From Acidobacteriaceae bacterium (lineage in GTDB: Bacteria; Acidobacteriota; Terriglobia; Bryobacterales; Bryobacteraceae), in the NCBI GenBank assembly GCA_019240405.1, contig JAFAYL010000045.1, positions 1 through 64,000 on the forward strand: DNA of 64,000 nucleotides, read 5' to 3'. The translations under genes were made by a program, and so were the position numbers. Shown in pieces: positions 1 through 64,000 of this stretch. Position 1 is the first letter of the stretch. Each line of letters begins with the position of its first letter. Below the pieces are notes generated by a model. The model made no database searches, was not told the origin of the DNA, and saw only the letters and a list, made by a program, of their open reading frames with translations.

Positions 1-465
1 CTGTAATCCGTCGCCGTCGTAATCCATTCCGACCGGGATGTCTCCCGATGCGCCCCATTGCTGAACAACTTGGGTTCCGTTGCTGCTTTGCAGAACGTAC
101 CAATTCCCCTCAGATGGCCTCCAGACTGCGAAGTCAGTCTTTCCATCGCCGTCGTAATCGCCCGGAACAGGAATATCGCCGGGCGCACCCCATTGTTGGG
201 TGTAGGGCGTGTTTCCGTTACTGGGTACGATGAACCAAACACCCGTCGAAGGCCGCCAGACAGCATAATCTAGCACGCCGTCGCCGTCGAAGTCACCGGA
301 AACTATAATGTCTCCAGCCGTACCCCAATTGCTCTGGGCAGCCACTTGATGCGCGCCAAACAGTAACGCGCAAAGAGGCAAAATCACGATTGCGCTTGAT
401 TTCCTAAGGGATCGAGAAAGAGAAGAAAGCGAAGAAAGACGCCTCGCCGAGATGACGTTGTGCAC
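1..465 (-). CDS. Secreted FG-GAP/VCBS-like repeat protein, N-terminal part only
   Basis: The 3' end of this gene lies beyond the left edge. The GTG start at 465 is preceded five bases upstream by a GGAGG Shine-Dalgarno on the minus strand. The first ~40 residues look like a signal peptide: an Arg/Ser-rich stretch, a hydrophobic run (IVILPLCALLFGA) and an AQS-type cleavage region. After it come repeats of about 50 residues built on WGAPGDIPVPGDYDGDG, an AVWRPS segment and a W(Y/F) strand, the Asp-rich calcium-binding-like loop typical of FG-GAP/VCBS beta-propeller blades. It is clearly paralogous to the complete protein at 55848-57530. Probably exported; ligand unknown. Confidence 0.85.
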   Translation of the reverse strand, partial: MHNVISARRLSSLSSLSRSLRKSSAIVILPLCALLFGAHQVAAQSNWGTAGDIIVSGDFDGDGVLDYAVWRPSTGVWFIVPSNGNTPYTQQWGAPGDIPVPGDYDGDGKTDFAVWRPSEGNWYVLQSSNGTQVVQQWGASGDIPVGMDYDGDGLQ

Positions 466-552
466 AGCCGCCTCCGTCAATAATAATTACGTCTCTTATC
501 ATACCGACGGGTACCGGCGAATGAGATCTTTTGGATTCTACTACCGTGTCAC

Positions 553-1866
553 TCAGCTATTTGTCAGGATGCGGGTGATGTCGTTATAGATCACGAACAC
601 GACAATCATCATTAAGAAGACGAAACCGAGCTTGAACACCGTTTCCTTGACACGCATGCTCATTTCGCGTTGGATGACCATCTCGACGGCCAACATCAGT
701 AGCGTGCCGCCATCCAGAATCGGTATCGGCAAAAGATTGAAAATTGCCAAATTCAAGCTCACAAGCGCCATCCATCCGAAAAAGCTTGATGGACCCTCGC
801 GCGCGGCCTCGCTCGACATCTGCGCCATACCGATTGGTCCGGCCAAAGTCTTCGGGGAAACGCGCCGTTCAATGATGCTTCTTAAAACCTGAAAAATCAG
901 TGTCGCGTTCTGCATGTTGAGGCGAACCGATTCTCTAATCGCGGATCCGAATCCGAGCTTCACCATCTCGACAGGCAAACGGAACATAATGCCGATGCGC
1001 CAAGGCATCTTGGTTTCGCCAGTCGCAGTGGGAGTAACCGCAAGATCTTGAATGCTGCCGTTTCGCATCACGGTAACTTGAATGGGCTTGCCGGCAGAAC
1101 GAACCACGGCTTGCTGAACTGTTGCGGCCGAAGCTACTGGCTGACCATTCACCCGGATCAACAGATCCCCAGGTTTTAAGCCGGACGCATCTGCTGGTGA
1201 TCCTTTCATTACCTGCCCGACCTGCACATCACCGCGCCAGCCCGCGACTCCGACGCCTTGCTTTGTATCCATCTGCGGGGTCACCGTGAAGTGGAGTAGT
1301 TTGCCAGCGCGCTGTGCTTCAACCGATAGCGGATGATTCGCATTTAGTGCTTCTTCCGTGAGGAGGTCCTGCCAGCTCGGATTTTTTTGGCCGTTTAGCT
1401 GAACAATTTTGTCGCCCGGTTCAAGCCCTGCCTTCGCGGCGGCCGAATTCGGCTCGAGGCTGCTGATCACCGGCTCGCTTCCTGTTACTTCCTTCGGAAA
1501 ACCGTACATGTACAGTCCCGTCACAATCGCGAGCGCCAAAACGATATTCATCATCGGCCCGGAAAACACGACAAAAGCCCGCTCCCATCTCGCCTTCGCC
1601 TGAAACGAGCGCGGATCCGCTGATTCGTTATCGCCCGGCTGTTCTCCAAGCATGCGGACGTATCCCCCAAAAGGAATCGCGGAAATGCGGAAATCGGTTT
1701 CTCGTCCTTTGACCCCAAAGAGCCGGGGCCCGAAACCGAAGCTGAATGTCTCTACCTTGATGCCAACGAGGAGGGCTGCGAAATAATGGCCCATTTCATG
1801 GATTAGGATCATGACTCCGAAAAGAATCACGGCCCAAAAGACAGGTTGTAGCCAAGCCAAGCTCAA
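553..1866 (-). CDS. rseP: RIP site-2 zinc metalloprotease RseP
   Basis: Intramembrane protease that cleaves anti-sigma factors or signal-peptide remnants inside the inner membrane. The HEMGH zinc-binding motif lies at residues 23-27 in the first transmembrane helix, two PDZ-like domains occupy about residues 110-275, and the third zinc-ligand region NLLPIPILDGG is near residue 380 before the last helices. At 437 residues it has the usual length of the two-PDZ type. The start overlaps the dxr stop by 4 bp (ATGA), so the two are translationally coupled. In many bacteria cdsA and uppS also sit in this neighbourhood; they are absent here. Confidence 0.96.
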   Translation of the reverse strand: MSLAWLQPVFWAVILFGVMILIHEMGHYFAALLVGIKVETFSFGFGPRLFGVKGRETDFRISAIPFGGYVRMLGEQPGDNESADPRSFQAKARWERAFVVFSGPMMNIVLALAIVTGLYMYGFPKEVTGSEPVISSLEPNSAAAKAGLEPGDKIVQLNGQKNPSWQDLLTEEALNANHPLSVEAQRAGKLLHFTVTPQMDTKQGVGVAGWRGDVQVGQVMKGSPADASGLKPGDLLIRVNGQPVASAATVQQAVVRSAGKPIQVTVMRNGSIQDLAVTPTATGETKMPWRIGIMFRLPVEMVKLGFGSAIRESVRLNMQNATLIFQVLRSIIERRVSPKTLAGPIGMAQMSSEAAREGPSSFFGWMALVSLNLAIFNLLPIPILDGGTLLMLAVEMVIQREMSMRVKETVFKLGFVFLMMIVVFVIYNDITRILTNS

Positions 1867-3047
1867 TTCACTCCTTTTTGCGTCACGCTACAAATCTGCC
1901 TTGCCAGCTCGCGCGAAGCCCTATCAATTGAAATAACGTCTTCTATTGTCGCTGGTTCCCGGTTTGGTTGACGGGCTAGCGTTTCTTCTACTGTCTCCGC
2001 TATAGCGGGAAATGAAATCCGCCCCTCCAGGAACGCTTCTACAGCAATTTCATCGGCAGCATTCAATGTACATGTCGCCGATCCGCCCGTTTTTTGAGCC
2101 TCGTACGCCAATCTCAATAGACGGAACTTGCCGAAATCCGGTGGGGAAAACTGCCAAGTGCGGCTTTGTGCCCAGTCAAGCCGCGGCACCGGAGCTCGCT
2201 CACGTTCGGGGTATGTCATCGCATACTGAATTGGCATCCGCATGTCAGTGGCTGAGATTTGGGCGATCACGCTCCCGTCGTTATATTCGACCATGGCGTG
2301 TATCGACGACTGAGGGTGCACCACCACCTCCACTTGAGATGGCTGCAAATCAAACAACCAGCACGCCTCAATCACCTCGAAACCCTTGTTCATGAGAGTC
2401 GCCGAATCTATCGTGATCCGCCGCCCCATCTTCCAGGTTGGATGATTTAAGGCCTCTTCCGGAGTCACGCTCCGCAATTTTTCCGGTGGCGTGTCTCGAA
2501 AAGGCCCTCCCGAGGCAGTGAGTATCAGCCGGGTGACTTCCGAACGCGCCCCGGCGCGGAAGCATTGATGCGCCCCATTGTGCTCGCTATCGACGGGGAT
2601 CAACTCGGCGCCACTCTGCCGCACCGCCTTCATCACCAGCCGTCCGCTCGCGACCAGCACTTCTTTATTCGCCAAACCGACGCGTTTTCTCGCTCGGATC
2701 GCCTCATATGTTGCCTCTAGCCCGGCCACTCCGACGATTGCGGACATCACGAAGTCCACTTCGGCAGCCGTCGCAGCGGCCACCCGCCCTTGCGGCCCGG
2801 CCATCAACTCCGGCCATTCCCACCCTGCGAGCGCTGTTTTCGTCAATCGCGTTCGTAGCTCTTCTAGGGTTTTATTCTCAGCGACACCCACCACCTTCGG
2901 CCTGAATTCCAAAATTTGGGAACAAAGAACATCCAGATTCTTACCGGCAACGAGTCCGTAAACGCGAAACCGTTCCGGGTGCTGGCGTACCACATCAAGC
3001 GTGCTAACGCCAATCGAACCTGTTGAACCCATGATGGTTACGTTCAT
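1863..3047 (-). CDS. dxr: 1-deoxy-D-xylulose 5-phosphate reductoisomerase
   Basis: Second enzyme of the MEP isoprenoid pathway: converts DXP to 2-C-methyl-D-erythritol 4-phosphate with NADPH and a divalent metal. The N-terminal NADPH loop GSTGSIG is at residues 8-14, the metal-binding VDSEHN segment is in the middle, then ATLMNKGFEVIEACWLF and VHPQSSIHAMVEY, both family signatures. 394 residues is normal. It leads the dxr-rseP pair. The 279 bp upstream contain a strong structured element and, on this strand, a terminator-like hairpin 75 bp before the start, so transcription into dxr may be attenuated (inference). Confidence 0.97.
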   Translation of the reverse strand: MNVTIMGSTGSIGVSTLDVVRQHPERFRVYGLVAGKNLDVLCSQILEFRPKVVGVAENKTLEELRTRLTKTALAGWEWPELMAGPQGRVAAATAAEVDFVMSAIVGVAGLEATYEAIRARKRVGLANKEVLVASGRLVMKAVRQSGAELIPVDSEHNGAHQCFRAGARSEVTRLILTASGGPFRDTPPEKLRSVTPEEALNHPTWKMGRRITIDSATLMNKGFEVIEACWLFDLQPSQVEVVVHPQSSIHAMVEYNDGSVIAQISATDMRMPIQYAMTYPERERAPVPRLDWAQSRTWQFSPPDFGKFRLLRLAYEAQKTGGSATCTLNAADEIAVEAFLEGRISFPAIAETVEETLARQPNREPATIEDVISIDRASRELARQICSVTQKGVN

Positions 3048-3120
3048 GTTTCAAAGTCCAATCCGGAGCCGGATATGGACGTTCACGGACCTGGTCACTT
3101 GAAAAATTTCGATTTTTGTA

Positions 3121-3143
3121 GAAAAAACTCTTGCGCTCCGCAA
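3121..3143 (-). terminator. Terminator-like hairpin upstream of dxr
   Basis: Read on the minus strand, a 5-bp perfect stem TTGCG-GAG-CGCAA (3143-3131) is followed by GAG and six T residues (3127-3122). This has the form of a short intrinsic terminator and lies between the structured element at 3166-3262 and the dxr start at 3047. The stem is short, and the same bases double as the -35 of a plus-strand promoter, so it could be coincidental. Confidence 0.35.
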
Positions 3144-3159
3144 AATCATATTCTAATAT
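3131..3159 (+). promoter_or_regulatory. Sigma70-type promoter for a putative plus-strand RNA
   Basis: TTGCGC at 3131-3136 and TAATAT at 3154-3159 are separated by exactly 17 bp. An A/T-tract region (3100-3128) just upstream resembles an UP element. Predicted initiation is about 3166-3168, right at the first base of the inverted-repeat structure that follows. No plus-strand protein gene lies downstream before 4276. Confidence 0.45.
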
Positions 3160-3165
3160 TGAAAG

Positions 3166-3262
3166 TAAGCCAGGGAGGCAACTCCCACCAAAGCGAGACT
3201 AACCTCATAGAAAGACCCCTGAAGCAACACCTCCCTGGCGCCCGCAAGGGCCAGTCTCGCAG
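3166..3262 (+). ncRNA. Candidate structured RNA with pseudoknot topology
   Basis: This stretch codes for no recognisable protein but holds nested perfect inverted repeats. Stem A pairs GCCAGGGAGG (3169-3178) with CCTCCCTGGC (3230-3239). Stem B pairs GCGAGACT (3193-3200) with AGTCTCGC (3253-3260). One arm of B lies inside the loop of A and the other outside, the signature of a pseudoknot. Two local hairpins with GCAA tetraloops also exist: GGGAG/CTCCC (3173-3186), which competes with stem A, and GCCC/GGGC (about 3240-3251). GNRA loops occur only in the plus-strand reading, and the plus-strand promoter just upstream supports that sense. I could not match it to tmRNA, SRP RNA, 6S, RNase P or any riboswitch I know. 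Confidence 0.45.
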
Positions 3263-3326
3263 CTTCGATCAAAACACCCTACATTAATCTTCGAAAGTCG
3301 TGCTGCCACGGTAAGCCGTCACCGAC

Positions 3327-4343
3327 TCACCGGAACAAAACACGCCAAATTGTCACGACGCAGGCGTGAGTGACCATTGAGCTACGTACACTCCCCGTCC
3401 GGACGTATGCCAGTCCGCAGCCGATCCCTAAGATCGCGGCAAGAAATGCATGATTCCAATTGGGGAAGCGCCGGAACCAGAGGTGCGCGGCGCCAAAAAG
3501 AATCGCTGAAAGCAGGATAGCTGTGACTGGCGACCTCCATTGGTTAAGCAGAGCGCGCTCGATTACACCTCGAAAAAACAGCTCCTCGCTCAAAGCAATC
3601 ACCCACAGAGCGCCGAGAAAATACCCGGCTGCTACTCCAGTAACACGCCACCAGTCTCCATGTATCGGCGCGAACTCGACGGTGCGCAGCTCGATCCCGA
3701 GCACGCACAGCGGAACGAGTACGAGTAAGAAGTAGATCACGCCAATTTTCCACTCGTGCACTCTTGGCCAGAAGCCGAACGCGCCAGGCTGCCATTCCCT
3801 CAACACCAACAACGCTGCGATCCCGAGCCGAATCCACGTCAAATGCCCGAGAATGTCCGTTCGCGTGTGTCCATCAGGCGAAAGATAGATTCGCGAAAAC
3901 ACGCGCAAAACCACCGGAGCCGCAGCAATCACCAGAAAGCCAAAATCAAAAGCCGCACGCCGCGGCAGCAACACATGCCAATAAGCAAGGACTCCGCACA
4001 GCAGCGCAAGCAAAACAAGCGCATTCAGGTGAAACGTTGCCGTTCCGAAGCTGAAGACGAAGAATGGCACAAGAGCGCTCGCCCACAAAATCGTCGCTTC
4101 GATCATGCGCGAGTTGATTTTGCGAAGCGACGCGCGCGTCTCTTCGAAGACAGAGGCCACATAGAAAACCGCCTCGATCAGGAAAGCCGGCAATGCCGCG
4201 CGCATGATCCAATGAGAGTGTGGATGTTCGTTTGAGTAAATCAATGCAACCACGAATAGCGCCGTCCATGAGCACATGAGTGCTAGAAAAAACGGGCGCA
4301 TAGTCCGCAACATCGCCCCAATCGTAGCATCGGCGGCGATCAT
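3327..4343 (-). CDS. CPBP-family intramembrane metalloprotease (CAAX/Abi type)
   Basis: Multi-pass membrane protein of about 340 residues with about eight hydrophobic segments. The C-terminal third carries the family motif EELFFRGVIE (EExxxR), followed by a second motif with His (AAHLWF) and a final histidine (THACVV), the expected glutamyl protease residues of PF02517. Substrate unknown. The reading frame is open to a TTG at 4358; ATG codons at 4343, 4313 and 4301 are alternatives. I took 4343 because GGA precedes it by ten bases. Every choice overlaps the divergent gene starting at 4276, which is unusual and means one of the two starts may be wrong. Confidence 0.85.
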   Translation of the reverse strand: MIAADATIGAMLRTMRPFFLALMCSWTALFVVALIYSNEHPHSHWIMRAALPAFLIEAVFYVASVFEETRASLRKINSRMIEATILWASALVPFFVFSFGTATFHLNALVLLALLCGVLAYWHVLLPRRAAFDFGFLVIAAAPVVLRVFSRIYLSPDGHTRTDILGHLTWIRLGIAALLVLREWQPGAFGFWPRVHEWKIGVIYFLLVLVPLCVLGIELRTVEFAPIHGDWWRVTGVAAGYFLGALWVIALSEELFFRGVIERALLNQWRSPVTAILLSAILFGAAHLWFRRFPNWNHAFLAAILGIGCGLAYVRTGSVRSSMVTHACVVTIWRVLFR

Positions 4344-5052
4344 TTCAGTTGTTTCCAATTACGCGGCCGAGCCCCCGCCAGGGCTTGTGAAAAAGATCGC
4401 CCAACGCGAGTCCGACAATGCGCGAGCGCGGCAGAATTACACTTACAGGCAATCCGTAACTGTGCAAGAATTTGATGATCGTGGTCTCGTGACGGGCGAA
4501 TATCGCGAGGTGCGCGACGTTACGTTTTCACCCAATCGGATCAGGTATGAGCAAGTCATCGAGCAGCCGCGAAACACCTTGACGCGGATTAAATTGACAC
4601 CCGAGGATTTCGCCGATATCCGAAATGTTCAACCCTTCTTCATCACTACAGAGCAGTTGCCCCTGTACGAAGCGAAATATAAAGGCGAAGAGACAATCGA
4701 TGGCGTCAACTGTTTCGTCGAATACCTTAGGCCGCGCCAGATTCTTTCGACCCAACGATTTTTTGAAGGGACCCTGTGGGTGAGGGAATCCGATTTGGCT
4801 GTGATTCGCACCGAAGGACAAGCGGTTCCGCAAATCGAAACCCTGAAGCAGCAGAATCTATTCCCGCATTTCACGACGATTCGCCGGGAAGTAGACGGAA
4901 AATGGCTCTTCCCCGAAGAAACCTATGCCGACGATACGCTGTTCTTCCGGGATTGGCCGCAGCGCATCCGAATCATCATCCGGTATCTGAATTACAAGCG
5001 ATTTGGGGCTGAATCCACGATTACGTTCGGCGAGACTGAACCGCCGAAGTAA
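4276..5052 (+). CDS. Exported protein of unknown function
   Basis: 258 residues. The N terminus has a basic stretch (SARKNGRIVRN), a hydrophobic core (IAPIVASAAIISVVS) and a possible cleavage site near NYAAEP, so it is probably secreted. The mature part contains segments such as GEETIDGVNCFVEYLRP, SDLAVIRTEGQAVP and VDGKWLFPEETYADD, the pattern of beta-strand-rich proteins related to the LolA/outer-membrane lipoprotein-sorting fold common in Acidobacteriota. That assignment is inference. The start lies inside the divergent CPBP gene; without it the signal peptide would be lost. The 3' end overlaps the convergent nucleotidyltransferase gene by 32 bp. Confidence 0.7.
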   Translation: MSARKNGRIVRNIAPIVASAAIISVVSNYAAEPPPGLVKKIAQRESDNARARQNYTYRQSVTVQEFDDRGLVTGEYREVRDVTFSPNRIRYEQVIEQPRNTLTRIKLTPEDFADIRNVQPFFITTEQLPLYEAKYKGEETIDGVNCFVEYLRPRQILSTQRFFEGTLWVRESDLAVIRTEGQAVPQIETLKQQNLFPHFTTIRREVDGKWLFPEETYADDTLFFRDWPQRIRIIIRYLNYKRFGAESTITFGETEPPK

Positions 5053-5644
5053 AGTTTTCGAAGTCTTCTCGCGTATCGAGGTCTACCGCCGCCTCAGGTA
5101 AAGGAAACCGCGCGATTTTTGTGCTTCCGCCGCGCAGCAAAGTGCGTGCGCCTTCTTCTGGCGAAAGCGCCAGAAGCGCCTCAAACCATTCTCGCGTGAA
5201 CAGCGCAGGCACGCCAACAGTGCCGCTGTATTCTGCCGCCACAATTTCAGCGTCTGCGCCTAGCAATCCGAGCATCGCCGAAAGATGGTTTGCTTTGACT
5301 AGCGGTTGATCTGCGACAAGGAGAGCGACAGCGGACACAGGCTCAGAATGATTGAGCAACGCGCGCATTCCTGCGACAATTGAGGATCCCATTCCCGTCT
5401 GCCATTTTTTGTTTTCTACGATTTGTATCGCTCCCGAAACCAAGCGCCGGATCTCCTCCGCGCCGGATCCCACAACCACAACAATGGGACAAAACCCCGC
5501 GTCTGCAGCCTCATCGATTGAATGCTGTAGCAGCGTCTTGCCGCTATAGAAAAGCAGTTGCTTCAGAGTGCCCATCCGAGTCCCTGCACCCGCGGCCAGA
5601 ATAATGGCCGCAGCACTCCGCCGATGCGCAGATGGAACGCTCAA
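5021..5644 (-). CDS. MobA/MocA-like molybdenum cofactor nucleotidyltransferase
   Basis: NTP transferase of the MobA/MocA family, expected to transfer CMP or GMP to molybdopterin. The N-terminal signature IILAAGAGTRMG followed by KQLL is intact, and VALLVADQPLV supplies the metal-binding Asp. About 207 residues, usual for MocA. The open frame continues to 5788, but that part lies inside the upstream gene. I chose TTG at 5644, whose TTGA overlaps the upstream stop by 4 bp, giving a coupled pair with the MerR-TPR gene. CMP versus GMP specificity cannot be read here. Other molybdenum genes in the window are modA (15506) and a molybdopterin-binding protein (41835). Confidence 0.8.
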   Translation of the reverse strand: MSVPSAHRRSAAAIILAAGAGTRMGTLKQLLFYSGKTLLQHSIDEAADAGFCPIVVVVGSGAEEIRRLVSGAIQIVENKKWQTGMGSSIVAGMRALLNHSEPVSAVALLVADQPLVKANHLSAMLGLLGADAEIVAAEYSGTVGVPALFTREWFEALLALSPEEGARTLLRGGSTKIARFPLPEAAVDLDTREDFENFTSAVQSRRT

Positions 5645-6657
5645 GTCTTGTCGCTTTTGACCAGATGCATCTTGGAACAATCCGGCCGGTTGCCCTGCAG
5701 CACTGTCGCCGCCTCCAGTTTGGCCAGCTCGCGCCTTGCGATTTCCGCCCAAGTACTCTGCGAATCCAGCCGTATGTACGCCCTCCAATGCTTAACGGCA
5801 TCCATCACACTACCCAAACTTTGATACAGCAGCGCGACGTTATAGTGCGCATCTGCATATCCAGGTGAGAGCCTCAGCGCGGCTTTGTAGTGATACAGCG
5901 CACTGGTTGTGTCGCCTCGCTCGTCGTAGAGATTCGCAAGGTTGAAATGGGCAAGCGGATAATTTTGGTCGATCGCCAGCGCCTTCTTGTAGCTTTCTTC
6001 GGCATCCGCCCATGCGTGGCCATTGAAGAAAACCGTGCCCAGATTAACGAGCGCTCCAGCCGAATGCGGGTCGAGCTCGGCTGCTTTCTCATAAGCTTCG
6101 ATTACCTGCTGATACGGCGCGCCTCTCCGCTCGAGCTCCAATCCCTGCTCGAACCAGCGATCCGCTTCGATTTTGTTGCGCAGGCTCTCCGCCACAGCCG
6201 CGCTGCTGCTCTTTTGAGAAACGGGCAGTTGAAGCAGCTTGTTGATCTCATCCTCGGCGAAATCGAAAACCAGTTGGCCTGAAATGGGTTCCATCCGCTG
6301 CTTTCCGATTTGAACCCGTACGCGCCGGCCTTCCTTATAAACGCGAACATCGGTGCTTGGATGCGGCAGATCCTTCAGCCGTTCGCGGAGCGCATGAAGA
6401 GTCCGTTTGATTACACGAGGATGGACTTGCTCGCCCCTCAAGCGCATTACGGTCTTGAGCGCAAGAAGATCGGCGAAGCGATACTCGGAAAGTTCGGGGA
6501 TCAATTGCTGATGCTCCCAGCTCTTGAGCTGCCGCCCGCCAATCTTCAGTAGCCGGCAGACTTCCTTCCGGGTGTAAAATCCACCCGGTTCCCTCTCTAG
6601 AACCGCAGTAGGATGTTGCGAGTGGTCTCGCAGCACACGTTGATCATAGCAACCCAA
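5641..6657 (-). CDS. MerR-type HTH domain fused to TPR repeats
   Basis: 338 residues. Residues ~27-95 form a MerR-like winged helix-turn-helix (FYTRKEVCRLLKIGGRQLKSWE, then YRFADLLALKTVMRLR). Residues ~170-310 carry three to four tetratricopeptide repeats (AGALVNLGTVFFNGHAWADA; PLAHFNLANLYDERGD; ADAHYNVALLYQSLGS). This suggests a DNA-binding regulator with a protein-interaction scaffold instead of the usual MerR metal-binding coiled coil. It is divergent from feoAB with 27-54 bp between starts, where two 11-bp direct repeats lie, so it may control feoAB, itself, or both (inference). The start is TTG at 6657; a Shine-Dalgarno-like AAGGTG lies very close to it, so the exact start is uncertain. 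Confidence 0.8.
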   Translation of the reverse strand: MGCYDQRVLRDHSQHPTAVLEREPGGFYTRKEVCRLLKIGGRQLKSWEHQQLIPELSEYRFADLLALKTVMRLRGEQVHPRVIKRTLHALRERLKDLPHPSTDVRVYKEGRRVRVQIGKQRMEPISGQLVFDFAEDEINKLLQLPVSQKSSSAAVAESLRNKIEADRWFEQGLELERRGAPYQQVIEAYEKAAELDPHSAGALVNLGTVFFNGHAWADAEESYKKALAIDQNYPLAHFNLANLYDERGDTTSALYHYKAALRLSPGYADAHYNVALLYQSLGSVMDAVKHWRAYIRLDSQSTWAEIARRELAKLEAATVLQGNRPDCSKMHLVKSDKT

Positions 6658-6664
6658 TCACCTT

Positions 6665-6685
6665 TTTAGCAATGATTTAGCAATG
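6665..6685. promoter_or_regulatory. Direct-repeat operator candidate between merR-TPR and feoA
   Basis: TTTAGCAATG occurs twice in tandem with an 11-bp period (6665-6674 and 6676-6685), one helical turn apart, in the short region between the divergent MerR-TPR gene and feoA. A -10-like TTATAT (6702-6707) follows. The spacing suits a protein binding the same DNA face twice. Confidence 0.4.
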
Positions 6686-6711
6686 TGGTACTAAACTGGT
6701 CTTATATCTGG

Positions 6712-7026
6712 ATGCGCCCCAAAGTAAAAGGCCGGAAGGTCAGGAGCGGCAAGAACGTGCCGCCAACCGTTGTGCATACGCTCGCGGAACTCCCGATGGG
6801 TCAGCGCTGCATCTTGGATCACCTCGAGTTACCCGAAGACATCGCTCGGCGCTTAATGGAGCTCGGCTTTCTTCCGGGCAATGAGGTGATTCCGGCTCGC
6901 CGCGCGCCGGGAGGAGGCCCGCGCATCTTTCGCGTGGACGGATCTGAAGTGGCGCTCCGGCACGAGACAGCCGCGCGGGTTTTTATCCGCCGCGATCCCG
7001 AATCTGATCTGGTCGTTCTTCCATGA
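6712..7026 (+). CDS. feoA: Ferrous iron transport protein A
   Basis: Small SH3-like FeoA domain protein that supports FeoB in Fe(II) uptake. LAELPMGQRCILDHL, ARRLMELGFLPGNEV and a C-terminal VALRHETAARVFIR cover the whole domain. I chose ATG at 6712, giving 104 residues with a Lys/Arg-rich tail before the domain; a GTG at 6685 in frame would add nine residues and run into the direct repeats. The stop overlaps the feoB start by 4 bp (ATGA). Confidence 0.9.
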   Translation: MRPKVKGRKVRSGKNVPPTVVHTLAELPMGQRCILDHLELPEDIARRLMELGFLPGNEVIPARRAPGGGPRIFRVDGSEVALRHETAARVFIRRDPESDLVVLP

Positions 7027-8951
7027 GCTCCTGCCACGGCGGTGCCCCTCGAACGAATCTTCTTCCGAACCCGGCGATTCCTTTGCCGCGGGCGGCGCAC
7101 GATCATCCGATTATCGTTGCCATTGTAGGTCCGCCGAACTCCGGAAAATCAACTCTCTTCAATCGCCTGACAGGCCTTCGGCAAAAAGTTGCCAACTTTC
7201 CCGGTGTCACTGTGGAGCACCGGATGGGAAAGGCCAAGCTCAAGGATGAACAGGAGGTTTTTCTCGTCGATCTTCCAGGCGTGTACAGCCTGCATCCTCG
7301 CGCCGAAGATGAACAGGTCACTCACGACGTTCTCAAAGGTGAGCGGCCTGATTTCCCCAAGCCCGATGCTGTGATTCTCATCCTCGACTCCACCAACTTA
7401 GGAAGGAACCTGGTGCTCGCCGCGCCGATCCTCAGCCTCGGCATGCCGACGTTGATTCTGCTCAATATGGCCGACGATCTAGCTCTGCGGGGCGGCAAAG
7501 TGGACGTCGCCGCTCTTTCGGCCGAGTTGAATTCGCCTGTGGCCCTCGTCAGCGCAACCAAGGGCACCGGCATTGATCGCGTTCAGCAGTTCCTGCTTGC
7601 TACCGCGGCCAAGCTGAGCACGGTGGCGCTGCCTAGAGTTGAGCTTCCTGTTTTGCAAGACGTGCCGAAGTGCCGTCAATGGGCCGCCAAGCTCGGCGTC
7701 CGCGCCTCCTATAAAGCGCCGTCCCCACCGCTTTGGACACGCCGGTTGGATACCGTGTTTCTACATCCTATTGCGGGGCCGGTCATCTTCGCTGCTGTTG
7801 TGATCGCCGTGTTTCAAAGTATTTTCTCCTGGGCGCAACCGGCAATGGAGGGACTCAAGCAAGCTGTCGCCGCTTCGGGCCATTGGATGACAAGCGTTTT
7901 GCCCGACACGCCATTCCGATCTCTGCTGATAGATGGAGTCTGGAGCGGTGTCGGTGCGGTAGTGGTTTTCTTGCCGCAGATTCTGCTGCTGTTCCTCTTC
8001 ATCGGAATCCTCGAGGACTCAGGTTACCTTGCGCGCGCGGCTCTGATTGCAGACCGGACGATGGCGAAGTTCGGATTGCAAGGAAAGTCATTTATACCGT
8101 TGCTCTCCTCGTATGCGTGCGCGGTCCCTGCGGTCATGGCAACTCGTGTGATCGAGAACAAGCGAGACCGGATCGCGACGATCATGATTGCTCCGCTCAT
8201 GACGTGCTCTGCGAGGCTGCCGGTTTATACATTGCTGATCGCTGCCTTTGTGCCAAACATACCGATACTGCGCGGTGTGCTTTATCTGCCCGCCGCGACG
8301 ATGCTCAGCTTATACGTCCTGGGATTCTTAGCCGCGCTTTTCACGGCACGAATGCTTAAGTCAACCATTCTGAAAAGCCAGCGATCATCGTTCGTTCTGG
8401 AGATGCCCCCGTACCGCTGGCCTACTTTGCGCTCTTTAGCCTTGCGTCTCATCGACCGGGCAAAAATCTTCCTCACGAGAGCCGGCACGGTCATTCTCTT
8501 GGTTGCGATTAGCATCTGGGTACTCGCGCATTTGCCGCTTCAGCATGGCAAGACACCACCGCTCGAGCATAGCTATGCGGGCATGGTCGGAAAGGGTGTT
8601 GAGCCCGCGATCAAGCCTCTCGGATTCAACTGGAAGATCGGCATCGGTCTGATCACTTCTCTTGCCGCGCGCGAGGTTATTGTGGGAACACTCGGCACGA
8701 TTTACGGCATCGAAGGGGACGAACCATCGGAAGGACTCCAAAAAGCCGTGCGTAAGGATTTGAGCCCCGCGGGCGCGGTTGCGCTGCTCATCTTCTTCGC
8801 TTTCGCCATGCAGTGCTTCTCAACCATCGCTATCGTCAAGCGAGAGACAGGCGGCTGGAAGTGGCCAATCTTCCAGTTCTCCTACATGCTCGCTCTGGCG
8901 TACTCTGGTTCGTGGATCGCCTATCGCCTGGCGAGCCACTTCCTTACATGA
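7023..8951 (+). CDS. feoB: Ferrous iron transporter FeoB
   Basis: Inner-membrane Fe(II) permease with an N-terminal G-protein domain. GPPNSGKST (G1) is at about residues 36-44, VDLPGVYSLHP (G3) and LLNMADD (G4, here NMAD) follow. After a spacer the membrane part has about ten helices with two gate (nucleoside-recognition) segments. At 642 residues it is shorter than the E. coli protein but within range for feoB from other phyla; the C-terminal Cys-rich tail of some FeoBs is absent. Coupled to feoA upstream and trxB downstream by ATGA overlaps. Confidence 0.97.
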   Translation: MSSCHGGAPRTNLLPNPAIPLPRAAHDHPIIVAIVGPPNSGKSTLFNRLTGLRQKVANFPGVTVEHRMGKAKLKDEQEVFLVDLPGVYSLHPRAEDEQVTHDVLKGERPDFPKPDAVILILDSTNLGRNLVLAAPILSLGMPTLILLNMADDLALRGGKVDVAALSAELNSPVALVSATKGTGIDRVQQFLLATAAKLSTVALPRVELPVLQDVPKCRQWAAKLGVRASYKAPSPPLWTRRLDTVFLHPIAGPVIFAAVVIAVFQSIFSWAQPAMEGLKQAVAASGHWMTSVLPDTPFRSLLIDGVWSGVGAVVVFLPQILLLFLFIGILEDSGYLARAALIADRTMAKFGLQGKSFIPLLSSYACAVPAVMATRVIENKRDRIATIMIAPLMTCSARLPVYTLLIAAFVPNIPILRGVLYLPAATMLSLYVLGFLAALFTARMLKSTILKSQRSSFVLEMPPYRWPTLRSLALRLIDRAKIFLTRAGTVILLVAISIWVLAHLPLQHGKTPPLEHSYAGMVGKGVEPAIKPLGFNWKIGIGLITSLAAREVIVGTLGTIYGIEGDEPSEGLQKAVRKDLSPAGAVALLIFFAFAMQCFSTIAIVKRETGGWKWPIFQFSYMLALAYSGSWIAYRLASHFLT

Positions 8952-9883
8952 GCGATGTCGCGAAGATAGTCATCCTTGGCTCGGGCTGCGCAGGAAACAC
9001 TGCAGCGATTTACGCTGCCAGGGCCAATCTAAAACCGCTGGTATTCGAAGGCCACGAGCCCGGCGGGCAGCTTTCCATCACAACTGACGTTGAGAACTTT
9101 CCGGGTTTTCCCGAAGGCGTGCAAGGCCCCGCTTTGATCGAAGAAATGAAGAAGCAGGCGCAGCGTTTTGGAGCCGTTTATCAACATGGCCGTGTTACGC
9201 ACGCCGATCTATCTCGCCGTCCATTTACTCTCGAATTCGATCACGGCGAAAAGGTTCAGACGCGCACATTGATAGTTGCTACCGGCGCCTCGGCGCGATG
9301 GTTGAATCTGCCGAATGAACAAAAGCTGATCGGACATGGCGTTAGCTCGTGCGCTACTTGCGACGGCTTTTTCTTTCGCGGAAAAAAGATCATTGTGGTC
9401 GGGGGCGGCGATTCGGCAATGGAAGAAGCGAACTTTCTTAGCCGCTTCGGGAGTGAAGTCACGATCATCCATCGAAGCGAAACCTTCCGCGCCTCGAAAA
9501 TCATGCTGGACCGCGCGAGGCACAACCCGAAGATCAACTTTCTCACGCACACGGTCGTTGAAGACATCCATGACCCGGCAGTAGGACATGTGACTGGCGT
9601 CAAGCTCCGGAACCTGCGGACACATGAAGTGTACGACGAGGAAGTGGACGGCTTTTTCGTCGCCATCGGCCACATTCCGAATACGACGCCTTTTGCCGGC
9701 CAACTCGATCTCGATCAGGATGGCTACGTCGTTTCGCACGGCGGCGCCAGAACCAATATTCAAGGCGTTTTCCATGCAGGCGACGTACAGGACCGGGTTT
9801 ACCGCCAGGCCGTTACTGCCGCCGGCGCCGGCTGTATGGCCGCAATCGAAGCCGAACGGTTTCTTGAAGCCGAAGGGCAGTAA
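8948..9883 (+). CDS. trxB: Thioredoxin-disulfide reductase
   Basis: Low-molecular-weight flavoprotein transferring electrons from NADPH to thioredoxin. FAD-binding GSGCAG at the N terminus, redox-active CATC (in SCATCDGFF) in the middle, NADPH-binding VVGGGDSAMEEA, and the C-terminal FAD motif GVFHAGDVQDRVYRQ are all present. 311 residues is standard. The open frame extends upstream into feoB, but the ATG at 8948 overlaps the feoB stop (ATGA) and gives the canonical N terminus. Co-transcription with feoAB is likely. Confidence 0.95.
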   Translation: MSDVAKIVILGSGCAGNTAAIYAARANLKPLVFEGHEPGGQLSITTDVENFPGFPEGVQGPALIEEMKKQAQRFGAVYQHGRVTHADLSRRPFTLEFDHGEKVQTRTLIVATGASARWLNLPNEQKLIGHGVSSCATCDGFFFRGKKIIVVGGGDSAMEEANFLSRFGSEVTIIHRSETFRASKIMLDRARHNPKINFLTHTVVEDIHDPAVGHVTGVKLRNLRTHEVYDEEVDGFFVAIGHIPNTTPFAGQLDLDQDGYVVSHGGARTNIQGVFHAGDVQDRVYRQAVTAAGAGCMAAIEAERFLEAEGQ

Positions 9884-9892
9884 TGTAGCGGC

Positions 9893-11338
9893 CTAGGTCT
9901 CGCTGAGGTCGGCTGTCGAAATAAAACAGCTTTCGAAGACGTGATCCAGCAAGTTTTCCGTTAGCTCGTAAGGCAGGCGGTTAAAGTTTATGAAGTCAAC
10001 TGCCTGCGAGATTAGATCGCGAGGATGACAGCGGCGGAATTGCTTTCCCGTGTTGGAGTAATGCTTCAAGATAAAGGAATCGATGAGATCAGTTGGCGCA
10101 TGAAGGCCCTGCGATTCACAGACCTTGCAAAAGATGGTTCGGAACTCGTCGATTTTGGGGCTGCGCAATAGCATCTTGTATTGAATCCTGCGAAGGAAGG
10201 CTTCGTCGCCGAGCTTATCCGGCGTAAGGTTGGTTGAAAAAATCAGAAACGTCTCGAAAGGAACGGTCATTTTGCCGCCGTTTGAGAACGATAGATAGTC
10301 AATGCGGCGCTCCATCGGTACGATCCAGCGATTGAGAATTTCCGCAGCAGTCGCTTTCTGCCGCCCGAAATCGTCGATCAGGTAAATCCCGTTGTTCGCT
10401 TTCAACTGGAAAGGGGCGTCGTAGATTTTCGAGACCGTGTTGTAGCTCAAATCGAGCATCGATAGCGACAATTCGCCGCCCGATGCAATGAATGGGCGGC
10501 GAACGCGCACCCAGCGGCCGTCATGTTGAAAATCGGAATCGAGAACGCGCTCCTCATGTGTCGAAAGCTTGTGATAAATCGGGTCGAAGAGCTGGATGAT
10601 ATTGCCCTGACATTCGAGGGCGTAAGGGATGTAGATGTCGGAGCTCTGAATTTGGGAGAGCGCTTCGGCCATTTGTGTTTTACCGTTCCCCGGCTGGCCG
10701 TATATAAGGAGCGATTTGCCGGAGCTAACCGCGGGCCCGATCTGATCGAGCATTCCATCCGTTGTGACCATGTGGGAATAGGCCTGTACCAAGCGCTCTC
10801 GTGTGAGCCAAAGCCCTGGCATGCGCTGCGCCAGAACAGCGTCGCGATATTGAGTAATGGATACAGGAACGGGGCCGACGTATTGATTGCTCTCGAGGTA
10901 ATCGCGAGCGACGGAACGGCCTTTTTCCGTTAATGCGAGCAGTGCCGAAATGGGGCCGAATCCGCGCGAGCTTTTCACTTCAAGGAGCTGCTTAAACTTG
11001 AACCCCTCGATAATCTGCTCTATCAAGCTGAACGCAAGCCCTATGGCTCGGCTTAGATCGCCTCCCATCGTGTCGCCCTGGAAATACAGAATCTTCAAGA
11101 TGAGCTGTTCGAACAGGGAACCGGGCAAGCCCGTCTCGGCTAGGCTCTGCGGTGCGCGCGGAGTGAATCTTTCCGGGTTGCGCAGACTGGCGGCGTGCGA
11201 TTCGATTTCCGCTTGGCTTTCATCAGCGTCGCTGACGAACAGACTTTCGTCTTTGAAAATCAGCGACTTATCGAATGAGGACATGTGCACCCAGTCACTA
11301 GAAGTATCGGCAGCAACCGAGAAAGGGATTAGGGTCAT
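9893..11338 (-). CDS. AAA-family ATPase of unknown role
   Basis: 481 residues, convergent with trxB. A central AAA domain has a clear Walker A (GQPGNGKTQMAEAL, about residue 213) and Walker B (GIYLIDDFGRQ), followed by a sensor-like FLIFSTNLTP and arginine-containing FLRRIQYKML. An N-terminal helical domain of about 150 residues (ETGLPGSLFEQLILKILYFQGDT and following) precedes it. No membrane segment or signal peptide. I do not recognise a specific family beyond AAA, and neighbours do not suggest a pathway. A second ATG at 11284 is a possible start. Confidence 0.8.
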   Translation of the reverse strand: MTLIPFSVAADTSSDWVHMSSFDKSLIFKDESLFVSDADESQAEIESHAASLRNPERFTPRAPQSLAETGLPGSLFEQLILKILYFQGDTMGGDLSRAIGLAFSLIEQIIEGFKFKQLLEVKSSRGFGPISALLALTEKGRSVARDYLESNQYVGPVPVSITQYRDAVLAQRMPGLWLTRERLVQAYSHMVTTDGMLDQIGPAVSSGKSLLIYGQPGNGKTQMAEALSQIQSSDIYIPYALECQGNIIQLFDPIYHKLSTHEERVLDSDFQHDGRWVRVRRPFIASGGELSLSMLDLSYNTVSKIYDAPFQLKANNGIYLIDDFGRQKATAAEILNRWIVPMERRIDYLSFSNGGKMTVPFETFLIFSTNLTPDKLGDEAFLRRIQYKMLLRSPKIDEFRTIFCKVCESQGLHAPTDLIDSFILKHYSNTGKQFRRCHPRDLISQAVDFINFNRLPYELTENLLDHVFESCFISTADLSET

Positions 11339-11360
11339 CGAGTGTTAGCATGAGGACGTG

Positions 11361-11645
11361 GTGAAGCTCGGACAAGCGTTTCGTATTGCAAATCGGTACG
11401 CAAACGTGGACACGGCGAAGAAGTTCACGCAACATGTCGTTCCTGAAGTTGTAAAACCAGCCCGCATTATTTGGAATCAAGCGATCGGCGGTCTCTTCCT
11501 GCTGTTTGCTGTCTCCTTTCTCTGGTATGCGATCCACAACCGGCAGAATCCTCCCGGCATGATCTTCGGCATCTTTCTCGGCGCGGTGATGGCCTTTTTT
11601 TGTGTAGCTTCGTTCTTGAAAGCGCGGCGCATCTCGCGGCGCTGA
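11361..11645 (+). CDS. Small two-helix membrane protein
   Basis: About 94 residues with two hydrophobic segments: AIGGLFLLFAVSFLWYAI and GMIFGIFLGAVMAFFCVASF. The N-terminal third is basic and soluble. GTG at 11361 has GAGGA four bases upstream; GTG at 11358 is in frame too. Its stop is followed by only two codons before the in-frame TTG of the mutase gene, so both genes share a frame and probably an mRNA. No family recognised. Confidence 0.65.
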   Translation: MKLGQAFRIANRYANVDTAKKFTQHVVPEVVKPARIIWNQAIGGLFLLFAVSFLWYAIHNRQNPPGMIFGIFLGAVMAFFCVASFLKARRISRR

Positions 11646-11651
11646 ACCGCT

Positions 11652-13151
11652 TTGCCGATTTCCGAGCAACCTGGCCAGTTTCCATTCACGCGCGGCATTT
11701 ATCCCGACATGTACCGGCGCCGGCTGTGGACCATGCGTCAGTATGCGGGTTTTGGAACGGCCGAGGAGAGCAACGCACGATACAAGTTTCTTCTGTCGCA
11801 AGGCATCACCGGCCTTTCCGTCGCGTTCGATCTCCCGACACAGATGGGCATGGATTCCGATCATCCGCTCGCGGCTGGCGAGGTGGGCCGAGTCGGGGTG
11901 GCAATTAATTCGCTTGCGGATATGCAAGTGCTGTTCGAGGGCATCAAGCTCGAAGAAGTCAGCACGTCCATGACGATCAATTCGACTGCGGCGATTCTGC
12001 TGTGCCTGTATGTACTGGTTGCGGAGAGCCAGGGCGCGGACCGGAGGAAGCTCTCGGGAACCGTTCAGAACGACATCTTGAAAGAGTACATCGCGCGCGG
12101 GACTTACATCTATCCGCCGCGACCTGCGATGCGCATCATCACGGACTTGTTCGCATGGGCGGGCCATGAAATGCCCGAATGGAACACAATCTCGATTAGC
12201 GGCTATCACATTCGAGAGGCAGGCTCGACGGCCATCCAGGAAGTGGCGTTCACGCTGGCTAACGCGATTGCTTACATCGAGATGGCGATTGCGGCGGGGC
12301 TGGGCGTAGATGCGTTTGCGCCGCGGCTGAGTTTCTTTTTTAACGCACACAATAATTTTCTTGAAGAGATCGCGAAATTTCGCGCGGCACGGCGGCTTTA
12401 CGCGCACGTTATGCGCGAGCGCTTTGGCGCGAAATCCGACCGTTCCTGCATGCTGCGGTTTCATACGCAAACCGGCGGATCGACACTCACGGCGCAGCAG
12501 CCCGAAGTGAATGTCGTACGCGTGGCACTCCAGGCTATGGCGGCGGTGCTCGGAGGGACGCAGTCGCTGCATACGAACGCCCAAGACGAAGCTTTGTCGC
12601 TTCCGACGGAGCACGCAGCGCGCATTGCGCTTCGCACGCAGCAGGTGATCGCCTATGAGAGCGGCGTGATCGCGGCGCCCGATCCGCTGGGCGGAAGCAA
12701 GTACATTGAAAGGCTCACGGATGAGATCGAGGCAGGCGCTCGCGATTACATTCAGCGCATCGACGCTTTGGGCGGAACACTCGCGGCGATTGAGAAAGGC
12801 TACATTCAAGCCGAGATACAGAATGCGGCCTATCAGTATCAGAAAGCTGTCGAAGAGGGCAAGCAAATTGTGGTCGGCGTGAACAAGTTTCAAGCGGACG
12901 AAGTCGAGCCGCCGAAACCTTTCCGTGTCGACCCGGAGCTTGAAAAGCGGCAGATCGAGCGGCTCAGGGAAGTTCGAGCCTCGCGTTCGGCGGACGTGGC
13001 GTGCGCAGCGATCTCCCAGCTTGAAACTGCGGCGAGAGGAACAGAAAATCTGATGCCGGGCATCCTCGAATGCTGCCGGAGCTTTGTAACATTGGGCGAG
13101 ATTTCGGATGCGCTGCGGAAAGTTTTCGGGGAATATCGGGAAGCTTTTTAG
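11652..13151 (+). CDS. Methylmalonyl-CoA mutase, catalytic (large) subunit, short N terminus
   Basis: Interconverts methylmalonyl-CoA and succinyl-CoA with adenosylcobalamin. The TIM-barrel catalytic domain is complete from [12 protein letters not shown] and [17 protein letters not shown] through [13 protein letters not shown] to the C terminus. There is no B12-binding domain, so a separate small subunit is needed; none is in the window. Relatives of this two-subunit type usually have about 40-50 residues before PGxFPFTRG; here there are only seven, and an in-frame stop at 11643 excludes an upstream start. Start is TTG without a clear ribosome site. Confident for family, less for start. Confidence 0.9.
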
Positions 13152-13168
13152 CGGCTTGCGAAATTTCC

Positions 13169-13314
13169 GCAGGCCACGAAAAACGATGGCCTGCGCCACA
13201 GCATTTCCGCAGGTCACAAAAAACGATGGCCTGCGCCGCGGCATTCCCGCAGGCCACAAAAAACGATGGCCTGCACCACAGCATTCCCGCAGGCCACAAA
13301 AAGCGATGGCCTGC
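13169..13314. repeat. Four tandem 40-bp units, each a perfect hairpin
   Basis: Units begin at 13169, 13209, 13249 and 13289, exactly 40 bp apart. Each has a 26-bp core with arms GCAGGCCA and TGGCCTGC around a 10-nt A-rich loop (ACRAAAARCG type), then a 14-bp spacer (GCCACAGCATTCC-like). Unit 2 has one change in the left arm (GCAGGTCA). The array fills the gap between the mutase stop and trmFO. No T-run follows any hairpin, and the spacers are conserved, so these are neither ordinary terminators nor CRISPR. Confidence 0.95.
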
Positions 13315-13337
13315 GCCACAGCTTCATAGAATAGGCT

Positions 13338-14699
13338 TTGGGCAGTATCGAAATTATTGGCGCAGGACTTGCGGGCTGCGAGGCAGCCTTCCAAGCTGCG
13401 GAAGCGGGCGTAAAGGTTGTACTGCATGAGATGCGTCCGCAGAAGCGCACCCCCGCCCATAAGACGGACGCTTTCGGCGAGCTGGTTTGCAGCAATTCCC
13501 TGAAGAGCGAGCAAGTTCATTCAGCACCGTGGCTGTTGAAACAAGAAATGCGGCGTTTGGATTCGCTGCTAATGCGGGCGGCAGAGGCGGCGCGAGTTCC
13601 GGGCGGGCACGCGCTCACGGTAGACCGCGAAGTGTTTTCGCGCGAGATTACAAATGCCATACAACCCCATCGCTTCATTGAAGTTCGACGCGGTGAAATC
13701 ACTCAAATACCTCGTTCCGGAATCGTAATCGTCGCGACCGGGCCGCTCACGAGTGAAGCACTGGCGAATGAAATCAGCCGGCTTACCGGCTCTCACCGGC
13801 TTTACTTTTACGACAGCATCAGTCCGATTGTTTGCGCCGATTCGATCGATTTTTCTGTTGTGTTTCGAGCTTCGCGATATGGAAAATCGCTCGACGGCAC
13901 AGATGATTACCTCAACTGTCCTTTCAATAAGGAACAGTACGAAACGTTTGTTACTGCTCTGCTGGGCGCGGCTTCGTATGAGGCTCATATCGAAGAAGAT
14001 AAAATTCCGTACTTCGAGGGATGCCTGCCCATTGAAGAGATCGCGCGGCGCGGGCGCGATACGCTGCGCTTTGGGCCGATGAAACCAGCGGGACTCGAAG
14101 ATCCAAGGACAGGTAGATGGCCGTATGCGGCGGTGCAGCTCCGGCAAGAGAATCAGCGGGCCGATAGCTACAACTTAGTTGGGTTTCAGAATCATTTGAG
14201 ATTTGGAGACCAGGCGCGGATTTTCCGGATGATTCCCGGACTAGAGGGTGCGGAATTCGTGCGCTTTGGGCAGATGCACCGGAATACATATATCAACTCC
14301 CCGGCTCTACTTGATTCAACATTGCAATTGAAGAGCGATCCACGGATCTTCTTTGCCGGACAGATTTCGGGGGTTGAGGGATATGCGGAGTCGATTGCCA
14401 CCGGGCTGGTCGCCGGGCGAAATGCGGCGGCACTGGCGCGGGGCGAAGAACCGCAACGATTTCCGCGTGAAACGGCGTTTGGGAGTTTGTGTCACTACGT
14501 CACACACGCCGATCCGCGTCACTTTCAGCCGGCGAATATTACCTTCGATCTGCTGCCACCATTGGACAAGCCGACGAAACGCAGGTTGCGGCATGACAAG
14601 AAGGCGCGGCATGCCGAGGTGTGCCGGAGAGCGGCAGAAGCGTTCGAGGGATTTCGCGATGGCAGCTCTGCGAGCCTCTATCACGAAGTATCTGCGTGA
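13338..14699 (+). CDS. trmFO: Folate/FAD-dependent tRNA (uracil-54-C5) methyltransferase
   Basis: Makes ribothymidine at tRNA position 54 using methylene-tetrahydrofolate and FADH2. N-terminal dinucleotide-binding IIGAGLAGCEAAFQAAEAG, the family segment ELVCSNSLKSE, and GQISGVEGYAESIATG near the C terminus are diagnostic. 453 residues is normal. The start is TTG at 13338, immediately after the hairpin array, with only a weak AGG upstream. Its 3' end overlaps xerC by 41 bp, matching the trmFO-xerC synteny known from Firmicutes. Confidence 0.95.
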   Translation: MGSIEIIGAGLAGCEAAFQAAEAGVKVVLHEMRPQKRTPAHKTDAFGELVCSNSLKSEQVHSAPWLLKQEMRRLDSLLMRAAEAARVPGGHALTVDREVFSREITNAIQPHRFIEVRRGEITQIPRSGIVIVATGPLTSEALANEISRLTGSHRLYFYDSISPIVCADSIDFSVVFRASRYGKSLDGTDDYLNCPFNKEQYETFVTALLGAASYEAHIEEDKIPYFEGCLPIEEIARRGRDTLRFGPMKPAGLEDPRTGRWPYAAVQLRQENQRADSYNLVGFQNHLRFGDQARIFRMIPGLEGAEFVRFGQMHRNTYINSPALLDSTLQLKSDPRIFFAGQISGVEGYAESIATGLVAGRNAAALARGEEPQRFPRETAFGSLCHYVTHADPRHFQPANITFDLLPPLDKPTKRRLRHDKKARHAEVCRRAAEAFEGFRDGSSASLYHEVSA

Positions 14700-15552
14700 G
14701 CTCGAGCGGCGCGGCGCGTCGAAGCACACCGTGCGCAATTACTGCTCGGATCTGGAACAGTTTGCAGCCTATTTCGACCCGACGGGCGAACCGGCGGTGG
14801 AGCGGTTAGATCTCCCGCTTTTGCGCGAATGGCTGGCGTGGCTCTATGACCAGGGGCTCACGGTGGTGAGTGTGCGCCGGAAGATTGCGGCAGTCCGAGC
14901 CCTTTTGAAGTTTCTCGTGCAAGAAGGAGTGCTGGCGAGCAATGTGGCGGCTAGACTGCGGACGCCGAAGATGAAGCAGCGGCTCCCGGACGTTATGAGC
15001 GCGGAGAAGACGAACAATCTGCTCGATGCCGTGGAAGCGGGGCAGCCGGTTGAGAAGCCGTCGAAAGAGCGCGATATGGCTTTCCTCGAACTGCTCTATG
15101 GCTGCGGAATCCGAGTCAGCGAGCTTGTCGGCATCAATCTCGAAGACATTGATTTACGTGAAGGCTGGCTGCGCGTTCGAGGGAAGGGGAACAAGGAGCG
15201 GCAAGTGCCGATTGCTGGCCGGGCTGTCAGTGCGGTTGAACGATGGCTCCCGGAGAGGAAAGCTAGTCCAGGAGAACGAGCGCTTTTTGTGGGATCACGA
15301 GGGACCCGATTGAGTGACCGGCAGGTCAGGAGACTGGTGAAGCTGTACGCGCTGTTTGTGACGGGCGATTCGACGGTTCACCCGCACAGTTTCCGGCACG
15401 CCTATGCCACTCATCTTCTCAGCGATGGGGCGGACTTGCGGGCCATTCAAGAACTGCTGGGCCACGCCCGGCTCTCGACTACACAGAAGTACACGCAAGT
15501 TTCGCTCAAGGATTTACAGGCCGTTTACGATCGGGCGCACCCGAAGGCGTAG
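14659..15552 (+). CDS. xerC: Tyrosine site-specific recombinase XerC/XerD type
   Basis: Chromosome-dimer resolution recombinase acting at dif sites. N-terminal SAM-like core-binding domain (residues 1-90), then the catalytic domain with Arg in GCGIRVSELVG, His-x-x-Arg in HSFRHAYATHLL, His in LLGHARLSTTQ and Tyr in KYTQVS. 297 residues from ATG 14659. The longer open frame upstream is inside trmFO. The position after trmFO favours XerC over a phage integrase. The 3' end overlaps the convergent modA gene by 47 bp. Confidence 0.92.
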   Translation: MAALRASITKYLRELERRGASKHTVRNYCSDLEQFAAYFDPTGEPAVERLDLPLLREWLAWLYDQGLTVVSVRRKIAAVRALLKFLVQEGVLASNVAARLRTPKMKQRLPDVMSAEKTNNLLDAVEAGQPVEKPSKERDMAFLELLYGCGIRVSELVGINLEDIDLREGWLRVRGKGNKERQVPIAGRAVSAVERWLPERKASPGERALFVGSRGTRLSDRQVRRLVKLYALFVTGDSTVHPHSFRHAYATHLLSDGADLRAIQELLGHARLSTTQKYTQVSLKDLQAVYDRAHPKA

Positions 15553-16318
15553 GTCCCGAAGCAAAGCCGAATTTCGCGAAAATGGCCTCGCCGGCGGCGC
15601 TGGTCAGGAAATCGGCAAACTTCCGGGCGGTTTCTAAGTTCTTGCTTTCAGCAACGATCCCGCATTTTTGGACAATCGGCTTGTGCCAGTCATCCGGAAT
15701 CACCTCTGCGTTCTTCCCCTGTAATAGCGAGTTCGAGGTGAGGACTGCGTCGGCATTTCCACTTTCGAAGAGCTGAAGGGTTTGGCGGACGTTCTCGCCA
15801 TAGACCACTTTCTGCGAAACGAACTCCCAGACCCCGGCGTGCTTAAGGGTTTCCTCCGCGGCGACCCCGTAGGGGGCGAGCTTCGGATTCGGCAGCGCTA
15901 CGAAACGAACCCAATTCTCCTTTAAGTTCTTGATCGGGTGACGCTTGCCATCTTTCCAGAGAATGCCGAGGCGGCCAAGGGCATAGACTTTGACCGAAGC
16001 GGGGTCAATTTTGCGAAACGAACTCAGGCGGTCGACGAACTGGGCGTTCGCGGAGAGTAACACATCGTAAGGTGCTCCGTTTTCAATGTTTTGCGAGAGA
16101 ATGGCGCTTGCGCCGGTGACCCATTTGATCCGGATTGGGTTTGTTTTTTCGAAATTGCTGGCGAGTTCCGGTTCGAGGGGGGCGAGGTCGGCGGCCGCGG
16201 CTACAGTCAGCGTTGGTTGAGTCGTCTCTTGAGAACTTGACAATTGGAGACTCATATTCAATAATAAGATTGTGCTAAAGAGAGCCGGTCGTTGGAGCTG
16301 GCGGAGGATTGAAAACAC
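15506..16318 (-). CDS. modA: Molybdate ABC transporter substrate-binding protein
   Basis: Periplasmic molybdate/tungstate-binding protein. The mature part starts [10 protein letters not shown], with [23 protein letters not shown]-type ligand loops, [20 protein letters not shown] and a C-terminal [19 protein letters not shown], all typical of ModA. An ATG at 16255 would leave an incomplete signal peptide; the GTG at 16318 restores a basic, hydrophobic leader ([18 protein letters not shown]), so I prefer it. That start abuts the divergent dnaK start with no gap, so its promoter must lie inside dnaK. No modB/modC nearby. Confidence 0.85.
16237..16265 (+). promoter_or_regulatory. Sigma70-type promoter of dnaK
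   Basis: TTGACA (16237-16242), a 17-bp spacer and AATAAT (16260-16265) precede dnaK. Predicted initiation near 16272 gives a leader of about 47 nt with GCGGAGGA ten bases before the ATG. Two TTGAG motifs overlap and precede the -35, but they are direct, not inverted, so I do not call a HAIR (HspR) operator. Confidence 0.55.
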
Positions 16319-18250
16319 ATGAGTAAGATTATCGGAATTGACCTCGGAACCACAAACTCGGTTGTGTCGGTGATGGAAGGCGGGCAGCCTGCAGTGATCC
16401 CCAACCAGGAGGGTGGGCGGACGACGCCATCTGTGGTCGGGTTCACCAAGGGCGGGGAACGGCTGGTGGGTCAGGTGGCGAAGCGCCAGGCCGTGACAAA
16501 CCCGGAAAACACGGTTTATTCGATCAAGCGTTTTATGGGACGCCGCTTCAACGAAGTGAGCGAGGAGATGAAGCTCGTTCCTTATAAGGTTGTGGCGGGG
16601 GAGAACGGAGACGCGCGGGTTGAGATTCAGGGAAAGAAGTACTCGCCGCCTGAGATTTCGGCGATGATTCTGACGAAGCTGAAGGAAGCGGCGGAAGCGT
16701 ATCTGGGCGAGAAGGTCACCAAGGCGGTGATCACGGTGCCGGCGTACTTCAATGACGCGCAGCGGCAGGCGACGAAAGATGCCGGGCAGATTGCAGGGCT
16801 CGAAGTGATGCGCATCATCAATGAGCCGACGGCTGCGGCGCTGGCTTACGGATTGGACAAGAAGAAGAACGAGACGATCGCGGTCTATGACTTCGGTGGC
16901 GGTACGTTTGACATCTCGATCTTGGAAGTCGGCGAAGGTGTCGTCGAGGTGAAATCGACGAATGGCGATACGCACCTAGGCGGCGACAACATCGACCAGC
17001 GGATTATCGATTGGCTGGTTCAGGAGTTCCAGAAGACGGAGGGCGTCGATCTCTCGAAAGACCAGATGGCGCTGCAACGCCTGAAGGAAGCGGCGGAGAA
17101 GGCAAAGATCGAGCTTTCTACGATGCTGGAGACCGAGATCAACCTGCCGTTCATCACGGCGACTCAGACCGGCCCGAAACATTTGGCGGTAAAGCTGACG
17201 CGGGCGCGGCTGGAGCAGATGGTTGACGACATTCTGCAGCGCTCGGTGGCTCCTTGCAAGCAAGCGATGGCCGATGCCAATGTGACGCCGCAGAATATCG
17301 ATGAAGTGGTTCTGGTGGGCGGCGCGACGCGCATGCCTAAGATTCAGCAGATCGTTCGGAACCTTTTCGGCAAAGAGCCGAACAAGAGCGTGAATCCCGA
17401 CGAAGTGGTCGCGGTCGGCGCGGCTGTTCAGGGCGGTGTCTTGGGCGGCGAAGTCAAGGATGTGCTGCTGCTCGACGTGACGCCGCTATCGCTCGGGATC
17501 GAGACGCTGGGCGGAGTGTTTACAAAGCTGATTGATCGGAACACGACGATACCGACGCGCAAGAGCGAGGTGTTCTCGACGGCGGCGGACAGCCAGACCT
17601 CGGTCGAGATCAAGGTGTACCAGGGTGAGCGCTCGATGGCGCGGGACAACCGGCTGCTGGGCGTCTTCCAATTAGTGGGAATTCCGCCTGCGCCGCGCGG
17701 CATCCCGCAGATTGAAGTGACGTTCGACATCGATGCGAACGGAATTTTGAACGTAACGGCAAAGGATCGCGCGACGAACAACGAGCAGAAGATCACGATC
17801 ACCTCTTCTTCTGGCCTGAGCAAGGACGAAGTCGAGAAGATGGCGCGCGATGCGGAGACGCACGGGGCCGAGGATCGCAAAAAGAAAGATGAGATCGAAG
17901 CCCGGAATCGCGCGGACGCAATGGTCTACAACGTCGAGAAGATGTTGAAGGAGCATCGCGAGAAGATCTCGGAGGCGGATGCAAAGCAGGTAGAGTCGGC
18001 TGTGGAAGAGGTGAAGAAGGCCATGGCGGACGGCGGCTTGGACAAGATCAACGCGGCGACAGACAAACTGACGACTGCAAGCCATAAGCTTGCGGAGGCG
18101 ATGTACAAAGCGCAGAGTACGCCAAGCGGCAACGGCGCGGGAGCAGGACCTCAACCGGGCGCCGGAGCTGAGACAGGCGCGGAAGCGGGCGAGAAGCCCA
18201 AAGACAATGTGGTCGATGCTGAGTTCGTCGACGTAGAAGACAAGAAATAA
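16319..18250 (+). CDS. dnaK: Chaperone DnaK (Hsp70)
   Basis: ATP-dependent Hsp70 chaperone. [19 protein letters not shown] opens the nucleotide-binding domain, with [14 protein letters not shown] and [14 protein letters not shown]; the linker [15 protein letters not shown] leads into the substrate domain. 643 residues, ending in a Gly/Ala-rich stretch and the acidic tail [16 protein letters not shown] at 16319 has a strong ribosome site. First gene of dnaK-dnaJ-hspR; grpE is 35 kb away in this window (51268). Confidence 0.98.
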
Positions 18251-18251
18251 C

Positions 18252-18310
18252 AAAACTGGGAAACCGGTTTTGGTTCGGAGATAGGCGGCGGTTCGCGATG
18301 GGACCGCCGC
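18252..18310 (+). promoter_or_regulatory. Two hairpins in the dnaK-dnaJ intergenic region
   Basis: First, AAAACTGG (18252-18259), GAAA loop, CCGGTTTT (18264-18271): an 8-bp stem with one G-T pair closed by a GNRA tetraloop, starting one base after the dnaK stop. Second, GCGGCGGT (18285-18292) pairs perfectly with ACCGCCGC (18303-18310). Neither is followed by a T-run. They may stabilise or process the dnaK message and lower dnaJ expression (inference). Confidence 0.6.
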
Positions 18311-18323
18311 TTCCTATATCGAT

Positions 18324-19526
18324 ATGCCTGCTGCGACAAAAGATTATTACGAGACACTCGGGGTGGCGCGCGGGGCGAGCGCGGATGAGATTCGCAAGTC
18401 GTACCGGAAGCTGGCGCGCAAATATCATCCCGATTTAAATCCCGGGGACAAGAGCGCAGAGGAGCGGTTTAAGAAGGTTCAGGAAGCGTATGACGTCCTG
18501 AGCGACGATAACAAGCGTAAAGTTTACGATCAATACGGTTTCTATTCGGACAACGTGCCGCCGCCGAATAGCGGCGGAGCGGGTGGCGGTCCGGGGTTTG
18601 GCGGATTTGATTTCAGCGAATACATCCGACAGCAGCAAGCGGCTGGAGGCGGTGGGGCCGGGGCCGGTGGATTCAGCGCAGGTGGCGAATCTGAAGGATT
18701 TGGCGGCGGGTTCCGCGATATCTTCAGCCAGTTTTTCAGGTCGGGATCGCGCAAGGGGAGCACGCAACCGGAGCGCGGCGGGGATCTCGAATATGGTTTG
18801 CACGTCGATTTTTGGCAATCGATTCGGGGCACGCAGGTGAAGGTGAACATCTCGCGCCAGGAGACATGCGAGACGTGCCACGGCACGGGTTCGGCGGGGA
18901 AGAATGTCGCGGTGTGTCCGGAATGCGACGGAACGGGAACGGTGACGCAAATGGCCGGCGCGATGAAATTCAATCTGCCGTGCCAGAGATGCGAGGGAAC
19001 GGGGCGGTTGAAGAATACGTGTCCGACGTGCCGAGGCGAGGGCGTGATTTCGCGCCCGGATTCGGTGGAGGTGAGGATACCGGCGGGGGTTGCGTCGGGG
19101 TCGCGGCTTCGCGTGGCGGGGAAGGGAAACGCAGGGGTAGCGGGCGGTCCGGCGGGGGATTTGTACATCACAATTCGGGTGGAAGAGCATCCTTTCTTCA
19201 AGCGCAATGGAGACAACATTGAAGTGCAGGTGCCCGTTACGATTCCGGAGGCGGGTCTTGGCGCGAAGATCGAAGTGCCGACGATTGACGGGCGATCCCT
19301 GCTGAAAATTCCGCAAGGGACGCAGAACGGGCAGAAGTTCCGGCTGCGCGAGAAGGGCGTTTTCAATGCGCGAAAGAATTCGCGAGGGGATGAGATTGTC
19401 GAGGTAGTGCTGCGGGCCCCGGATGTGCACAATGAGCGCACGCGGGAGCTGCTGCGGGAGCTGGCGCAAGCGCAGAAAGAGGACGTGCGGGCGGAGATGT
19501 GGAAGCACGTGCAGCCTGCGGCCTGA
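18324..19526 (+). CDS. dnaJ: Chaperone DnaJ (Hsp40), hspR-operon copy
   Basis: Type I Hsp40. J domain at residues ~6-70 with YHPDLNPGD (HPD), a long Gly/Phe-rich region (residues ~75-140), the zinc finger with four repeats ([32 protein letters not shown]), and the C-terminal substrate-binding domains. 400 residues, somewhat long because of the Gly-rich linker. It stimulates the DnaK ATPase. A second dnaJ is at 50118-51239. Confidence 0.95.
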
Positions 19527-19542
19527 TGCGGGGAGGACGGCG

Positions 19543-19962
19543 ATGAAGAAGAGCAAGGGCAAAGCGGCTTACATGATCTCGGCGGTAGCGGAGCAGTATG
19601 CGATTCATCCACAGACGCTGCGGTTGTATGAGCGGGAGGGATTGCTCGCGCCGTCGCGGAGCGAGGGCAACACGCGGCTTTATACGGACGAAGACCTGGA
19701 GCGGTTGGAAGTGATTTTGAAGCTGACGCGGGAGCTGGGCGTGAATCTTGCGGGCGTGGAGATTATTCTCAACATGCGCGAGAAGATGGACGCGATGCAG
19801 AAGCAGATGCAGGGCTTTGTGGAGACGCTGAATCGGGAGCTGAGCGCGCGGGCGGCGCGGCGGCCGCTAGAGAATGCGAATTCGCTGATGCCGGTGATTG
19901 AGATTGGTTCGGTGGTGGGGCCGAGAGTGGAGAGGAGGGTGGAGGGAAGAAAGGGGCGGTAG
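19543..19962 (+). CDS. hspR: HspR-type MerR-family heat-shock repressor
   Basis: 139 residues. MISAVAEQYAIHPQTLRLYE is the HTH of MerR-like HspR, followed by EGLLAPSRSEGNTRLYTDED and a helical dimerisation segment with an Arg-rich tail. HspR binds its operon with DnaK as co-repressor in Streptomyces, and the dnaK-dnaJ-hspR order fits that loop. ATG at 19543 has GGGAGGA upstream; the longer frame to 19423 is inside dnaJ. An 88-bp stretch of this HTH recurs at 24710-24797. Confidence 0.9.
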   Translation: MKKSKGKAAYMISAVAEQYAIHPQTLRLYEREGLLAPSRSEGNTRLYTDEDLERLEVILKLTRELGVNLAGVEIILNMREKMDAMQKQMQGFVETLNRELSARAARRPLENANSLMPVIEIGSVVGPRVERRVEGRKGR

Positions 19963-20024
19963 CCGCGGGCGCTCGCTCTATTACTTTGTTGGCGCATAAG
20001 GCTAACGAAACGTCGCATTGCCGA

Positions 20025-20192
20025 TTAAAGGCTGATTCCCCAAATAACGCGTGCGGCCCAGAACAGTTCAAACGTGCTGACCTTTTTTGAATAGAGCAGG
20101 ATGAAGCACAATACTGCCGCGACAATCAGCACGGCGCCGGGGCCGATTTTCCACCCCCGTCCTTTCTCATATTCAAATACGTTACCGTGCAT
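20025..20192 (-). CDS. Possible 55-residue single-span membrane protein
   Basis: ATG at 20192 with AAAAGGA about eleven bases upstream. The translation has a charged, Gly-rich N terminus (EYEKGRGWKIGPG), one strongly hydrophobic segment (AVLIVAAVLCFILLY), then SKK and a short amphipathic tail ending WGISL. The topology and codon pattern look genuine. No family recognised. It lies in a gene-poor region beside hspR. Confidence 0.45.
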   Translation of the reverse strand: MHGNVFEYEKGRGWKIGPGAVLIVAAVLCFILLYSKKVSTFELFWAARVIWGISL

Positions 20193-20631
20193 AGAAGATT
20201 TTCCTTTTCTAATGGAATAGGTGCTGAGGAGTAGCGCGCTTTTCGTCGTTAGGACGAAGTAGAGCGGCAGCCGTAAGTTGTTGATTTGGGCGGGAGCTCA
20301 ACAGATTAATAAGAAATAATAGAGGAATTCTCCATCAGTGTCTCCTCGACGCACTCGCGCTCATACCATCGCCAATTGAGCGACTTCATCCAACGCAGCG
20401 AATTTACGAGCGCGGACGGTTTGTTGCGCCCCCCGCGAGCCAGCCGAGCCGCTCCGCAGGCGCGTAGCTAGAGCGAGTGGAAGTCTCTAACGCCGTATTT
20501 CGCTGTGTAACTTTGCCCAAAAATTCATCAGAGCCCGAGTGCTAGTTCACTGGACAGCACACGGGACTCCGTCATTCAGGGAGCTGAGTCTGAGTATATT
20601 AGCGCGTTCGAACCGTAATGAGGCGTTTTAG
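20193..20631. other. Gene-poor 440-bp stretch
   Basis: I see no supported gene, RNA or regular repeat. Short open frames on the minus strand break repeatedly, as expected for decayed sequence, and it borders the pseudogene-rich region to its right. Confidence 0.5.
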
Positions 20632-21480
20632 TTAATTCGGTTCCCGAGACGCGCTCTCAACTGGCGCCGATTTTAATAACGCGTTCAAACCTGCTCTTGC
20701 GGCGAGGTCTGGCTTGATGACGCCATATTTGCTCAGGAAGTCTATAAGGCGCGCGCGTAGTATTACGGGACCAATAGTCGCATGTCTAAGGTTGGGATCA
20801 ACATCCTCGACTTTCAAACCTTGCGTGCGCATCTGTTCTATTCGCTGTCGAGAGATTTCGGCCAACCGTTCGACCGCCGCTAACACAAGGATCCAATACT
20901 CAACCGGTAGACCTAACTCGAGTATCTCTGTCCCGTTGTCGTCGGACGAGCATGCGTCCTTGCTCGGTGGTCCGAGCATCTCGTTCATCAGGCGCCCCAG
21001 ATGACGGCGAAAAACCAAAGCGAATTCATCAAGAGATTTATATGTACAATACAAGCCTTGCTCGGCGTATTTTTTTTTGAAGGCGAGAATCTGCGAATAC
21101 TGCTGAGCATCAAGGGTACTCGGCGAAATATCGCGGTCCGAGAAATAAATCATCACTTTCTTCCCGGTCGCCATGCCCCTTTCAATTTCCTCAAGCGTAC
21201 CGGATTGCGCCGCAGAGGTCGGAGTTCCGAAGCGCGTCCAAAAAATGCCAACAATTATATCCGCGTGATCTAAAAGCTGCTTATTGATGAGTTGCTGTGG
21301 CTCGTTACCCGAATCAGGGTACGCGCTCGATCTCCACGAGCTGATCGAAATTAAGGCTTGTCTAGCAGGCCAGTTCTCAAGATTCCATTCTTCGGTTATC
21401 CGTCCGACCAGCGTCTGCTCCTCTTTAACATCGCCAGCGCCCGCGAGAAAGAGTGAGAACACTTGAGTCTGCTTCGGCAT
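20632..21480 (-). CDS. DUF4062-like (TIR-fold-like) protein
   Basis: About 282 residues from ATG 21480. The N-terminal half has FSLFLAGAGDVKEEQTLV (the ISSPGDVxEER-type start of DUF4062 and related domains), then INKQLLDHADIIVGIFWTRFGTP, SGTLEEIERGMATGKKVMIYFSD and FALVFRRHLGRLM. Such domains have a flavodoxin/TIR-like fold and occur in signalling and defence proteins. The C-terminal half is helical and unassigned. The frame continues upstream to 21615, but that part is antisense to a pseudogene. Function unknown; a defence role is only suggested. Confidence 0.65.
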   Translation of the reverse strand: MPKQTQVFSLFLAGAGDVKEEQTLVGRITEEWNLENWPARQALISISSWRSSAYPDSGNEPQQLINKQLLDHADIIVGIFWTRFGTPTSAAQSGTLEEIERGMATGKKVMIYFSDRDISPSTLDAQQYSQILAFKKKYAEQGLYCTYKSLDEFALVFRRHLGRLMNEMLGPPSKDACSSDDNGTEILELGLPVEYWILVLAAVERLAEISRQRIEQMRTQGLKVEDVDPNLRHATIGPVILRARLIDFLSKYGVIKPDLAARAGLNALLKSAPVESASREPN

Positions 21481-21728
21481 TGTTTCGGCTTCTGTGTGCT
21501 CCAAGCGCCGTAGCCGCTGGGGGCACCCACATTCTACCGAAGCGTGCATAGTCGGCTGTTCCCTGGAAGTGACTACCCGGAGGGGGGAGAGGTTTATGTT
21601 CGCGGTCGGCTGCAAACGCGAGCACTGCCCGCAAATCTCCGGGCCCGAGATCTGGGAAATCGGCGAGGATCTCGGACTCCGTCATGCGGGACGCCAGATT
21701 CTCAAGCGCGTCTTAGGCGGTGATGCGA

Positions 21729-21893
21729 AATCAACGGATCGGCGGCAAAACGATTTACCACTTTCTGACGGTCGGGTTCTGTTGGGGCGATCAAGCTCCC
21801 TGACGGTCGCGGCTCGGATTCGAGCGTTGAGCATCGGCGGAGCGGATCAGTGTTTCTCGCCTATGTAGCCACCGCGCGAAAGCCTCTTATCGT
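21729..21893. mobile_element. 165-bp insertion in the DUF433 pseudogene
   Basis: Flanked by GTGATGCGA on both sides (21720-21728 and 21894-21902; ten bases if the next A is counted), at the point where the DUF433 homology is interrupted. This looks like a target-site duplication. I see no terminal inverted repeats or coding capacity. Its right two-thirds are the 106-bp repeat also found at 23992-24098. Confidence 0.6.
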
Positions 21894-21894
21894 G
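21789..21894 (+). repeat. 106-bp dispersed repeat, copy 1
   Basis: Nearly identical to 23992-24098 in the same orientation, from GATCAAGCTCCCTGACGGTC to TTATCGTG; differences are confined to the last ~25 bases. Inside is a small palindrome GCTCG-GATT-CGAGC. Part of the insertion at 21729-21893. Confidence 0.9.
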
Positions 21895-21965
21895 TGATGC
21901 GAAGGCCACGAATACAAGGCCGCCCATCTTGTCAGGCTCGATTGTGATAATGTCCCGAAAGTCAA

Positions 21966-22964
21966 CTAAAGAGGCTTGAAGATTCTGTTCCAGCGCCTTC
22001 GGTGTCGTCCGACGGTCTTGCTAGCTTGTGTAGAGTCCACGGCTATTTCTGAGTCATAGATCAGGATGGGTTCTCCGATTACGTCGGAGGCGTCCAGAAA
22101 ACCCCAGTAACGACTATCGAGTGAGTTGTCACGGTTATCTCCTAGGACGAAATACTTACCCGGAGGGACTAGGATCTCACCGTTCAATATGTGGTTGCGG
22201 AGCATTTCTCCCGCGCCGGGCAGGCCGGGGAGGCCGGGTGGGATCGCTATTCGGGAGAGGTTGCCTGGGAAATTATCACGGTACGGATCTATGGAGTTGA
22301 ACTTGTGAACGGCATACGGCTCCGTCAATATAGATCCGTTTCTGTAAACAGTTTTCGAAACGATTCGAATACGGTCGCTTGGTAAACCGATCACTCGTTT
22401 TACAAAGACCTGACGACGATCGATTGGATAATGGAACACGACCATGTCACCTCTCTGCGGGTGAACGCGGGGGAACACGCGGACTAAGATGTGATCACCG
22501 ATTAGAAGGGTATCTTCCATTGCGCCCGTTGGAATCACAAAAGCCTGAAAGAAAATGAACGGGAGAGTAAAGGCACAAGCAGCCGCGATCCAGGGCCACA
22601 CGAGGCCGCGCTGCGCACCTGTGGAAGCGAGTGATCTCGCTGCGAACCAGAACAAAACACAGAGCGCGAGACTGACGGCAGCCGCGAGCAAAATCTCACG
22701 GCTCGAAGAGTTGTTCGAGCGAAGCACTACGAACGATAGAACTGCAAGTTGGCTGAGTTGCAAAAGCGCGAAGCCGTATGCGCTCCAGATGCGTCTTCGC
22801 AATGTGCCAAATCCGGCCAGTATGGAAAGGAGGGCTGGGAGGACAGCAACCGGTTGCTCGATTGCCGCAAGCAGGCATAATGCGGCGAATACAAACGCCA
22901 CAACCGCCGCGATGAGTGCTAATCTGGGGAGCTTTGTGGGAATCTGGGCGGAATCGATCGACAC
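21966..22964 (-). CDS. lepB: Signal peptidase I-like protein with catalytic Ser replaced by Ala
   Basis: 332 residues, GTG start. The N-terminal ~150 residues hold about five hydrophobic helices. The S26 domain follows: FVIPTGAMEDTLLIGDHILV (box B), RGDMVVFHYP, VFVKRVIGLPSDRI (box D with the general-base Lys) and GDNRDNSLDSRYWG (box E). The nucleophile Ser of box B (GSM in E. coli LepB, Ser90) is Ala here (GGC GCA ATG). Everything else is conserved, so the protein should fold but may lack peptidase activity. The gene lies between two direct repeats in a decayed region. Confidence 0.88.
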   Translation of the reverse strand: MSIDSAQIPTKLPRLALIAAVVAFVFAALCLLAAIEQPVAVLPALLSILAGFGTLRRRIWSAYGFALLQLSQLAVLSFVVLRSNNSSSREILLAAAVSLALCVLFWFAARSLASTGAQRGLVWPWIAAACAFTLPFIFFQAFVIPTGAMEDTLLIGDHILVRVFPRVHPQRGDMVVFHYPIDRRQVFVKRVIGLPSDRIRIVSKTVYRNGSILTEPYAVHKFNSIDPYRDNFPGNLSRIAIPPGLPGLPGAGEMLRNHILNGEILVPPGKYFVLGDNRDNSLDSRYWGFLDASDVIGEPILIYDSEIAVDSTQASKTVGRHRRRWNRIFKPL

Positions 22965-23067
22965 AATTTCTAGAGTAAGTTAAATGGCCGGTTTTAGGCT
23001 GGCGAGTCACGCGCGCCGAAGTCGCGGCGAGCTTTTATGAGGGGCCGTAGATGATGATGCGGTACCG

Positions 23068-23889
23068 TCAAATCTTCTTGCAGAGGATTCGGAAGTTCAC
23101 TTCTACACGGGCTTGAACCGCGACGGGTTGGCCGCTTTTTAGCCCTGGTCGGAAGCGCCACTTCGAGACCGCCTCGACGGCTTTCTCGTCGAGTCCTAAG
23201 CCTAGCGGCCGGATGACGCGGATGTCCCGGGGTATGCCTCGCGCGTCGATTACAAGCGATAGCAACACGGATCCCGACGAGCATGCGCTTCTCGCTTCTT
23301 CGGTGTAATCGGGCTCGACTTTCTCGGCTATGGCGGGCGCTGACACATCGCCACCGATTCGGTAAACGCCATCTGAATCGGGTTGGGCTCGGGTTCCGTT
23401 TTTCGCCGCAGTGGATGTGGGCTCGGCGGGTGCACTGCAAGGTGTTCCGTCCAGCAAACGGCAGGGCGCAAAATCAAAATGCCTCGTTTCACTCCATGGA
23501 CCGGGTTCGCCGGATTCCGGCAATGGCCGTACTCGCCACTCCCACTGAGTGAGATTTGCATCTATGACGAACGCACCGCATTGCTGGTGTTCGTAGGAAA
23601 GCTGCTGCGTCACACGGTCGAGCGCAGGAGCCGAGGATGGGTTATGCTGCACAAAAAGTTCATAACGCGTGGCGCCGGCAACGGGCGACCAAGCAAACTC
23701 GATGGAGTAGCCGAAACCCCCGACGCTGCTTTTCGAACATAGAGTACTCTCGACATTCTGCGGAATGCTGGCGTGCTCTGAGGGCGCAATGAGTTTTGGC
23801 GCCTGCAAGGTCTCCGCGTGCTGTCCCCAGGTGAGACATTGCGCCAGAAACACCAAGCCAAGCGCACTACAAATTCGTCGCAAACGCAT
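23068..23889 (-). CDS. TonB-family energy transducer-like exported protein
   Basis: About 273 residues from ATG 23889, which follows GAGGAGG by eleven bases; the frame extends to 23958 without support. N-terminal signal peptide (RRICSALGLVFLAQCLTWG). Middle part has beta-sandwich-like features (FAWSPVAGATRYELFVQ, WEWRVRPLPESGEPGPWSE), resembling fibronectin-like domains. The C-terminal ~80 residues are a TonB C-terminal domain (VLLSLVIDARGIPRDIRV, DEKAVEAVSKWRFRPGL). The N terminus is a cleaved signal or single anchor rather than a Pro-rich TonB linker, so a role in energising a receptor is uncertain. Confidence 0.82.
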   Translation of the reverse strand: MRLRRICSALGLVFLAQCLTWGQHAETLQAPKLIAPSEHASIPQNVESTLCSKSSVGGFGYSIEFAWSPVAGATRYELFVQHNPSSAPALDRVTQQLSYEHQQCGAFVIDANLTQWEWRVRPLPESGEPGPWSETRHFDFAPCRLLDGTPCSAPAEPTSTAAKNGTRAQPDSDGVYRIGGDVSAPAIAEKVEPDYTEEARSACSSGSVLLSLVIDARGIPRDIRVIRPLGLGLDEKAVEAVSKWRFRPGLKSGQPVAVQARVEVNFRILCKKI

Positions 23890-23991
23890 CGGTTGGTTTG
23901 ACCTCCTCACCCGATCTATTTTGACGCAAAACGATGCTGGGGGGTCGGGCAGTCCCATTGCTCGGGAAACGAGAAGCCGATCGCGGTTTCA

Positions 23992-24098
23992 GATCAAGCT
24001 CCCTGACGGTCGCGGCTCGGATTCGAGCGTTGAGCATCGGCGGAGCGGATCAGTGTTTCTCGCCTATGTAGCCAGCTGCGCAAAAGCCTTTTATCGTG
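23992..24098 (+). repeat. 106-bp dispersed repeat, copy 2
   Basis: Second copy of the element at 21789-21894, same orientation, about 2.2 kb away. Together the copies bracket the lepB-like and TonB-like genes. The left context differs, so the shared part defines the repeat's left edge at GATCAAGC. Confidence 0.9.
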
Positions 24099-24130
24099 AG
24101 TGTTGGATACCGGAATTTGATGAAGATTGC

Positions 24131-24453
24131 TCAGGCGAGTACAAGAAAAGATGATTCGCTGGAGAGGTGAAACTGCTCTACCTGCTCGCGTCTGTCCATA
24201 AGTAAGTTCGCTATCTCCGTCGTCGAGCAGTTCCCGAGTGGAATCCAGATCACTTTGGCGGATGACCGTACAAGACGCTGCGGTGGTGGAAACCCGCATC
24301 TTTGGTGACGCCCTGTTTGGCAGCATGCGCCCACACAACCGGATCGGACGCGGAGGTGAGGTCGAAGTCCCGAACGTGGGAAGTATTTTTGTAGATGCGT
24401 GACAAGATCGCTACCAGCTTCGGCGAGAGATTCTCGTCGATCGGAAGCCTCAC
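24131..24453 (-). pseudogene. DUF5615 (PIN-like toxin) pseudogene, frameshifted
   Basis: The N-terminal half reads RLPIDENLSPKLVAILSRIY, HVRDFDLTSASDPVVWAHA and VTKDAGFHHRSVLYGHPPK, typical of DUF5615 nucleases paired with DUF433. Right after HPPK the frame breaks and continues one frame over with VIWIPLGNCSTTEIANLL to a normal C terminus. A single missing G (AAGTG for AAGGTG) explains it. About four residues before TKD also seem missing relative to the family. The start overlaps the DUF433 stop by 4 bp. Confidence 0.8.
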
Positions 24454-24668
24454 GCCGGAACGGAGAGAGGTTCGCGGTCGGCTGCAAACGCGAGCACTGC
24501 CCGCAGATCTTCGGGTCTTAGATCGGGGAGATCGGCGAGGATCTCGGATTCCGTCATGCCGGACGCCAGATAATCAAGCACGTCGTAAACAGTGATACGG
24601 AGGCCACGGATACAAGGCTTGCCGCCCATCTTGTCAGGCTCAATTGTGATGATCTCTCGATAATCCAT
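24450..24668 (-). CDS. DUF433 antitoxin
   Basis: 72 residues: IITIEPDKMGGKPCIRGLRI, VYDVLDYLASGMTESEILAD, FPDL-type DLPDLRPEDLRAVLAFAADRE. This is the complete DUF433 family, a small HTH protein normally encoded upstream of a DUF5615 PIN-like toxin. Here the toxin partner is frameshifted, so the antitoxin is probably orphaned. A degenerate copy is at 21598-21966. Confidence 0.88.
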   Translation of the reverse strand: MDYREIITIEPDKMGGKPCIRGLRITVYDVLDYLASGMTESEILADLPDLRPEDLRAVLAFAADREPLSVPA

Positions 24669-24709
24669 CCCGGACCTTCATTATATGGTTTTTCAGAGTG
24701 CGCAGGCAC

Positions 24710-24797
24710 CTGCGGTTGTATGAGCGGGAGGGATTGCTCGCACCATCGCGGCGCGAGGGCAACACGCGGCTTTGTACGGACGAAGACCCGGAGCGGT
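24710..24797 (+). pseudogene. 88-bp fragment of an hspR-like gene
   Basis: Aligns without gaps to hspR 19618-19705; I count five mismatches in 88 positions. It would encode the wing part of the HTH (LRLYEREGLLAPSRREGN), but no start, upstream helix or downstream region is present. Same orientation as hspR. Homology stops sharply at both ends. Confidence 0.85.
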
Positions 24798-24869
24798 CAG
24801 GGGACACACCGCACTAGAAACGCGTGCTGGGCCGACATATTACCAAAAAAGTGATGCGGGTCGCGTCTT

Positions 24870-24898
24870 TGACATTTTGATGTCACGTTGGTATGCTT
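24870..24898 (+). promoter_or_regulatory. vapBC promoter, possibly leaderless
   Basis: TTGACA (24870-24875), 17-bp spacer, TATGCT (24893-24898). The expected start of transcription is about 24905, which is the A of the vapB ATG. The spacer contains TGATGTCA, a near-palindrome that could be part of an autoregulatory site. Confidence 0.55.
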
Positions 24899-24904
24899 CG
24901 ATGC

Positions 24905-25147
24905 ATGAGAACGACGGTTCGTCTCGATGATTCTATCCTCAAAGAAGCGAAAAAGCTCGCCGCCGACACGGGACGATCGCTAACTGCTGTTATCGAAGAT
25001 GCGCTCCGGGAGATCGTGAACCGAAGGAAGGTGCCGGTCCGAAAGGCAAGAATTTCGTTCCCGGTTGACAAGGGGCGAGGACTGCGGCGAGGCATTGATC
25101 TGGATAGCTCGGCCGAATTGCTGAACGTCATGGATGACATGGTGTGA
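24905..25147 (+). CDS. vapB: VapB-type ribbon-helix-helix antitoxin
   Basis: 80 residues. RTTVRLDDSILKEAKKLAAD and GRSLTAVIEDALREIV form an RHH DNA-binding domain; the C-terminal half (FPVDKGRGLRRGIDLDSSAE) is the toxin-binding tail. The in-frame ATG at 24893 lies within the -10 box, so ATG 24905 is chosen. The stop overlaps the vapC GTG by 4 bp. Confidence 0.9.
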   Translation: MRTTVRLDDSILKEAKKLAADTGRSLTAVIEDALREIVNRRKVPVRKARISFPVDKGRGLRRGIDLDSSAELLNVMDDMV

Positions 25148-25572
25148 TCCTCGTCGATGTCAACGTCCTCGTGTATGGGTTTCGCGCGGATGCGCCTGGG
25201 CATTCCCGTTACCTGAGTTGGTGGAAGGAGCAGGCGGCTTCGCGACAGGCGTTCGGGCTGGCCGATCTTGTCCTTTCCGGTTTTCTCCGCATCGTTACTC
25301 ATCCAAGGATTTTCAACCCTCCGAGTCAAATAGAAAGCGCGCTTCGGTTCGCGGAGACGCTCAAGCGCCTGCCCAACTATGTAGAGATCCGTCCAGGCCC
25401 ACGTCACTGGGATATTTTTGTGAGTCTGTGCCGAACAGCTAATGCGCGCGGCAATCTCGTTCCTGACGCGTTTCTGGCGGCCCTTGCCATTGAATCCGGG
25501 AGCGAATGGATCACGACCGATCGGGACTACGGAAGGTTTCCAGATCTGCAGTGGCGACATCCGCTTGAGTAA
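25144..25572 (+). CDS. vapC: VapC-type PIN-domain ribonuclease toxin
   Basis: 142 residues, GTG start within the vapB stop. PIN domain: LVDVNVLVYGF holds the first Asp, LVLSGFLRIVTHPRIF a middle segment, NLVPDAFLAALAIESG the next acidic residue, and EWITTDRDYGRFPDLQWRHP the last Asp motif. VapC toxins cleave tRNA or rRNA; the target cannot be inferred. The pair looks intact and is the only complete toxin-antitoxin module in this region. Confidence 0.92.
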   Translation: MILVDVNVLVYGFRADAPGHSRYLSWWKEQAASRQAFGLADLVLSGFLRIVTHPRIFNPPSQIESALRFAETLKRLPNYVEIRPGPRHWDIFVSLCRTANARGNLVPDAFLAALAIESGSEWITTDRDYGRFPDLQWRHPLE

Positions 25573-25701
25573 TTTGGGGGAAATAAGAATAGGTCTTCAT
25601 CCGTGCTCTAGATCAGATTCTCTTCAATCAACGGAAGCGGCTTACATGACTTCTGCAAGTCTGGAAGCTGGAGAAAGCGGGAAAGGGCGAGCAAGTAAGG
25701 C

Positions 25702-25920
25702 TTACGCTGCCTCGACACTACGCTCGTAGTGCAGTTTCATCACTTGATCGGTTCGTAGGGCGACGGTAGCATACGTTTTGCCGACCATATCACTGAATTC
25801 GATTTCGTACACGCCTGGGGCTAGTTCTTCGAGAACGGTGCCAACTTGGCCGCGCTGAAGCTTCTGCGAGGGGAGATCTTCCATCAGGGCAACAACGGCG
25901 AATGGCTTAATGAGTTGCAC
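25702..25920 (-). CDS. DUF4926 protein
   Basis: 72 residues: FAVVALMEDLPSQKLQRGQV, GTVLEELAPGVYEIEFSD, TYATVALRTDQVMKL. This matches the DUF4926 family, small SH3-like proteins often encoded directly after DUF6883, as here with a 4-bp gap. Role unknown; a toxin-immunity or antitoxin role is sometimes assumed. Its partner upstream is a pseudogene. Confidence 0.85.
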   Translation of the reverse strand: MQLIKPFAVVALMEDLPSQKLQRGQVGTVLEELAPGVYEIEFSDMVGKTYATVALRTDQVMKLHYERSVEAA

Positions 25921-25924
25921 TACT

Positions 25925-26245
25925 TCATTTTATAAAGCAGGTGACCAGGTGTGGAAGGTCCTTTTTTTTCGTGAGCATCCAGATACTCCGAATTTCAACG
26001 TGCCGAATAAAGAAATCGACGATGTACCGCTGTCCAAACTCATCCTTGGGTCCCAGAATGGCCGGACTGCTCACTGCTGCTTCGAGTAGTCAAGAGCGAA
26101 GCTGTTGGGCATCTTCTCGTTTCCAACCCAGTGCTGCCTGAAAGACACGGGCTTTGTGGCGGCCGAGAGGATGTTGAGAGTTTAAGCAATACTCTTCGAG
26201 CTTTCGAATGTCAACTTTCGCGCGCTCAGCGTTCGGTAATTTTAT
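25925..26245 (-). pseudogene. DUF6883 pseudogene (lost start, internal stop)
   Basis: A single frame of 107 codons encodes KLPNAERAKVDIRKLEEYCL, PLGRHKARVFQAALGW, then an in-frame TGA at 26092-26090, then LLEAAVSSPAILGPKDEFGQ, RYIVDFFIRHVEIRS and LVTCFIK. This is DUF6883. The expected Met codon is ATA (26245-26243), nine bases after AAAGGAG, so the ATG seems mutated. Two independent lesions argue against sequencing error. Confidence 0.8.
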
Positions 26246-26338
26246 CCGATTGAGCTCCTTTGCTTCAGTCTCTATTCTCGGAGCACCAGGTGTAACGTGC
26301 TCCGGTTAGTAACGACCTTAGAGTCAGACGAAACCTGA

Positions 26339-27685
26339 CTACGGGCTGAGGGATTTCTTGAAATCCTCCGCTGTTCCATTTAAGAGATTGCGGAGCACCG
26401 CCACCTCGGCTTCGATTCCCGTATGCAAGGCGGGGTCGACATCAGGAGCGAAAAGGGGAGAGTGATTCGAGGGGAGTATCGTGCCTGCGGTTTTGGCTTC
26501 GACATACTTCTCCGGATTCGCTCCTCCCAGGCTGAAGTAAAAACCGGGAATCCCTTGCTCGACGAAATAAGAGAAGTCTTCCGAAGCTGTAATCGGCTCT
26601 TCAGTTACTACATTGTCGTTTCCAAGCGCCATGTCGAGCACTCCTCGGAGCCGGTGCGCCAGCGCCGGATCGTTGTACACAGCGTCGGTTGCTTCATAGT
26701 GGTCGATCGAGGGCTCGCGCTTGACACCGGCTGCTTGGGCTTCGGCGTTCGTGATCCGTGTAACCGCCGCAAGAACCTGCTTGCGCACGTCGGCTTTGTA
26801 TGTGCGCACGGTGACGCCAAGTTCCGCTTGATCGGGGATGATGTTGTTTTTTGTGCCGGCCTGAATGTATCCCACGGTGACCACGGCCAATTCTCCTGGT
26901 TTCACTTCGCGAGAGGGAATCGTCTGGAAACTGAGAATCGTTCTCGCAGCAATCACGATCGGATCGATTGCAGTGTGGGGCGCAGAGCCGTGTCCGCCCT
27001 TGCCATAAATTCTGATGCGAAGCGAGTCTGCGTTTGTGTCGTAAATGCCGGGCGTGATTCCGACTTTCCCTGCCGGAAGGCCGTTTCCGACGTGCATCGC
27101 GACGGCGACGTCCGGCTTGGGAAAGCGTGTCATAAGGCCGTCTTCGATCATGCGTTTTGCTCCGCTGATAGTTTCCTCAGCAGGCTGCCCGATCAGCATC
27201 AACGTGCCGTGCCAGTTCTCTTTGGTGTGGGCCATGATTGCCGCGGTTCCCACCAGGGCGGCCATGTGCAGGTCGTGTCCGCAAGCGTGCATCACGGGAA
27301 CATCGTGCCCCTGATCGTCTTTCGCATGCACCTTACTTGCGTATGGCAGAGCGGTTTTTTCCTCTACAGGGAGCGCGTCGAGCTCGGTGCGAAGCATGAC
27401 TACGGGACCGGCGCCATTCGGCATGAGAGCGACGATTCCGGTTCCACCGACGTGTTCTGTGACGGTGTACCCGAGCCTACGCAGATGAGCCGCTATCTTG
27501 GTCGCCGTTTGCGTTTCATGCCCGGAGAGTTCCGGGTGCTCGTGCAGGTCAAGATAGAGCGAATGCGCTTCGGGATAGACGCCGGCGATTTCTTTAGCGG
27601 TGGGCTGATCGTCCGTTGATCCGAATGCGGCGGCGCCTGCGGCGAGCACGATCGCGGCTCGGAGAGGTAAGCGCGTAGATCTCAT
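26339..27685 (-). CDS. Exported M20-family amidohydrolase (M20D)
   Basis: 448 residues with an N-terminal signal sequence (RLPLRAAIVLAAGAAAF). Zinc-site motifs MHACGHDLHMA, QPAEET and a late ASEDFSYF plus a GKGGHGSAPH dimerisation/lid motif identify the M20D aminoacylase/hippurate-hydrolase group, which removes acyl groups from amino-acid conjugates or acts as a carboxypeptidase. Substrate unknown. Secretion to the periplasm is inferred from the leader. Confidence 0.93.
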   Translation of the reverse strand: MRSTRLPLRAAIVLAAGAAAFGSTDDQPTAKEIAGVYPEAHSLYLDLHEHPELSGHETQTATKIAAHLRRLGYTVTEHVGGTGIVALMPNGAGPVVMLRTELDALPVEEKTALPYASKVHAKDDQGHDVPVMHACGHDLHMAALVGTAAIMAHTKENWHGTLMLIGQPAEETISGAKRMIEDGLMTRFPKPDVAVAMHVGNGLPAGKVGITPGIYDTNADSLRIRIYGKGGHGSAPHTAIDPIVIAARTILSFQTIPSREVKPGELAVVTVGYIQAGTKNNIIPDQAELGVTVRTYKADVRKQVLAAVTRITNAEAQAAGVKREPSIDHYEATDAVYNDPALAHRLRGVLDMALGNDNVVTEEPITASEDFSYFVEQGIPGFYFSLGGANPEKYVEAKTAGTILPSNHSPLFAPDVDPALHTGIEAEVAVLRNLLNGTAEDFKKSLSP

Positions 27686-27699
27686 TGCCCAAGAGTGAG

Positions 27700-28824
27700 T
27701 TAAAAGCTGATCTTCAGAATCTGGCCATTATTGCCGACGAACCATCCCGCTTTGGGGTTTGCGAAACCGACGGCCCAGTAGCCACTCACTTCGCACAAAT
27801 CGTACCAAGTGCGGCCTTCATCGGGAGTCCATGCGGCCTCGCCTGACTTGTATTTCGGCTCTGTCTCGGTGGTAATTACGACGGTGTGGTCGTGATTGTG
27901 ATCGTGATCGAAGTCTTCATCATCCTCGTTGTGGCGATGGCCACGCGCATAAGCGAGGCAGAAAACCGCTCCCTTGACAGGCGGCTTCTTCGTAAGAGCC
28001 CACGTTTGGCCACCATCGTCCGATGTTGCGGTTTCGGCGGAGTTATTCGAGGCCAAGTCGCCGCCGCCCAGGATGCCGTGCCAGGCATCGCGGAACGCCA
28101 CGGAGATCCCGCCCGCGCTGGGAGAGCTCACGAGCGGGGTGTCATACGCGTCCCAGGTGTCACCTCCATCTCGGGTAGCCAAGATGCGCGCAATTGTTGA
28201 GCCTCCGGTGGTGATCCAGGCGTTCTTTTCTCCTTCTGCGGTTGCACAGGTTCCGCTTGCTGCAAACGAAGCTTCGCCCGGCAGCGCTTTCGGCATATTG
28301 TGAGCGATGGAATGCCAAGTCTCTCCATTGGTTGTGCGTATATCGGGAAATACTCCATTCACGGAATCGCTGTGTGTGATGCCGCGTGTCGGAGTCCAGA
28401 ACGCGAAGCAATCATAGAATGCATTCACAGTGTGATTCACGAACTGGATCTTCCAGGTTTCGCCGCCGTCTTCGGTCTTGTAGATACGAAAATCTGTCGT
28501 CATCGGCGAGCTGGGTCCGCTGACGGACATTAAATACGCGATTTTGTCATTTACGCCGTACACATCACGGAATTGCAGGTTCTCTGCTCCGGGCACGACA
28601 GCGGCTTTCCAGGTTTCGCCGCCGTCGGTGGTGAGTACATAAGTACCGCCAGTTCCGGCTGCCCAAACCACACGCGAGTTCACCGGGCTGACAGCAATCA
28701 GGAGTTGCGTCGTGCCGCTCTTCTGCACGGTGAGCTTGGGGCGATGAACTTTTCCACTTTCTTCTGTAAGGGTGAGAGTTGCGGAGGCGGCGAACAGGAA
28801 AACAGCTAGTGACAGTTTCAGCAC
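27700..28824 (-). CDS. Exported BNR/Ycf48-like beta-propeller protein with His-Asp-rich loop
   Basis: 374 residues, GTG start after GAGGAGG. Signal peptide followed by repeated blades with the sialidase/BNR signature: TTDGGETWKA, TEDGGETWKI, TRDGGDTWDA, SDDGGQTWAL, TPDEGRTWYD. This is the fold of Ycf48-like proteins and sialidases, but no catalytic sialidase residues are evident. An unusual segment near residues 296-313 (HRHNEDDEDFDHDHNHDH) could bind metal. Followed 14 bp later by the M20 gene on the same strand. Confidence 0.88.
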   Translation of the reverse strand: MLKLSLAVFLFAASATLTLTEESGKVHRPKLTVQKSGTTQLLIAVSPVNSRVVWAAGTGGTYVLTTDGGETWKAAVVPGAENLQFRDVYGVNDKIAYLMSVSGPSSPMTTDFRIYKTEDGGETWKIQFVNHTVNAFYDCFAFWTPTRGITHSDSVNGVFPDIRTTNGETWHSIAHNMPKALPGEASFAASGTCATAEGEKNAWITTGGSTIARILATRDGGDTWDAYDTPLVSSPSAGGISVAFRDAWHGILGGGDLASNNSAETATSDDGGQTWALTKKPPVKGAVFCLAYARGHRHNEDDEDFDHDHNHDHTVVITTETEPKYKSGEAAWTPDEGRTWYDLCEVSGYWAVGFANPKAGWFVGNNGQILKISF

Positions 28825-28922
28825 AAAAGTCCTCCTCGGGACGGAATTCGTAGCGCAGCGCAGTATATCACGAAGCGGGCAGAGCTGCGGGATTTCGTAC
28901 TCTGCTTGAGGAGGGTCTTTCG

Positions 28923-29237
28923 ATGATCATAGAAATGCGAACGTACAAGACGAAACCCGGCTGCCGGTCGCAGTTTCTCGAGATATTCCGGTCAAAATCT
29001 GTTCCGGCGCACGCAGAAATTGGCATGAAAATACTCGGCCCGTTTTTGTCGATCGAAGATCCTGACACATTCTTTTTTATGCGCGGCTTTCCTGATTTGG
29101 CTTCACGCGAGCCGATGAAGGCAAAGTTCTATGAAGGGGAACTCTGGAAGAGGGAGCTAGAGAATGTGCTGATGCCGATGATCGAGAAGTATGACGTCGT
29201 TCTGGTGGAAGATCCGGGCGGCTTGATTCGTTGGTAG
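28923..29237 (+). CDS. NIPSNAP-family protein
   Basis: 104 residues with the ferredoxin-like NIPSNAP domain: IEMRTYKTKPGCRSQFLEIF, FLSIEDPDTFFFMRGFPDLA and EGELWKRELENVLMPMIE. ATG at 28923 is preceded by GAGGAGGG. Bacterial members have no established reaction. Divergent from the BNR gene. Confidence 0.9.
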   Translation: MIIEMRTYKTKPGCRSQFLEIFRSKSVPAHAEIGMKILGPFLSIEDPDTFFFMRGFPDLASREPMKAKFYEGELWKRELENVLMPMIEKYDVVLVEDPGGLIRW

Positions 29238-29274
29238 GAGAAGCTGTCGAGGAAAAACATAAGATAGAAAGCGG

Positions 29275-29544
29275 ATGTGCAGGAATATCAAACCGCTCTT
29301 TAATTTCGATCCGCCGATCACTGACGAAGAGGTTCGAGCTGCAGCGCTCCAGTTCGTGAGAAAGATCAGCGGATTCCAAAAGCCCTCGAAAGCAAACGAG
29401 GCTTCGTTTTTTGGCGCAGTTGATGAGATTGCCGGTGCGTCGGCTCGCCTGCTTTGTTCACTTGAAACGAACGCGCCACCGAAGAGCCGGGAAGAAGAAG
29501 CGGCCAAGGCACAGCTTCGCGCCAAGCGCAGATTTGGAACTTGA
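29275..29544 (+). CDS. DUF2277 protein
   Basis: 89 residues; MCRNIKPLFNFDPPITDEEV is the DUF2277 N-terminal signature, followed by AAALQFVRKISGFQKPSKAN and a C-terminal Lys/Arg-rich helix. Small cytosolic protein of unknown function, 37 bp after the NIPSNAP gene on the same strand. Confidence 0.92.
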   Translation: MCRNIKPLFNFDPPITDEEVRAAALQFVRKISGFQKPSKANEASFFGAVDEIAGASARLLCSLETNAPPKSREEEAAKAQLRAKRRFGT

Positions 29545-29572
29545 ATGCAGGGTGAGAGCGCGCTTTTATTGA

Positions 29573-29713
29573 ATTGATGCTTTGCGCGATGAGGTGCTCG
29601 CCGACTTTCGGGTCTCCGCCTGTTAGCTGTTGTCCGAGTTCTGTTGTTCCCGGGCGGCTGCAACCAGAGAGTGCGATGGCGAAGGCAGCCACGGCGCACG
29701 AAGCCATTCGCAC
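29573..29713 (-). pseudogene. N-terminal fragment of a cytochrome c-like lipoprotein
   Basis: From GTG 29713 (or ATG 29707) the frame gives a lipoprotein signal with lipobox LSGCS, then QLTGGDPKVGEHLIAQ, which resembles the start of small class I cytochrome c lipoproteins just before the CxxCH haem site. No CxxCH follows; after LIAQ the frame continues antisense to DUF2277. Probably a 5' remnant. Based on a short match. Confidence 0.4.
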
Positions 29714-29777
29714 GCCTTTATGGTAGAACTCGCCTGCTCTCAGCTTGGATAGAATTTGAGATTTCCGGGAGGCTTGA

Positions 29778-30263
29778 GTGGGCGAGAGAGTGGCCAAGAA
29801 TGGAGCGTTGATTGCGATGTGCGCTGCGGTTTTGCTTCTTGTTTTGTCTGCCGCGCAGAAGGGGCACGCTATAGGTATGACTTCCGGACGAAATCCGCTG
29901 GGCTCTGAAGCCGAAACGCGTGCAGTGGTGGAGCGATTCAATGATGCCTTCAATCGCCATGATGCGGACACGATTGCGCTTCTGCTGACCGATGATACGG
30001 TCTTCGAGGATACGTCGCCCGCGCCGGATGGAAAGCGGATCGAGGGCAGAGCCAGGGTAATCGCATTCTGGCGCGAGTGGTTCAGTCGCCACTCGGATGC
30101 GCGTTTCGAGAGCGAAGAAATGATCGTGACCGGGGACCGCGCGGTTGTGCGATGGGTCTATCGCAAGATGCGCAATGGGCAGCCATGGCATTTGCGTGGC
30201 GTGGATTTGTTTACGGTGCGCGATGGAAAAGTGGCAGCAAAACTGGCTTACGTCAAAGGATAG
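29778..30263 (+). CDS. Exported or anchored NTF2/SnoaL-like protein
   Basis: 161 residues, GTG start. A hydrophobic N-terminal segment (GALIAMCAAVLLLVLSA) suggests a signal or anchor. The rest is a SnoaL-like NTF2 fold: ETRAVVERFNDAFNRHDADT, LLTDDTVFEDTSP, GRARVIAFWREWFSRH, RAVVRWVYR and WHLRGVDLFTVRDGKVA. This fold serves isomerases and binding domains; no specific reaction can be assigned. Confidence 0.85.
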   Translation: MGERVAKNGALIAMCAAVLLLVLSAAQKGHAIGMTSGRNPLGSEAETRAVVERFNDAFNRHDADTIALLLTDDTVFEDTSPAPDGKRIEGRARVIAFWREWFSRHSDARFESEEMIVTGDRAVVRWVYRKMRNGQPWHLRGVDLFTVRDGKVAAKLAYVKG

Positions 30264-30316
30264 AGAGAGCTATCGCTTTAGAAGGTGCAGCAGGACAGGC
30301 GCGACTCATGGCGCCG

Positions 30317-30835
30317 CTACTCCTCGCTACGATGCGCCTCGACGAGCATCAACTCGCTCCAGACCTTACCGTCGTCAGACTTTTCACCTTGCCATGTGAA
30401 GTGTGTCTTGGAAATGTTTGCGTAAGTGGCACGGGTATAAGCGTGGCCGGCCACCGGCTCTTTAAAGGCGTAGACGATAGACTGGTCATCGAAGTCGACT
30501 CCACCGAGCTCCTCCGCTCCAAGGTCGACCCACGTTCCAGCCAAGGCGTTTAGCCACTTCATGTTCCAGATCTGCTTGGCAGCGTCATAAGCACGGAGAT
30601 TGATGCCGAGCACGATCAGTTCTCCGGACGAGCTTGTCATTCTGTATTCGTCTGCGATTGCATAGCCGTCCAGGATGAAACGACCTAGCCACGTTGCTTG
30701 GAACGTTTGCGAATCTCCATTGGCCGACCACACTCTTGCTTCGCACCGCCATCTGCCAATGAGGAAGGCAAATCGAGAAAGCGCTGCCGGCGCATTGGGG
30801 TTGGGCTGGCCAAACTCCTGATCGGTGTGGTTCAT
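30317..30835 (-). CDS. DUF1579-like protein
   Basis: About 172 residues from ATG 30835, preceded by AGAGG; the frame is open to 30889. Features ALSRFAFLIGRWRCEARVW, ATWLGRFILDGYAIADEY, IRAYD-type LRAYDAAKQIWNMKWLNAL and a C-terminal FTWQGEKSDDGKVW, the lipocalin-like pattern of DUF1579 and related families. Function unknown. Convergent with the NTF2-like gene. Confidence 0.75.
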   Translation of the reverse strand: MNHTDQEFGQPNPNAPAALSRFAFLIGRWRCEARVWSANGDSQTFQATWLGRFILDGYAIADEYRMTSSSGELIVLGINLRAYDAAKQIWNMKWLNALAGTWVDLGAEELGGVDFDDQSIVYAFKEPVAGHAYTRATYANISKTHFTWQGEKSDDGKVWSELMLVEAHRSEE

Positions 30836-31105
30836 AAGATCGTCCTCTGAAGCGGCGGCTGCTGATCTACAAAGATAAGCGACAATCAACGAATATCAAG
30901 CGGCCACTCATTAACTTCCAACGAGCCAACAGGCGCGTGAGTTCGCTCGATATGTTTTTGCGCGGAGTAACATATTCTGGCGAGAGAACATCTCGAACTA
31001 CTGTCCGACTTCGGGCAATCCCGTCTCATCGCCGCACGCTCCGGAGCTACTGACCAAGTATTTTCGGGCCAGATACCTGGCACTCGAGATGCACTTCCTG
31101 CGAAT

Positions 31106-33517
31106 ATGTCAACGCATTTGGTGGATGACGTTCGAGTGTCGGTCCGCAGTCTCCGAAAGGCTCCCGGGTTTACAACTGTTGCGGTTCTAGCTGTAGCTCT
31201 CGGGATCGGCGCAAACGCAGCCATCTTCAGTGCAGTGAATGCACTGCTGCTTGGTCCCATGCCGTACAGCCACCCGGAAGAGTTGGTGATGGTGTGGGAA
31301 GATGCCTCGGCTATCGGGTTTCCACATAACAATCCGGCCGTTGCCAACTATCTAGATTGGAGGCGGATGAACCATGTTTTCACAGATCTGGCGATTGTGC
31401 GCTTCAGAGTGGCTAATTTGACCGGAGAGGAGCGTCCTGAGATGGTCCTTGGCCGTGGCGTAAGCGCGAACCTCTTCGCCGTTCTCGGCGCTCGTCCCCT
31501 ACTTGGCCGAACTTTTACTTCTCGCGAGGACAGTACGGCGGCCAAAGTGGTTGTTATCGGCTATGGCCTGTGGCAGCACTGGCTCGGCGGCGCGCGCGAT
31601 GTAATTGGCCGCACGATTCGCATGAACGGTGAGCCAATTACCGTAATAGGAGTGATGCCGAAAGCGTTTGCTTTTCCGGATCGACAGTTCCAGTATTGGG
31701 AGCCGATTCATTTGACACCGGAACAGCTCGCCAACCGGGACATGCATAGCTACGATGTGGTCGCCAGACTTCGACCGGGCATAACCGTGGGCGAGGCCCA
31801 GGCAGATATGAGCCGTATTGCGGGACAACTCGAGAGGGAATATCCCGATACGAACGGAACCCACGGGGCAGTGGTGGTTCCTCTCCGAAAAGAACTGGTC
31901 GGGGACACCCGTACAGCACTACTCATCCTGATGCTTGCCGCAGCTTTGGTGTTGCTCATTGCTTGCGCGAACGTCGCCAACCTGTTGCTGACGCGCGGGG
32001 CTAAGCGGAATCGCGAGCTTGCCTTGCGCACCGCCCTTGGCGCAACGCGCATTCGGCTGATACGACAACTTGTCGCTGAAAGCCTCCTCCTGTCGGCGGC
32101 CGGTGTTGCTGCTGGCCTCGTTTTCGCTTTTGCCGGGATGAACGGCCTACAAGCGCTCATACCGGAAGACCTGGTCAATTCAACCGCGCTTTCGATCAAT
32201 GTGCCTGTGCTGTTGTTTGCAATCATGGTGTCTTTCATCAGCGGGGTCGTCTTTGGCTTTTTGCCTGCGCTCGCATCCTCGCGAATTGATGTGAATGAAT
32301 CGTTGAAGCAAGGCGGCCGCACGGTTGCGGGGGCGACCAGCCGACTCAAAGACGGGTTCGTGGTTTCTCAAGTTGCGCTGGCTCTCGTGCTAGTTTCAGG
32401 CGCTGGTCTCTTAATCGAGACTCTGTCGAACATGCGAGCGGTTGACATGGGTTTCCCAACCGATCACCTGCTCACCATGGTGACTACGCGGTCGCCTGAA
32501 AAATCCGACACGGATGCCAAAACTCTGTCTTTCACCAATCAGGTCATTTTGCGCATAAGCCAACTTCCGGGCGTCCGAAGCGCGGATTTTGCTTCCGATC
32601 TTCCATTCACGTCCATAGGCGATACCGACGGCTTCGTGATTCAAGGCCGTGCTCCGTCACCCCAAGATCAACTCAACGACGCCTTATATCGGGAAGTGAC
32701 ATCTCACTACTTGCAAACACTGGGGGTACATCTCTTATCCGGGCGGCTGCTTGATGAGCGTGATACGCCGCAAGCCCCCCGGGCTTTGGTGATTAACCAA
32801 ACCTTCGCCCGCAGGTACTGGCGGCATGAAAATCCTATCGGGGCGCATCTCCGCGTAGGGGGAGAAAAGGAACCCTGGCGCACCGTGGTGGGTGTCATTG
32901 CAGATGTAAAAGAACGCGGTTTGCAATTGGAAATGAAACCCGCGGTGTACTTGCCATTTGCGCAGGTGCACCACCCTGATGCGAACTACCTGCTGGTACG
33001 GACTGCCATGGATCCGAAATCACTCGCGAGCGAAGTTCAGAATGCGATCTGGTCCGTCGATCCGGAGCAACCGATCTCTCTCGTCCGCACCATGGATGAA
33101 TACGCCCGACTCGAGATGCGAGACCGCGCTCACCAAATGGAGATCTTCACCATCTTTGCCGGGCTCGCGCTTTTTCTGGCCGCCCTGGGAATTTATGGAG
33201 TGCTTGCCTACGCGGTCACTCAGCGCAAGCGCGAAATCGGAATTCGCATGGCATTGGGCGCGGATGCCGTTAGAGTTACAAGTCTCGTGGTCCGCCACGG
33301 TCTAATGCTGACAGCGATTGGGCTCGGGATCGGCCTTCTGCTCAGCGCCGTTTCCGCGCAGGCGATCCGAGCTTTGCTATTTGGCGTACAACCATGGAAT
33401 GCGGGTGTTTTCTCAACGAGTGGCATTGTTTTGGTGACAGCGGCCCTTGCGGCTTGCGTGGTCCCCGCGTTCACCGCTTCTCGTGTGGATCCGATAATTG
33501 CGTTGCGGGACGAGTAG
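31106..33517 (+). CDS. Orphan MacB/FtsX-type ABC permease (ADOP family)
   Basis: 803 residues with two copies of the MacB periplasmic core plus FtsX permease unit. First unit: VRSLRKAPGFTTVAVLAVAL, periplasmic domain, helices around residue 275 (LMLAAALVLLIACANVANLL) and the motif RNRELALRTALGATR. Second unit begins near residue 415 and ends with AYAVTQRKREIGIRMALGAD. Such duplicated permeases occur in many copies in Acidobacteriota without an adjacent ATPase, as here. Transport substrate unknown. The frame is open about 40 codons upstream (HLELLSDFGQSRLIAA) with no good start. Confidence 0.92.
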   Translation: MSTHLVDDVRVSVRSLRKAPGFTTVAVLAVALGIGANAAIFSAVNALLLGPMPYSHPEELVMVWEDASAIGFPHNNPAVANYLDWRRMNHVFTDLAIVRFRVANLTGEERPEMVLGRGVSANLFAVLGARPLLGRTFTSREDSTAAKVVVIGYGLWQHWLGGARDVIGRTIRMNGEPITVIGVMPKAFAFPDRQFQYWEPIHLTPEQLANRDMHSYDVVARLRPGITVGEAQADMSRIAGQLEREYPDTNGTHGAVVVPLRKELVGDTRTALLILMLAAALVLLIACANVANLLLTRGAKRNRELALRTALGATRIRLIRQLVAESLLLSAAGVAAGLVFAFAGMNGLQALIPEDLVNSTALSINVPVLLFAIMVSFISGVVFGFLPALASSRIDVNESLKQGGRTVAGATSRLKDGFVVSQVALALVLVSGAGLLIETLSNMRAVDMGFPTDHLLTMVTTRSPEKSDTDAKTLSFTNQVILRISQLPGVRSADFASDLPFTSIGDTDGFVIQGRAPSPQDQLNDALYREVTSHYLQTLGVHLLSGRLLDERDTPQAPRALVINQTFARRYWRHENPIGAHLRVGGEKEPWRTVVGVIADVKERGLQLEMKPAVYLPFAQVHHPDANYLLVRTAMDPKSLASEVQNAIWSVDPEQPISLVRTMDEYARLEMRDRAHQMEIFTIFAGLALFLAALGIYGVLAYAVTQRKREIGIRMALGADAVRVTSLVVRHGLMLTAIGLGIGLLLSAVSAQAIRALLFGVQPWNAGVFSTSGIVLVTAALAACVVPAFTASRVDPIIALRDE

Positions 33518-33571
33518 AGCGAGCTTCATTGCTGAAATCGTGCGATACTCAAGACACACCGGGGAAGTTCC

Positions 33572-34768
33572 ATGCGGCACTACTTTTTGTTTCTTTCGAT
33601 AGCTGCCTTGTCTAGCAGCGTCGTGTTTGCCCAGCGTCCGGGCGGCGGGGGGGTTGGTGGAGGCGGCACCTCGCGAGGGGGAACATTCGGTTCGACAAAC
33701 CGATCAACCACGAACTCGAATCCGTTTCCGGGTTCAAGCGGCGGCCCTTCGCGATCGATTTTTCTGTTTGGGTCCGTGATGTTTGACGACGGCGCTAAGC
33801 CGAATACCGATATTCGGATCGAGCGGGTGTGCAACGGCAGTCCGCGGCTGGAAGGCCACACGGATTCTAAAGGCCGGTTCTCGCTACAGCTAGGGCAGGA
33901 TATAGCCGTCGATACCGATGCGAGTGAAGACCAATCGGCTGGAATTGGGGATGGGCGAGGCTTGTCATCATCAAGATCAACTGGTGGGAGGGGCGTGAGT
34001 TCGAGCGCGCTCTGGAATTGTGATTTGCGGGCGACCTATCCGGGATACCGCTCGGATTTGGTGAGTCTCGCGACGCGGAAATCGATGGACAACCCGGATC
34101 TGGGCACGATTGTTTTGCATCGTCTGGCAAATGTGCAGGGGTCAACGATCAGCGTGACGACAGCGCTCGCGCCGAAGCATGCGCAGAAGGAATATGAAAA
34201 GGGATTGCAGTTAGCGCAGAAGGGAGAGTTGGACGAAGCGGAAAGGCACTTGACGAAGGCGACCGACGCGTATCCGAAATACGCGATTGCCTGGTTCGAG
34301 TTAGGGCAGGTGCAACTCAGCGAAGGCAAAACTGAAAATGCGCGCAAGTCATACCAGGCCGCCATTTCGGCGGATGGAAAGTACGTGAGTCCTTACGATG
34401 CGCTCGCGCTCGTGTCCGCGAGAGAGCAGAAGTGGGAGGACGCAGCGAGCTTCAGCAAGCAAGTGATTCAGCTCAACCCGGTGGAGTTTCCGAGCTCGTA
34501 TTTCTATAACGCGTTGGCGAATTACAACCTGAAGAAGCCGAATGAGGCGGAGAAGAGCGCGAGGGAGGTTTTGAGGCTCGACACGGGGCATAAGTATCCT
34601 CAAGCCGAGAGCTTGGTGGCTGAGATTTTGGTTGACAAAGGGAATTATTCCGAAGCGGCGACGCATTTGCGAGCATATCTCGCGCTGGTTCCGAATGCAA
34701 AGAACGCGGATAATTTAAGGCAGGAACTGGCGAAGCTGGACCAGGCAAGCGCGCAGGCGAAGAAGTAG
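33572..34768 (+). CDS. Exported TPR protein
   Basis: 398 residues. Signal peptide (HYFLFLSIAALSSSVVFAQ), a Gly/Ser/Thr-rich linker (residues ~22-60), then a beta-sandwich-like segment with features of carboxypeptidase-regulatory domains (residues ~65-190: DGRGLSSSRSTGG insert, then ATYPGYRSDLVSL). From ~205 four or five tetratricopeptide repeats follow (AQKGELDEAERHLTKATDAY, YAIAWFELGQVQLSEG). Likely periplasmic or outer-surface scaffold. Confidence 0.85.
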   Translation: MRHYFLFLSIAALSSSVVFAQRPGGGGVGGGGTSRGGTFGSTNRSTTNSNPFPGSSGGPSRSIFLFGSVMFDDGAKPNTDIRIERVCNGSPRLEGHTDSKGRFSLQLGQDIAVDTDASEDQSAGIGDGRGLSSSRSTGGRGVSSSALWNCDLRATYPGYRSDLVSLATRKSMDNPDLGTIVLHRLANVQGSTISVTTALAPKHAQKEYEKGLQLAQKGELDEAERHLTKATDAYPKYAIAWFELGQVQLSEGKTENARKSYQAAISADGKYVSPYDALALVSAREQKWEDAASFSKQVIQLNPVEFPSSYFYNALANYNLKKPNEAEKSAREVLRLDTGHKYPQAESLVAEILVDKGNYSEAATHLRAYLALVPNAKNADNLRQELAKLDQASAQAKK

Positions 34769-34786
34769 ACGGAAGGGATTGCCTCG

Positions 34787-35086
34787 TCAGCGTAGTCCGG
34801 TCTTGTCCTTTAAACGCGCTATATCGGTGTCGTGCTCATAGAGCTTGGCAATAATGAGATCGAGTTTCGTGGTTACTTCGGACCTGAGGCTGTTCATCTC
34901 GTTCCTTAGGCTGTTCATTTCTCCGCGTAAGCTGTTCATTTCTCCGCGTAAACCGTTAATCTCTACGCGGAGTCCGCTCACCTCGGTTTTGATCCCTGTT
35001 ATTTGAACGAGATTGACGAGTAGAGCGACCACGATTGCGAAGGTTGGAAGGCCTACTGCAAGATACAGTTGCACGTTGGTCATCAT
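34787..35086 (-). CDS. Membrane-anchored coiled-coil protein with 7-residue repeats
   Basis: About 99 residues from ATG 35086. One transmembrane helix near the N terminus (LYLAVGLPTFAIVVALLV), then a perfect heptad ladder: GLRVEIN, GLRGEMN, SLRGEMN, SLRNEMN, SLRSEV, encoded by 21-bp tandem repeats (about 34885-34972). Leu at one position and Met/Ile at another give a classical coiled coil. Function unknown. Short proteins of this type are often annotated DUF1640-like or hypothetical. Confidence 0.75.
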   Translation of the reverse strand: MMTNVQLYLAVGLPTFAIVVALLVNLVQITGIKTEVSGLRVEINGLRGEMNSLRGEMNSLRNEMNSLRSEVTTKLDLIIAKLYEHDTDIARLKDKTGLR

Positions 35087-35148
35087 CGCGTTCGGAGCTC
35101 GGGGCCTCTGCATTCAGTCTATCGGAAGGCGCGGTACGCTGGAGTTTA

Positions 35149-35556
35149 GTGGCGTTACCTGAGCCGGCGCCAAATGGGGCGCGAGAAAAACTGGTAGAGG
35201 TCCGGCAGACTCTACTGGTTCTGCACAAGGCGTTGCTCGATTCCGAACGGACGTCTTATGAAATTGTGCACGGGCCGATAGCGTCGTCGGCGGCATTTTT
35301 GCAACTGCTGATCAACGACCACTGGTTTGCATGGTTGCGGCCGATAACCACGCTGGTCGTTTTGATCGATGAGACGCTTGCTGCGAAGAAACCGCCCGCA
35401 AGTTCCAAAGATTTTGAGCGCTTGGTGAATGACACACGCGCTCTACTTTCGCCATCGCGGGAAGCGAACGGGTTCTGGCAGCGCTATTCAGGCGTAATGC
35501 AGCGCGATCCCGGGGTCGCGGTGGTTCACGAAAAATTAGAGAAGCAGTTGGCGTGA
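35149..35556 (+). CDS. Helical protein of unknown function
   Basis: 135 residues from GTG 35149, with GGAG four bases upstream; the open frame to 35035 would overlap the divergent coiled-coil gene. Mostly helical (KLVEVRQTLLVLHKALLDSE, FLQLLINDHWFAWLRPITTL, DFERLVNDTRALLSPS). Its stop overlaps the SIMPL-gene GTG by 4 bp, so the two are probably co-translated. No family recognised. Confidence 0.7.
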   Translation: MALPEPAPNGAREKLVEVRQTLLVLHKALLDSERTSYEIVHGPIASSAAFLQLLINDHWFAWLRPITTLVVLIDETLAAKKPPASSKDFERLVNDTRALLSPSREANGFWQRYSGVMQRDPGVAVVHEKLEKQLA

Positions 35557-36251
35557 CACTCACCTCGCTTTGTCGTTCTGTAGGGACCTTGATCCTGCTG
35601 TGTGCTCCCGGTTTTCCGCAGGATGCAGGTAAGCCGGTACATGTCGTCCGCGCCTCCGGAGAAGCGACGGTTACGGCGAAACCGGATCGGGCACAGGTGA
35701 CGATTGGAGTTGTCAACCATGCTCCAACGGCGGAAGCTGCATCCGAACAGAACGCCGCGCAGACAACTCAGGCTTTTAAAGCAGTAAAGGACGCGCTTGG
35801 CGCCAAAGGAGAAATACAAACGAGGGGTTACTCGATTTCGCCTGATTATGAATATCCGAAAAATGGCGGCACTCCGAAGGTGACGGGATACAGCGCGACA
35901 AATACTGTTCTCGTAACCGTAGATGATCTTTCGCTGGTCGGAAAGGTCATTGATACCGCAACGCAAGCCGGAGCAAACAACATTAACGGTATTGCTTTCA
36001 TGCTGCGTGATGACCAAAGCTATAGGACTAAGGCGCTGGGCGAAGCAGCGTTAAAGGCGCGCGCCAGTGCAGAAGCGATTGCGAAGGCGCTGAACCTACA
36101 GGTGATCGGAATAGCGCAAGCGGAGTCTATCGAAACGAGAGCGCCCCAGCCTCTTATGCAGGCGGCCCTCGCTGCTCGGGCCACAACACCAGTAGAGACG
36201 GGCACTCTAGATATCCATGCGACTGTAAACGTGATGCTAGAAGTGAGATAG
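35553..36251 (+). CDS. Exported SIMPL-domain (DUF541) protein
   Basis: 232 residues, GTG start. Signal peptide (LCRSVGTLILLCAPGFPQ), then the SIMPL domain: VVRASGEATVTAKPDRAQVT, IQTRGYSISPDYEYP, GYSATNTVLVTVDDLSLVGK and EAALKARASAEAIAKALN. Homologues include the E. coli YggE periplasmic protein linked to oxidative stress. Convergent with the beta-helix gene. Confidence 0.92.
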   Translation: MTLTSLCRSVGTLILLCAPGFPQDAGKPVHVVRASGEATVTAKPDRAQVTIGVVNHAPTAEAASEQNAAQTTQAFKAVKDALGAKGEIQTRGYSISPDYEYPKNGGTPKVTGYSATNTVLVTVDDLSLVGKVIDTATQAGANNINGIAFMLRDDQSYRTKALGEAALKARASAEAIAKALNLQVIGIAQAESIETRAPQPLMQAALAARATTPVETGTLDIHATVNVMLEVR

Positions 36252-36262
36252 CTCCGGCGCGT

Positions 36263-37930
36263 TTATTGCGGAATTGCGCCCATATCGGGATGAGTTGAAC
36301 GCCCAAGAGCGAGATTTACTGGGTCGCCTGATTTGAATGAAACCGGCTGTTCTAAAGTGATCAGGTTCGAATTGTAATCAATGGATTTGATGCGAACAGG
36401 TTGATTCGCTCCGATTCTGATGAGATCGCCGGGCATTACGCCAAACCCGTCAGAAAAGAAACTGGCGTCGTGAACGCCAACCTGGCTCGTATTCTGGCCT
36501 GCGGCAGTTGTGGTGGTGAGATCGGCGCCTGCCCCGATCGCCGGAGATTCAGTTTTTAACTGGAAATTTCCGGCCGGGGCATCTTCGAACATCGGATCGC
36601 GCTCGATATCACCGAAGAAAAAATCCGGATAGTTCTGCTGCGCTTGTTTCAGGGATAGAGCGAGGCGTTGGGTGTCGTAGTAGATGATCGGGATGCCAGG
36701 GTGATCGCCGCTCGCGTCAGCATGAAGGATCAGATTGTTATAGAAGTAATTATTGTTAGGAAACGCCTGCCATTTTTGGACAGCGTGGTAGAGCTCGAAA
36801 CCTAAGTAATAGTTTCCAGGCGGCCAGTAGGGTTCCTGTGGCCCAGCCGTCTTGTCGCGATAGAAGATGTTATTCAGAACTCTATTACGGGTAAGAACGG
36901 ACGTGTCCGCAACCCATATATAAAGAGCGGCATGACCTGCGCCATACACTACGTTGTTGTAGATTCGATTGTCAGTCGCATCCTGGCGAATTCCGGAAAA
37001 CGTGTAAGCATATAAAGCGATGCCGTTATCCGCGAGAGGATGAGAGCTGGTTTTATTGACGACGTTGTAGCGGATGATGTTATGAGCGGAAGCGATCTGA
37101 AGGCCGGCTTTCGGATATGTGCATCCCTCGCCCGCATGCTCGATCCGGTTTCCGTCAACCAGGTTGTCATGCGAGCCGCGCGTGACATAGATGCCGCCGC
37201 CCCAGTACTGCTCGATTACATTCGCGCGGATCACGTTAAAAGCTGAAATCGCGTCTCCGTCGTTGATTACATCGATGGCGGCATGGCCGGCGTGTTTCAT
37301 CGTGTTGTGCTCGATCAAAACGCGCGTGCTGCCAGCAACGTAGATGTTGTCGCCTGTTCCTTCGCCGGACGGATTGCCTGTGGTATCAAACTCGTTGTTG
37401 CCGATCACCACATCGCTCGATGAGGTCAGCAGAATATCGGTGGCGCCGTGATTGTTAGTGAATTTGTTCTTCCGAAACGTGACGTGATGCGCGTTTCTTA
37501 AATAGATGATTCCGTTGTCGTCCGAAGTGTTGTCGAAGGATAAGCCTGAGATGTTTACCCAATCGTGATAAATAGCGAAAAAGAGGTTCCAACAAGCGTG
37601 GCCGGTGATAATCGGAGTCTCGTTTTTATAAGCCCTTATTGTGATGGGGTGTTCTTTTGTGCCGGCCGGAGGAAAGAAGCATGTATCGGGATAGTTGCCG
37701 CCGCGAGCAGACAAAGTATCGCCCTCGCGGAGCACGTATTGAGCGTGGTGAAACGTTTTCCAGGCGGTTTGGAGCGTTTTCCCATCAGCGTTGTCGTCGC
37801 CATTCGGGGATAGATAGTACTGAGTGCCTTCCGGGGCTTGCGAGCCAGTTCCGTGGCGTGAATCAGGAGACATAGCTGCGAGTAGGGTCAATTGAACCAC
37901 TATCGCGGCCCGGAAGCAGTTAGAAATCAT
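36263..37930 (-). CDS. Secreted right-handed parallel beta-helix protein
   Basis: About 555 residues from ATG 37930 (frame open to 37972). Signal peptide (CFRAAIVVQLTLLAAM), then QYYLSPNGDDNADGKTLQTA, the usual entry to pectate-lyase-like beta-helix domains, and many short beta-helix coils rich in NxI/VxxN motifs (HVTFRKNKFTNNHGATDILL; TRVLIEHNTMKHAGHAAIDV). The C-terminal ~110 residues form a separate beta domain. Polysaccharide-related activity is likely for the fold; specific substrate not assignable. Confidence 0.88.
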   Translation of the reverse strand: MISNCFRAAIVVQLTLLAAMSPDSRHGTGSQAPEGTQYYLSPNGDDNADGKTLQTAWKTFHHAQYVLREGDTLSARGGNYPDTCFFPPAGTKEHPITIRAYKNETPIITGHACWNLFFAIYHDWVNISGLSFDNTSDDNGIIYLRNAHHVTFRKNKFTNNHGATDILLTSSSDVVIGNNEFDTTGNPSGEGTGDNIYVAGSTRVLIEHNTMKHAGHAAIDVINDGDAISAFNVIRANVIEQYWGGGIYVTRGSHDNLVDGNRIEHAGEGCTYPKAGLQIASAHNIIRYNVVNKTSSHPLADNGIALYAYTFSGIRQDATDNRIYNNVVYGAGHAALYIWVADTSVLTRNRVLNNIFYRDKTAGPQEPYWPPGNYYLGFELYHAVQKWQAFPNNNYFYNNLILHADASGDHPGIPIIYYDTQRLALSLKQAQQNYPDFFFGDIERDPMFEDAPAGNFQLKTESPAIGAGADLTTTTAAGQNTSQVGVHDASFFSDGFGVMPGDLIRIGANQPVRIKSIDYNSNLITLEQPVSFKSGDPVNLALGRSTHPDMGAIPQ

Positions 37931-37988
37931 GCGCCTGAAATATAAGTTCAGGCCGAATGGACCGGCTCTCAATTTAGTGACCGGCGTT

Positions 37989-39734
37989 TCAGTGGGCTAC
38001 GGCCGCGCAGACGAGATCGCTGAGGCGCTCAAGATCTTGAGGCAAGTCTTTTCCCAGATGAATTCGCAGTAAGCGGCGCCCGCGATTCGCAAGAGTCTCA
38101 AAATCTTCTCTAGCTTGAGCTGCTTTTACAATGCCGAAGGTATACTTCTGCTGCGGTGCAGCTAGGTCCTCGGCATCATCGCATGTGATTTGCAAGAATA
38201 CGCCGGAATTCTGGCCGCCTTTGTACGCCTGACCGGTGCTGTGCAGGAATCTGGGTCCAAAGCCCAGAACTGTCGCGACGTGCTTCGATTCCACGATGTG
38301 CTTGCGAATATCGGCGAGCTTTGCTTCGTATTCGGGAAACATTGGGATATAGGCGAGTAAGCCAAAATAGTCACCCGGTGCGAGGCGGTCGACATGCGCA
38401 CGAATGATCGCACCTAACGTGTTTCCGCCATTCAGCAGGGACGCGGCATTTGCCGGGTCAGCAAACAACTCGATTCCATCTTGTTCGAAGATGGGCTGCT
38501 CGAAGGGAAGCGAACCGGTTTCTTCGAATGCAGCAGTTAACTTTCGCGCGGCAATTTTGCTCGCCTCAACATCGGGTTGGTCGAAAGGATTGATTCGAAT
38601 GATCGATCCGGCGACTACTGTTGCAATTTCCCATTGAAAGAATGCCTGGCCGAGATCATAGCGATTTTTTAGGACGATTCGTACGACTGGCTCGCCCGCG
38701 TACTCGAGCGCGGCAATGGCGGCATCAGTTACCGGATCGTTATCACTGATGCACTTGATATAAACGAAGACGCGATCTCTGCCGTAATTATCGAGATCAA
38801 ACAGAGGCTCCCGATCGATTGGAATGAGCCCGCGACCTTCTTTCCCGGTGGACTCCGCTAACAGTTGCTCAAGCCAGGCGCCCAGGCTGTACACGGAACG
38901 GGAGCAAATCAACGTGACCTTGTCGCGTCCGAATTCAGCGGCGGCGGTACCCAAGATCAGCCCGAGCGATACGCCCGGATTCCGGGCGGAATCGGTACTC
39001 TTGCACTTCTCGACCATGCCGGCCGCGCGGTTCAGGAACCTTTCGACATCGAGGCCCATCGCCGCAAATGGGATCATTCCGAAATCCGAAAGGGCCGAAT
39101 AGCGGCCTCCGATGCTCGGTATTCCGTGAAACAAGCGGCGAAAGCCCAGCTTTTGTGAAATTTTTTCGAGCTCAGAACCCGGATCTGTGATTGCAATGAA
39201 ATGATGTCCTGCACGACCGCCAACCGCCTTCTTCGTTTCATCGAAAAAGTACCGCATGAAGATATCCGGTTCGAGTGTTGTTCCCGATTTGCCCGAGACG
39301 CAAAACAGCGTGCGTGCCGGATCGATCCTGGTTCTCAAGCTGCGGATGTAGACGGGATCTGTCGAATCCAATACGAGCAGCTCAGGGAAACCCGCCTGCC
39401 TGCCGAAAGTATGGGCGAAGACCTCCGGACAGAGGCTCGAGCCGCCCATGCCGAGCAGCAGCATGTGACTGAAGCCGTCTTCCCGGACCTCAGCCGAAGC
39501 TGCCTTGAATTTTGAAAAGTTCGCGAGCTGCTCATCTACAATATTGAGCCAACCGAGCCAGTTGGTTTCATCTGTGTTTGTCCACAGAGAAGCATCTTTT
39601 TTCCAGAGCCGGTTGGTATTCCCGGCGTGGTCCCATTTTCTTGCAGCACGATGGAATGCATTTTCGAGATCGTCCGGCAGCGAAAAAGATAAGCTCCCGG
39701 TTTCGGCCGCGGTCTGAACGTTAGCGGAACTCAC
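37989..39734 (-). CDS. pgi: Glucose-6-phosphate isomerase (Tal-Pgi-type PGI part)
   Basis: Interconverts glucose-6-P and fructose-6-P. LLLGMGGSSLCPEVFAHTFG, LFCVSGKSGTTLEPDIFMRY, GGRYSALSDFGMIP and FLHSTGQAYKGGQNSGVFLQ are the active-site regions. The sequence type is that of the PGI half of bifunctional transaldolase-PGI proteins, but no transaldolase half is attached. The frame is open to GTG 39785; I chose GTG 39734, which has AAGGA upstream and overlaps rpiB by 14 bp, giving about 581 residues. Confidence 0.92.
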   Translation of the reverse strand: MSSANVQTAAETGSLSFSLPDDLENAFHRAARKWDHAGNTNRLWKKDASLWTNTDETNWLGWLNIVDEQLANFSKFKAASAEVREDGFSHMLLLGMGGSSLCPEVFAHTFGRQAGFPELLVLDSTDPVYIRSLRTRIDPARTLFCVSGKSGTTLEPDIFMRYFFDETKKAVGGRAGHHFIAITDPGSELEKISQKLGFRRLFHGIPSIGGRYSALSDFGMIPFAAMGLDVERFLNRAAGMVEKCKSTDSARNPGVSLGLILGTAAAEFGRDKVTLICSRSVYSLGAWLEQLLAESTGKEGRGLIPIDREPLFDLDNYGRDRVFVYIKCISDNDPVTDAAIAALEYAGEPVVRIVLKNRYDLGQAFFQWEIATVVAGSIIRINPFDQPDVEASKIAARKLTAAFEETGSLPFEQPIFEQDGIELFADPANAASLLNGGNTLGAIIRAHVDRLAPGDYFGLLAYIPMFPEYEAKLADIRKHIVESKHVATVLGFGPRFLHSTGQAYKGGQNSGVFLQITCDDAEDLAAPQQKYTFGIVKAAQAREDFETLANRGRRLLRIHLGKDLPQDLERLSDLVCAAVAH

Positions 39735-40176
39735 TTGCTTCAATTCCTTTGACCTTATTGAGGCGGCGCACGTGGCGCTCTTCACCGCTGAAGGTCGCTT
39801 GCAAGAAGGCCTGGGCCAAGTCTTGAGCGAGCATCGGTCCGACGATTCTGGCGCCTAAGACGAGAACGTTCATATCGTCATGTTCGACGCCTTGATGAGC
39901 GGAGTAGTGATCGTGACAGAGTCCGGCTCGAATTCCTTTGAATTTGTTTGCTGCGACAGAGACGCCGACACCGCTTCCGCAAACGAGGATTCCTCGCTCC
40001 GCTTGACCGGAGCGGATATCCTGCGCGACCAAAGCGGCGTAATCGGGATAGTCATCCGGCTTGCTGGGGTCAAATGTGCCCACATCGTGGACGGTATGGC
40101 CGCATCTTTTGACGAACTCGACCAACTCCTGTTTCATTTCGAAGCCTGCATGATCTGCGCCGATTGAGATTTTCAT
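39721..40176 (-). CDS. rpiB: Ribose-5-phosphate isomerase B
   Basis: 151 residues from ATG 40176 (KISIGADHAGFEMKQELVEF). GILVCGSGVGVSVAANKFKG holds the phosphate loop and the catalytic Cys, and GVEHDDMNVLVLGARIVG follows. Acts in the pentose-phosphate pathway. The upstream part of the open frame (to 40341) is antisense-like Arg-rich sequence within fabF and is not coding. Sits between the fabF-like gene and pgi in one minus-strand run. Confidence 0.95.
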   Translation of the reverse strand: MKISIGADHAGFEMKQELVEFVKRCGHTVHDVGTFDPSKPDDYPDYAALVAQDIRSGQAERGILVCGSGVGVSVAANKFKGIRAGLCHDHYSAHQGVEHDDMNVLVLGARIVGPMLAQDLAQAFLQATFSGEERHVRRLNKVKGIEASEFR

Positions 40177-40205
40177 GGCCGCTAAACATGATGCCACGGC
40201 TCGCT

Positions 40206-41414
40206 TCAAGCGCGCCGCATGATGAGCGCGGCGTTGAGGCCGCCGAATGCGAACGTGTTTGACATGGCGAATTCCAGATCCGCCAGACGTGGCGTATTCG
40301 GAACAACGTCTAGACCGCAAGCCGGATCGACGCTGGTGCAATTAACGGTTGGCGGAACGATGCCGTGATTGAGCGCGAGAATCGTCGCGATGGCTTCTAT
40401 GGCGCCTGCCGCTCCCAGGGTGTGGCCGTGCATAGATTTTGTCGAGCTGACAAGTAGAGAAGTGGAGTGGTTGGGAAAGATGCGGCGAATTGCCTCGCTT
40501 TCCGTCACGTCGTTGGCGAGTGTTCCGGTCCCGTGGGCATTGATGTAGTCAATGTCCGCAGCCGATCTACCTGCATCTTGGAGAGCCCACAGCATGGCCT
40601 TTGCCGGACCGTCCGAAGAGGGCTGGGTGATGTGGTATGCGTCTGAGCTCATTCCGAAGCCGACGATTTCGCCAAGAATTGTAGCGCCTCGCGCTTTCGC
40701 GCGTTCCCAGTTCTCCAGAACAAGCATTCCACCGCCCTCGCCGAGTGTGAGCCCCTTTCTGTCCGTAGAGAACGGGCGGCAAACATCGGGCGACACGACG
40801 CGCATGGCTTCCCAAGCTCGTAAGAGTCCTTCGCTAAACACGGCTTCGCTTCCGCCCGCGAGAGCTGCAGTAGCCTGGCCGGAGCGTACCAGCCAGAACG
40901 CTTGGCCCAAGGCGTGGTTCGAAGAGGAGCAGGCAGTCGAGACGGTGTAAGCCGGGCCGTGAATCCCGAATTCAAATGAGATCCGGCTCGCGCCCGCGTT
41001 CGCCATTGTGCGTGGAATTGTCAGCGGCGCAATACGCGGGTTGCCGTCTTTATAGAGGCGAAGATAACCTTCCTCTTCTGTGAATTGGCCACCAATGCTG
41101 CTGCCCGTAATGACAGCGGATTTGTCGGCCAGATCGCCGTTAAACGAGAGGCCACTCTGAGCGACTGCCTCACGTGCGGCAACGGTTGCGAGCTGCGCGA
41201 AGCGCTCCAGCATGATCAAATCCCTTTCCGTGAAGTGGTCCGAAGCGTTGAACGAGCGAGCTTCGGCTCCTTTCTGGAATTTATATGGAGGGTTGCCGGG
41301 GTCTTTTAACTGCGCAATTCCGGTTTCTCCGGCCGCCAAGCGATTCCAACATTCCGGAACCGTATTACCCAATGCGCAGACCAGGCCCAAGCCGGTTACT
41401 GCGACCCGGTTCAT
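40206..41414 (-). CDS. fabF: 3-oxoacyl-ACP synthase II-type ketosynthase
   Basis: 402-residue thiolase-fold ketosynthase. Cys in VSTACSSSNHALGQAF, first His in INAHGTGTLANDVTESEAI, Lys in STKSMHGHTLGAAGAIEAI with the second His; all present. The adjacent dedicated acp (4-bp ATGA overlap) and the absence of other fab genes suggest a specialised or secondary ketosynthase rather than housekeeping FabF (inference). Confidence 0.9.
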   Translation of the reverse strand: MNRVAVTGLGLVCALGNTVPECWNRLAAGETGIAQLKDPGNPPYKFQKGAEARSFNASDHFTERDLIMLERFAQLATVAAREAVAQSGLSFNGDLADKSAVITGSSIGGQFTEEEGYLRLYKDGNPRIAPLTIPRTMANAGASRISFEFGIHGPAYTVSTACSSSNHALGQAFWLVRSGQATAALAGGSEAVFSEGLLRAWEAMRVVSPDVCRPFSTDRKGLTLGEGGGMLVLENWERAKARGATILGEIVGFGMSSDAYHITQPSSDGPAKAMLWALQDAGRSAADIDYINAHGTGTLANDVTESEAIRRIFPNHSTSLLVSSTKSMHGHTLGAAGAIEAIATILALNHGIVPPTVNCTSVDPACGLDVVPNTPRLADLEFAMSNTFAFGGLNAALIMRRA

Positions 41415-41695
41415 GCCACTCCGGGCGGCACAGTTTGGTTCGTTTCCTCAACCACTCCACGCACGCCTTCGACGATATCCCGAACTGAGCGCATGTTTTG
41501 GACTCCTTCGTCGGGAATGTTGATCCCGAATTTCTCTTCGAGAGCGAAAACAATATTGATGCCGTCGAGTGAGTCGATTTTAAGTTGTTCGAGAGTGCTG
41601 TCTATCGATATGGTTTCGGCGGGGATGCGCTGCGTCTCGGCAATGATGCCGATCACTTCGGCGCTCAAATCATCAGTTTCTGGGTGTTCGGGCAT
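41411..41695 (-). CDS. Acyl carrier protein
   Basis: About 94 residues from ATG 41695. QLKIDSLDGINIVFALEEKF contains the DSL motif whose Ser carries phosphopantetheine. EVIGIIAETQRIPAETISID and IPDEGVQNMRSVRDIVEGV complete the fold. The frame is open to 41785 without support. Coupled to the following ketosynthase, for which it is the probable partner. Confidence 0.92.
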   Translation of the reverse strand: MPEHPETDDLSAEVIGIIAETQRIPAETISIDSTLEQLKIDSLDGINIVFALEEKFGINIPDEGVQNMRSVRDIVEGVRGVVEETNQTVPPGVA

Positions 41696-41834
41696 CTGAT
41701 GAAACTCATCATAACTCCCGATCTTTGGAGCGTCGGACCGGCAAAGATCCAAAAAAATGCCGGGCGCATGGCTTACACCCGGCAAAGCCAGAGGAGGGCA
41801 AATGAAGTGAATGCCGCCCCGTGCGGGCGGCTAG

Positions 41835-42806
41835 TCAACCAAGCAAACCGCCGTGGCCGAGCGATGCGATTTCCCATCCGCGGACCTTATATTTGGCCAG
41901 AACGGGAGGCAACACCAGGTCAAGGACGTTCGGCTTGGCAGAACGGAAACAGCAGGGCGCCGAAATCAATGCGATGTCGTCTTTGTAACTGAGCAACATG
42001 AGGTTGCCAGGCTCGACAGGCGCCAGAAAACGTTCAATTTGCGCACCTAAACGCACAATCGCACGGCCAAGAACATCTTCAGGACCTGCGGGCGCGGTGG
42101 TTGATGCAATCAGAATGGCAGAGGGTCTTGTGCGGAGCAGATGTTGAAGCGATCGCGTCACCTGCTCTTCTTCTTCGACTGCGGAAAGCGCGAAGCGAAC
42201 GGTCGCGCCAAAGCGCTCGAGCCGCGTGCGCACAACGCTTTCAAATAGAAGGCGGGCACGGTCGCCATGGACAGGATCGGTGTAGAGGACCGCGAGCGCG
42301 GCGTTGCGGATCGGACGGGCTTGCAGGATCTCTCCGCGCTCCTTTAAGATTGCCAAGATCGCTTCGAGTTGAGACTCGGCAATCGCGAATGGCGCGCTCT
42401 TGACGCTCGCGAGCTTCTCTCCGGCACGCACATGGCGAAAATTGGCAACGGTGGCGATCACGACACTGCTGGTGCAGTTAATTTGCTTTAGGAGCTCGTC
42501 GTCTACAAGCGCGCAGCAGTCTTCTGTGGCGATTAAATTTGCGCGTCCCCCAGCCGCGAGCCGAATTTCGACAGCGCCGCAGCACATTGCTCCGGCAACG
42601 GCCATAACCGCTTCGTCTTCGCTGACTTCTCCCTGCTCGAGCTCAGTAACCCAGACTTCATTCATGCCTTCCGTTTTGAGCAGCCGAACGTCCTCATCAC
42701 TCAAAACATGCCCTTTGGCGAGTAATTTTCTGCCGCCTGGCCGGAAAATGGTACAACAAAGAATTCGACCGGCGGATTCCTGCACATCCATAGTTAAAGC
42801 GCGCAC
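41835..42806 (-). CDS. Molybdopterin-binding (MoCF-like) domain protein
   Basis: 323 residues. GTG start at 42806 has GGAGG six bases upstream. The N-terminal half contains GRILCCTIFRPGGRKLLAKG and HVLSDEDVRLLKTEG, resembling MoeA-like substrate-entry domains. The C-terminal part has a MoCF-like alpha/beta core (PSAILIASTTAPAGPEDVLG, RLGAQIERFLAPVEPGNLML, FRSAKPNVLDLVLPPVL). Proteins of this kind accompany MocA-type transferases in molybdenum hydroxylase cofactor maturation. It leads the run to acp-fabF-rpiB-pgi, 139 bp before acp. Confidence 0.75.
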   Translation of the reverse strand: MRALTMDVQESAGRILCCTIFRPGGRKLLAKGHVLSDEDVRLLKTEGMNEVWVTELEQGEVSEDEAVMAVAGAMCCGAVEIRLAAGGRANLIATEDCCALVDDELLKQINCTSSVVIATVANFRHVRAGEKLASVKSAPFAIAESQLEAILAILKERGEILQARPIRNAALAVLYTDPVHGDRARLLFESVVRTRLERFGATVRFALSAVEEEEQVTRSLQHLLRTRPSAILIASTTAPAGPEDVLGRAIVRLGAQIERFLAPVEPGNLMLLSYKDDIALISAPCCFRSAKPNVLDLVLPPVLAKYKVRGWEIASLGHGGLLG

Positions 42807-42850
42807 TTCTTTCCTCCCTGAGAAGCACTAGTAATACTCACATGATCCCG

Positions 42851-42869
42851 GTACTAAGTATACTAGTAC
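42851..42869. promoter_or_regulatory. Palindromic operator candidate upstream of the molybdopterin-binding gene
   Basis: GTACTA (42851-42856) and TAGTAC (42864-42869) form a perfect 6-bp inverted repeat around AGTATAC. Related ACTAGTA/GTACT words recur at 42828-42836. The site is about 45 bp upstream of the gene start at 42806, inside an AT-rich 150-bp gap. Confidence 0.4.
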
Positions 42870-42961
42870 TATCCGCGCAAATCCACGAAAAAGTACTAAA
42901 AATTAAAAAATTTCTCAAAATGCGGGTTGGGTTTCCTGTATTTCGGAAAAATTCCGAAAAA

Positions 42962-43729
42962 CTAGCTGCTGATGCGTGTGCCGAGGGGTTCGCCGGCTAA
43001 AAGGCGGCCGCAAATATTGACCTCCGAACCCGGCGCGATATAGATCTGCGGGATGCCCAGCTTTATAGCTGCAATTGCCGCCTCGAGCTTAGCGCGCATG
43101 CCGCCCTGTGCCACACCGGAGCGGATCAAGCCGGCGGCGGCTGGAAATGCAAGATTCGGAATGATTTGGCCATCACCGTTTTTTACACCTGGAACATCCG
43201 TAAGGAAGATGAGCCGGTGAGCGTGGTAGGCTGCGGCACAAGATACGGCCATTTCGTCCGCATTGACATTGAAAATGGTGCCTTCATTATCGGCTGCAAT
43301 GCAGGCGACCACCGGGACGTACCCGGCATTTTGCAATATTTCAAGCAAAGTTCCGTTTGTACTAACCGGCCTTCCAACGAAACCGAGCTCAGGATTTAGC
43401 TCCTCTGCCCGGGTGAGCTGGCCATCAATGCCGGAAATTCCGAGCGCCGGGACGTCGGCAGCGAGCAGCGCGGCAACCAGGCCTTTGTTCACTCTACCCG
43501 CGATGATGCTCACGACCGCTTCGATGACGGCGGAATCGGAAACTCGCAAACCATTGACAAACCGGCTTTTGACCCCCTCTTTCTCAAGAAATCGCGTGAC
43601 TTGCTTCCCGCCGCCATGGACGACAACTACCTGATGATCGCGGGCGAGGTGAGCGAGTTGTCCGGCAATAGCGGCTCGGGCGTCGAGATTTTCCAGCAGC
43701 GACCCGCCGAGTTTGACGAGAACTCTCAC
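42962..43729 (-). CDS. argB: Acetylglutamate kinase
   Basis: Phosphorylates N-acetylglutamate in arginine synthesis. VLVKLGGSLLENLDARAAIA, VVVHGGGKQVTRFLEKEG, NVNADEMAVSCAAAYHAHRL and FLTDVPGVKNGDGQ match the amino-acid kinase fold. 255 residues, short but complete. Start overlaps the argC stop by 4 bp. No argJ, argD or argF seen nearby. Confidence 0.95.
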   Translation of the reverse strand: MRVLVKLGGSLLENLDARAAIAGQLAHLARDHQVVVVHGGGKQVTRFLEKEGVKSRFVNGLRVSDSAVIEAVVSIIAGRVNKGLVAALLAADVPALGISGIDGQLTRAEELNPELGFVGRPVSTNGTLLEILQNAGYVPVVACIAADNEGTIFNVNADEMAVSCAAAYHAHRLIFLTDVPGVKNGDGQIIPNLAFPAAAGLIRSGVAQGGMRAKLEAAIAAIKLGIPQIYIAPGSEVNICGRLLAGEPLGTRISS

Positions 43730-44748
43730 AAAAGCGCTTGCGTTTCGGGAAAGCCGAGCACGAGATTCATATTCTGGACAGCTTGGCCCGCCGCGCCTTT
43801 TACCAGGTTGTCTTCGGTGGCGACGATCGTGGCGCGCTGGCTGTCTGAATCGAAGACGAACCCAATATCGCAGAAATTCGTATACTGGACCGCGCGCAGA
43901 TCGGGGACTTTGCCCGGCGCGTACAAGCGAACAAACGGCTCACTGGCATAGGCTTCTTCGAAGATGGCAAGCAAATCGACGGGTTTTTCGACGCGCAGTG
44001 TTCGAGCATAAATCGTCGCTAAAATGCCGCGTTCGATGGGCAAAAGATGAGCTGTGAAGGTGAATTCGCGCTCGCCCAATCCGGAGTTTTGCAAAATTTC
44101 GGGAATATGGCGGTGCTCCATGAAGCCATATGCAGTGAAATTTTCGGCTACTTCGCAAAAACTGGTTTTTAGGGATGGTTTTCTGCCCGCGCCGCTGACG
44201 CCAGATTTTGCATCGCAGATTACACCCCGGCTCCGGTCGGCGACTTGGGCGGCAATCAATGGACGAATGGCCAGGTTAGCAGCGGTGGCGTAGCAGCCGG
44301 GATTGGCAATCAGTCGAGCGGATCTAATGCGATCGCGATAGAATTCGGGCGCGCCATAAACTGCTTCATCCAGAAGAGGCGCGGCTCTATGCCGCTCTTT
44401 GTACCATTTCGAGTAGGTTTCGCCATCGCCGAGACGAAAGGCTCCGCTTAAATCGATCACCTTCGCGCCGGTTTCGAGAATTCCGGAAGCCAGTTCCATG
44501 GAGACATCGGCCGGGGTCGCCAAAAACACCAGATCGATTTGCTCGTTACGAATGGCATCGATGGAGGCGGGAATTGTCTTAGGCGGCGTTGAGCCGAGCG
44601 GGCCTGGGCGTTTCTCTGAGTCCGTGCGAGGTTCGAGCAAAACAAGATCTACGCCTTGATGGCGTGAAAGGATGCGCACAAGTTCGGCCCCGCTATAGCC
44701 GCGGAACCCGACTACACCAACCGAGTAGCGCTTTGATTGATGGTTCAC
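43726..44748 (-). CDS. argC: N-acetyl-gamma-glutamyl-phosphate reductase
   Basis: Third step of arginine synthesis, reducing the acyl-phosphate with NADPH. VGVVGFRGYSGAELVRIL is the nucleotide-binding start, VYGAPEFYRDRI and IANPGCYATAANLAI carry the active-site Cys. 340 residues, GTG start at 44748. argC-argB form a two-gene unit on the minus strand. Confidence 0.95.
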   Translation of the reverse strand: MNHQSKRYSVGVVGFRGYSGAELVRILSRHQGVDLVLLEPRTDSEKRPGPLGSTPPKTIPASIDAIRNEQIDLVFLATPADVSMELASGILETGAKVIDLSGAFRLGDGETYSKWYKERHRAAPLLDEAVYGAPEFYRDRIRSARLIANPGCYATAANLAIRPLIAAQVADRSRGVICDAKSGVSGAGRKPSLKTSFCEVAENFTAYGFMEHRHIPEILQNSGLGEREFTFTAHLLPIERGILATIYARTLRVEKPVDLLAIFEEAYASEPFVRLYAPGKVPDLRAVQYTNFCDIGFVFDSDSQRATIVATEDNLVKGAAGQAVQNMNLVLGFPETQALL

Positions 44749-44763
44749 TTGGCAGCCGATGGA

Positions 44764-45225
44764 TTACAACTGCTCTGTTGTGGAGCGCGCGGCGAGGTCG
44801 CCAATAATAGGAAGCTTCACCTGCTCATTGCGCGCTGCCTTAACCAGAAGATAGATCCAGCAGACAAACAGCACAATTTTCAAGATACCGAGAATAGCGT
44901 GCTCAATTCCAGAACCGGGGAACGATGCGAAAAGCAATGCAGGCGCGGCGGAGTGCACGAGAAGCCAAGCCAGAAAAAGATAGAGCGCCTGAAACGCATC
45001 GAACCGAACGCGATGATTGCCGCGATATTTGTGAGAAGCGAGAAAGATGATCGCCGGGATGACGCCAAAGACCGGTATATAGCAAAGGACGCACGCGGCG
45101 TGGTCGCTTAAGCCGGCGAGGAAATCGGTGTATTGAGGGATCGTGCGCGGCTGGCGCGTGCCGCATTGATGGCAGAAGGTAGCATGCGGATCTACTGAGC
45201 TCCCGCAATTCGTGCAAAAGGGCAA
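44764..45225 (-). CDS. Zinc-ribbon plus DUF4870-like membrane protein
   Basis: 153 residues. N-terminal zinc ribbon FCTNCGSSVDPHATFCHQCG (two CxxC pairs), a short linker, then three to four hydrophobic helices of the DUF4870/Tic20-like type (CVLCYIPVFGVIPAIIFLAS; FQALYLFLAWLLVHSAAPAL; LKIVLFVCWIYLLV). Function unknown. 16 bp before argC on the same strand. Confidence 0.85.
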   Translation of the reverse strand: MPFCTNCGSSVDPHATFCHQCGTRQPRTIPQYTDFLAGLSDHAACVLCYIPVFGVIPAIIFLASHKYRGNHRVRFDAFQALYLFLAWLLVHSAAPALLFASFPGSGIEHAILGILKIVLFVCWIYLLVKAARNEQVKLPIIGDLAARSTTEQL

Positions 45226-45344
45226 CCGCTGTCTCCTTCCCGTTCACCTTCTATTTGAATTTACGCACAAAAGGGACGTGCTGTTCCGTGATGGGGGCGG
45301 GCAGAGGCGTGGCTTTGCATTTGGCCCGTTTCGAGTTCGTTGGG

Positions 45345-47147
45345 TCAAGTTGAATTGTTGTTGAGCCGTTGCTCGATCGCTTTCATCACTAGGGCGACTG
45401 AATCCGAAAGGCTTTCGAGATCGGTCCGGCATTCTACTTCGGGAATTAGCGGCGGTTCGTAAGGGTCCGTAACGCCGGTGAAATGGGCGATCTCGCCGGA
45501 GCGGGCTTTACGATAGTGGCCTTTGGGATCGCGGTGCTCGCAGATCTCGAGCGGAGCATTGACGTACACCTCGAGAAAATTTGGGACGGCGCTGCGGACC
45601 TCTTCGCGAATCGCACGGTAGGGAGAAATCGCGGAGACGAGGACAATCACGCCATTACGATTCAACAGTTGCGCGATAAAGCCGAGCCGCCGGATGTTCT
45701 CGTCGCGATCCTCTTTGCTGAAGCCCAAGTCCTTCGAAAGCTGCCGGCGGACGACATCGCCATCGAGAATTTCAACCTTCAAGCCCTTGGCCCATAGCTT
45801 TTCATAAATAGCTTGCGCGATGGTGGTTTTGCCCGCGCCACTCAGGCCAGTGAACCAGATGGTCAGGCCGCCGGAAGTGGCGATTGCAGGCGTATGAATC
45901 TCGGCTCCTGAATCCAGGACTTCGGAAATCATGCCCGCACCGATGGTTTGATTCGTGGTTGGGTCAATGAAAATGAATGCGCCGGTAGAGCGGTTTACGG
46001 TATAAGGCTCGCAGTACAGAGGCTGGTGAGTTTCCACCGTGACCGTACCGATGCCGTTGAATTCAATCTTGTCCGAAGGTGTGCTCGCGAGGCGATCCAG
46101 GTCGATCACATTTTCGACTCGCGACACGATCGCGCAAACCTGACGGGTTGTGTGGCGGATCAGATACGGGCGCTGCGCGACCAGCGGGGATTGGCTCATC
46201 CAAACAACGGACGCGCGGAAAACTCTCGCTGTAGATGGCGGCTGTTGAGGATCGACGAGCATGTCACCGCGTCCGAGATCGACGGGCCGGTCGAGCGTTA
46301 CAGAAACGGCCAGCGGAGCCGAAGCCTGAGGCGTAGCAGAGTCCGGCCGCAGCAGCGACGAGATGCGGGCGGAAACACGGGCGGGAAGAATAAGTACGTC
46401 GTCGCCGGCATTCAGTTGGCCTGAAGCGATCTGGCCAGCGTATCCTCGGAAATCCTGTTCCGCGCGCAGAACGACTTGGACAGGAAGCCTGAGGGGCTGT
46501 TCCACCGGCGCGACAATTTTAAGGTTTTCGAGGCGTTCGAGCAGGCAACAGTTGCGGAACCAGGGCATTCGCGCGGAGGGCTCAACGACGTTGTCGCCTT
46601 CTAAAGCGCTCACGGGGACAGCTCGGATTTCCGAGAAGCCGAGCGCTCGCGCGAATTCTTCGAATTCATGTTTGATGCGTGAGAAGACTGTTTCATCGAA
46701 ACCGACGAGGTCCATCTTATTCACTGCTAGGACAACATACTTGATGCCGAGGAGTGCGCATACATAAGCGTGGCGGCGAGTCTGCAACAGGACGCCCTTT
46801 CTCGCGTCGGCAAGGATGAGGGCCAGCTCTGAATGCGAAGCGCCGGTCGCCATGTTGCGGGTGTACTGCTCATGACCGGGTGCGTCGGCGAGAATGAATC
46901 TGCGCTTGCGGGTGCTGAAGTAGCGGTAGGCGACATCGATGGTGATTCCCTGCTCGCGCTCGGCGCGAAGGCCGTCGGTGAGGAAGGCGAGCTCCAGGCC
47001 ATTTGAGGAAACGCGGCGTACGCTCTCAAGTTGATCGTCATAGACAGCGCGGGTGTCGTGCAGGAGACGGCCGACCAAAGTGGACTTGCCGTCGTCGACG
47101 CTGCCAGCGATCAAAATGCGGAGGAGGCTGGGCGGGTGGGACGGCAT
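45345..47147 (-). CDS. cysNC: Bifunctional ATP sulfurylase GTPase subunit / APS kinase
   Basis: 600 residues. The N-terminal CysN GTPase has [18 protein letters not shown] (P-loop), [16 protein letters not shown] and [11 protein letters not shown], followed by EF-Tu-like beta-barrel domains. From about residue 430 an APS kinase domain follows with [36 protein letters not shown] and AVP-type [15 protein letters not shown]. It makes APS with CysD and then PAPS. The ATG overlaps the cysD stop by one base. Neighbouring sulfotransferase suggests PAPS is made for sulfonation. Confidence 0.96.
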
Positions 47148-48043
47148 CAGAAATAACCCTCTCGTTTCTTGAGCTCCATCGAGCCTTCCGTGTCGTGATC
47201 GATGATGCGTGTTTCGCGTTCGGATCGGCGAGCATCGCGGAGCTCCTGTACGATTTCGGAGACTGTCGTTGCGTTAGACCGGATTGCTCCCGTGCAGTAG
47301 GTGCAGCCAAGGGTGCGAAAGCGGCAGACGACAGTTTCGACCCGCTCTCCGGGAAAAATTGGTGGATTGTGCTCGATGGGGATGAGGAGCGGTCCTCGGA
47401 CGATGACCTCGCGAGGATGCGCGAAATAAAGAGGCACGACGGGAATTTTTTCGAGGTCGATGTACTCCCAAACATCGATCTCGGTCCAATTCGAAAGCGG
47501 GAAAATGCGCATGCTTTCGCCGGGATCGAGGCGGCCATTAAATAGATTCCACAATTCGGGACGCTGATCTTTGGGATTCCACTGTCCGAATGCATCGCGG
47601 AATGAGAAGACGCGCTCCTTGGCGCGAGACTTCTCTTCATCCCGCCGAGCCCCTCCGATTGCGGCGTCAATACGATGCTCTTTCAGAGCGTCAAGCAGGG
47701 CTTTGGTTTTGAGTTGCGCGCAACACTTTGCAGTTCCGAGCGCAAACGGGTTCGCGCCTTCATCGATAGCTTGCTGATTGGTAGCCGTGAGTAGCGTGAT
47801 TCCGCGCTCGGCACAGATTCGGTTCCGGAACTCGATCATTTCTCGAAATTTGAAAGTGGTGTCGACGTGCAAAGCGGGGAAGGGAATGGGCGCGGGTCGG
47901 AAAGCCTTTTGAGCAAGATGGAGCAGAACCGAAGAATCTTTACCGATGGAATACAGAATTGCCGGACGGCTGAATTGAGCTGCGGCTTCGCGAAGAATGT
48001 AAATGGATTCAGATTCGAGGGCGCGAAGATAGGGAATGCTCAT
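47147..48043 (-). CDS. cysD: Sulfate adenylyltransferase subunit 2
   Basis: 298 residues from ATG 48043 ([20 protein letters not shown]), which overlaps the sulfotransferase stop by 4 bp. PP-loop ATPase with [35 protein letters not shown] and [14 protein letters not shown]; the C terminus has CTYCTGAI and ends KKREGYF, as in other CysD proteins. The frame continues upstream into the sulfotransferase gene but is not coding there. Confidence 0.96.
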
Positions 48044-49080
48044 GCGGGCTTCGCGATAAAATGCCTGCCGCCATTTGAAAGATGTTTTGGCTCGAACGCC
48101 TCCAGGCCCCATTCGAATAAAGAAGAAGAGATTTGCGATCGCGACATGAAGGCGCGGCAGCGCGATTTCAGAGAATGATTCTGCAAGTACTCTAAGCGGG
48201 CGTTCCGTTGGCGAAATTCGGCGAGCCAATCCAGACAGAACGGGCGCGCGAGAAAGCGGCGGGTGACCTCTCGGGTGGCTGAATCGAAAAGCGCTACATC
48301 ATCTTTATTCAGGGCGAGGAGTTGATCGTATAGCTCTGGGCCGCAAAGCGCGCGGAACGCATCCAACCTTGCTTGGAGGGAAGAGCCGGGGTGACGCGTG
48401 ATGTTCTGAGGCAGAAAATGAAGCGAAATACCTGGGAAAGCAGGATACAGGAGATATTCCCAAGTGACGAGACTTTGATCGAACAACTCCGTAGTTCCGA
48501 GCAGAGCAATGTCCTCGAGACGGGCGAGCGCGGCATTTAACGGGCTCGCGTGATTCCGGATCGGGAGAGGCCCGGCCAAAAATGTGGTTTGAACATTTTG
48601 CAGCCACGCGCGATAATCCTCCGAGCATGCGTGAAAGAAGGGGCCGCAATCCAAGGTCCGGGCTAATTCTCGCAGTGGATGTTCGTCCGCGTGTGTTTCG
48701 CGCAAGTAGCGGTACATCGAATGGAGGCGATCGAGAGGATGCCGGAGCATACAGATATCGAAGAAGCCGTATTCCTGCGTTTGCGGGACCGGGTAGCGCA
48801 AATGATGGCTTGAGATGACGTGTGTCGACGGATGGCGGTTTAAGAGCGAAATGATCTCGGCGCCGGAGAGGATCGATTCGTCGCTGGGGCCGTGAATAGT
48901 GGCGAAGAATTCATGAAATTCGCGCTCGAGCACAGAATCGATGGTCGTGCCGCCGTTTTTAAAAATGTGCATGTGGAGGAGGATCGTACGTTGAACGCTG
49001 CCGGACGACTTCACAAGCTCGGGCATCGGGCGGATATTATCCAGGATAGCTTTCGAACGATCATTTTCTGCTACGATCAT
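48040..49080 (-). CDS. PAPS-dependent sulfotransferase
   Basis: 346 residues. LLHMHIFKNGGTTIDSVL is the 5'-phosphosulfate loop of the Sulfotransfer_2-type family, with Lys before GGTT. ICMLRHPLDRLHSMYRYL is the 3'-phosphate-binding motif. The remainder is helical with no signal peptide, as for cytoplasmic enzymes. First gene of an operon with cysD and cysNC, so donor synthesis and use are coupled. Acceptor unknown; a glycan, lipid or exported polysaccharide are options. Start ATG 49080 is only 8 bp from the divergent MBL gene; ATG 49026 is an alternative. Confidence 0.85.
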   Translation of the reverse strand: MIVAENDRSKAILDNIRPMPELVKSSGSVQRTILLHMHIFKNGGTTIDSVLEREFHEFFATIHGPSDESILSGAEIISLLNRHPSTHVISSHHLRYPVPQTQEYGFFDICMLRHPLDRLHSMYRYLRETHADEHPLRELARTLDCGPFFHACSEDYRAWLQNVQTTFLAGPLPIRNHASPLNAALARLEDIALLGTTELFDQSLVTWEYLLYPAFPGISLHFLPQNITRHPGSSLQARLDAFRALCGPELYDQLLALNKDDVALFDSATREVTRRFLARPFCLDWLAEFRQRNARLEYLQNHSLKSRCRAFMSRSQISSSLFEWGLEAFEPKHLSNGGRHFIAKPA

Positions 49081-49088
49081 CGGAAGTC

Positions 49089-50102
49089 ATGCGGACGTTC
49101 TCTTTTGCGTGCTGCGCTCTGTGCCTGGCTTTCACCGCGCGGGCCGCACAGAAGCCCCTTGAAATCTTTTTTGTCGATGTAGAGGGCGGGCAAGCGACTT
49201 TGTTTGTCACGCCTGCGGGACAGTCGTTGTTGATCGATACGGGATGGCCCGGCAATGCTTATCGCGACGCTGACCGGATTGTGAAGGCGGCGAAGCTGGC
49301 GAAAATCAAAAAGATCGACGATGTACTCATCACGCATTATCACGACGATCATGTGGGCGGGGTGCCGCAGCTTGTGTCGAAGATTCCCGTCGGCACATTC
49401 ATTGATCATGGACCGAATCGGGAAGACAGCAAGCGTAGCGTTCGATTGTATGAGGACTATCAGAAGGCCATCGCGGGGGCGAATCATTTGACGCCGAAAC
49501 CGGGCGATCATTTGCCGGTCAAAGGGATGGAGGCCGTGGTGGTGAGCGCGGACGGGAATTTGATCGATCAACCGCTTCCGGGCGCGGGGCAGCCGAATAA
49601 CGCATGCGCAGATGTCGAGCAGAAAGCTACAGATCCGACCGAGAATGCGCGCTCGCTGGGTACGGTGATTACGTTCGGCAAGCTGAGGATTATCGATTTG
49701 GGCGATCTTACGTGGGACAAAGAGCTAGAGCTGGTTTGTCCGAATAATAAGATCGGCCATGCCGATATCTTTGTGGTCTCGCATCACGGACTGGATCAAA
49801 GTAACAGTCCGGCATTGGTGCACGGAATTCAACCGCGCGTAGCGATTATGGACAACGCCGCCAACAAAGGCGGGAGTCCATCGGCATGGGACATTGTGAA
49901 ATCATCGCCGGGGCTGGAGGATTTGTGGCAATTGCATTTCGCCGATGCGGGCGGGAAAGAGCATAACGCGAGGGATCCCTTTATTGCGAATGTCACCGAA
50001 GCTGATACAGGGTTTTACTTACGCTTGACCGCGAATTCGGACGGCAGTTTCGAGGTTTATAATGCGCGCAACAAGTTTTCCAAGCAGTATGGAGCGCGGT
50101 AA
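49089..50102 (+). CDS. Exported metallo-beta-lactamase-fold hydrolase (ComEC/Rec2-like domain)
   Basis: 337 residues. Signal peptide (FSFACCALCLAFTARAAQ). ALEIFFVDVEGG-type PLEIFFVDVEGGQATLFVTP resembles the ComEC C-terminal MBL domain, with ITHYHDDHVGGVPQLV (HxHxDH metal site), a later VVSHHGLDQSNSPALVHG and DLGDLTWDKELEL. Likely a secreted nuclease or phosphodiesterase-type hydrolase; the substrate cannot be read. Divergent from the sulfotransferase gene with almost no spacer, so promoters must lie within the opposing genes. Confidence 0.9.
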   Translation: MRTFSFACCALCLAFTARAAQKPLEIFFVDVEGGQATLFVTPAGQSLLIDTGWPGNAYRDADRIVKAAKLAKIKKIDDVLITHYHDDHVGGVPQLVSKIPVGTFIDHGPNREDSKRSVRLYEDYQKAIAGANHLTPKPGDHLPVKGMEAVVVSADGNLIDQPLPGAGQPNNACADVEQKATDPTENARSLGTVITFGKLRIIDLGDLTWDKELELVCPNNKIGHADIFVVSHHGLDQSNSPALVHGIQPRVAIMDNAANKGGSPSAWDIVKSSPGLEDLWQLHFADAGGKEHNARDPFIANVTEADTGFYLRLTANSDGSFEVYNARNKFSKQYGAR

Positions 50103-50117
50103 GCGGGTTTCGAGAAT

Positions 50118-51239
50118 TCACCCGAAGAAGTCGCGGACTTTTTCGAAAACGCTCTTCTCGTGAGGCGCGTTGTCAGTGGGGAGTGCCGCGAGTAGCTCTT
50201 CGAACAATCTGCGCTGTTCGCGGGTCAGCTTCTTGGGGACTTGCACATCGACGTGAACGTAGAGATCTCCCCGAGCGCGACTATTGAGATGCGGCACGCC
50301 GAGGCTGCGCAGCTTGAAGTGCGCGCCCGATTGAGTTCCTTCGGGGACGCGGATGGTTTGCGGGCCATCGAATGTCTCGATCACGATTTCCGCGCCCAGG
50401 GCCGCCTGGGCGATGTTGATGGGTAGCGTGCAGTGAAGATCGTTCTCGCGCCGCTCGAAAACCGGGTGTTCGGCAACTTTCACGACGACGTAAAGATCGC
50501 CGGGCTGGCCGCCGCCTGCCGCTGGGTTCCCCTCGCCTGCGAGGCGAAGGCGCGTGCCGGTATCCACGCCCGCCGGTATATTGACTTTTAACTTCTTTTC
50601 GATACGAGAGAAGCGCTCACCCCGGCATTGGGTGCAAACGTGGCGGATCACTTGACCTCTCCCGCCGCACGTCGGACAGGTTTTGCGAATGGACAAGAAG
50701 CTCTGTTGATAGATAACTTCGCCTCGGCCTTTGCAGACTGAGCACGATGTCATTCCGCCATTAGGCTCTGCTCCAAGGCCGTGACATCTGGCGCATGGTT
50801 CCAAACGCGGCACTTGCAGGTCGGCCGATAAGCCCCGCATGGAGTCCTCGAAACTGATCTCGAGATCGTAGCGGATATCATCGCCGCGCTGCACTCGATC
50901 TCGCCGGTTTCGCTGACCGCTGCCAAAGAAATCAAATCCGAAGAGATCGCCGAGAATGTCGCTGAAATCACCAAATGCGGTTTCATTGAAACCCGGTCCG
51001 GCTCCGCCGTTAAATGCCTGATGACCGTAGCGATCGTACGCCGCCCGCTTTTGAGGATCGCTGAGCACGGCGTACGCTTCAGCCGCTTCCTTAAACTTCT
51101 CCTCAGCGTGATGGTCGTCGGGATTGCGGTCGGGATGATGCTGTAGGGCGAGCTTGCGGTATGCGCTTTTTAGCGTCTGGTCGTCGCAATCGCGCGTGAC
51201 GCCCAAAACTTCGTAATAGTCTCGCTTGGCGACACTCAT
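50118..51239 (-). CDS. dnaJ: Chaperone DnaJ (Hsp40), grpE-linked copy
   Basis: 373 residues. J domain (RDYYEVLGVTRDCDDQTLKS, HHPDRNPDD), Gly/Phe-rich linker, zinc finger with CARCHGLG, CSVCKGRG, CPTCGGRG and CTQCRGER, then C-terminal domains. The zinc-finger spacing is canonical; the last repeat ends R instead of G. It follows grpE by 28 bp on the minus strand. It differs enough from the hspR-operon copy (18324) to be an old paralogue. Confidence 0.95.
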   Translation of the reverse strand: MSVAKRDYYEVLGVTRDCDDQTLKSAYRKLALQHHPDRNPDDHHAEEKFKEAAEAYAVLSDPQKRAAYDRYGHQAFNGGAGPGFNETAFGDFSDILGDLFGFDFFGSGQRNRRDRVQRGDDIRYDLEISFEDSMRGLSADLQVPRLEPCARCHGLGAEPNGGMTSCSVCKGRGEVIYQQSFLSIRKTCPTCGGRGQVIRHVCTQCRGERFSRIEKKLKVNIPAGVDTGTRLRLAGEGNPAAGGGQPGDLYVVVKVAEHPVFERRENDLHCTLPINIAQAALGAEIVIETFDGPQTIRVPEGTQSGAHFKLRSLGVPHLNSRARGDLYVHVDVQVPKKLTREQRRLFEELLAALPTDNAPHEKSVFEKVRDFFG

Positions 51240-51267
51240 CTTCTGTGAAGTCGTCCTGATCGAAAAA

Positions 51268-51828
51268 TCACTGGTTAACTGCTACTTTTAGCATGGCCGG
51301 CCGTACAAGCCGCCCTTTGAAGTTATAACCGCGCTGATATTCTTCGAGAATCGTTTGATCCGGATGTTCGTTGGTGTCGACCATCTCCACCGCATGATGC
51401 ACATGGGGATTGAACAGCGCACCCTCTGTTGAAATGGGTTCAAGGCCCATCTTCTTCAAAGCTTCGAAGAGGCGCTGATAGATAAGTTCCATGCCGCGCG
51501 CATATTCTCTGTCTGGACTTTCCACCTTAAGCGCTCGCTCGAAATCGTCCAGAATCGGGAGCAGCGTTTTGACGACGTCCATCGTCGCAAATTCAAAGAG
51601 TTCGCTGCGCTCGCGCTCGGCTCGCCGGCGAAAGTTCTCAAACTCGGCCTGACGCCGCTGCAGCAGATCTTGTAGTTCGGCTTTTTCTCTCGATAGACGG
51701 TCACGCTCAGCGGTCAATTTGGCGATTTCCGCTGAAGCTTCGCGCTGCTCGGACGCTTCGCCGGCGGGTTCAGAAACCGGCTGGAGTTCTTCAGTCGCAA
51801 CACCGTTGTTTGTATCTTCACGTTCCAT
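51268..51828 (-). CDS. grpE: Nucleotide exchange factor GrpE
   Basis: 186 residues from ATG 51828 (a TTG at 51840 is in frame). N-terminal Glu-rich coiled coil (ASAEIAKLTAERDRLSREKA, QAEFENFRRRAERERSELFE), then the GrpE beta domain with GMELIYQRLFEALKKMGLEP, FNPHVHHAVEMVD and YNFKGRLVRPAMLKVA. Exchanges ADP for ATP on DnaK. No hrcA accompanies it. A 10-bp inverted repeat lies immediately upstream. Confidence 0.95.
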   Translation of the reverse strand: MEREDTNNGVATEELQPVSEPAGEASEQREASAEIAKLTAERDRLSREKAELQDLLQRRQAEFENFRRRAERERSELFEFATMDVVKTLLPILDDFERALKVESPDREYARGMELIYQRLFEALKKMGLEPISTEGALFNPHVHHAVEMVDTNEHPDQTILEEYQRGYNFKGRLVRPAMLKVAVNQ

Positions 51829-51840
51829 TGGAGTACACAA

Positions 51841-51871
51841 AGAGAGCAGGGTAACATCCGGCCTGCTCTCT
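51841..51871 (-). terminator. 10-bp perfect inverted repeat between phosphoesterase and grpE
   Basis: AGAGAGCAGG and CCTGCTCTCT (51841-51850 and 51862-51871) form a perfect 10-bp stem with an 11-nt loop. On the minus strand the 3' arm is followed by TTTGTGT, a weak T-tract, so it may terminate the phosphoesterase gene. It also lies only 13 bp from the grpE ATG, so it would be in any grpE leader. Not a CIRCE element (TTAGCACTC-N9 type). Confidence 0.55.
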
Positions 51872-51936
51872 AAATTTCAGCGTAGCAAAAGAAGCAAATC
51901 CGTGAAAACGGGCTCACGGGCTGGGCATGCCTAGCC

Positions 51937-53475
51937 CTACTTAGCAATTTCGCCCGTGTGAGGATCCAGTATCAGAGTCGGAAGCTCGTGGTTGAACTGA
52001 AACATGTTCATGAGGGAACCGGCAATCGCGTCCGTCGAGCCTTCACCGATCCGCTCGCCCTTTAACCAGTTATCTTCGACGAAGCGAATAACCGACGCTT
52101 GGTCCGTCGTGGCGCTATCGACAAAGTTAGACTTGGCCCATGGCGAAATAACCAGCAGCGGCAAGCGAGGCCCGTACCCACACCGGCCTTGAAAGCCGCC
52201 CAAGGGATCCGCAGCGGTGCCGCAACTGTTCGGACCCGTCAAGGCATCTTGCGATGTGGCGGATTGATTCACGATAGGGCCCATTTGATGGTCGTACCAG
52301 CCGTCGGAATCGTCGTACAGAATCACGACCGCGGTACTGTTCCATTCGGGCGTCTTTTCAAGATGGTTGATTGTGTTGACCAAGAAAATCTGCTCGTCGA
52401 GCGGCGAGGAATAGCCGGCGTGTCCGTCTTGAGAGCGCTTCGCTTTCAGAAAGCTCACGGCGGGCATATTGTGCGAGTCGACCGCCTTGAAGAAGTCTGT
52501 GAGGTCGTATTGATGGTTCGCCTGATCCGAGTAGCCGATTTTTGATGTGCAACTTGGCGGCAGGTGGTGAATGTTGGCTGTTTGTTTGTAATACTCGAAC
52601 GGCTCGTGATGCGCGCTGTAATCGGTTTGCAGCACGCCGCCGAGGTTGGGAGTCTTCGAGGCGCACACAGCCTTACCGTTCGATGTTGATGAAGGAGCGA
52701 ATCCGCCCTGGAACCATCCCCATGTCAGGTCCGCGGCATTGAGCAGGTCGCCGATATTCTTACCGAGGATTGCCAACTGCTCCGGGCTGCCGCAGTCGTC
52801 ATAGTATGGATCCGGATCGTCGGTGACAGCCTTGTCCGCCACATCGCCTGAAATGTTGCCGGTTGTATGAGAGAAATCGACGGTTGCTGTTGAGCCTGAA
52901 ATCAGATTCAACGCGCCGACTGTAGACGGACCAAAGTTCGTGCCATACGAGTTGTCGTTAAGGGCAAAGTATTGAGCGTAGTTCCAAAGGGCTGTTACGG
53001 TGTTGCCATCGTAATAGCCCATAACCAGCCCCGTGCCTTTCCCGTAGTCCGGACATCCGGGACCTCCGGCTCCAGTATTCTCCGGGAACTTGTCCATAAG
53101 GCCCATATCGAAGGCCTTTTGCTCGGCGGTATAACCATGGTCCTGATCGCACGTGTAATTCTGCGACCTATCCAGTCGAAAGGGCTGCGTAGAGTTTGGA
53201 TTGTGATAGAGTAAACCGCCGTTCAGTCCGTTAACCGCCGGCAAATTAGTCACCTGCCGGGGCCAGAATTTCGGCTCACCCGAGGGATTCTTTGCGAACG
53301 GGTACGTCGCGAAATAGTGATCGAACGAAACATTCTCCTGGAATATAACCACGAGGTGTTTAATGGGCGTGGCAGTATCGGCGCTCTGCTCGGCCCTCGA
53401 GAGAGGAACAACACCGGAAAAGAGCAAGCAAACCGGGAGGGCCCACACGGTGCATGCCTTGAAAGTTTTGTGCAT
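51937..53475 (-). CDS. Secreted phosphoesterase (acid phosphatase/phospholipase C family)
   Basis: 512 residues. Signal peptide (CTVWALPVCLLFSGVVPLSR), then HLVVIFQENVSFDHYFATYP, the start of the PF04185 phosphoesterase domain, whose Asn/Thr-type nucleophile lies in this region. Further motifs: AVVILYDDSDGWYDHQM (metal ligands) and RLPLLVISPWAKSNFVD. Bacterial members include AcpA-like acid phosphatases and phospholipases C. The substrate is uncertain. Other genes with possible phosphate links are at 57.6-61.5 kb. Confidence 0.92.
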   Translation of the reverse strand: MHKTFKACTVWALPVCLLFSGVVPLSRAEQSADTATPIKHLVVIFQENVSFDHYFATYPFAKNPSGEPKFWPRQVTNLPAVNGLNGGLLYHNPNSTQPFRLDRSQNYTCDQDHGYTAEQKAFDMGLMDKFPENTGAGGPGCPDYGKGTGLVMGYYDGNTVTALWNYAQYFALNDNSYGTNFGPSTVGALNLISGSTATVDFSHTTGNISGDVADKAVTDDPDPYYDDCGSPEQLAILGKNIGDLLNAADLTWGWFQGGFAPSSTSNGKAVCASKTPNLGGVLQTDYSAHHEPFEYYKQTANIHHLPPSCTSKIGYSDQANHQYDLTDFFKAVDSHNMPAVSFLKAKRSQDGHAGYSSPLDEQIFLVNTINHLEKTPEWNSTAVVILYDDSDGWYDHQMGPIVNQSATSQDALTGPNSCGTAADPLGGFQGRCGYGPRLPLLVISPWAKSNFVDSATTDQASVIRFVEDNWLKGERIGEGSTDAIAGSLMNMFQFNHELPTLILDPHTGEIAK

Positions 53476-53657
53476 GACCCGTGATTACTTTGCTGCTGTT
53501 GCAATAGAATGACGAACGCGTGAGTAAGAGAAGAAACGCGCATTATGGCGACAGCCGGTGGCCCATTTCCGCGAGCTGACTAGAGTGTTGTAAGATCTGA
53601 AAGTTCATTCCTCGGCGATAGCAAGCGGTGCTTAGGGGAGGCCAGGAGCAAATCATT

Positions 53658-54014
53658 ATGGATCGAGCAGCCGTCCAGTATCTTTGTCACGAGGCAAGCG
53701 TGGCCACTACAAACGTTCGCGACGTCTTCCGCCAAAGAATTGCCCGACCAGAGGTATTGGATCGTTTCTGGTCCGTCCAAGATCATTTGGCGCGGTTAGT
53801 GGACGCGGCTTCCGATTATCCCGAGGAGGTCTTCGACGTTCTGAATCAGGAGTACTCGCATCTTTTGCGGGATATCATCGACCTACTCGTTTTCACGGCG
53901 GCGACGAGGATTGCTCATAATGCCGCGGTTAGCGCATCGTGCGAGTCTATCAACGATTTGCTCATGAGACTCGAGAGATTGAAGCCGTTACAAGCCGGCG
54001 CGGCTATTGCGTAG
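53658..54014 (+). CDS. Helical protein of unknown function
   Basis: 118 residues from ATG 53658, preceded by AGGAG eight bases upstream; GTG at 53628 is in frame but has no ribosome site. All-helical prediction (VQYLCHEASVATTNVRDVF, EEVFDVLNQEYSHLLRDIID, CESINDLLMRLERLKPLQAG). No signal peptide or known family recognised. Convergent with the HAD-HerA gene. Confidence 0.7.
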   Translation: MDRAAVQYLCHEASVATTNVRDVFRQRIARPEVLDRFWSVQDHLARLVDAASDYPEEVFDVLNQEYSHLLRDIIDLLVFTAATRIAHNAAVSASCESINDLLMRLERLKPLQAGAAIA

Positions 54015-54063
54015 CATGGAAGCGCAAAGCGGTGACAGAATATGTTCCCGGTTCTACGCTTCG

Positions 54064-55773
54064 CTAAGCCGGCGCGGTGTACTTTCGCGAAATCGCCTGC
54101 GTGACGCGCTCCCGGCTCTCTTTTTCGGGCAGTTCTTGATCTTGCTCGATGCGCTCTATCTCCTCTGCCAGCTCGGTGTCCTTCAGGCAGTGGCGGAGCC
54201 AATTTGAGTAGTCGCCCCGCTTGAGGTGAAACATCCATGTATCGGTGTCCACGCCCTTTGCAAGCTGAACAAATAAGTTGAGGTTCTGCGCGCGCAAATC
54301 AAGCTTGCCTTCTGGGCCGCGGAAATGAAACACGCGCTCCGGCTCAAGCTCTCCTTCGGCGTATTTGCGCTTGTGACGGTCGTGTTGCGTTCGTGAAGGT
54401 TCTACTTTTACAACTGGCAGCAGCCTGTTCCCATCGCGGAACCAGAGCAAGGCCTCTCCACGATCGAGATCGCGTTCCGGAGCGCGCGGGACCTCTTTCT
54501 CGGCCTTCATGGCGAATTCGGCCAGAGTTTTCGCGGGTTCGCGTCCCACCACAATGACGGTGTCCACTTTCTTCAAAGCGAGTGATGATACATGCCCGGG
54601 ATGGACGGTGATCAACATAAAGCTACTGAGTTCTCCCGCCAGCTCCGAGGAGGCGGGCGCCCACTCGGAAGGGAGAACATGGTGCGCTTCATCAATTACG
54701 AGCCAGTGCGGTCGGCCCGTTCGCACGCACAGCTCCTGGAGGGTTGTCATTACCGAGCTGAAGCAGTCGGGCCGGTCCGCGGCCGATACTGCCACCAGGT
54801 TGATCACAACCTGCGTTTGGGGTTCCTCGAGGACTTGAACGATTTCGTTCACGTACGGCGCATGCTTCTCATTACCAATGGTTCGAAAGCCCGGCAGGTT
54901 TTCGTAGTCGCCTTCGGGGTCGATGAGGCAGATTTGGTATTCGGCAGCGCTGATCCGCTCCAATAGTCCGGTGACTAGGGTCGACTTACCGCTTCCGGAT
55001 TGGCCGCAGACAAGGATGTTGCGGCCTTGATACGAGAAAGTAACGTTGCCTTCGTCCGTCTTGCCGAGAAGCAGACCGTTTTCGTCGGCAGCCGTATGCA
55101 AATCCGAAAGATCGTTCTGGACCAGCTTGTTAATTAGCTCCACCACTCCAGCGCCGCGGGCACCTTTCGTCACCAGCGAAGCTTTTTCCTTCAAGGACGG
55201 AATAGCATTCGCCACAGCAACCGAGCATTCGCAGCTCTCGAGAAAGGCATGGTCATTTTCTGCGTCTCCAATGCCCACGGCATTATGGCGGGACAGCTTG
55301 AGCTCCTGAAGCGCCTCACCCAGCCCGGTCATTTTGTTGACGCCAGACGGCAGGATCATGACCGCGTCTTTGTTGAAGATGATTTGGAGCTCCAGTCCGA
55401 AATCTCGAATGGCTTCCATCACCTTCCGTTCATGAGGCCGCCAGGTCGCGACGATCACTTCGCCGGCGCTCATGTTCGAGATTCCACGCTTTCGAAGATC
55501 GTCCATGAAACGCTCCGGCGGGCGCGGAGCGAGGGTTCGCTTTTCGCGCGTAGCCGGATTGTAGAGTAACGCGCCGTTCTCCGCGACGACACGCTCAAAG
55601 AGATCCAACCGAGAGAATACGGATTCTAAATCCGGCAGTTCTCGTCCGGTGACTAGGATCAGTTTGCGGCCAGAGTGAGCGAGGCGCTCGAGCGCGCGAA
55701 CGGTCTCGCCTTCGACGCGGCCGTCGGTCGCCAATGTGCCATCGTAATCACACGCGAGCACTACATAGCGCAT
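54064..55773 (-). CDS. HAD phosphatase - HerA/DUF87-type ATPase fusion
   Basis: 569 residues, three parts. Residues 1-225: Cof/sucrose-phosphatase-type HAD domain with VVLACDYDGTLATDG (nucleophile Asp and second Asp), LILVTGRELPDL, and VGIGDAENDHAFLESCECSVA. Residues ~250-450: ATPase with Walker A ILVCGQSGSGKSTLVTGLLE, LIDPEGDYENLPGF and Walker B WLVIDEAHHVLPSEW, as in HerA/DUF87 proteins. The last ~80 residues (FRGPEGKLDLRAQNLNLFVQ; FHLKRGDYSNWLRHCLKDTE) look like a DUF5752-type helical domain. All catalytic motifs seem intact. Function of the fusion unknown. Confidence 0.85.
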   Translation of the reverse strand: MRYVVLACDYDGTLATDGRVEGETVRALERLAHSGRKLILVTGRELPDLESVFSRLDLFERVVAENGALLYNPATREKRTLAPRPPERFMDDLRKRGISNMSAGEVIVATWRPHERKVMEAIRDFGLELQIIFNKDAVMILPSGVNKMTGLGEALQELKLSRHNAVGIGDAENDHAFLESCECSVAVANAIPSLKEKASLVTKGARGAGVVELINKLVQNDLSDLHTAADENGLLLGKTDEGNVTFSYQGRNILVCGQSGSGKSTLVTGLLERISAAEYQICLIDPEGDYENLPGFRTIGNEKHAPYVNEIVQVLEEPQTQVVINLVAVSAADRPDCFSSVMTTLQELCVRTGRPHWLVIDEAHHVLPSEWAPASSELAGELSSFMLITVHPGHVSSLALKKVDTVIVVGREPAKTLAEFAMKAEKEVPRAPERDLDRGEALLWFRDGNRLLPVVKVEPSRTQHDRHKRKYAEGELEPERVFHFRGPEGKLDLRAQNLNLFVQLAKGVDTDTWMFHLKRGDYSNWLRHCLKDTELAEEIERIEQDQELPEKESRERVTQAISRKYTAPA

Positions 55774-55847
55774 TCTTTACGACCGTGCGCTCTGCTCATC
55801 GAGAACATGCCGGCAGGCGGAGACCGCATCGCCCGCGTGGAAAAGCT

Positions 55848-57530
55848 CTAGTGCGCCGGTGGCGAGAGTTGAAAAACAATCGGATTGATGGGGAGCGCCG
55901 ATTCTTGATAACCTGCCGCGGTGCCGTCAAGGCTCATCCAGTATGAAGCCGCTGAAGGCCGCCAGATGTCGTAGCTGGCTACGCCGTCCCCGAGAAAGTC
56001 TCCGGTAACGGGAACATCGCCAAAAGCTCCCCACTGGACGGTTATTGGCGCGTTGGGATTACTGCTCGGGGTGACGTACCAAGTTCCGGTCCCTGACCGC
56101 CATACTGCGAAATCGGACTTGCCGTCGCCATCGTAATCGCCCGGGACTGGAATATCGCCGCTAGCTCCCCACTGCCAGGTGATTGGGGTCGTGCTGTTGT
56201 TTGGAAGCACGTACCATGTGCCATCGGCGGGGCGCCAGATGGCGTAATCAGCAAGCGGGAGTCCAGTTGTGGAGCTTGTGCTTCCGCTGTAGTGGCCAGT
56301 AACAGGAATATCTCCGGAAGCTCCCCAGGGCTGACCAAAGGGACTCCCAGGATTGCTGCTTGGAATTATGTACCAGGTGCCATCAGCAGGACGCCAAATG
56401 GCGAGATCGGTTTTCCCGTCCCCGTCATAATCGCCGGAAACGGGCACGTCGCCGGGCAAGCCCCAAGGCTGCGTAATCGGTTGGCCTGGAGCACTGCTTA
56501 AAACGATATACCAAATGCCGGCGTTCGCAGGTTCCCCGGTGTTCCCAGCAGTCAGGCTCCAGAGAGCAAAATCTTGAATCCCATCACCGTCGTAATCGCC
56601 ATCCACCCGAACCCAAACTGCATCTGTGATACCAAGGTTGGACACTTGCAACAGTGGCGCAAACGCGACAAGAGAAGTGGGGGAACTGCATTGGAGCGTA
56701 TAGAATGTGGTGGGACTTGAACTCGGGATAATGTACAACAATTGATCGGACGACCGCCAGATCACGAAGTCCGCTATAGAATCTCCGTCGAAATCAAACG
56801 CCCCAATAGGAACATCTCCCGGCGCGCCCCATTGTTGAACGATGGGCGAGGATGTGTTCGGGGCGCCGGCTGTTCCGCTCAAAGTGACGTACCAATTTCC
56901 CTCTGAGGGTCGATAAACGGCGTAGTCGATTTGGCCATCACCGTTGTAATCGCCCGGCACGGGAATGTCCCCCGGCGAACCCCACTGGAAGGTTATTGGC
57001 ATGGATGGATTGCTGCTGGGAATGACGTACCAAGTGCCGTTCGAAGGACGCCAGACGGCGTAATCTGTCAGTCCGTCGCCGTCGTAGTCACCCGGTACCG
57101 GGATGTCCCCCGCCGCTCCCCATTGCACGGCTGGTAGCTGAGTTCCCGAGGTGGTTGAAAGGACGTACCATGTGCCGTTCGAGGGCCGCCATACCGCGTA
57201 ATCTGTTTGGGCGGGGTTATCGTAATTGCCTGCCACCGGAACGTCGCCGGGATTACCCCACGGCACGCTGGTCGGCGCACCTGGGCTGCTGGTCGGATCG
57301 ACATACCAAACGCCCGTGGTGGGCCGCCAGAAGGCCTCATCGACCAGCCCATCTGCATCGAAATCGCCGTTCACACGAATGTCGCCAGCCTGTGCGCCGA
57401 AGCTGGTCGGTCCTTGGGCAAAGAGAGTTAACCCCGAAAGGATGCCGCCGAGGAAAACGAGAGCAAGATGCTTCGCTACGGATTTTGTGGCAAAGAGCGA
57501 ACTGGCTGACGTTATCTTTAGCTGCGTCAT
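55848..57530 (-). CDS. Secreted FG-GAP/VCBS-like repeat protein
   Basis: 560 residues. ATG 57530 follows GAAGGAG by five bases. Long signal region (KHLALVFLGGILSGLTLFAQ), then about ten repeats of ~48 residues: a WGAPGDIPVPGDYDGDG loop, an AVWRPSNGTWYV strand and a variable Ser/Pro-rich link (IPSSNPSMPITFQ). The Asp-rich DxDGDG loops are calcium-binding-like. Probably a secreted beta-propeller or rod. Paralogue of the partial gene at 1-465. Confidence 0.9.
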   Translation of the reverse strand: MTQLKITSASSLFATKSVAKHLALVFLGGILSGLTLFAQGPTSFGAQAGDIRVNGDFDADGLVDEAFWRPTTGVWYVDPTSSPGAPTSVPWGNPGDVPVAGNYDNPAQTDYAVWRPSNGTWYVLSTTSGTQLPAVQWGAAGDIPVPGDYDGDGLTDYAVWRPSNGTWYVIPSSNPSMPITFQWGSPGDIPVPGDYNGDGQIDYAVYRPSEGNWYVTLSGTAGAPNTSSPIVQQWGAPGDVPIGAFDFDGDSIADFVIWRSSDQLLYIIPSSSPTTFYTLQCSSPTSLVAFAPLLQVSNLGITDAVWVRVDGDYDGDGIQDFALWSLTAGNTGEPANAGIWYIVLSSAPGQPITQPWGLPGDVPVSGDYDGDGKTDLAIWRPADGTWYIIPSSNPGSPFGQPWGASGDIPVTGHYSGSTSSTTGLPLADYAIWRPADGTWYVLPNNSTTPITWQWGASGDIPVPGDYDGDGKSDFAVWRSGTGTWYVTPSSNPNAPITVQWGAFGDVPVTGDFLGDGVASYDIWRPSAASYWMSLDGTAAGYQESALPINPIVFQLSPPAH

Positions 57531-57567
57531 GAGAACTCCTTCTAATTTTGTTTTTGAGTTCGATCGA

Positions 57568-57710
57568 TGACTTTAAAAGTCACCTTACGTTATTCAATTT
57601 TTGTCACGAGCAGATGACATCTTGATGACGATCTAAATTCCGCAGGCCGCTCGCAAGACCAAGACTGGGCAACAGCCGATTTACAGAACATTCATCGCGT
57701 TCTCATCGCG
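57568..57710. promoter_or_regulatory. Palindrome and 11-bp-spaced direct repeats (possible Pho boxes)
   Basis: TGACTTTAAAAGTCA (57568-57582) is a perfect 15-bp palindrome. On the minus strand GTCATC-AAGAT-GTCATC (about 57614-57629) repeats with an 11-bp period and matches 13 of 18 positions of the E. coli Pho box by my alignment. CATCGCG is repeated 11 bp apart at 57693 and 57704 on the plus strand. The gap lies between the divergent FG-GAP-like and HAF genes. OmpR/PhoB-type regulators bind such repeats; the assignment is inference. Confidence 0.4.
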
Positions 57711-57781
57711 CCATCATTTACCGGGCCTAACCTGCATCACGGACTGGAGTCCGGCAGGAAAACACACGGAGGCAATGTGAC

Positions 57782-58867
57782 ATGGAAAAATTTGGCAGCT
57801 TAGCGGTGACCCTAGCCACTGCTTTAGTTTTGAGCCCACTCCTCATGGCGCAACGAGCAGGCGCGAGTAACAACGGCCCCGAAGACTTGGGGACTTTAGG
57901 AGGGAGCTCCAGCGTTGCGAATGGAATTAATTCTGAAGGCGTCGTGGTGGGATCGGCAGCGATTACCGGCGATGCAGCTTATCACGCTTTTGCAAAGGAG
58001 AAACAGAAGACAGGCTTAATCGATCTTGGAACACTCAGTGGTGGAAGCAACAGTTCGGCCGCCGGGATCAATCATTCCAACGTCGTGGTGGGGACGTCTG
58101 ACTTTGCCGATCCCGTCTACGGCATTGTCCAGCATGCGTTTGTTTATTCAGATGGCGAAATGAAGGACCTCGGTACGCTCGGCGGAAGCAGCTCGCAGGG
58201 CAATGCTCTGAATGGTGACGGTGTCGCGGTGGGCTTCTCGTTGTTATCGGACGAAGCAACGACTCACGCGTTTTATTCGGATCCGATTACCGGGCAGCTC
58301 GCGGATCTCGGCGCATTAAAGGGCGGGACTAACAGTCAGGCCTGGGGTATAGATGGAAAAGGCCGAGTTTCCGGCACGTCCGAAACAGGCCAAACCGATC
58401 AGTTCGGCGCGCCTATTTCGGATGCCGTTCTGTGGGACACAAGCCACAACATCCACGATCTTGGAACGCTTGGCGGATCGTTCGCCCAGGCCAATGCGAT
58501 TGATGAGTGCGGAACTGTCGTAGGATTCTCAACCACATCGGCCAATCCAACCACTAGCAGCACTCACGCATTTGTCTATTCGAACGGAAAAATGACTGAC
58601 ATCGGAACGCTTGGCGGTTCTTTCGCCGAGGCGACAGCAGTGATTGGATGCGAGATCGTGGTGGGATTTTCGAACACCACGGGTGACGCGGACGTTCACG
58701 CGTTCGGGTGGACGAAAAAGACGGGAATGGTGGACCTGAACAAGTATCTGCCCGCCAACTCGGGTTGGGATCTCCAATCTGCGAACGGCATTAGCCGGGC
58801 TGGGGTGGCTGGTGGCGGTGTCCACAACGGCAACGATCGCGGCTACGTTTGGTTTTTCGAACGGTAG
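57782..58867 (+). CDS. Secreted HAF-repeat protein
   Basis: 361 residues, GGAGG ribosome site. Signal peptide (LAVTLATALVLSPLLMAQ), then repeats of the HAF family: DLGTLGGSSSVANGINSEG, DLGTLSGGSNSSAAGINHSN, DLGTLGGSSSQGNALNGDG, DLGTLGGSFAQANAIDECG, DIGTLGGSFAEATAVIGCE, each followed by a VVGxS/GxS strand and HAF-type (HAFVYSxGxM) segment. Extracellular, no known activity. First of three plus-strand secreted-protein genes. Confidence 0.92.
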   Translation: MEKFGSLAVTLATALVLSPLLMAQRAGASNNGPEDLGTLGGSSSVANGINSEGVVVGSAAITGDAAYHAFAKEKQKTGLIDLGTLSGGSNSSAAGINHSNVVVGTSDFADPVYGIVQHAFVYSDGEMKDLGTLGGSSSQGNALNGDGVAVGFSLLSDEATTHAFYSDPITGQLADLGALKGGTNSQAWGIDGKGRVSGTSETGQTDQFGAPISDAVLWDTSHNIHDLGTLGGSFAQANAIDECGTVVGFSTTSANPTTSSTHAFVYSNGKMTDIGTLGGSFAEATAVIGCEIVVGFSNTTGDADVHAFGWTKKTGMVDLNKYLPANSGWDLQSANGISRAGVAGGGVHNGNDRGYVWFFER

Positions 58868-58917
58868 AGCGAAAGAAAGGGATTGGACCAAGAAATTTAT
58901 TGGAAAGGAAAATGCAG

Positions 58918-60510
58918 ATGAAAAACTTTAGTTTGGTATTCGCAAGTGCGCTGGCAGCGCTCGCTGTTACGCCGTTAGCCAGCGCGACGACGGTTGAGGT
59001 TCTCGGAGCGGGATCTTCAGCCATGTGGCAGACCGCCGCAATCGGGGCCTGGAAGCAACTAGCGGGAAGCGGCGCCCAGCACTACACGGTCAAAGGGAAA
59101 TGCCCTTCGACCGGATCTACTAACTGCGCTCAGCTTCACGATCTCCGCAGCGCCTCCATCCTCCCCGAGGGAGGAAATCTGTGGGTTGTTTGGAGCGCGG
59201 ATCAAAGCAAAGTTTGGGGCTACCTTTCGGTCGATTCAGTCGTTGGGAATCGATCGTTTTTCGCATCGCCAAGGGTGCAACTGCAAGTATCTTCTTTAAC
59301 TGAGTCGACTGCAGGACAGCAATTGATCTCATCAAGTTTGTGGGGCAGCGATGCTGCTGCTCTTCCGGCAGCGGTTTACAACGCTATCAATAATGCTTCC
59401 GTTACGACGGCATTCACTGATATTCGTCCCGAAGATGCAAAATTCGCGCAATCGCGCGCTGTTAGCCCACTGGACACCTCTACTTATAGCGGCCTGGGAT
59501 ACGGCACCAGCGCTAATCAATTGATCGGAACTCAGATTTTCAGCGCCTTTTCAAAAGCCGTAGCCAATCCGGTCGCGTTCAACATCAGTGGATCTGATCC
59601 TTTTACAGGACAACCGGTCAAGGCTTACACAACCATTTCGGTGGGCGCTTCTCCGATCGTGTTTATCATTAATCGCACAAATTCCCACGGGCTCGGTAAT
59701 GGCGCTGTGAAAAACATTGAGCTCGCAAATGTGCAGGATCTCTATAACGGAACCGAGTGTAACGGCGTGGAGTTCGGCAGTGGTGCTCCGAACGTGCCAG
59801 TGAAAGTGATTTTGCGCGAGCCTCTATCGGGAACGATGAACACCACCGAGTTCACAAATTTCCGGCTGCGTTCAACTCCCAATAATTCCCAGGAAGTGGG
59901 TGTCGATCCTCCCGCGGGCGGTGACAATAACCCACTGAATAAGCCGTGCAACGCAGGCGGCGGCTCGCGCGAGCGCGCTATCGGCACTGGCGAAGTGGTC
60001 AATACTGCTGTTTTAAATACAGCCGATTCCATTGGTTATGCATTCTTCGGATACGGCAACTTTTCCAAGATTGCAGGTACCCCGAGCTATGGTTACGTAA
60101 CATTGAACGGAGTGGATCCCATTCAGCACAGCTATACGAATGGCGAGCTGCCAACATGCACGGCGCCGTGCCCAGTCACGCCCGGCTCGAGCTTTCCAAA
60201 TCTGCGCGGCGGGACATATCGCTCGTGGTCTGTTCTGCGGGTCGTAACAGATTCCGCGGGCGCGAACCTGACGAACACTCAGGCGCTAGTCACAGCGATG
60301 CAGGAAAACATCAACAGCACTGTCCCTGACTGGGTGCCGTTTGCGGCCGTTGGAGGCGATCCGGGACTAAAGCTCTACCGGTCGCACTACACACAGTCCG
60401 GAGTGGCCCCGAATAACGGGCTCGGGGGTCAGAAAGAGTCTGGCGGCGATGTGGGCGGATGTATCGAGCACGTTGGGCCTCCTCCCGGCGTTCTCAACTG
60501 TCACCAGTAA
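58918..60510 (+). CDS. PstS-like periplasmic substrate-binding protein
   Basis: 530 residues from ATG 58918, nine bases after AAGGA (ATG 58912 also possible). Signal peptide (FSLVFASALAALAVTPLASA). TTVEVLGAGSSAMWQTAAIG resembles the beginning of phosphate-binding PstS proteins, and later parts (VGASPIVFIINRTN, NVQDLYNGTECNG, GTGEVVNTAVLNTADSIGYA) follow the PBP-II fold of COG0226. It is longer than PstS (about 320-350 residues). Phosphate specificity is inference. No pstCAB nearby. An intrinsic terminator follows. Confidence 0.8.
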   Translation: MKNFSLVFASALAALAVTPLASATTVEVLGAGSSAMWQTAAIGAWKQLAGSGAQHYTVKGKCPSTGSTNCAQLHDLRSASILPEGGNLWVVWSADQSKVWGYLSVDSVVGNRSFFASPRVQLQVSSLTESTAGQQLISSSLWGSDAAALPAAVYNAINNASVTTAFTDIRPEDAKFAQSRAVSPLDTSTYSGLGYGTSANQLIGTQIFSAFSKAVANPVAFNISGSDPFTGQPVKAYTTISVGASPIVFIINRTNSHGLGNGAVKNIELANVQDLYNGTECNGVEFGSGAPNVPVKVILREPLSGTMNTTEFTNFRLRSTPNNSQEVGVDPPAGGDNNPLNKPCNAGGGSRERAIGTGEVVNTAVLNTADSIGYAFFGYGNFSKIAGTPSYGYVTLNGVDPIQHSYTNGELPTCTAPCPVTPGSSFPNLRGGTYRSWSVLRVVTDSAGANLTNTQALVTAMQENINSTVPDWVPFAAVGGDPGLKLYRSHYTQSGVAPNNGLGGQKESGGDVGGCIEHVGPPPGVLNCHQ

Positions 60511-60535
60511 TCACCCACTTGGCTTATCTCACACC

Positions 60536-60576
60536 GGAGGCAGACCGCCGATAAGGCGACCTGCCTCCCCTTTTTT
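60536..60576 (+). terminator. Rho-independent terminator after the PstS-like gene
   Basis: GGAGGCAG (60536-60543) pairs perfectly with CTGCCTCC (60561-60568) around a 17-nt loop, then CC and six T residues. It ends only five bases before the ATG of the next gene. Confidence 0.8.
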
Positions 60577-60580
60577 GTCG

Positions 60581-61507
60581 ATGCAGAGATTCACCGGGTT
60601 CGCAGTTCTGTTCCTGCTGCTGTCGACAGCATCTGCCGGCTTCGCTCAGGGAGTAGCGCGAAACGAGGATTGGAGCTCGATCACTCTCGCGGGCAGTACG
60701 CTCAAGGCACAGCCGCCGCTGTTAGGCGAACGAGACGATTACCCGGACTTCACTCGTGAATTGATCAGAGTTGAGTGGCGTGCAGGAGATCCCATTGATC
60801 TCTACGTGATTCTTCCGAAGCAGGTGCAGAAAGCGCCTGTCATTCTCTACCTTTATGGTTTCCCATCCGAGACTGATCGCTTTCAAAATGAAGACTTTTG
60901 CAAGCTGCTTGCGAAGAACGGATTTGCGGCGGTTGGATTTGTCTCTGCTCTTACAGGGCAACGTTATCATGACCGTCCGATAAAGGAGTGGTTTGTGAGC
61001 GAACTTCAGGAGTCTATAGGCAGTAGCGTGCACGATGTGGAGATGATTTTGAATTATCTCGACATGCGGGGCGATGTCGACATGAATTGCGTCGGCATGT
61101 TCGGCGAAGGATCGGGCGCAGCAATCGCTGTCCTCGCTGCTGCCGGCGACTCGCGTATCAAAGCGATCGACTTACTCAATCTATGGGGAGATTGGCCGGA
61201 TTGGCTTGCAAAATCGAGCGTTGTGCCGGATCAGGAGCGAGCGGACTATTTGAAATCTGATTTCTTGAAGAAAGTCGAACGCTTAGATCCCGTTGAATGG
61301 CTTTCAAAGCTGAAAATCCCGGTGCGTCTTCAATACCTATACTCGGGGTTGTCCACGCCAAAAGCGGCGCAAGTCCGCCTCGAAAAAAGTCTGTCTTCTC
61401 AAGCTGTTTTCGTTCCGGAAGCTGAAGCGCTTCGGGCCTATCGAAGCTCGAGCGGGGATAGGTTTTTTGACTGGATCAAAGACCAAGCGCGCAGAGCTCA
61501 GCGGTAG
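60581..61507 (+). CDS. Secreted alpha/beta-hydrolase-fold protein, nucleophile unclear
   Basis: 308 residues. Signal peptide (RFTGFAVLFLLLSTASAGFA). Alpha/beta-hydrolase features: VILYLYGFPSETDRF (oxyanion region), NCVGMFGEGSGAAIAVLAAA where the nucleophile elbow normally reads GxSxG, and a late VRLQYLYSG. In the elbow the central position is Gly (GEGSG), so the Ser nucleophile may be missing or displaced by one. The ATG at 60581 lies directly after a terminator, with no Shine-Dalgarno; TTG at 60575 is in frame. Function unknown. Confidence 0.75.
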   Translation: MQRFTGFAVLFLLLSTASAGFAQGVARNEDWSSITLAGSTLKAQPPLLGERDDYPDFTRELIRVEWRAGDPIDLYVILPKQVQKAPVILYLYGFPSETDRFQNEDFCKLLAKNGFAAVGFVSALTGQRYHDRPIKEWFVSELQESIGSSVHDVEMILNYLDMRGDVDMNCVGMFGEGSGAAIAVLAAAGDSRIKAIDLLNLWGDWPDWLAKSSVVPDQERADYLKSDFLKKVERLDPVEWLSKLKIPVRLQYLYSGLSTPKAAQVRLEKSLSSQAVFVPEAEALRAYRSSSGDRFFDWIKDQARRAQR

Positions 61508-61671
61508 ACAGTTCGTAATTCTTCCTCACACATTCTTCATCATTCTTTAACAATGCTCAATGAATATAGGAAAGTCATTGGGAGTTCGTGTATCTCCCCC
61601 GGACGATCCCCACGAAGCAGTTCGGTGTGTAAGTGTGCGCACTTGACTTCGAGTTAGAGAGGTAAGCCAAG

Positions 61672-64000
61672 TTGAAGATTGCCGCGAGTCTTTTCTTGCT
61701 TATAGCCGCAGTGTTATGCGGCTTTGCGCAGGAGTCGACAGTCAGCACAGGGATAGCAGGCACCGTTACCGACAAGAGCGGAGCCGTTTTCCCGGGAGCA
61801 ATAGTGACTCTAGAAAACAACGCCGGGGTGAAGCAAAGATCGGTTTCGAATGATCACGGAGAGTATTCGGTTCTGGGGCTCTCTGCCGGCGCCTACAGGC
61901 TGGTCGTGTCCTCGCCTGGATTCAAGGATTTTCAAGCAGAGAATGTCACCGTCACGGCGGGACAAACGATGCGCTTGGACGTCGTGCTGGAACCGGCAAC
62001 GACTACCAGCACGACAACGGTGGAAGGACAAACCGTTGCCCAAGTGGAAACCGAAAATGCCGTTCTTTCCGGAACGATTACGCGCAAGGAGATTGTGAGC
62101 CTTGGGCTAAATGGCCGCAATTTCACCCAGTTCATTACACTGGCTCCCGGAGTGAGCAATCAGACTGGTCAGGACGAAGCGAAAGTCGGCGTGCTTGGCA
62201 GCGCGGCTTACAGCGTCAATGGCGGGCGAGTGGAGTACAACACCTTCGACATGGATGGTTCGGACCTGTTGAACGTGGGCTTCAATGGCGCTGTGAACAC
62301 GCTCATCGTATATCCAAGCCTCGACGCCATTCAGGAAGTGAAGGTCCTCACGTCGAACTACGGCGCGATGTATGGCAGAACAGCTTCGGGAACCGTGCTT
62401 GTGACCACGAAGGCCGGTACTGAGCAGTTTCACGGCAACTTATACTATTTCGGCCGTAATGAGCACTTGAATGCTCGCAACTTTTTCGACGAGACTAAAG
62501 GAGCGCCGCTCTATCGCAGGAACGATGCCGGATTTACTCTCGGCGGGCCAATATACATCCCGAATCACTACAACGCCAAGAGAGACAAAACATTCTTTTT
62601 TTTCTCGGAAGAATATCGATTCGAAAAATCGCCGTTTGAATTTAACCAGGCGGTCCCTTCTCTAGCAGAGCGCCAGGGTGATTTCAGCGACGTTTGTCCA
62701 GCCGTAAATTCCTCAGCCTATGCAAATGGATTCCCGCGATCCAAATATCCCGATTGCCCTGGTTTCGGCAATGGATTTGCCTCGCTCATCGTGCCTTATC
62801 AGAACAATCAGCTAACATCATCCGGAATATCGTTAGACCGGAATGCGCTGGCAATTCTTGGCACCGGAATTATCCCCGCGCCAAATGCGACCGCAGGCTG
62901 CAATTCGATTACCCAGTCCTGCTATGCCACAACGGTCTCTCCGCCTACGCACTGGCGCGAAGAGCTCTTCCGGATTGATCACTACTTCAATGAGAAGAAC
63001 CGGTTCATGTTTCGCTTTGCGCATGATGCCTGGGATACCGTGACTGCCACGCCACAGTTTGGAATCGTCCAGAACAGCTTTCCTACAATTGAAAACAATT
63101 TCGTTGGACCGGGGCTCAGCTTGGTGGCGCGTTACACAACCACTTTATCGCCGACTCTTCTGAACGAGTTTCTATTCGCTTATACGAACTCTACAATTAC
63201 TCTTACAGACACGAATGGTCCGGGTGCAACCTATCAGCGACCGGCTGCTCTCGATGCTCCGTGCGGGCCGGATCAAAACGGAAATCTTGAATGCCCAATG
63301 GGCTATCTCTTCAACAACGGATTTGGCGGAAAGGTGCCGGGAGTGGTGATCAGCGGAAACAACCGGGAGTACGGCGGGAACGGTTTCGCGGTGGATCCTG
63401 CGTACATGCCGTGGACACACGATAACCCGACGTACAGCTTCGGCGACACGATGAGCAAGCAGGCCGGAACACATTTCATGCAATTCGGTTCGCAGTTCAT
63501 CTTTTATCAGCGCGACCAGACGAACTCGGTGAGCGGATCGGCGACTGGCGATGTGCAGGGGCTGCTGACGTTCACTAATGTAGGTATCGGGTCAACCGGC
63601 AACGCATTTGCGGATTTCCTGCTGGGCGTCGGTAGCATCAGAAGCTACCGGCAGGATAGTGCCCAGTTGACGTATCACCAGCGCTATCAAACCGCAGAGC
63701 CTTACTTTCAGGATGATTGGAAAGTGACGCCGCGCTTCACGTTAAATCTCGGTGTGCGGATCAGCTTATTCGGGACCTATCACGAAACGAACAACAATGT
63801 TTACAACTGGGTTCCGAGCGCCTTTAATCAGGCTCTCGGAAGTCAAGTTGGAATCTACGGGCCGACGGGCCAGTTGATACTCGGCTCGGTAGATCAGTTC
63901 GGAAACTACACGCCGATTCCGCTTGATGTGAACAATCTAGATCCGCACATCACGAACGGTCTGGTGCGCTGCGGTTTTAATGGCGTCCCTTCAAGCTGTA
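61672..64000 (+). CDS. TonB-dependent receptor with carboxypeptidase-regulatory N-domain, partial
   Basis: Runs off the right edge; about 776 residues seen. TTG start at 61672 with AGAGAGG upstream. Signal peptide (ASLFLLIAAVLCGFAQ), then a CarboxypepD_reg domain (GIAGTVTDKSGAVFPGAIVT, GEYSVLGLSAGAYRLVVSSP). The plug follows: LGLNGRNFTQFITLAPGVS, VNGGRVEYNTFDMDGSDLLN, IQEVKVLTSNYGAMYGRTA, then TLGGPIYIPNHYN and beta-barrel sequence. This is the Oar-like receptor group abundant in Acidobacteriota. Ligand unknown. Confidence 0.93.
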   Translation, partial: MKIAASLFLLIAAVLCGFAQESTVSTGIAGTVTDKSGAVFPGAIVTLENNAGVKQRSVSNDHGEYSVLGLSAGAYRLVVSSPGFKDFQAENVTVTAGQTMRLDVVLEPATTTSTTTVEGQTVAQVETENAVLSGTITRKEIVSLGLNGRNFTQFITLAPGVSNQTGQDEAKVGVLGSAAYSVNGGRVEYNTFDMDGSDLLNVGFNGAVNTLIVYPSLDAIQEVKVLTSNYGAMYGRTASGTVLVTTKAGTEQFHGNLYYFGRNEHLNARNFFDETKGAPLYRRNDAGFTLGGPIYIPNHYNAKRDKTFFFFSEEYRFEKSPFEFNQAVPSLAERQGDFSDVCPAVNSSAYANGFPRSKYPDCPGFGNGFASLIVPYQNNQLTSSGISLDRNALAILGTGIIPAPNATAGCNSITQSCYATTVSPPTHWREELFRIDHYFNEKNRFMFRFAHDAWDTVTATPQFGIVQNSFPTIENNFVGPGLSLVARYTTTLSPTLLNEFLFAYTNSTITLTDTNGPGATYQRPAALDAPCGPDQNGNLECPMGYLFNNGFGGKVPGVVISGNNREYGGNGFAVDPAYMPWTHDNPTYSFGDTMSKQAGTHFMQFGSQFIFYQRDQTNSVSGSATGDVQGLLTFTNVGIGSTGNAFADFLLGVGSIRSYRQDSAQLTYHQRYQTAEPYFQDDWKVTPRFTLNLGVRISLFGTYHETNNNVYNWVPSAFNQALGSQVGIYGPTGQLILGSVDQFGNYTPIPLDVNNLDPHITNGLVRCGFNGVPSSC

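Follow-up and report, generated by a model that had tools for sequence, protein, structure and literature searches.

A candidate small RNA gene of the Bryobacterales with a conserved promoter, a C-rich loop and a lineage-dependent 3' lid

Acidobacteriota of the order Bryobacterales are common in soil. In one of their genomes (Acidobacteriaceae bacterium, assembly GCA_019240405.1), a short stretch between dxr and a gene for a CAAX/Rce1-like protease raises the question of whether a structured RNA is encoded there and, if so, what it may do. The window, i.e. the whole stretch of DNA that was analysed, comprises 64,000 nucleotides (contig JAFAYL010000045.1, positions 1 to 64,000 of the forward strand). 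A sequence-only reading had placed an unassigned, pseudoknot-forming RNA with its own promoter at 3100-3262, and all coordinates given there for stems, hairpins and promoter boxes are exact on the sequence. Both neighbouring genes are on the minus strand: dxr (1863..3047; Pfam DXP_reductoisom, DXPR_C and DXP_redisom_C) is divergent, and the protease gene (3327..4358; Pfam Rce1-like) is convergent.

Promoter and RNA of ~97 nt span 3131-3262 on the plus strand, to which all of the following features belong. An A/T-rich, UP-element-like tract (3100..3129) precedes the -35 box, TTGCGC (3131..3136), and, after 17 nt, the -10 box, TAATAT (3154..3159). The small RNA, which is predicted from sequence alone, would extend over 3166..3262, its start being taken from the promoter spacing. 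The 10-bp closing stem P1 begins 9 nt past TAATAT and encloses a 51-nt loop; GCCAGGGAGG (3169-3178) forms its 5' strand and CCTCCCTGGC (3230-3239) its 3' strand. Together with the two preceding bases, the 3' strand reads CACCUCC, which we take to resemble the 16S anti-Shine-Dalgarno (anti-SD) sequence. Three segments of the loop, CUCCCACC (3182..3189), GCGAGACUAACCUC (3193..3206) and AAAGACCCCUGAAGC (3211..3225), are C-rich, G-poor and conserved in the alignments A1 and A3; the GCGAGA part of the second is altered in some members of a sister family, as are the last bases of the third in that family. An alternative hairpin, H1 (3173-3186; GGGAG-GCAA-CUCCC, in DNA GGGAG-GCAA-CTCCC), takes up five bases of the P1 5' strand and is exclusive with P1. 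P1 is followed by a terminal hairpin, H3 (3240-3251; GCCC-GCAA-GGGC; 68% of cells paired in 109 sequences), and by a 3' lid, AGTCTCGC (3253-3260), which is complementary to GCGAGACT (3193-3200) in a register typical of the window's genus. A protein-coding reading was rejected because relatives differ by indels of 1-2 nt in loop and tail; the open reading frame at 3075-3287 is attributed to chance. A minus-strand element was likewise dismissed: the conserved promoter and a terminator-like hairpin in the sister family both lie on the plus strand.

Rfam 15, of whose library Acido-1 (RF01686) and Acido-Lenti-1 (RF01687) are taken to be part, yielded no match at the gathering cut-off in the whole window, none at six loci with homologues and none at E <= 1 at three loci including the window's own. 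At E <= 10, two matches of chance level appeared (snR56, 15 bits; CRISPR-DR47, 13.6 bits). The structured RNA is therefore still to be called unassigned. As small RNA genes present throughout the family, 6S RNA and the small SRP RNA resemble it, but they differ in fold and in genomic place: the 6S model (RF00013) matched ten of 16 family genomes, two of them above the cut-off, and the SRP model (RF00169) 15 of 16 above the cut-off, each time away from the new RNA; in the window's own genome, the SRP RNA is at G000:C4. An identity with either was rejected, since both models match other places in the genomes. With two of 16 genomes above the cut-off, the 6S RNA of the family may be under-modelled; a 31-bit candidate in the window's own genome, below the Rfam cut-off (L193, G000:C57:74315-74443), is possibly a divergent 6S RNA.

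The observation is confirmed, and the element has the appearance of a new RNA family. In a DNA search, 65 of 100 genomes, the window's own included, match at E <= 0.001, which places its conservation far above chance. A further family of the order, f2, contributed two matching genomes, and the window's own genome contains one copy, its five other matches being short (15-25 nt) with E values of 3 or more. For searches by structure, a covariance model, R1, was built from 109 distinct cores (185 pattern matches before deduplication, nine loci left out); the window, one of these 109 source sequences, matches it at 3165-3264 with 104 bits (E 1.9e-25). Among family genomes at least 90% complete, R1 finds the RNA in 162 of 170, the window's own included, and in 63 of 64 genera. 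A class-wide sample of 349 genomes gave matches in 80 of 82 members of the same family, in all ten of the sister family f3 and in one of 257 others; this last match (G120, 28 bits) is without a good stem or promoter on inspection and was put down to chance. The three matches in a phylum-wide sample of 347 all fall into the window's family, the window's genome among them. In these three R1 searches stricter filters were applied, at which weak matches are lost.

Most genomes carry a single copy. In two assemblies, JAICJH (L081, L095, L105) and CAJCIT (L089, L116), copies that in part differ in sequence lie on several contigs and may reflect multiple copies, overlap of contig ends or a second strain. 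A pattern scan of named genomes returned at least 119 stretches; apart from three discussed below, the titles among the matches listed are those of variously labelled Acidobacteria, often Bryobacterales, Solibacter, Bryobacter or Sulfopaludibacter. Strain KBS 96 (KB906767.1, L156), the title of which bears no metagenome-assembly mark, carries the RNA. Pattern matches in Psychroserpens (L121) and Stahlbacteria (L147) were dropped as chance, the flanking structure being absent, and a contig titled Arcobacter sp. (L174, DYJN01000053.1) with the family's RNA was kept and is probably a mislabelled bin. No viral contig matches the RNA pattern, and a viral origin is unsupported.

Comparison of homologues bears out the closing stem, which had been proposed as a perfect 10-bp inverted repeat. 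The alignment A3 comprises 47 hand-picked divergent rows (45 distinct; L073, missed by the pattern that collected the cores, is included), so that its percentages are not frequencies; in it, 99.5% of the P1 cells are paired, as against 54-68% in slid controls. Five of nine pairs are changed on both sides, a number reached in none of 500 shuffles, and the double changes include C-G to G-C, C-G to U-A, G-C to A-U and A-U to G-C. The set of 109 sequences gives 99.4% paired cells for P1 and double changes at four of its pairs. H1, the GCAA hairpin held to be mutually exclusive with the long stem, is also conserved (95-99% of cells paired), with a loop varying from about 3 to 11 nt. It contains one covarying pair, the 5' base of which covaries with its P1 partner too; the count of doubly changed pairs is attained in 490 of 500 shuffles and that of such cells in none of 500, and part of the covariation may go back to a single event within one clade.

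By calculated energies, 107 of the 109 tail-less cores prefer P1 to H1, and the remaining two are rows aligned one column off in A1; the window with its tail folds preferentially as H1 plus the second stem. As the conserved H1 shares the 5' strand of P1, the fold may be bistable. Compared with dinucleotide shuffles, folding energies are low both for the 181-nt stretch (z -2.3; 2 of 200 as low) and for the 74-nt core (z -3.6; 1 of 200). A sister-family locus, L228, folds into a 12-bp P1 with an unpaired 48-nt loop, followed by a strong hairpin and U6 (z -3.9), and another, L070, folds in the same way with a 10-bp P1. In the modelled fold of L228, hairpin and U6 look like an intrinsic terminator, although a terminator scan of this locus listed none.

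The promoter, TTGCGC-N17-TAATAT with a start near 3166 in the original proposal, is likewise borne out by relatives: boxes and spacing are conserved among 141 distinct upstream regions. Each of these contains TTGN3-N16-18-TAN3T 4-14 nt before the stem, a count made without a shuffle control, and 107 of them have an N17 spacer and exactly 9 nt to the stem. The first three positions of the -35 box are T, T and G in 89, 97 and 87%, the family consensus of the -10 box is TANNAT, and mid-spacer positions show almost no constraint (0.02-0.42 bits). Upstream of the -35 box, most positions between -59 and -42, counted from the stem, have A as their most frequent base (42-77%), and this block may act as an UP element. 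The pattern fits a promoter of the sigma-70 type, from which an RNA start 2-3 nt before P1 is predicted. An E. coli-type sigma-70 scan of the window found no promoter, the boxes sharing 7 of 12 positions with the E. coli consensus; the promoter is accepted despite this result because of its conservation in relatives. On the minus strand, a terminator-like hairpin with a T-run (3129-3145) overlaps the -35 box and, by eye, seems not to be conserved in relatives.

The second half of the proposed pseudoknot fared differently. In its fixed register (3193-3200/3253-3260), 35-53% of cells are paired in the 109-sequence set, against 42-53% when the whole structure is slid; as a stem of the entire family it does not stand, and what stands is one of several tail-to-loop registers, mainly a feature of the window's genus. 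The 45 nt after P1 were searched, in 145 tails, for 6-mers complementary to the loop motifs. Complements of AAGACCCC occur in 54 tails (mean of dinucleotide shuffles 5.6; none of 145 in a stretch further on), those of GCGAGACT in 24 (4.6; four further on) and those of CCTGAAGC in 20 (6.2; four further on). Enrichment is not clear for two other loop motifs, ACTAACCTC (10 of 145 tails; shuffle mean 3.7, maximum 11) and CTCCCACC (2 of 145; shuffle mean 1.8).

After three of the 145 tails had been dropped, 71 of 142 could form a contiguous tail-loop helix of at least 7 bp, compared with six in mononucleotide shuffles; the other half of the tails is without such a lid. The 71 lids contact AAGACCC in 34 cases, GCGAGAC in 16, CCUCUAA or ACCUC in 14 and other registers in seven. 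Nine of the 12 rows listed for the GCGAGAC register belong to the window's genus. Many lids of the AAGACCC group would recruit the GGG of H3 and hence compete with this hairpin. Tails paired with their own loops give 28 helices of at least 8 bp and with permuted loops at most 21, none of 300 permutations being as high, although these tail-pairing controls overstate independence because the sequences are related. As far as complementarity can tell, the 3' tails demonstrably match the loop, in registers that depend on the lineage.

Does the RNA belong to dxr, or is it a gene of its own? The sequence-only reading had suggested collecting dxr-upstream regions from relatives. Gene context was counted at 144 distinct loci flanked by 400 nt or more on each side (20 of 164 loci had short flanks and were left out; a gene beyond the retained flank was scored as absent). 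At 99 of them dxr follows the RNA on the same strand, 93 of these with a hydroxyisobutyrate-dehydrogenase-like gene upstream (a Pfam match was checked on one such gene), as would be expected of a cis-acting 5' leader of dxr, either an attenuator or riboswitch-like, in which lid pairing is the switch. The remaining loci argue against such a leader: dxr is divergent at nine and otherwise arranged at six, 17 have the dehydrogenase gene without a dxr match, and 13 have neither gene, one of these with purA and one with accD as neighbour. The window and the 13 loci of its genus at which dxr was matched have it in divergent orientation, and the link to dxr thus does not hold across the family. Compared with most of the family, the window's genus and KBS 96 (L006, L156) have dxr inverted relative to the RNA gene. 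Tandem copies point in the same direction. Three genomes of the genus g73 carry two or three of them, 445-600 bp apart; L224 (2125-3255) contains three promoter-RNA units, the repeat being 168 nt long, with a dxr start after the last copy, and L075 (2853-3597) contains two, each copy at both loci keeping its promoter while the intervening DNA differs. G761 provides a fourth case, a tandem pair at a distance of 280 bp. In sister-family members, moreover, the terminator-like hairpin directly follows the RNA. Given its variable gene context and its tandem copies, the RNA is considered an autonomous gene; a dxr leader, against which the variable context was judged decisive, is left with very little probability. 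Another reading starts from the strand order of the window, P1-P2-P1'-H3-P2', which corresponds to the P1-P2-P1'-P4-P2' of a self-cleaving, HDV-like ribozyme, H3 being the hairpin between the 3' strands. The HDV fold is a nested double pseudoknot with a 7-bp P1, a P3 and a catalytic C between P4 and P2. Here, P1 has 10-12 bp, no P3 is evident, the register of P2 is not fixed across the family, the 5' end set by the promoter is 2-3 nt ahead of P1, and the Rfam search gave no HDV match at E <= 10. On the strength of the Rfam result, the 10-bp P1 and the unfixed second stem, a ribozyme was rejected as extremely improbable.

A promoter of its own and independence from gene context, as far as both can be read from sequence, are features by which a trans-acting small RNA (sRNA) is recognized. 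The homologues further display compensatory changes in P1, and both their large C-rich loop and H1 are conserved. The reading preferred here, to which we assign somewhat less than an even chance, is that of an autonomous sRNA gene acting in trans through its C-rich loop, with a 3' lid able to mask this loop; pairing in trans and masking are proposed by analogy with the sRNA PmaR and the NmsR siblings, and we infer both with corresponding reserve. The RNA, about 75-130 nt long across the family, could function in the following manner: In the spoon-shaped form closed by P1, CUCCCACC, ACCUC and GACCCCU would be displayed and might base-pair with stretches in several mRNAs that are rich in G and possibly Shine-Dalgarno-like. 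Where a lid is present, it may form a pseudoknot with the loop and keep the RNA inactive until a target, a protein or a condition displaces it. H1 may be an intermediate of co-transcriptional folding or a second state, in which the CCUCC-bearing 3' arm would be free. Searches for targets gave no excess. Near-complements of the three loop motifs, counted besides the RNA gene on both strands of 21 genomes per motif (the window's own included), number 89, 16 and 28, with 220, 39 and 102 for backward-pattern controls. Duplexes with the dxr start region are no better than with mononucleotide shuffles (mean z +0.25, n=119), the start codons having been set by a crude rule and some of them probably being wrong.

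Since near-complements fall below their controls and the dxr start gave a null result, binding of a protein stays a serious rival, unlikely on balance as we judge it. The loop would then be recognized by an RNA-binding protein or by RNA polymerase, which the RNA would sequester or scaffold, in a mode comparable to 6S, CsrB or Ms1 RNA without being one of these. About 45 nt of the loop are nearly invariant across the family, which exceeds what a short sRNA seed needs and thus also suits protein binding, as do the near-universal occurrence and the single copy in most genomes. On the other side, the loop of the window is G-poor and has no GGA, 6S-like and SRP RNAs reside elsewhere in the family genomes, and this reading comes without a candidate partner. 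A different doubt concerns novelty: the RNA could be the Solibacter-1 motif of Weinberg et al. 2010, already listed though uncharacterised, and beyond this motif the top matches of the literature listings contain no small RNA of the order. Table 1 of that paper gives it for Solibacter usitatus without an Rfam number, with RNA status '?' and cis-regulatory 'n' (PMC2864571). The two or three tandem copies per genome in one genus would agree with it; a motif of one species, however, is presumably repeated within its genome, and the RNA described here is single-copy in most genomes. We regard this identity as improbable.

Returning to the trans-acting sRNA, a bolder version would make it a core riboregulator of the whole order: a bistable lasso, in which P1 holds the C-rich loop open, the competing 5' hairpin frees the anti-SD-like 3' arm and the pseudoknot lid closes from the 3' side, the contact of the lid having shifted repeatedly during evolution (GCGAGAC, CCUCUAA, AAGACCC) with masking kept. 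This is speculative and rather unlikely; if the evolution of the lid is real, it would offer a natural succession of versions of a single regulatory fold, each built in another register. A near-universal, mostly single-copy gene of the family is at hand in any case, and its role is directly testable, given the covariance model, the predicted start site and clear test mutants.

Among known sRNAs, three groups come closest, all of them likened by description. The LhrC family of Listeria has C/U-rich motifs and differs from the new RNA in fold and phylum; it is reported to be multicopy (PMC4132741, PMC5880928). NmsRA and NmsRB of Neisseria are reported to be tandem siblings with putative promoters, the UC-rich anti-SD stretches of which are single-stranded and completely conserved in the genomes analysed there (PMC5362039). 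They share with the new RNA, on this description, tandem copies with promoters and anti-SD-type stretches in single-stranded regions, but have three stem-loops instead of one closed loop and belong to a different phylum. PmaR of Agrobacterium binds its targets through a C-rich single-stranded loop, mostly not at ribosome-binding sites, and swapping four C-rich loop bases abolishes target regulation; regulation is mostly positive and not via an anti-SD sequence, and the excerpts consulted report PmaR only from Agrobacterium and one Rhizobium strain (PMC6234868). Given the mostly positive regulation by PmaR and its contacts outside ribosome-binding sites, the anti-SD part of our proposal is weaker than the loop part. 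According to the same excerpts, PmaR and the new RNA have in common a spoon-like stem with a single-stranded loop containing several C-rich regions, conserved in sequence and structure; the likeness is one of described fold, not of sequence, a shared-arm hairpin or lid is not mentioned in them, and for PmaR the targets are known.
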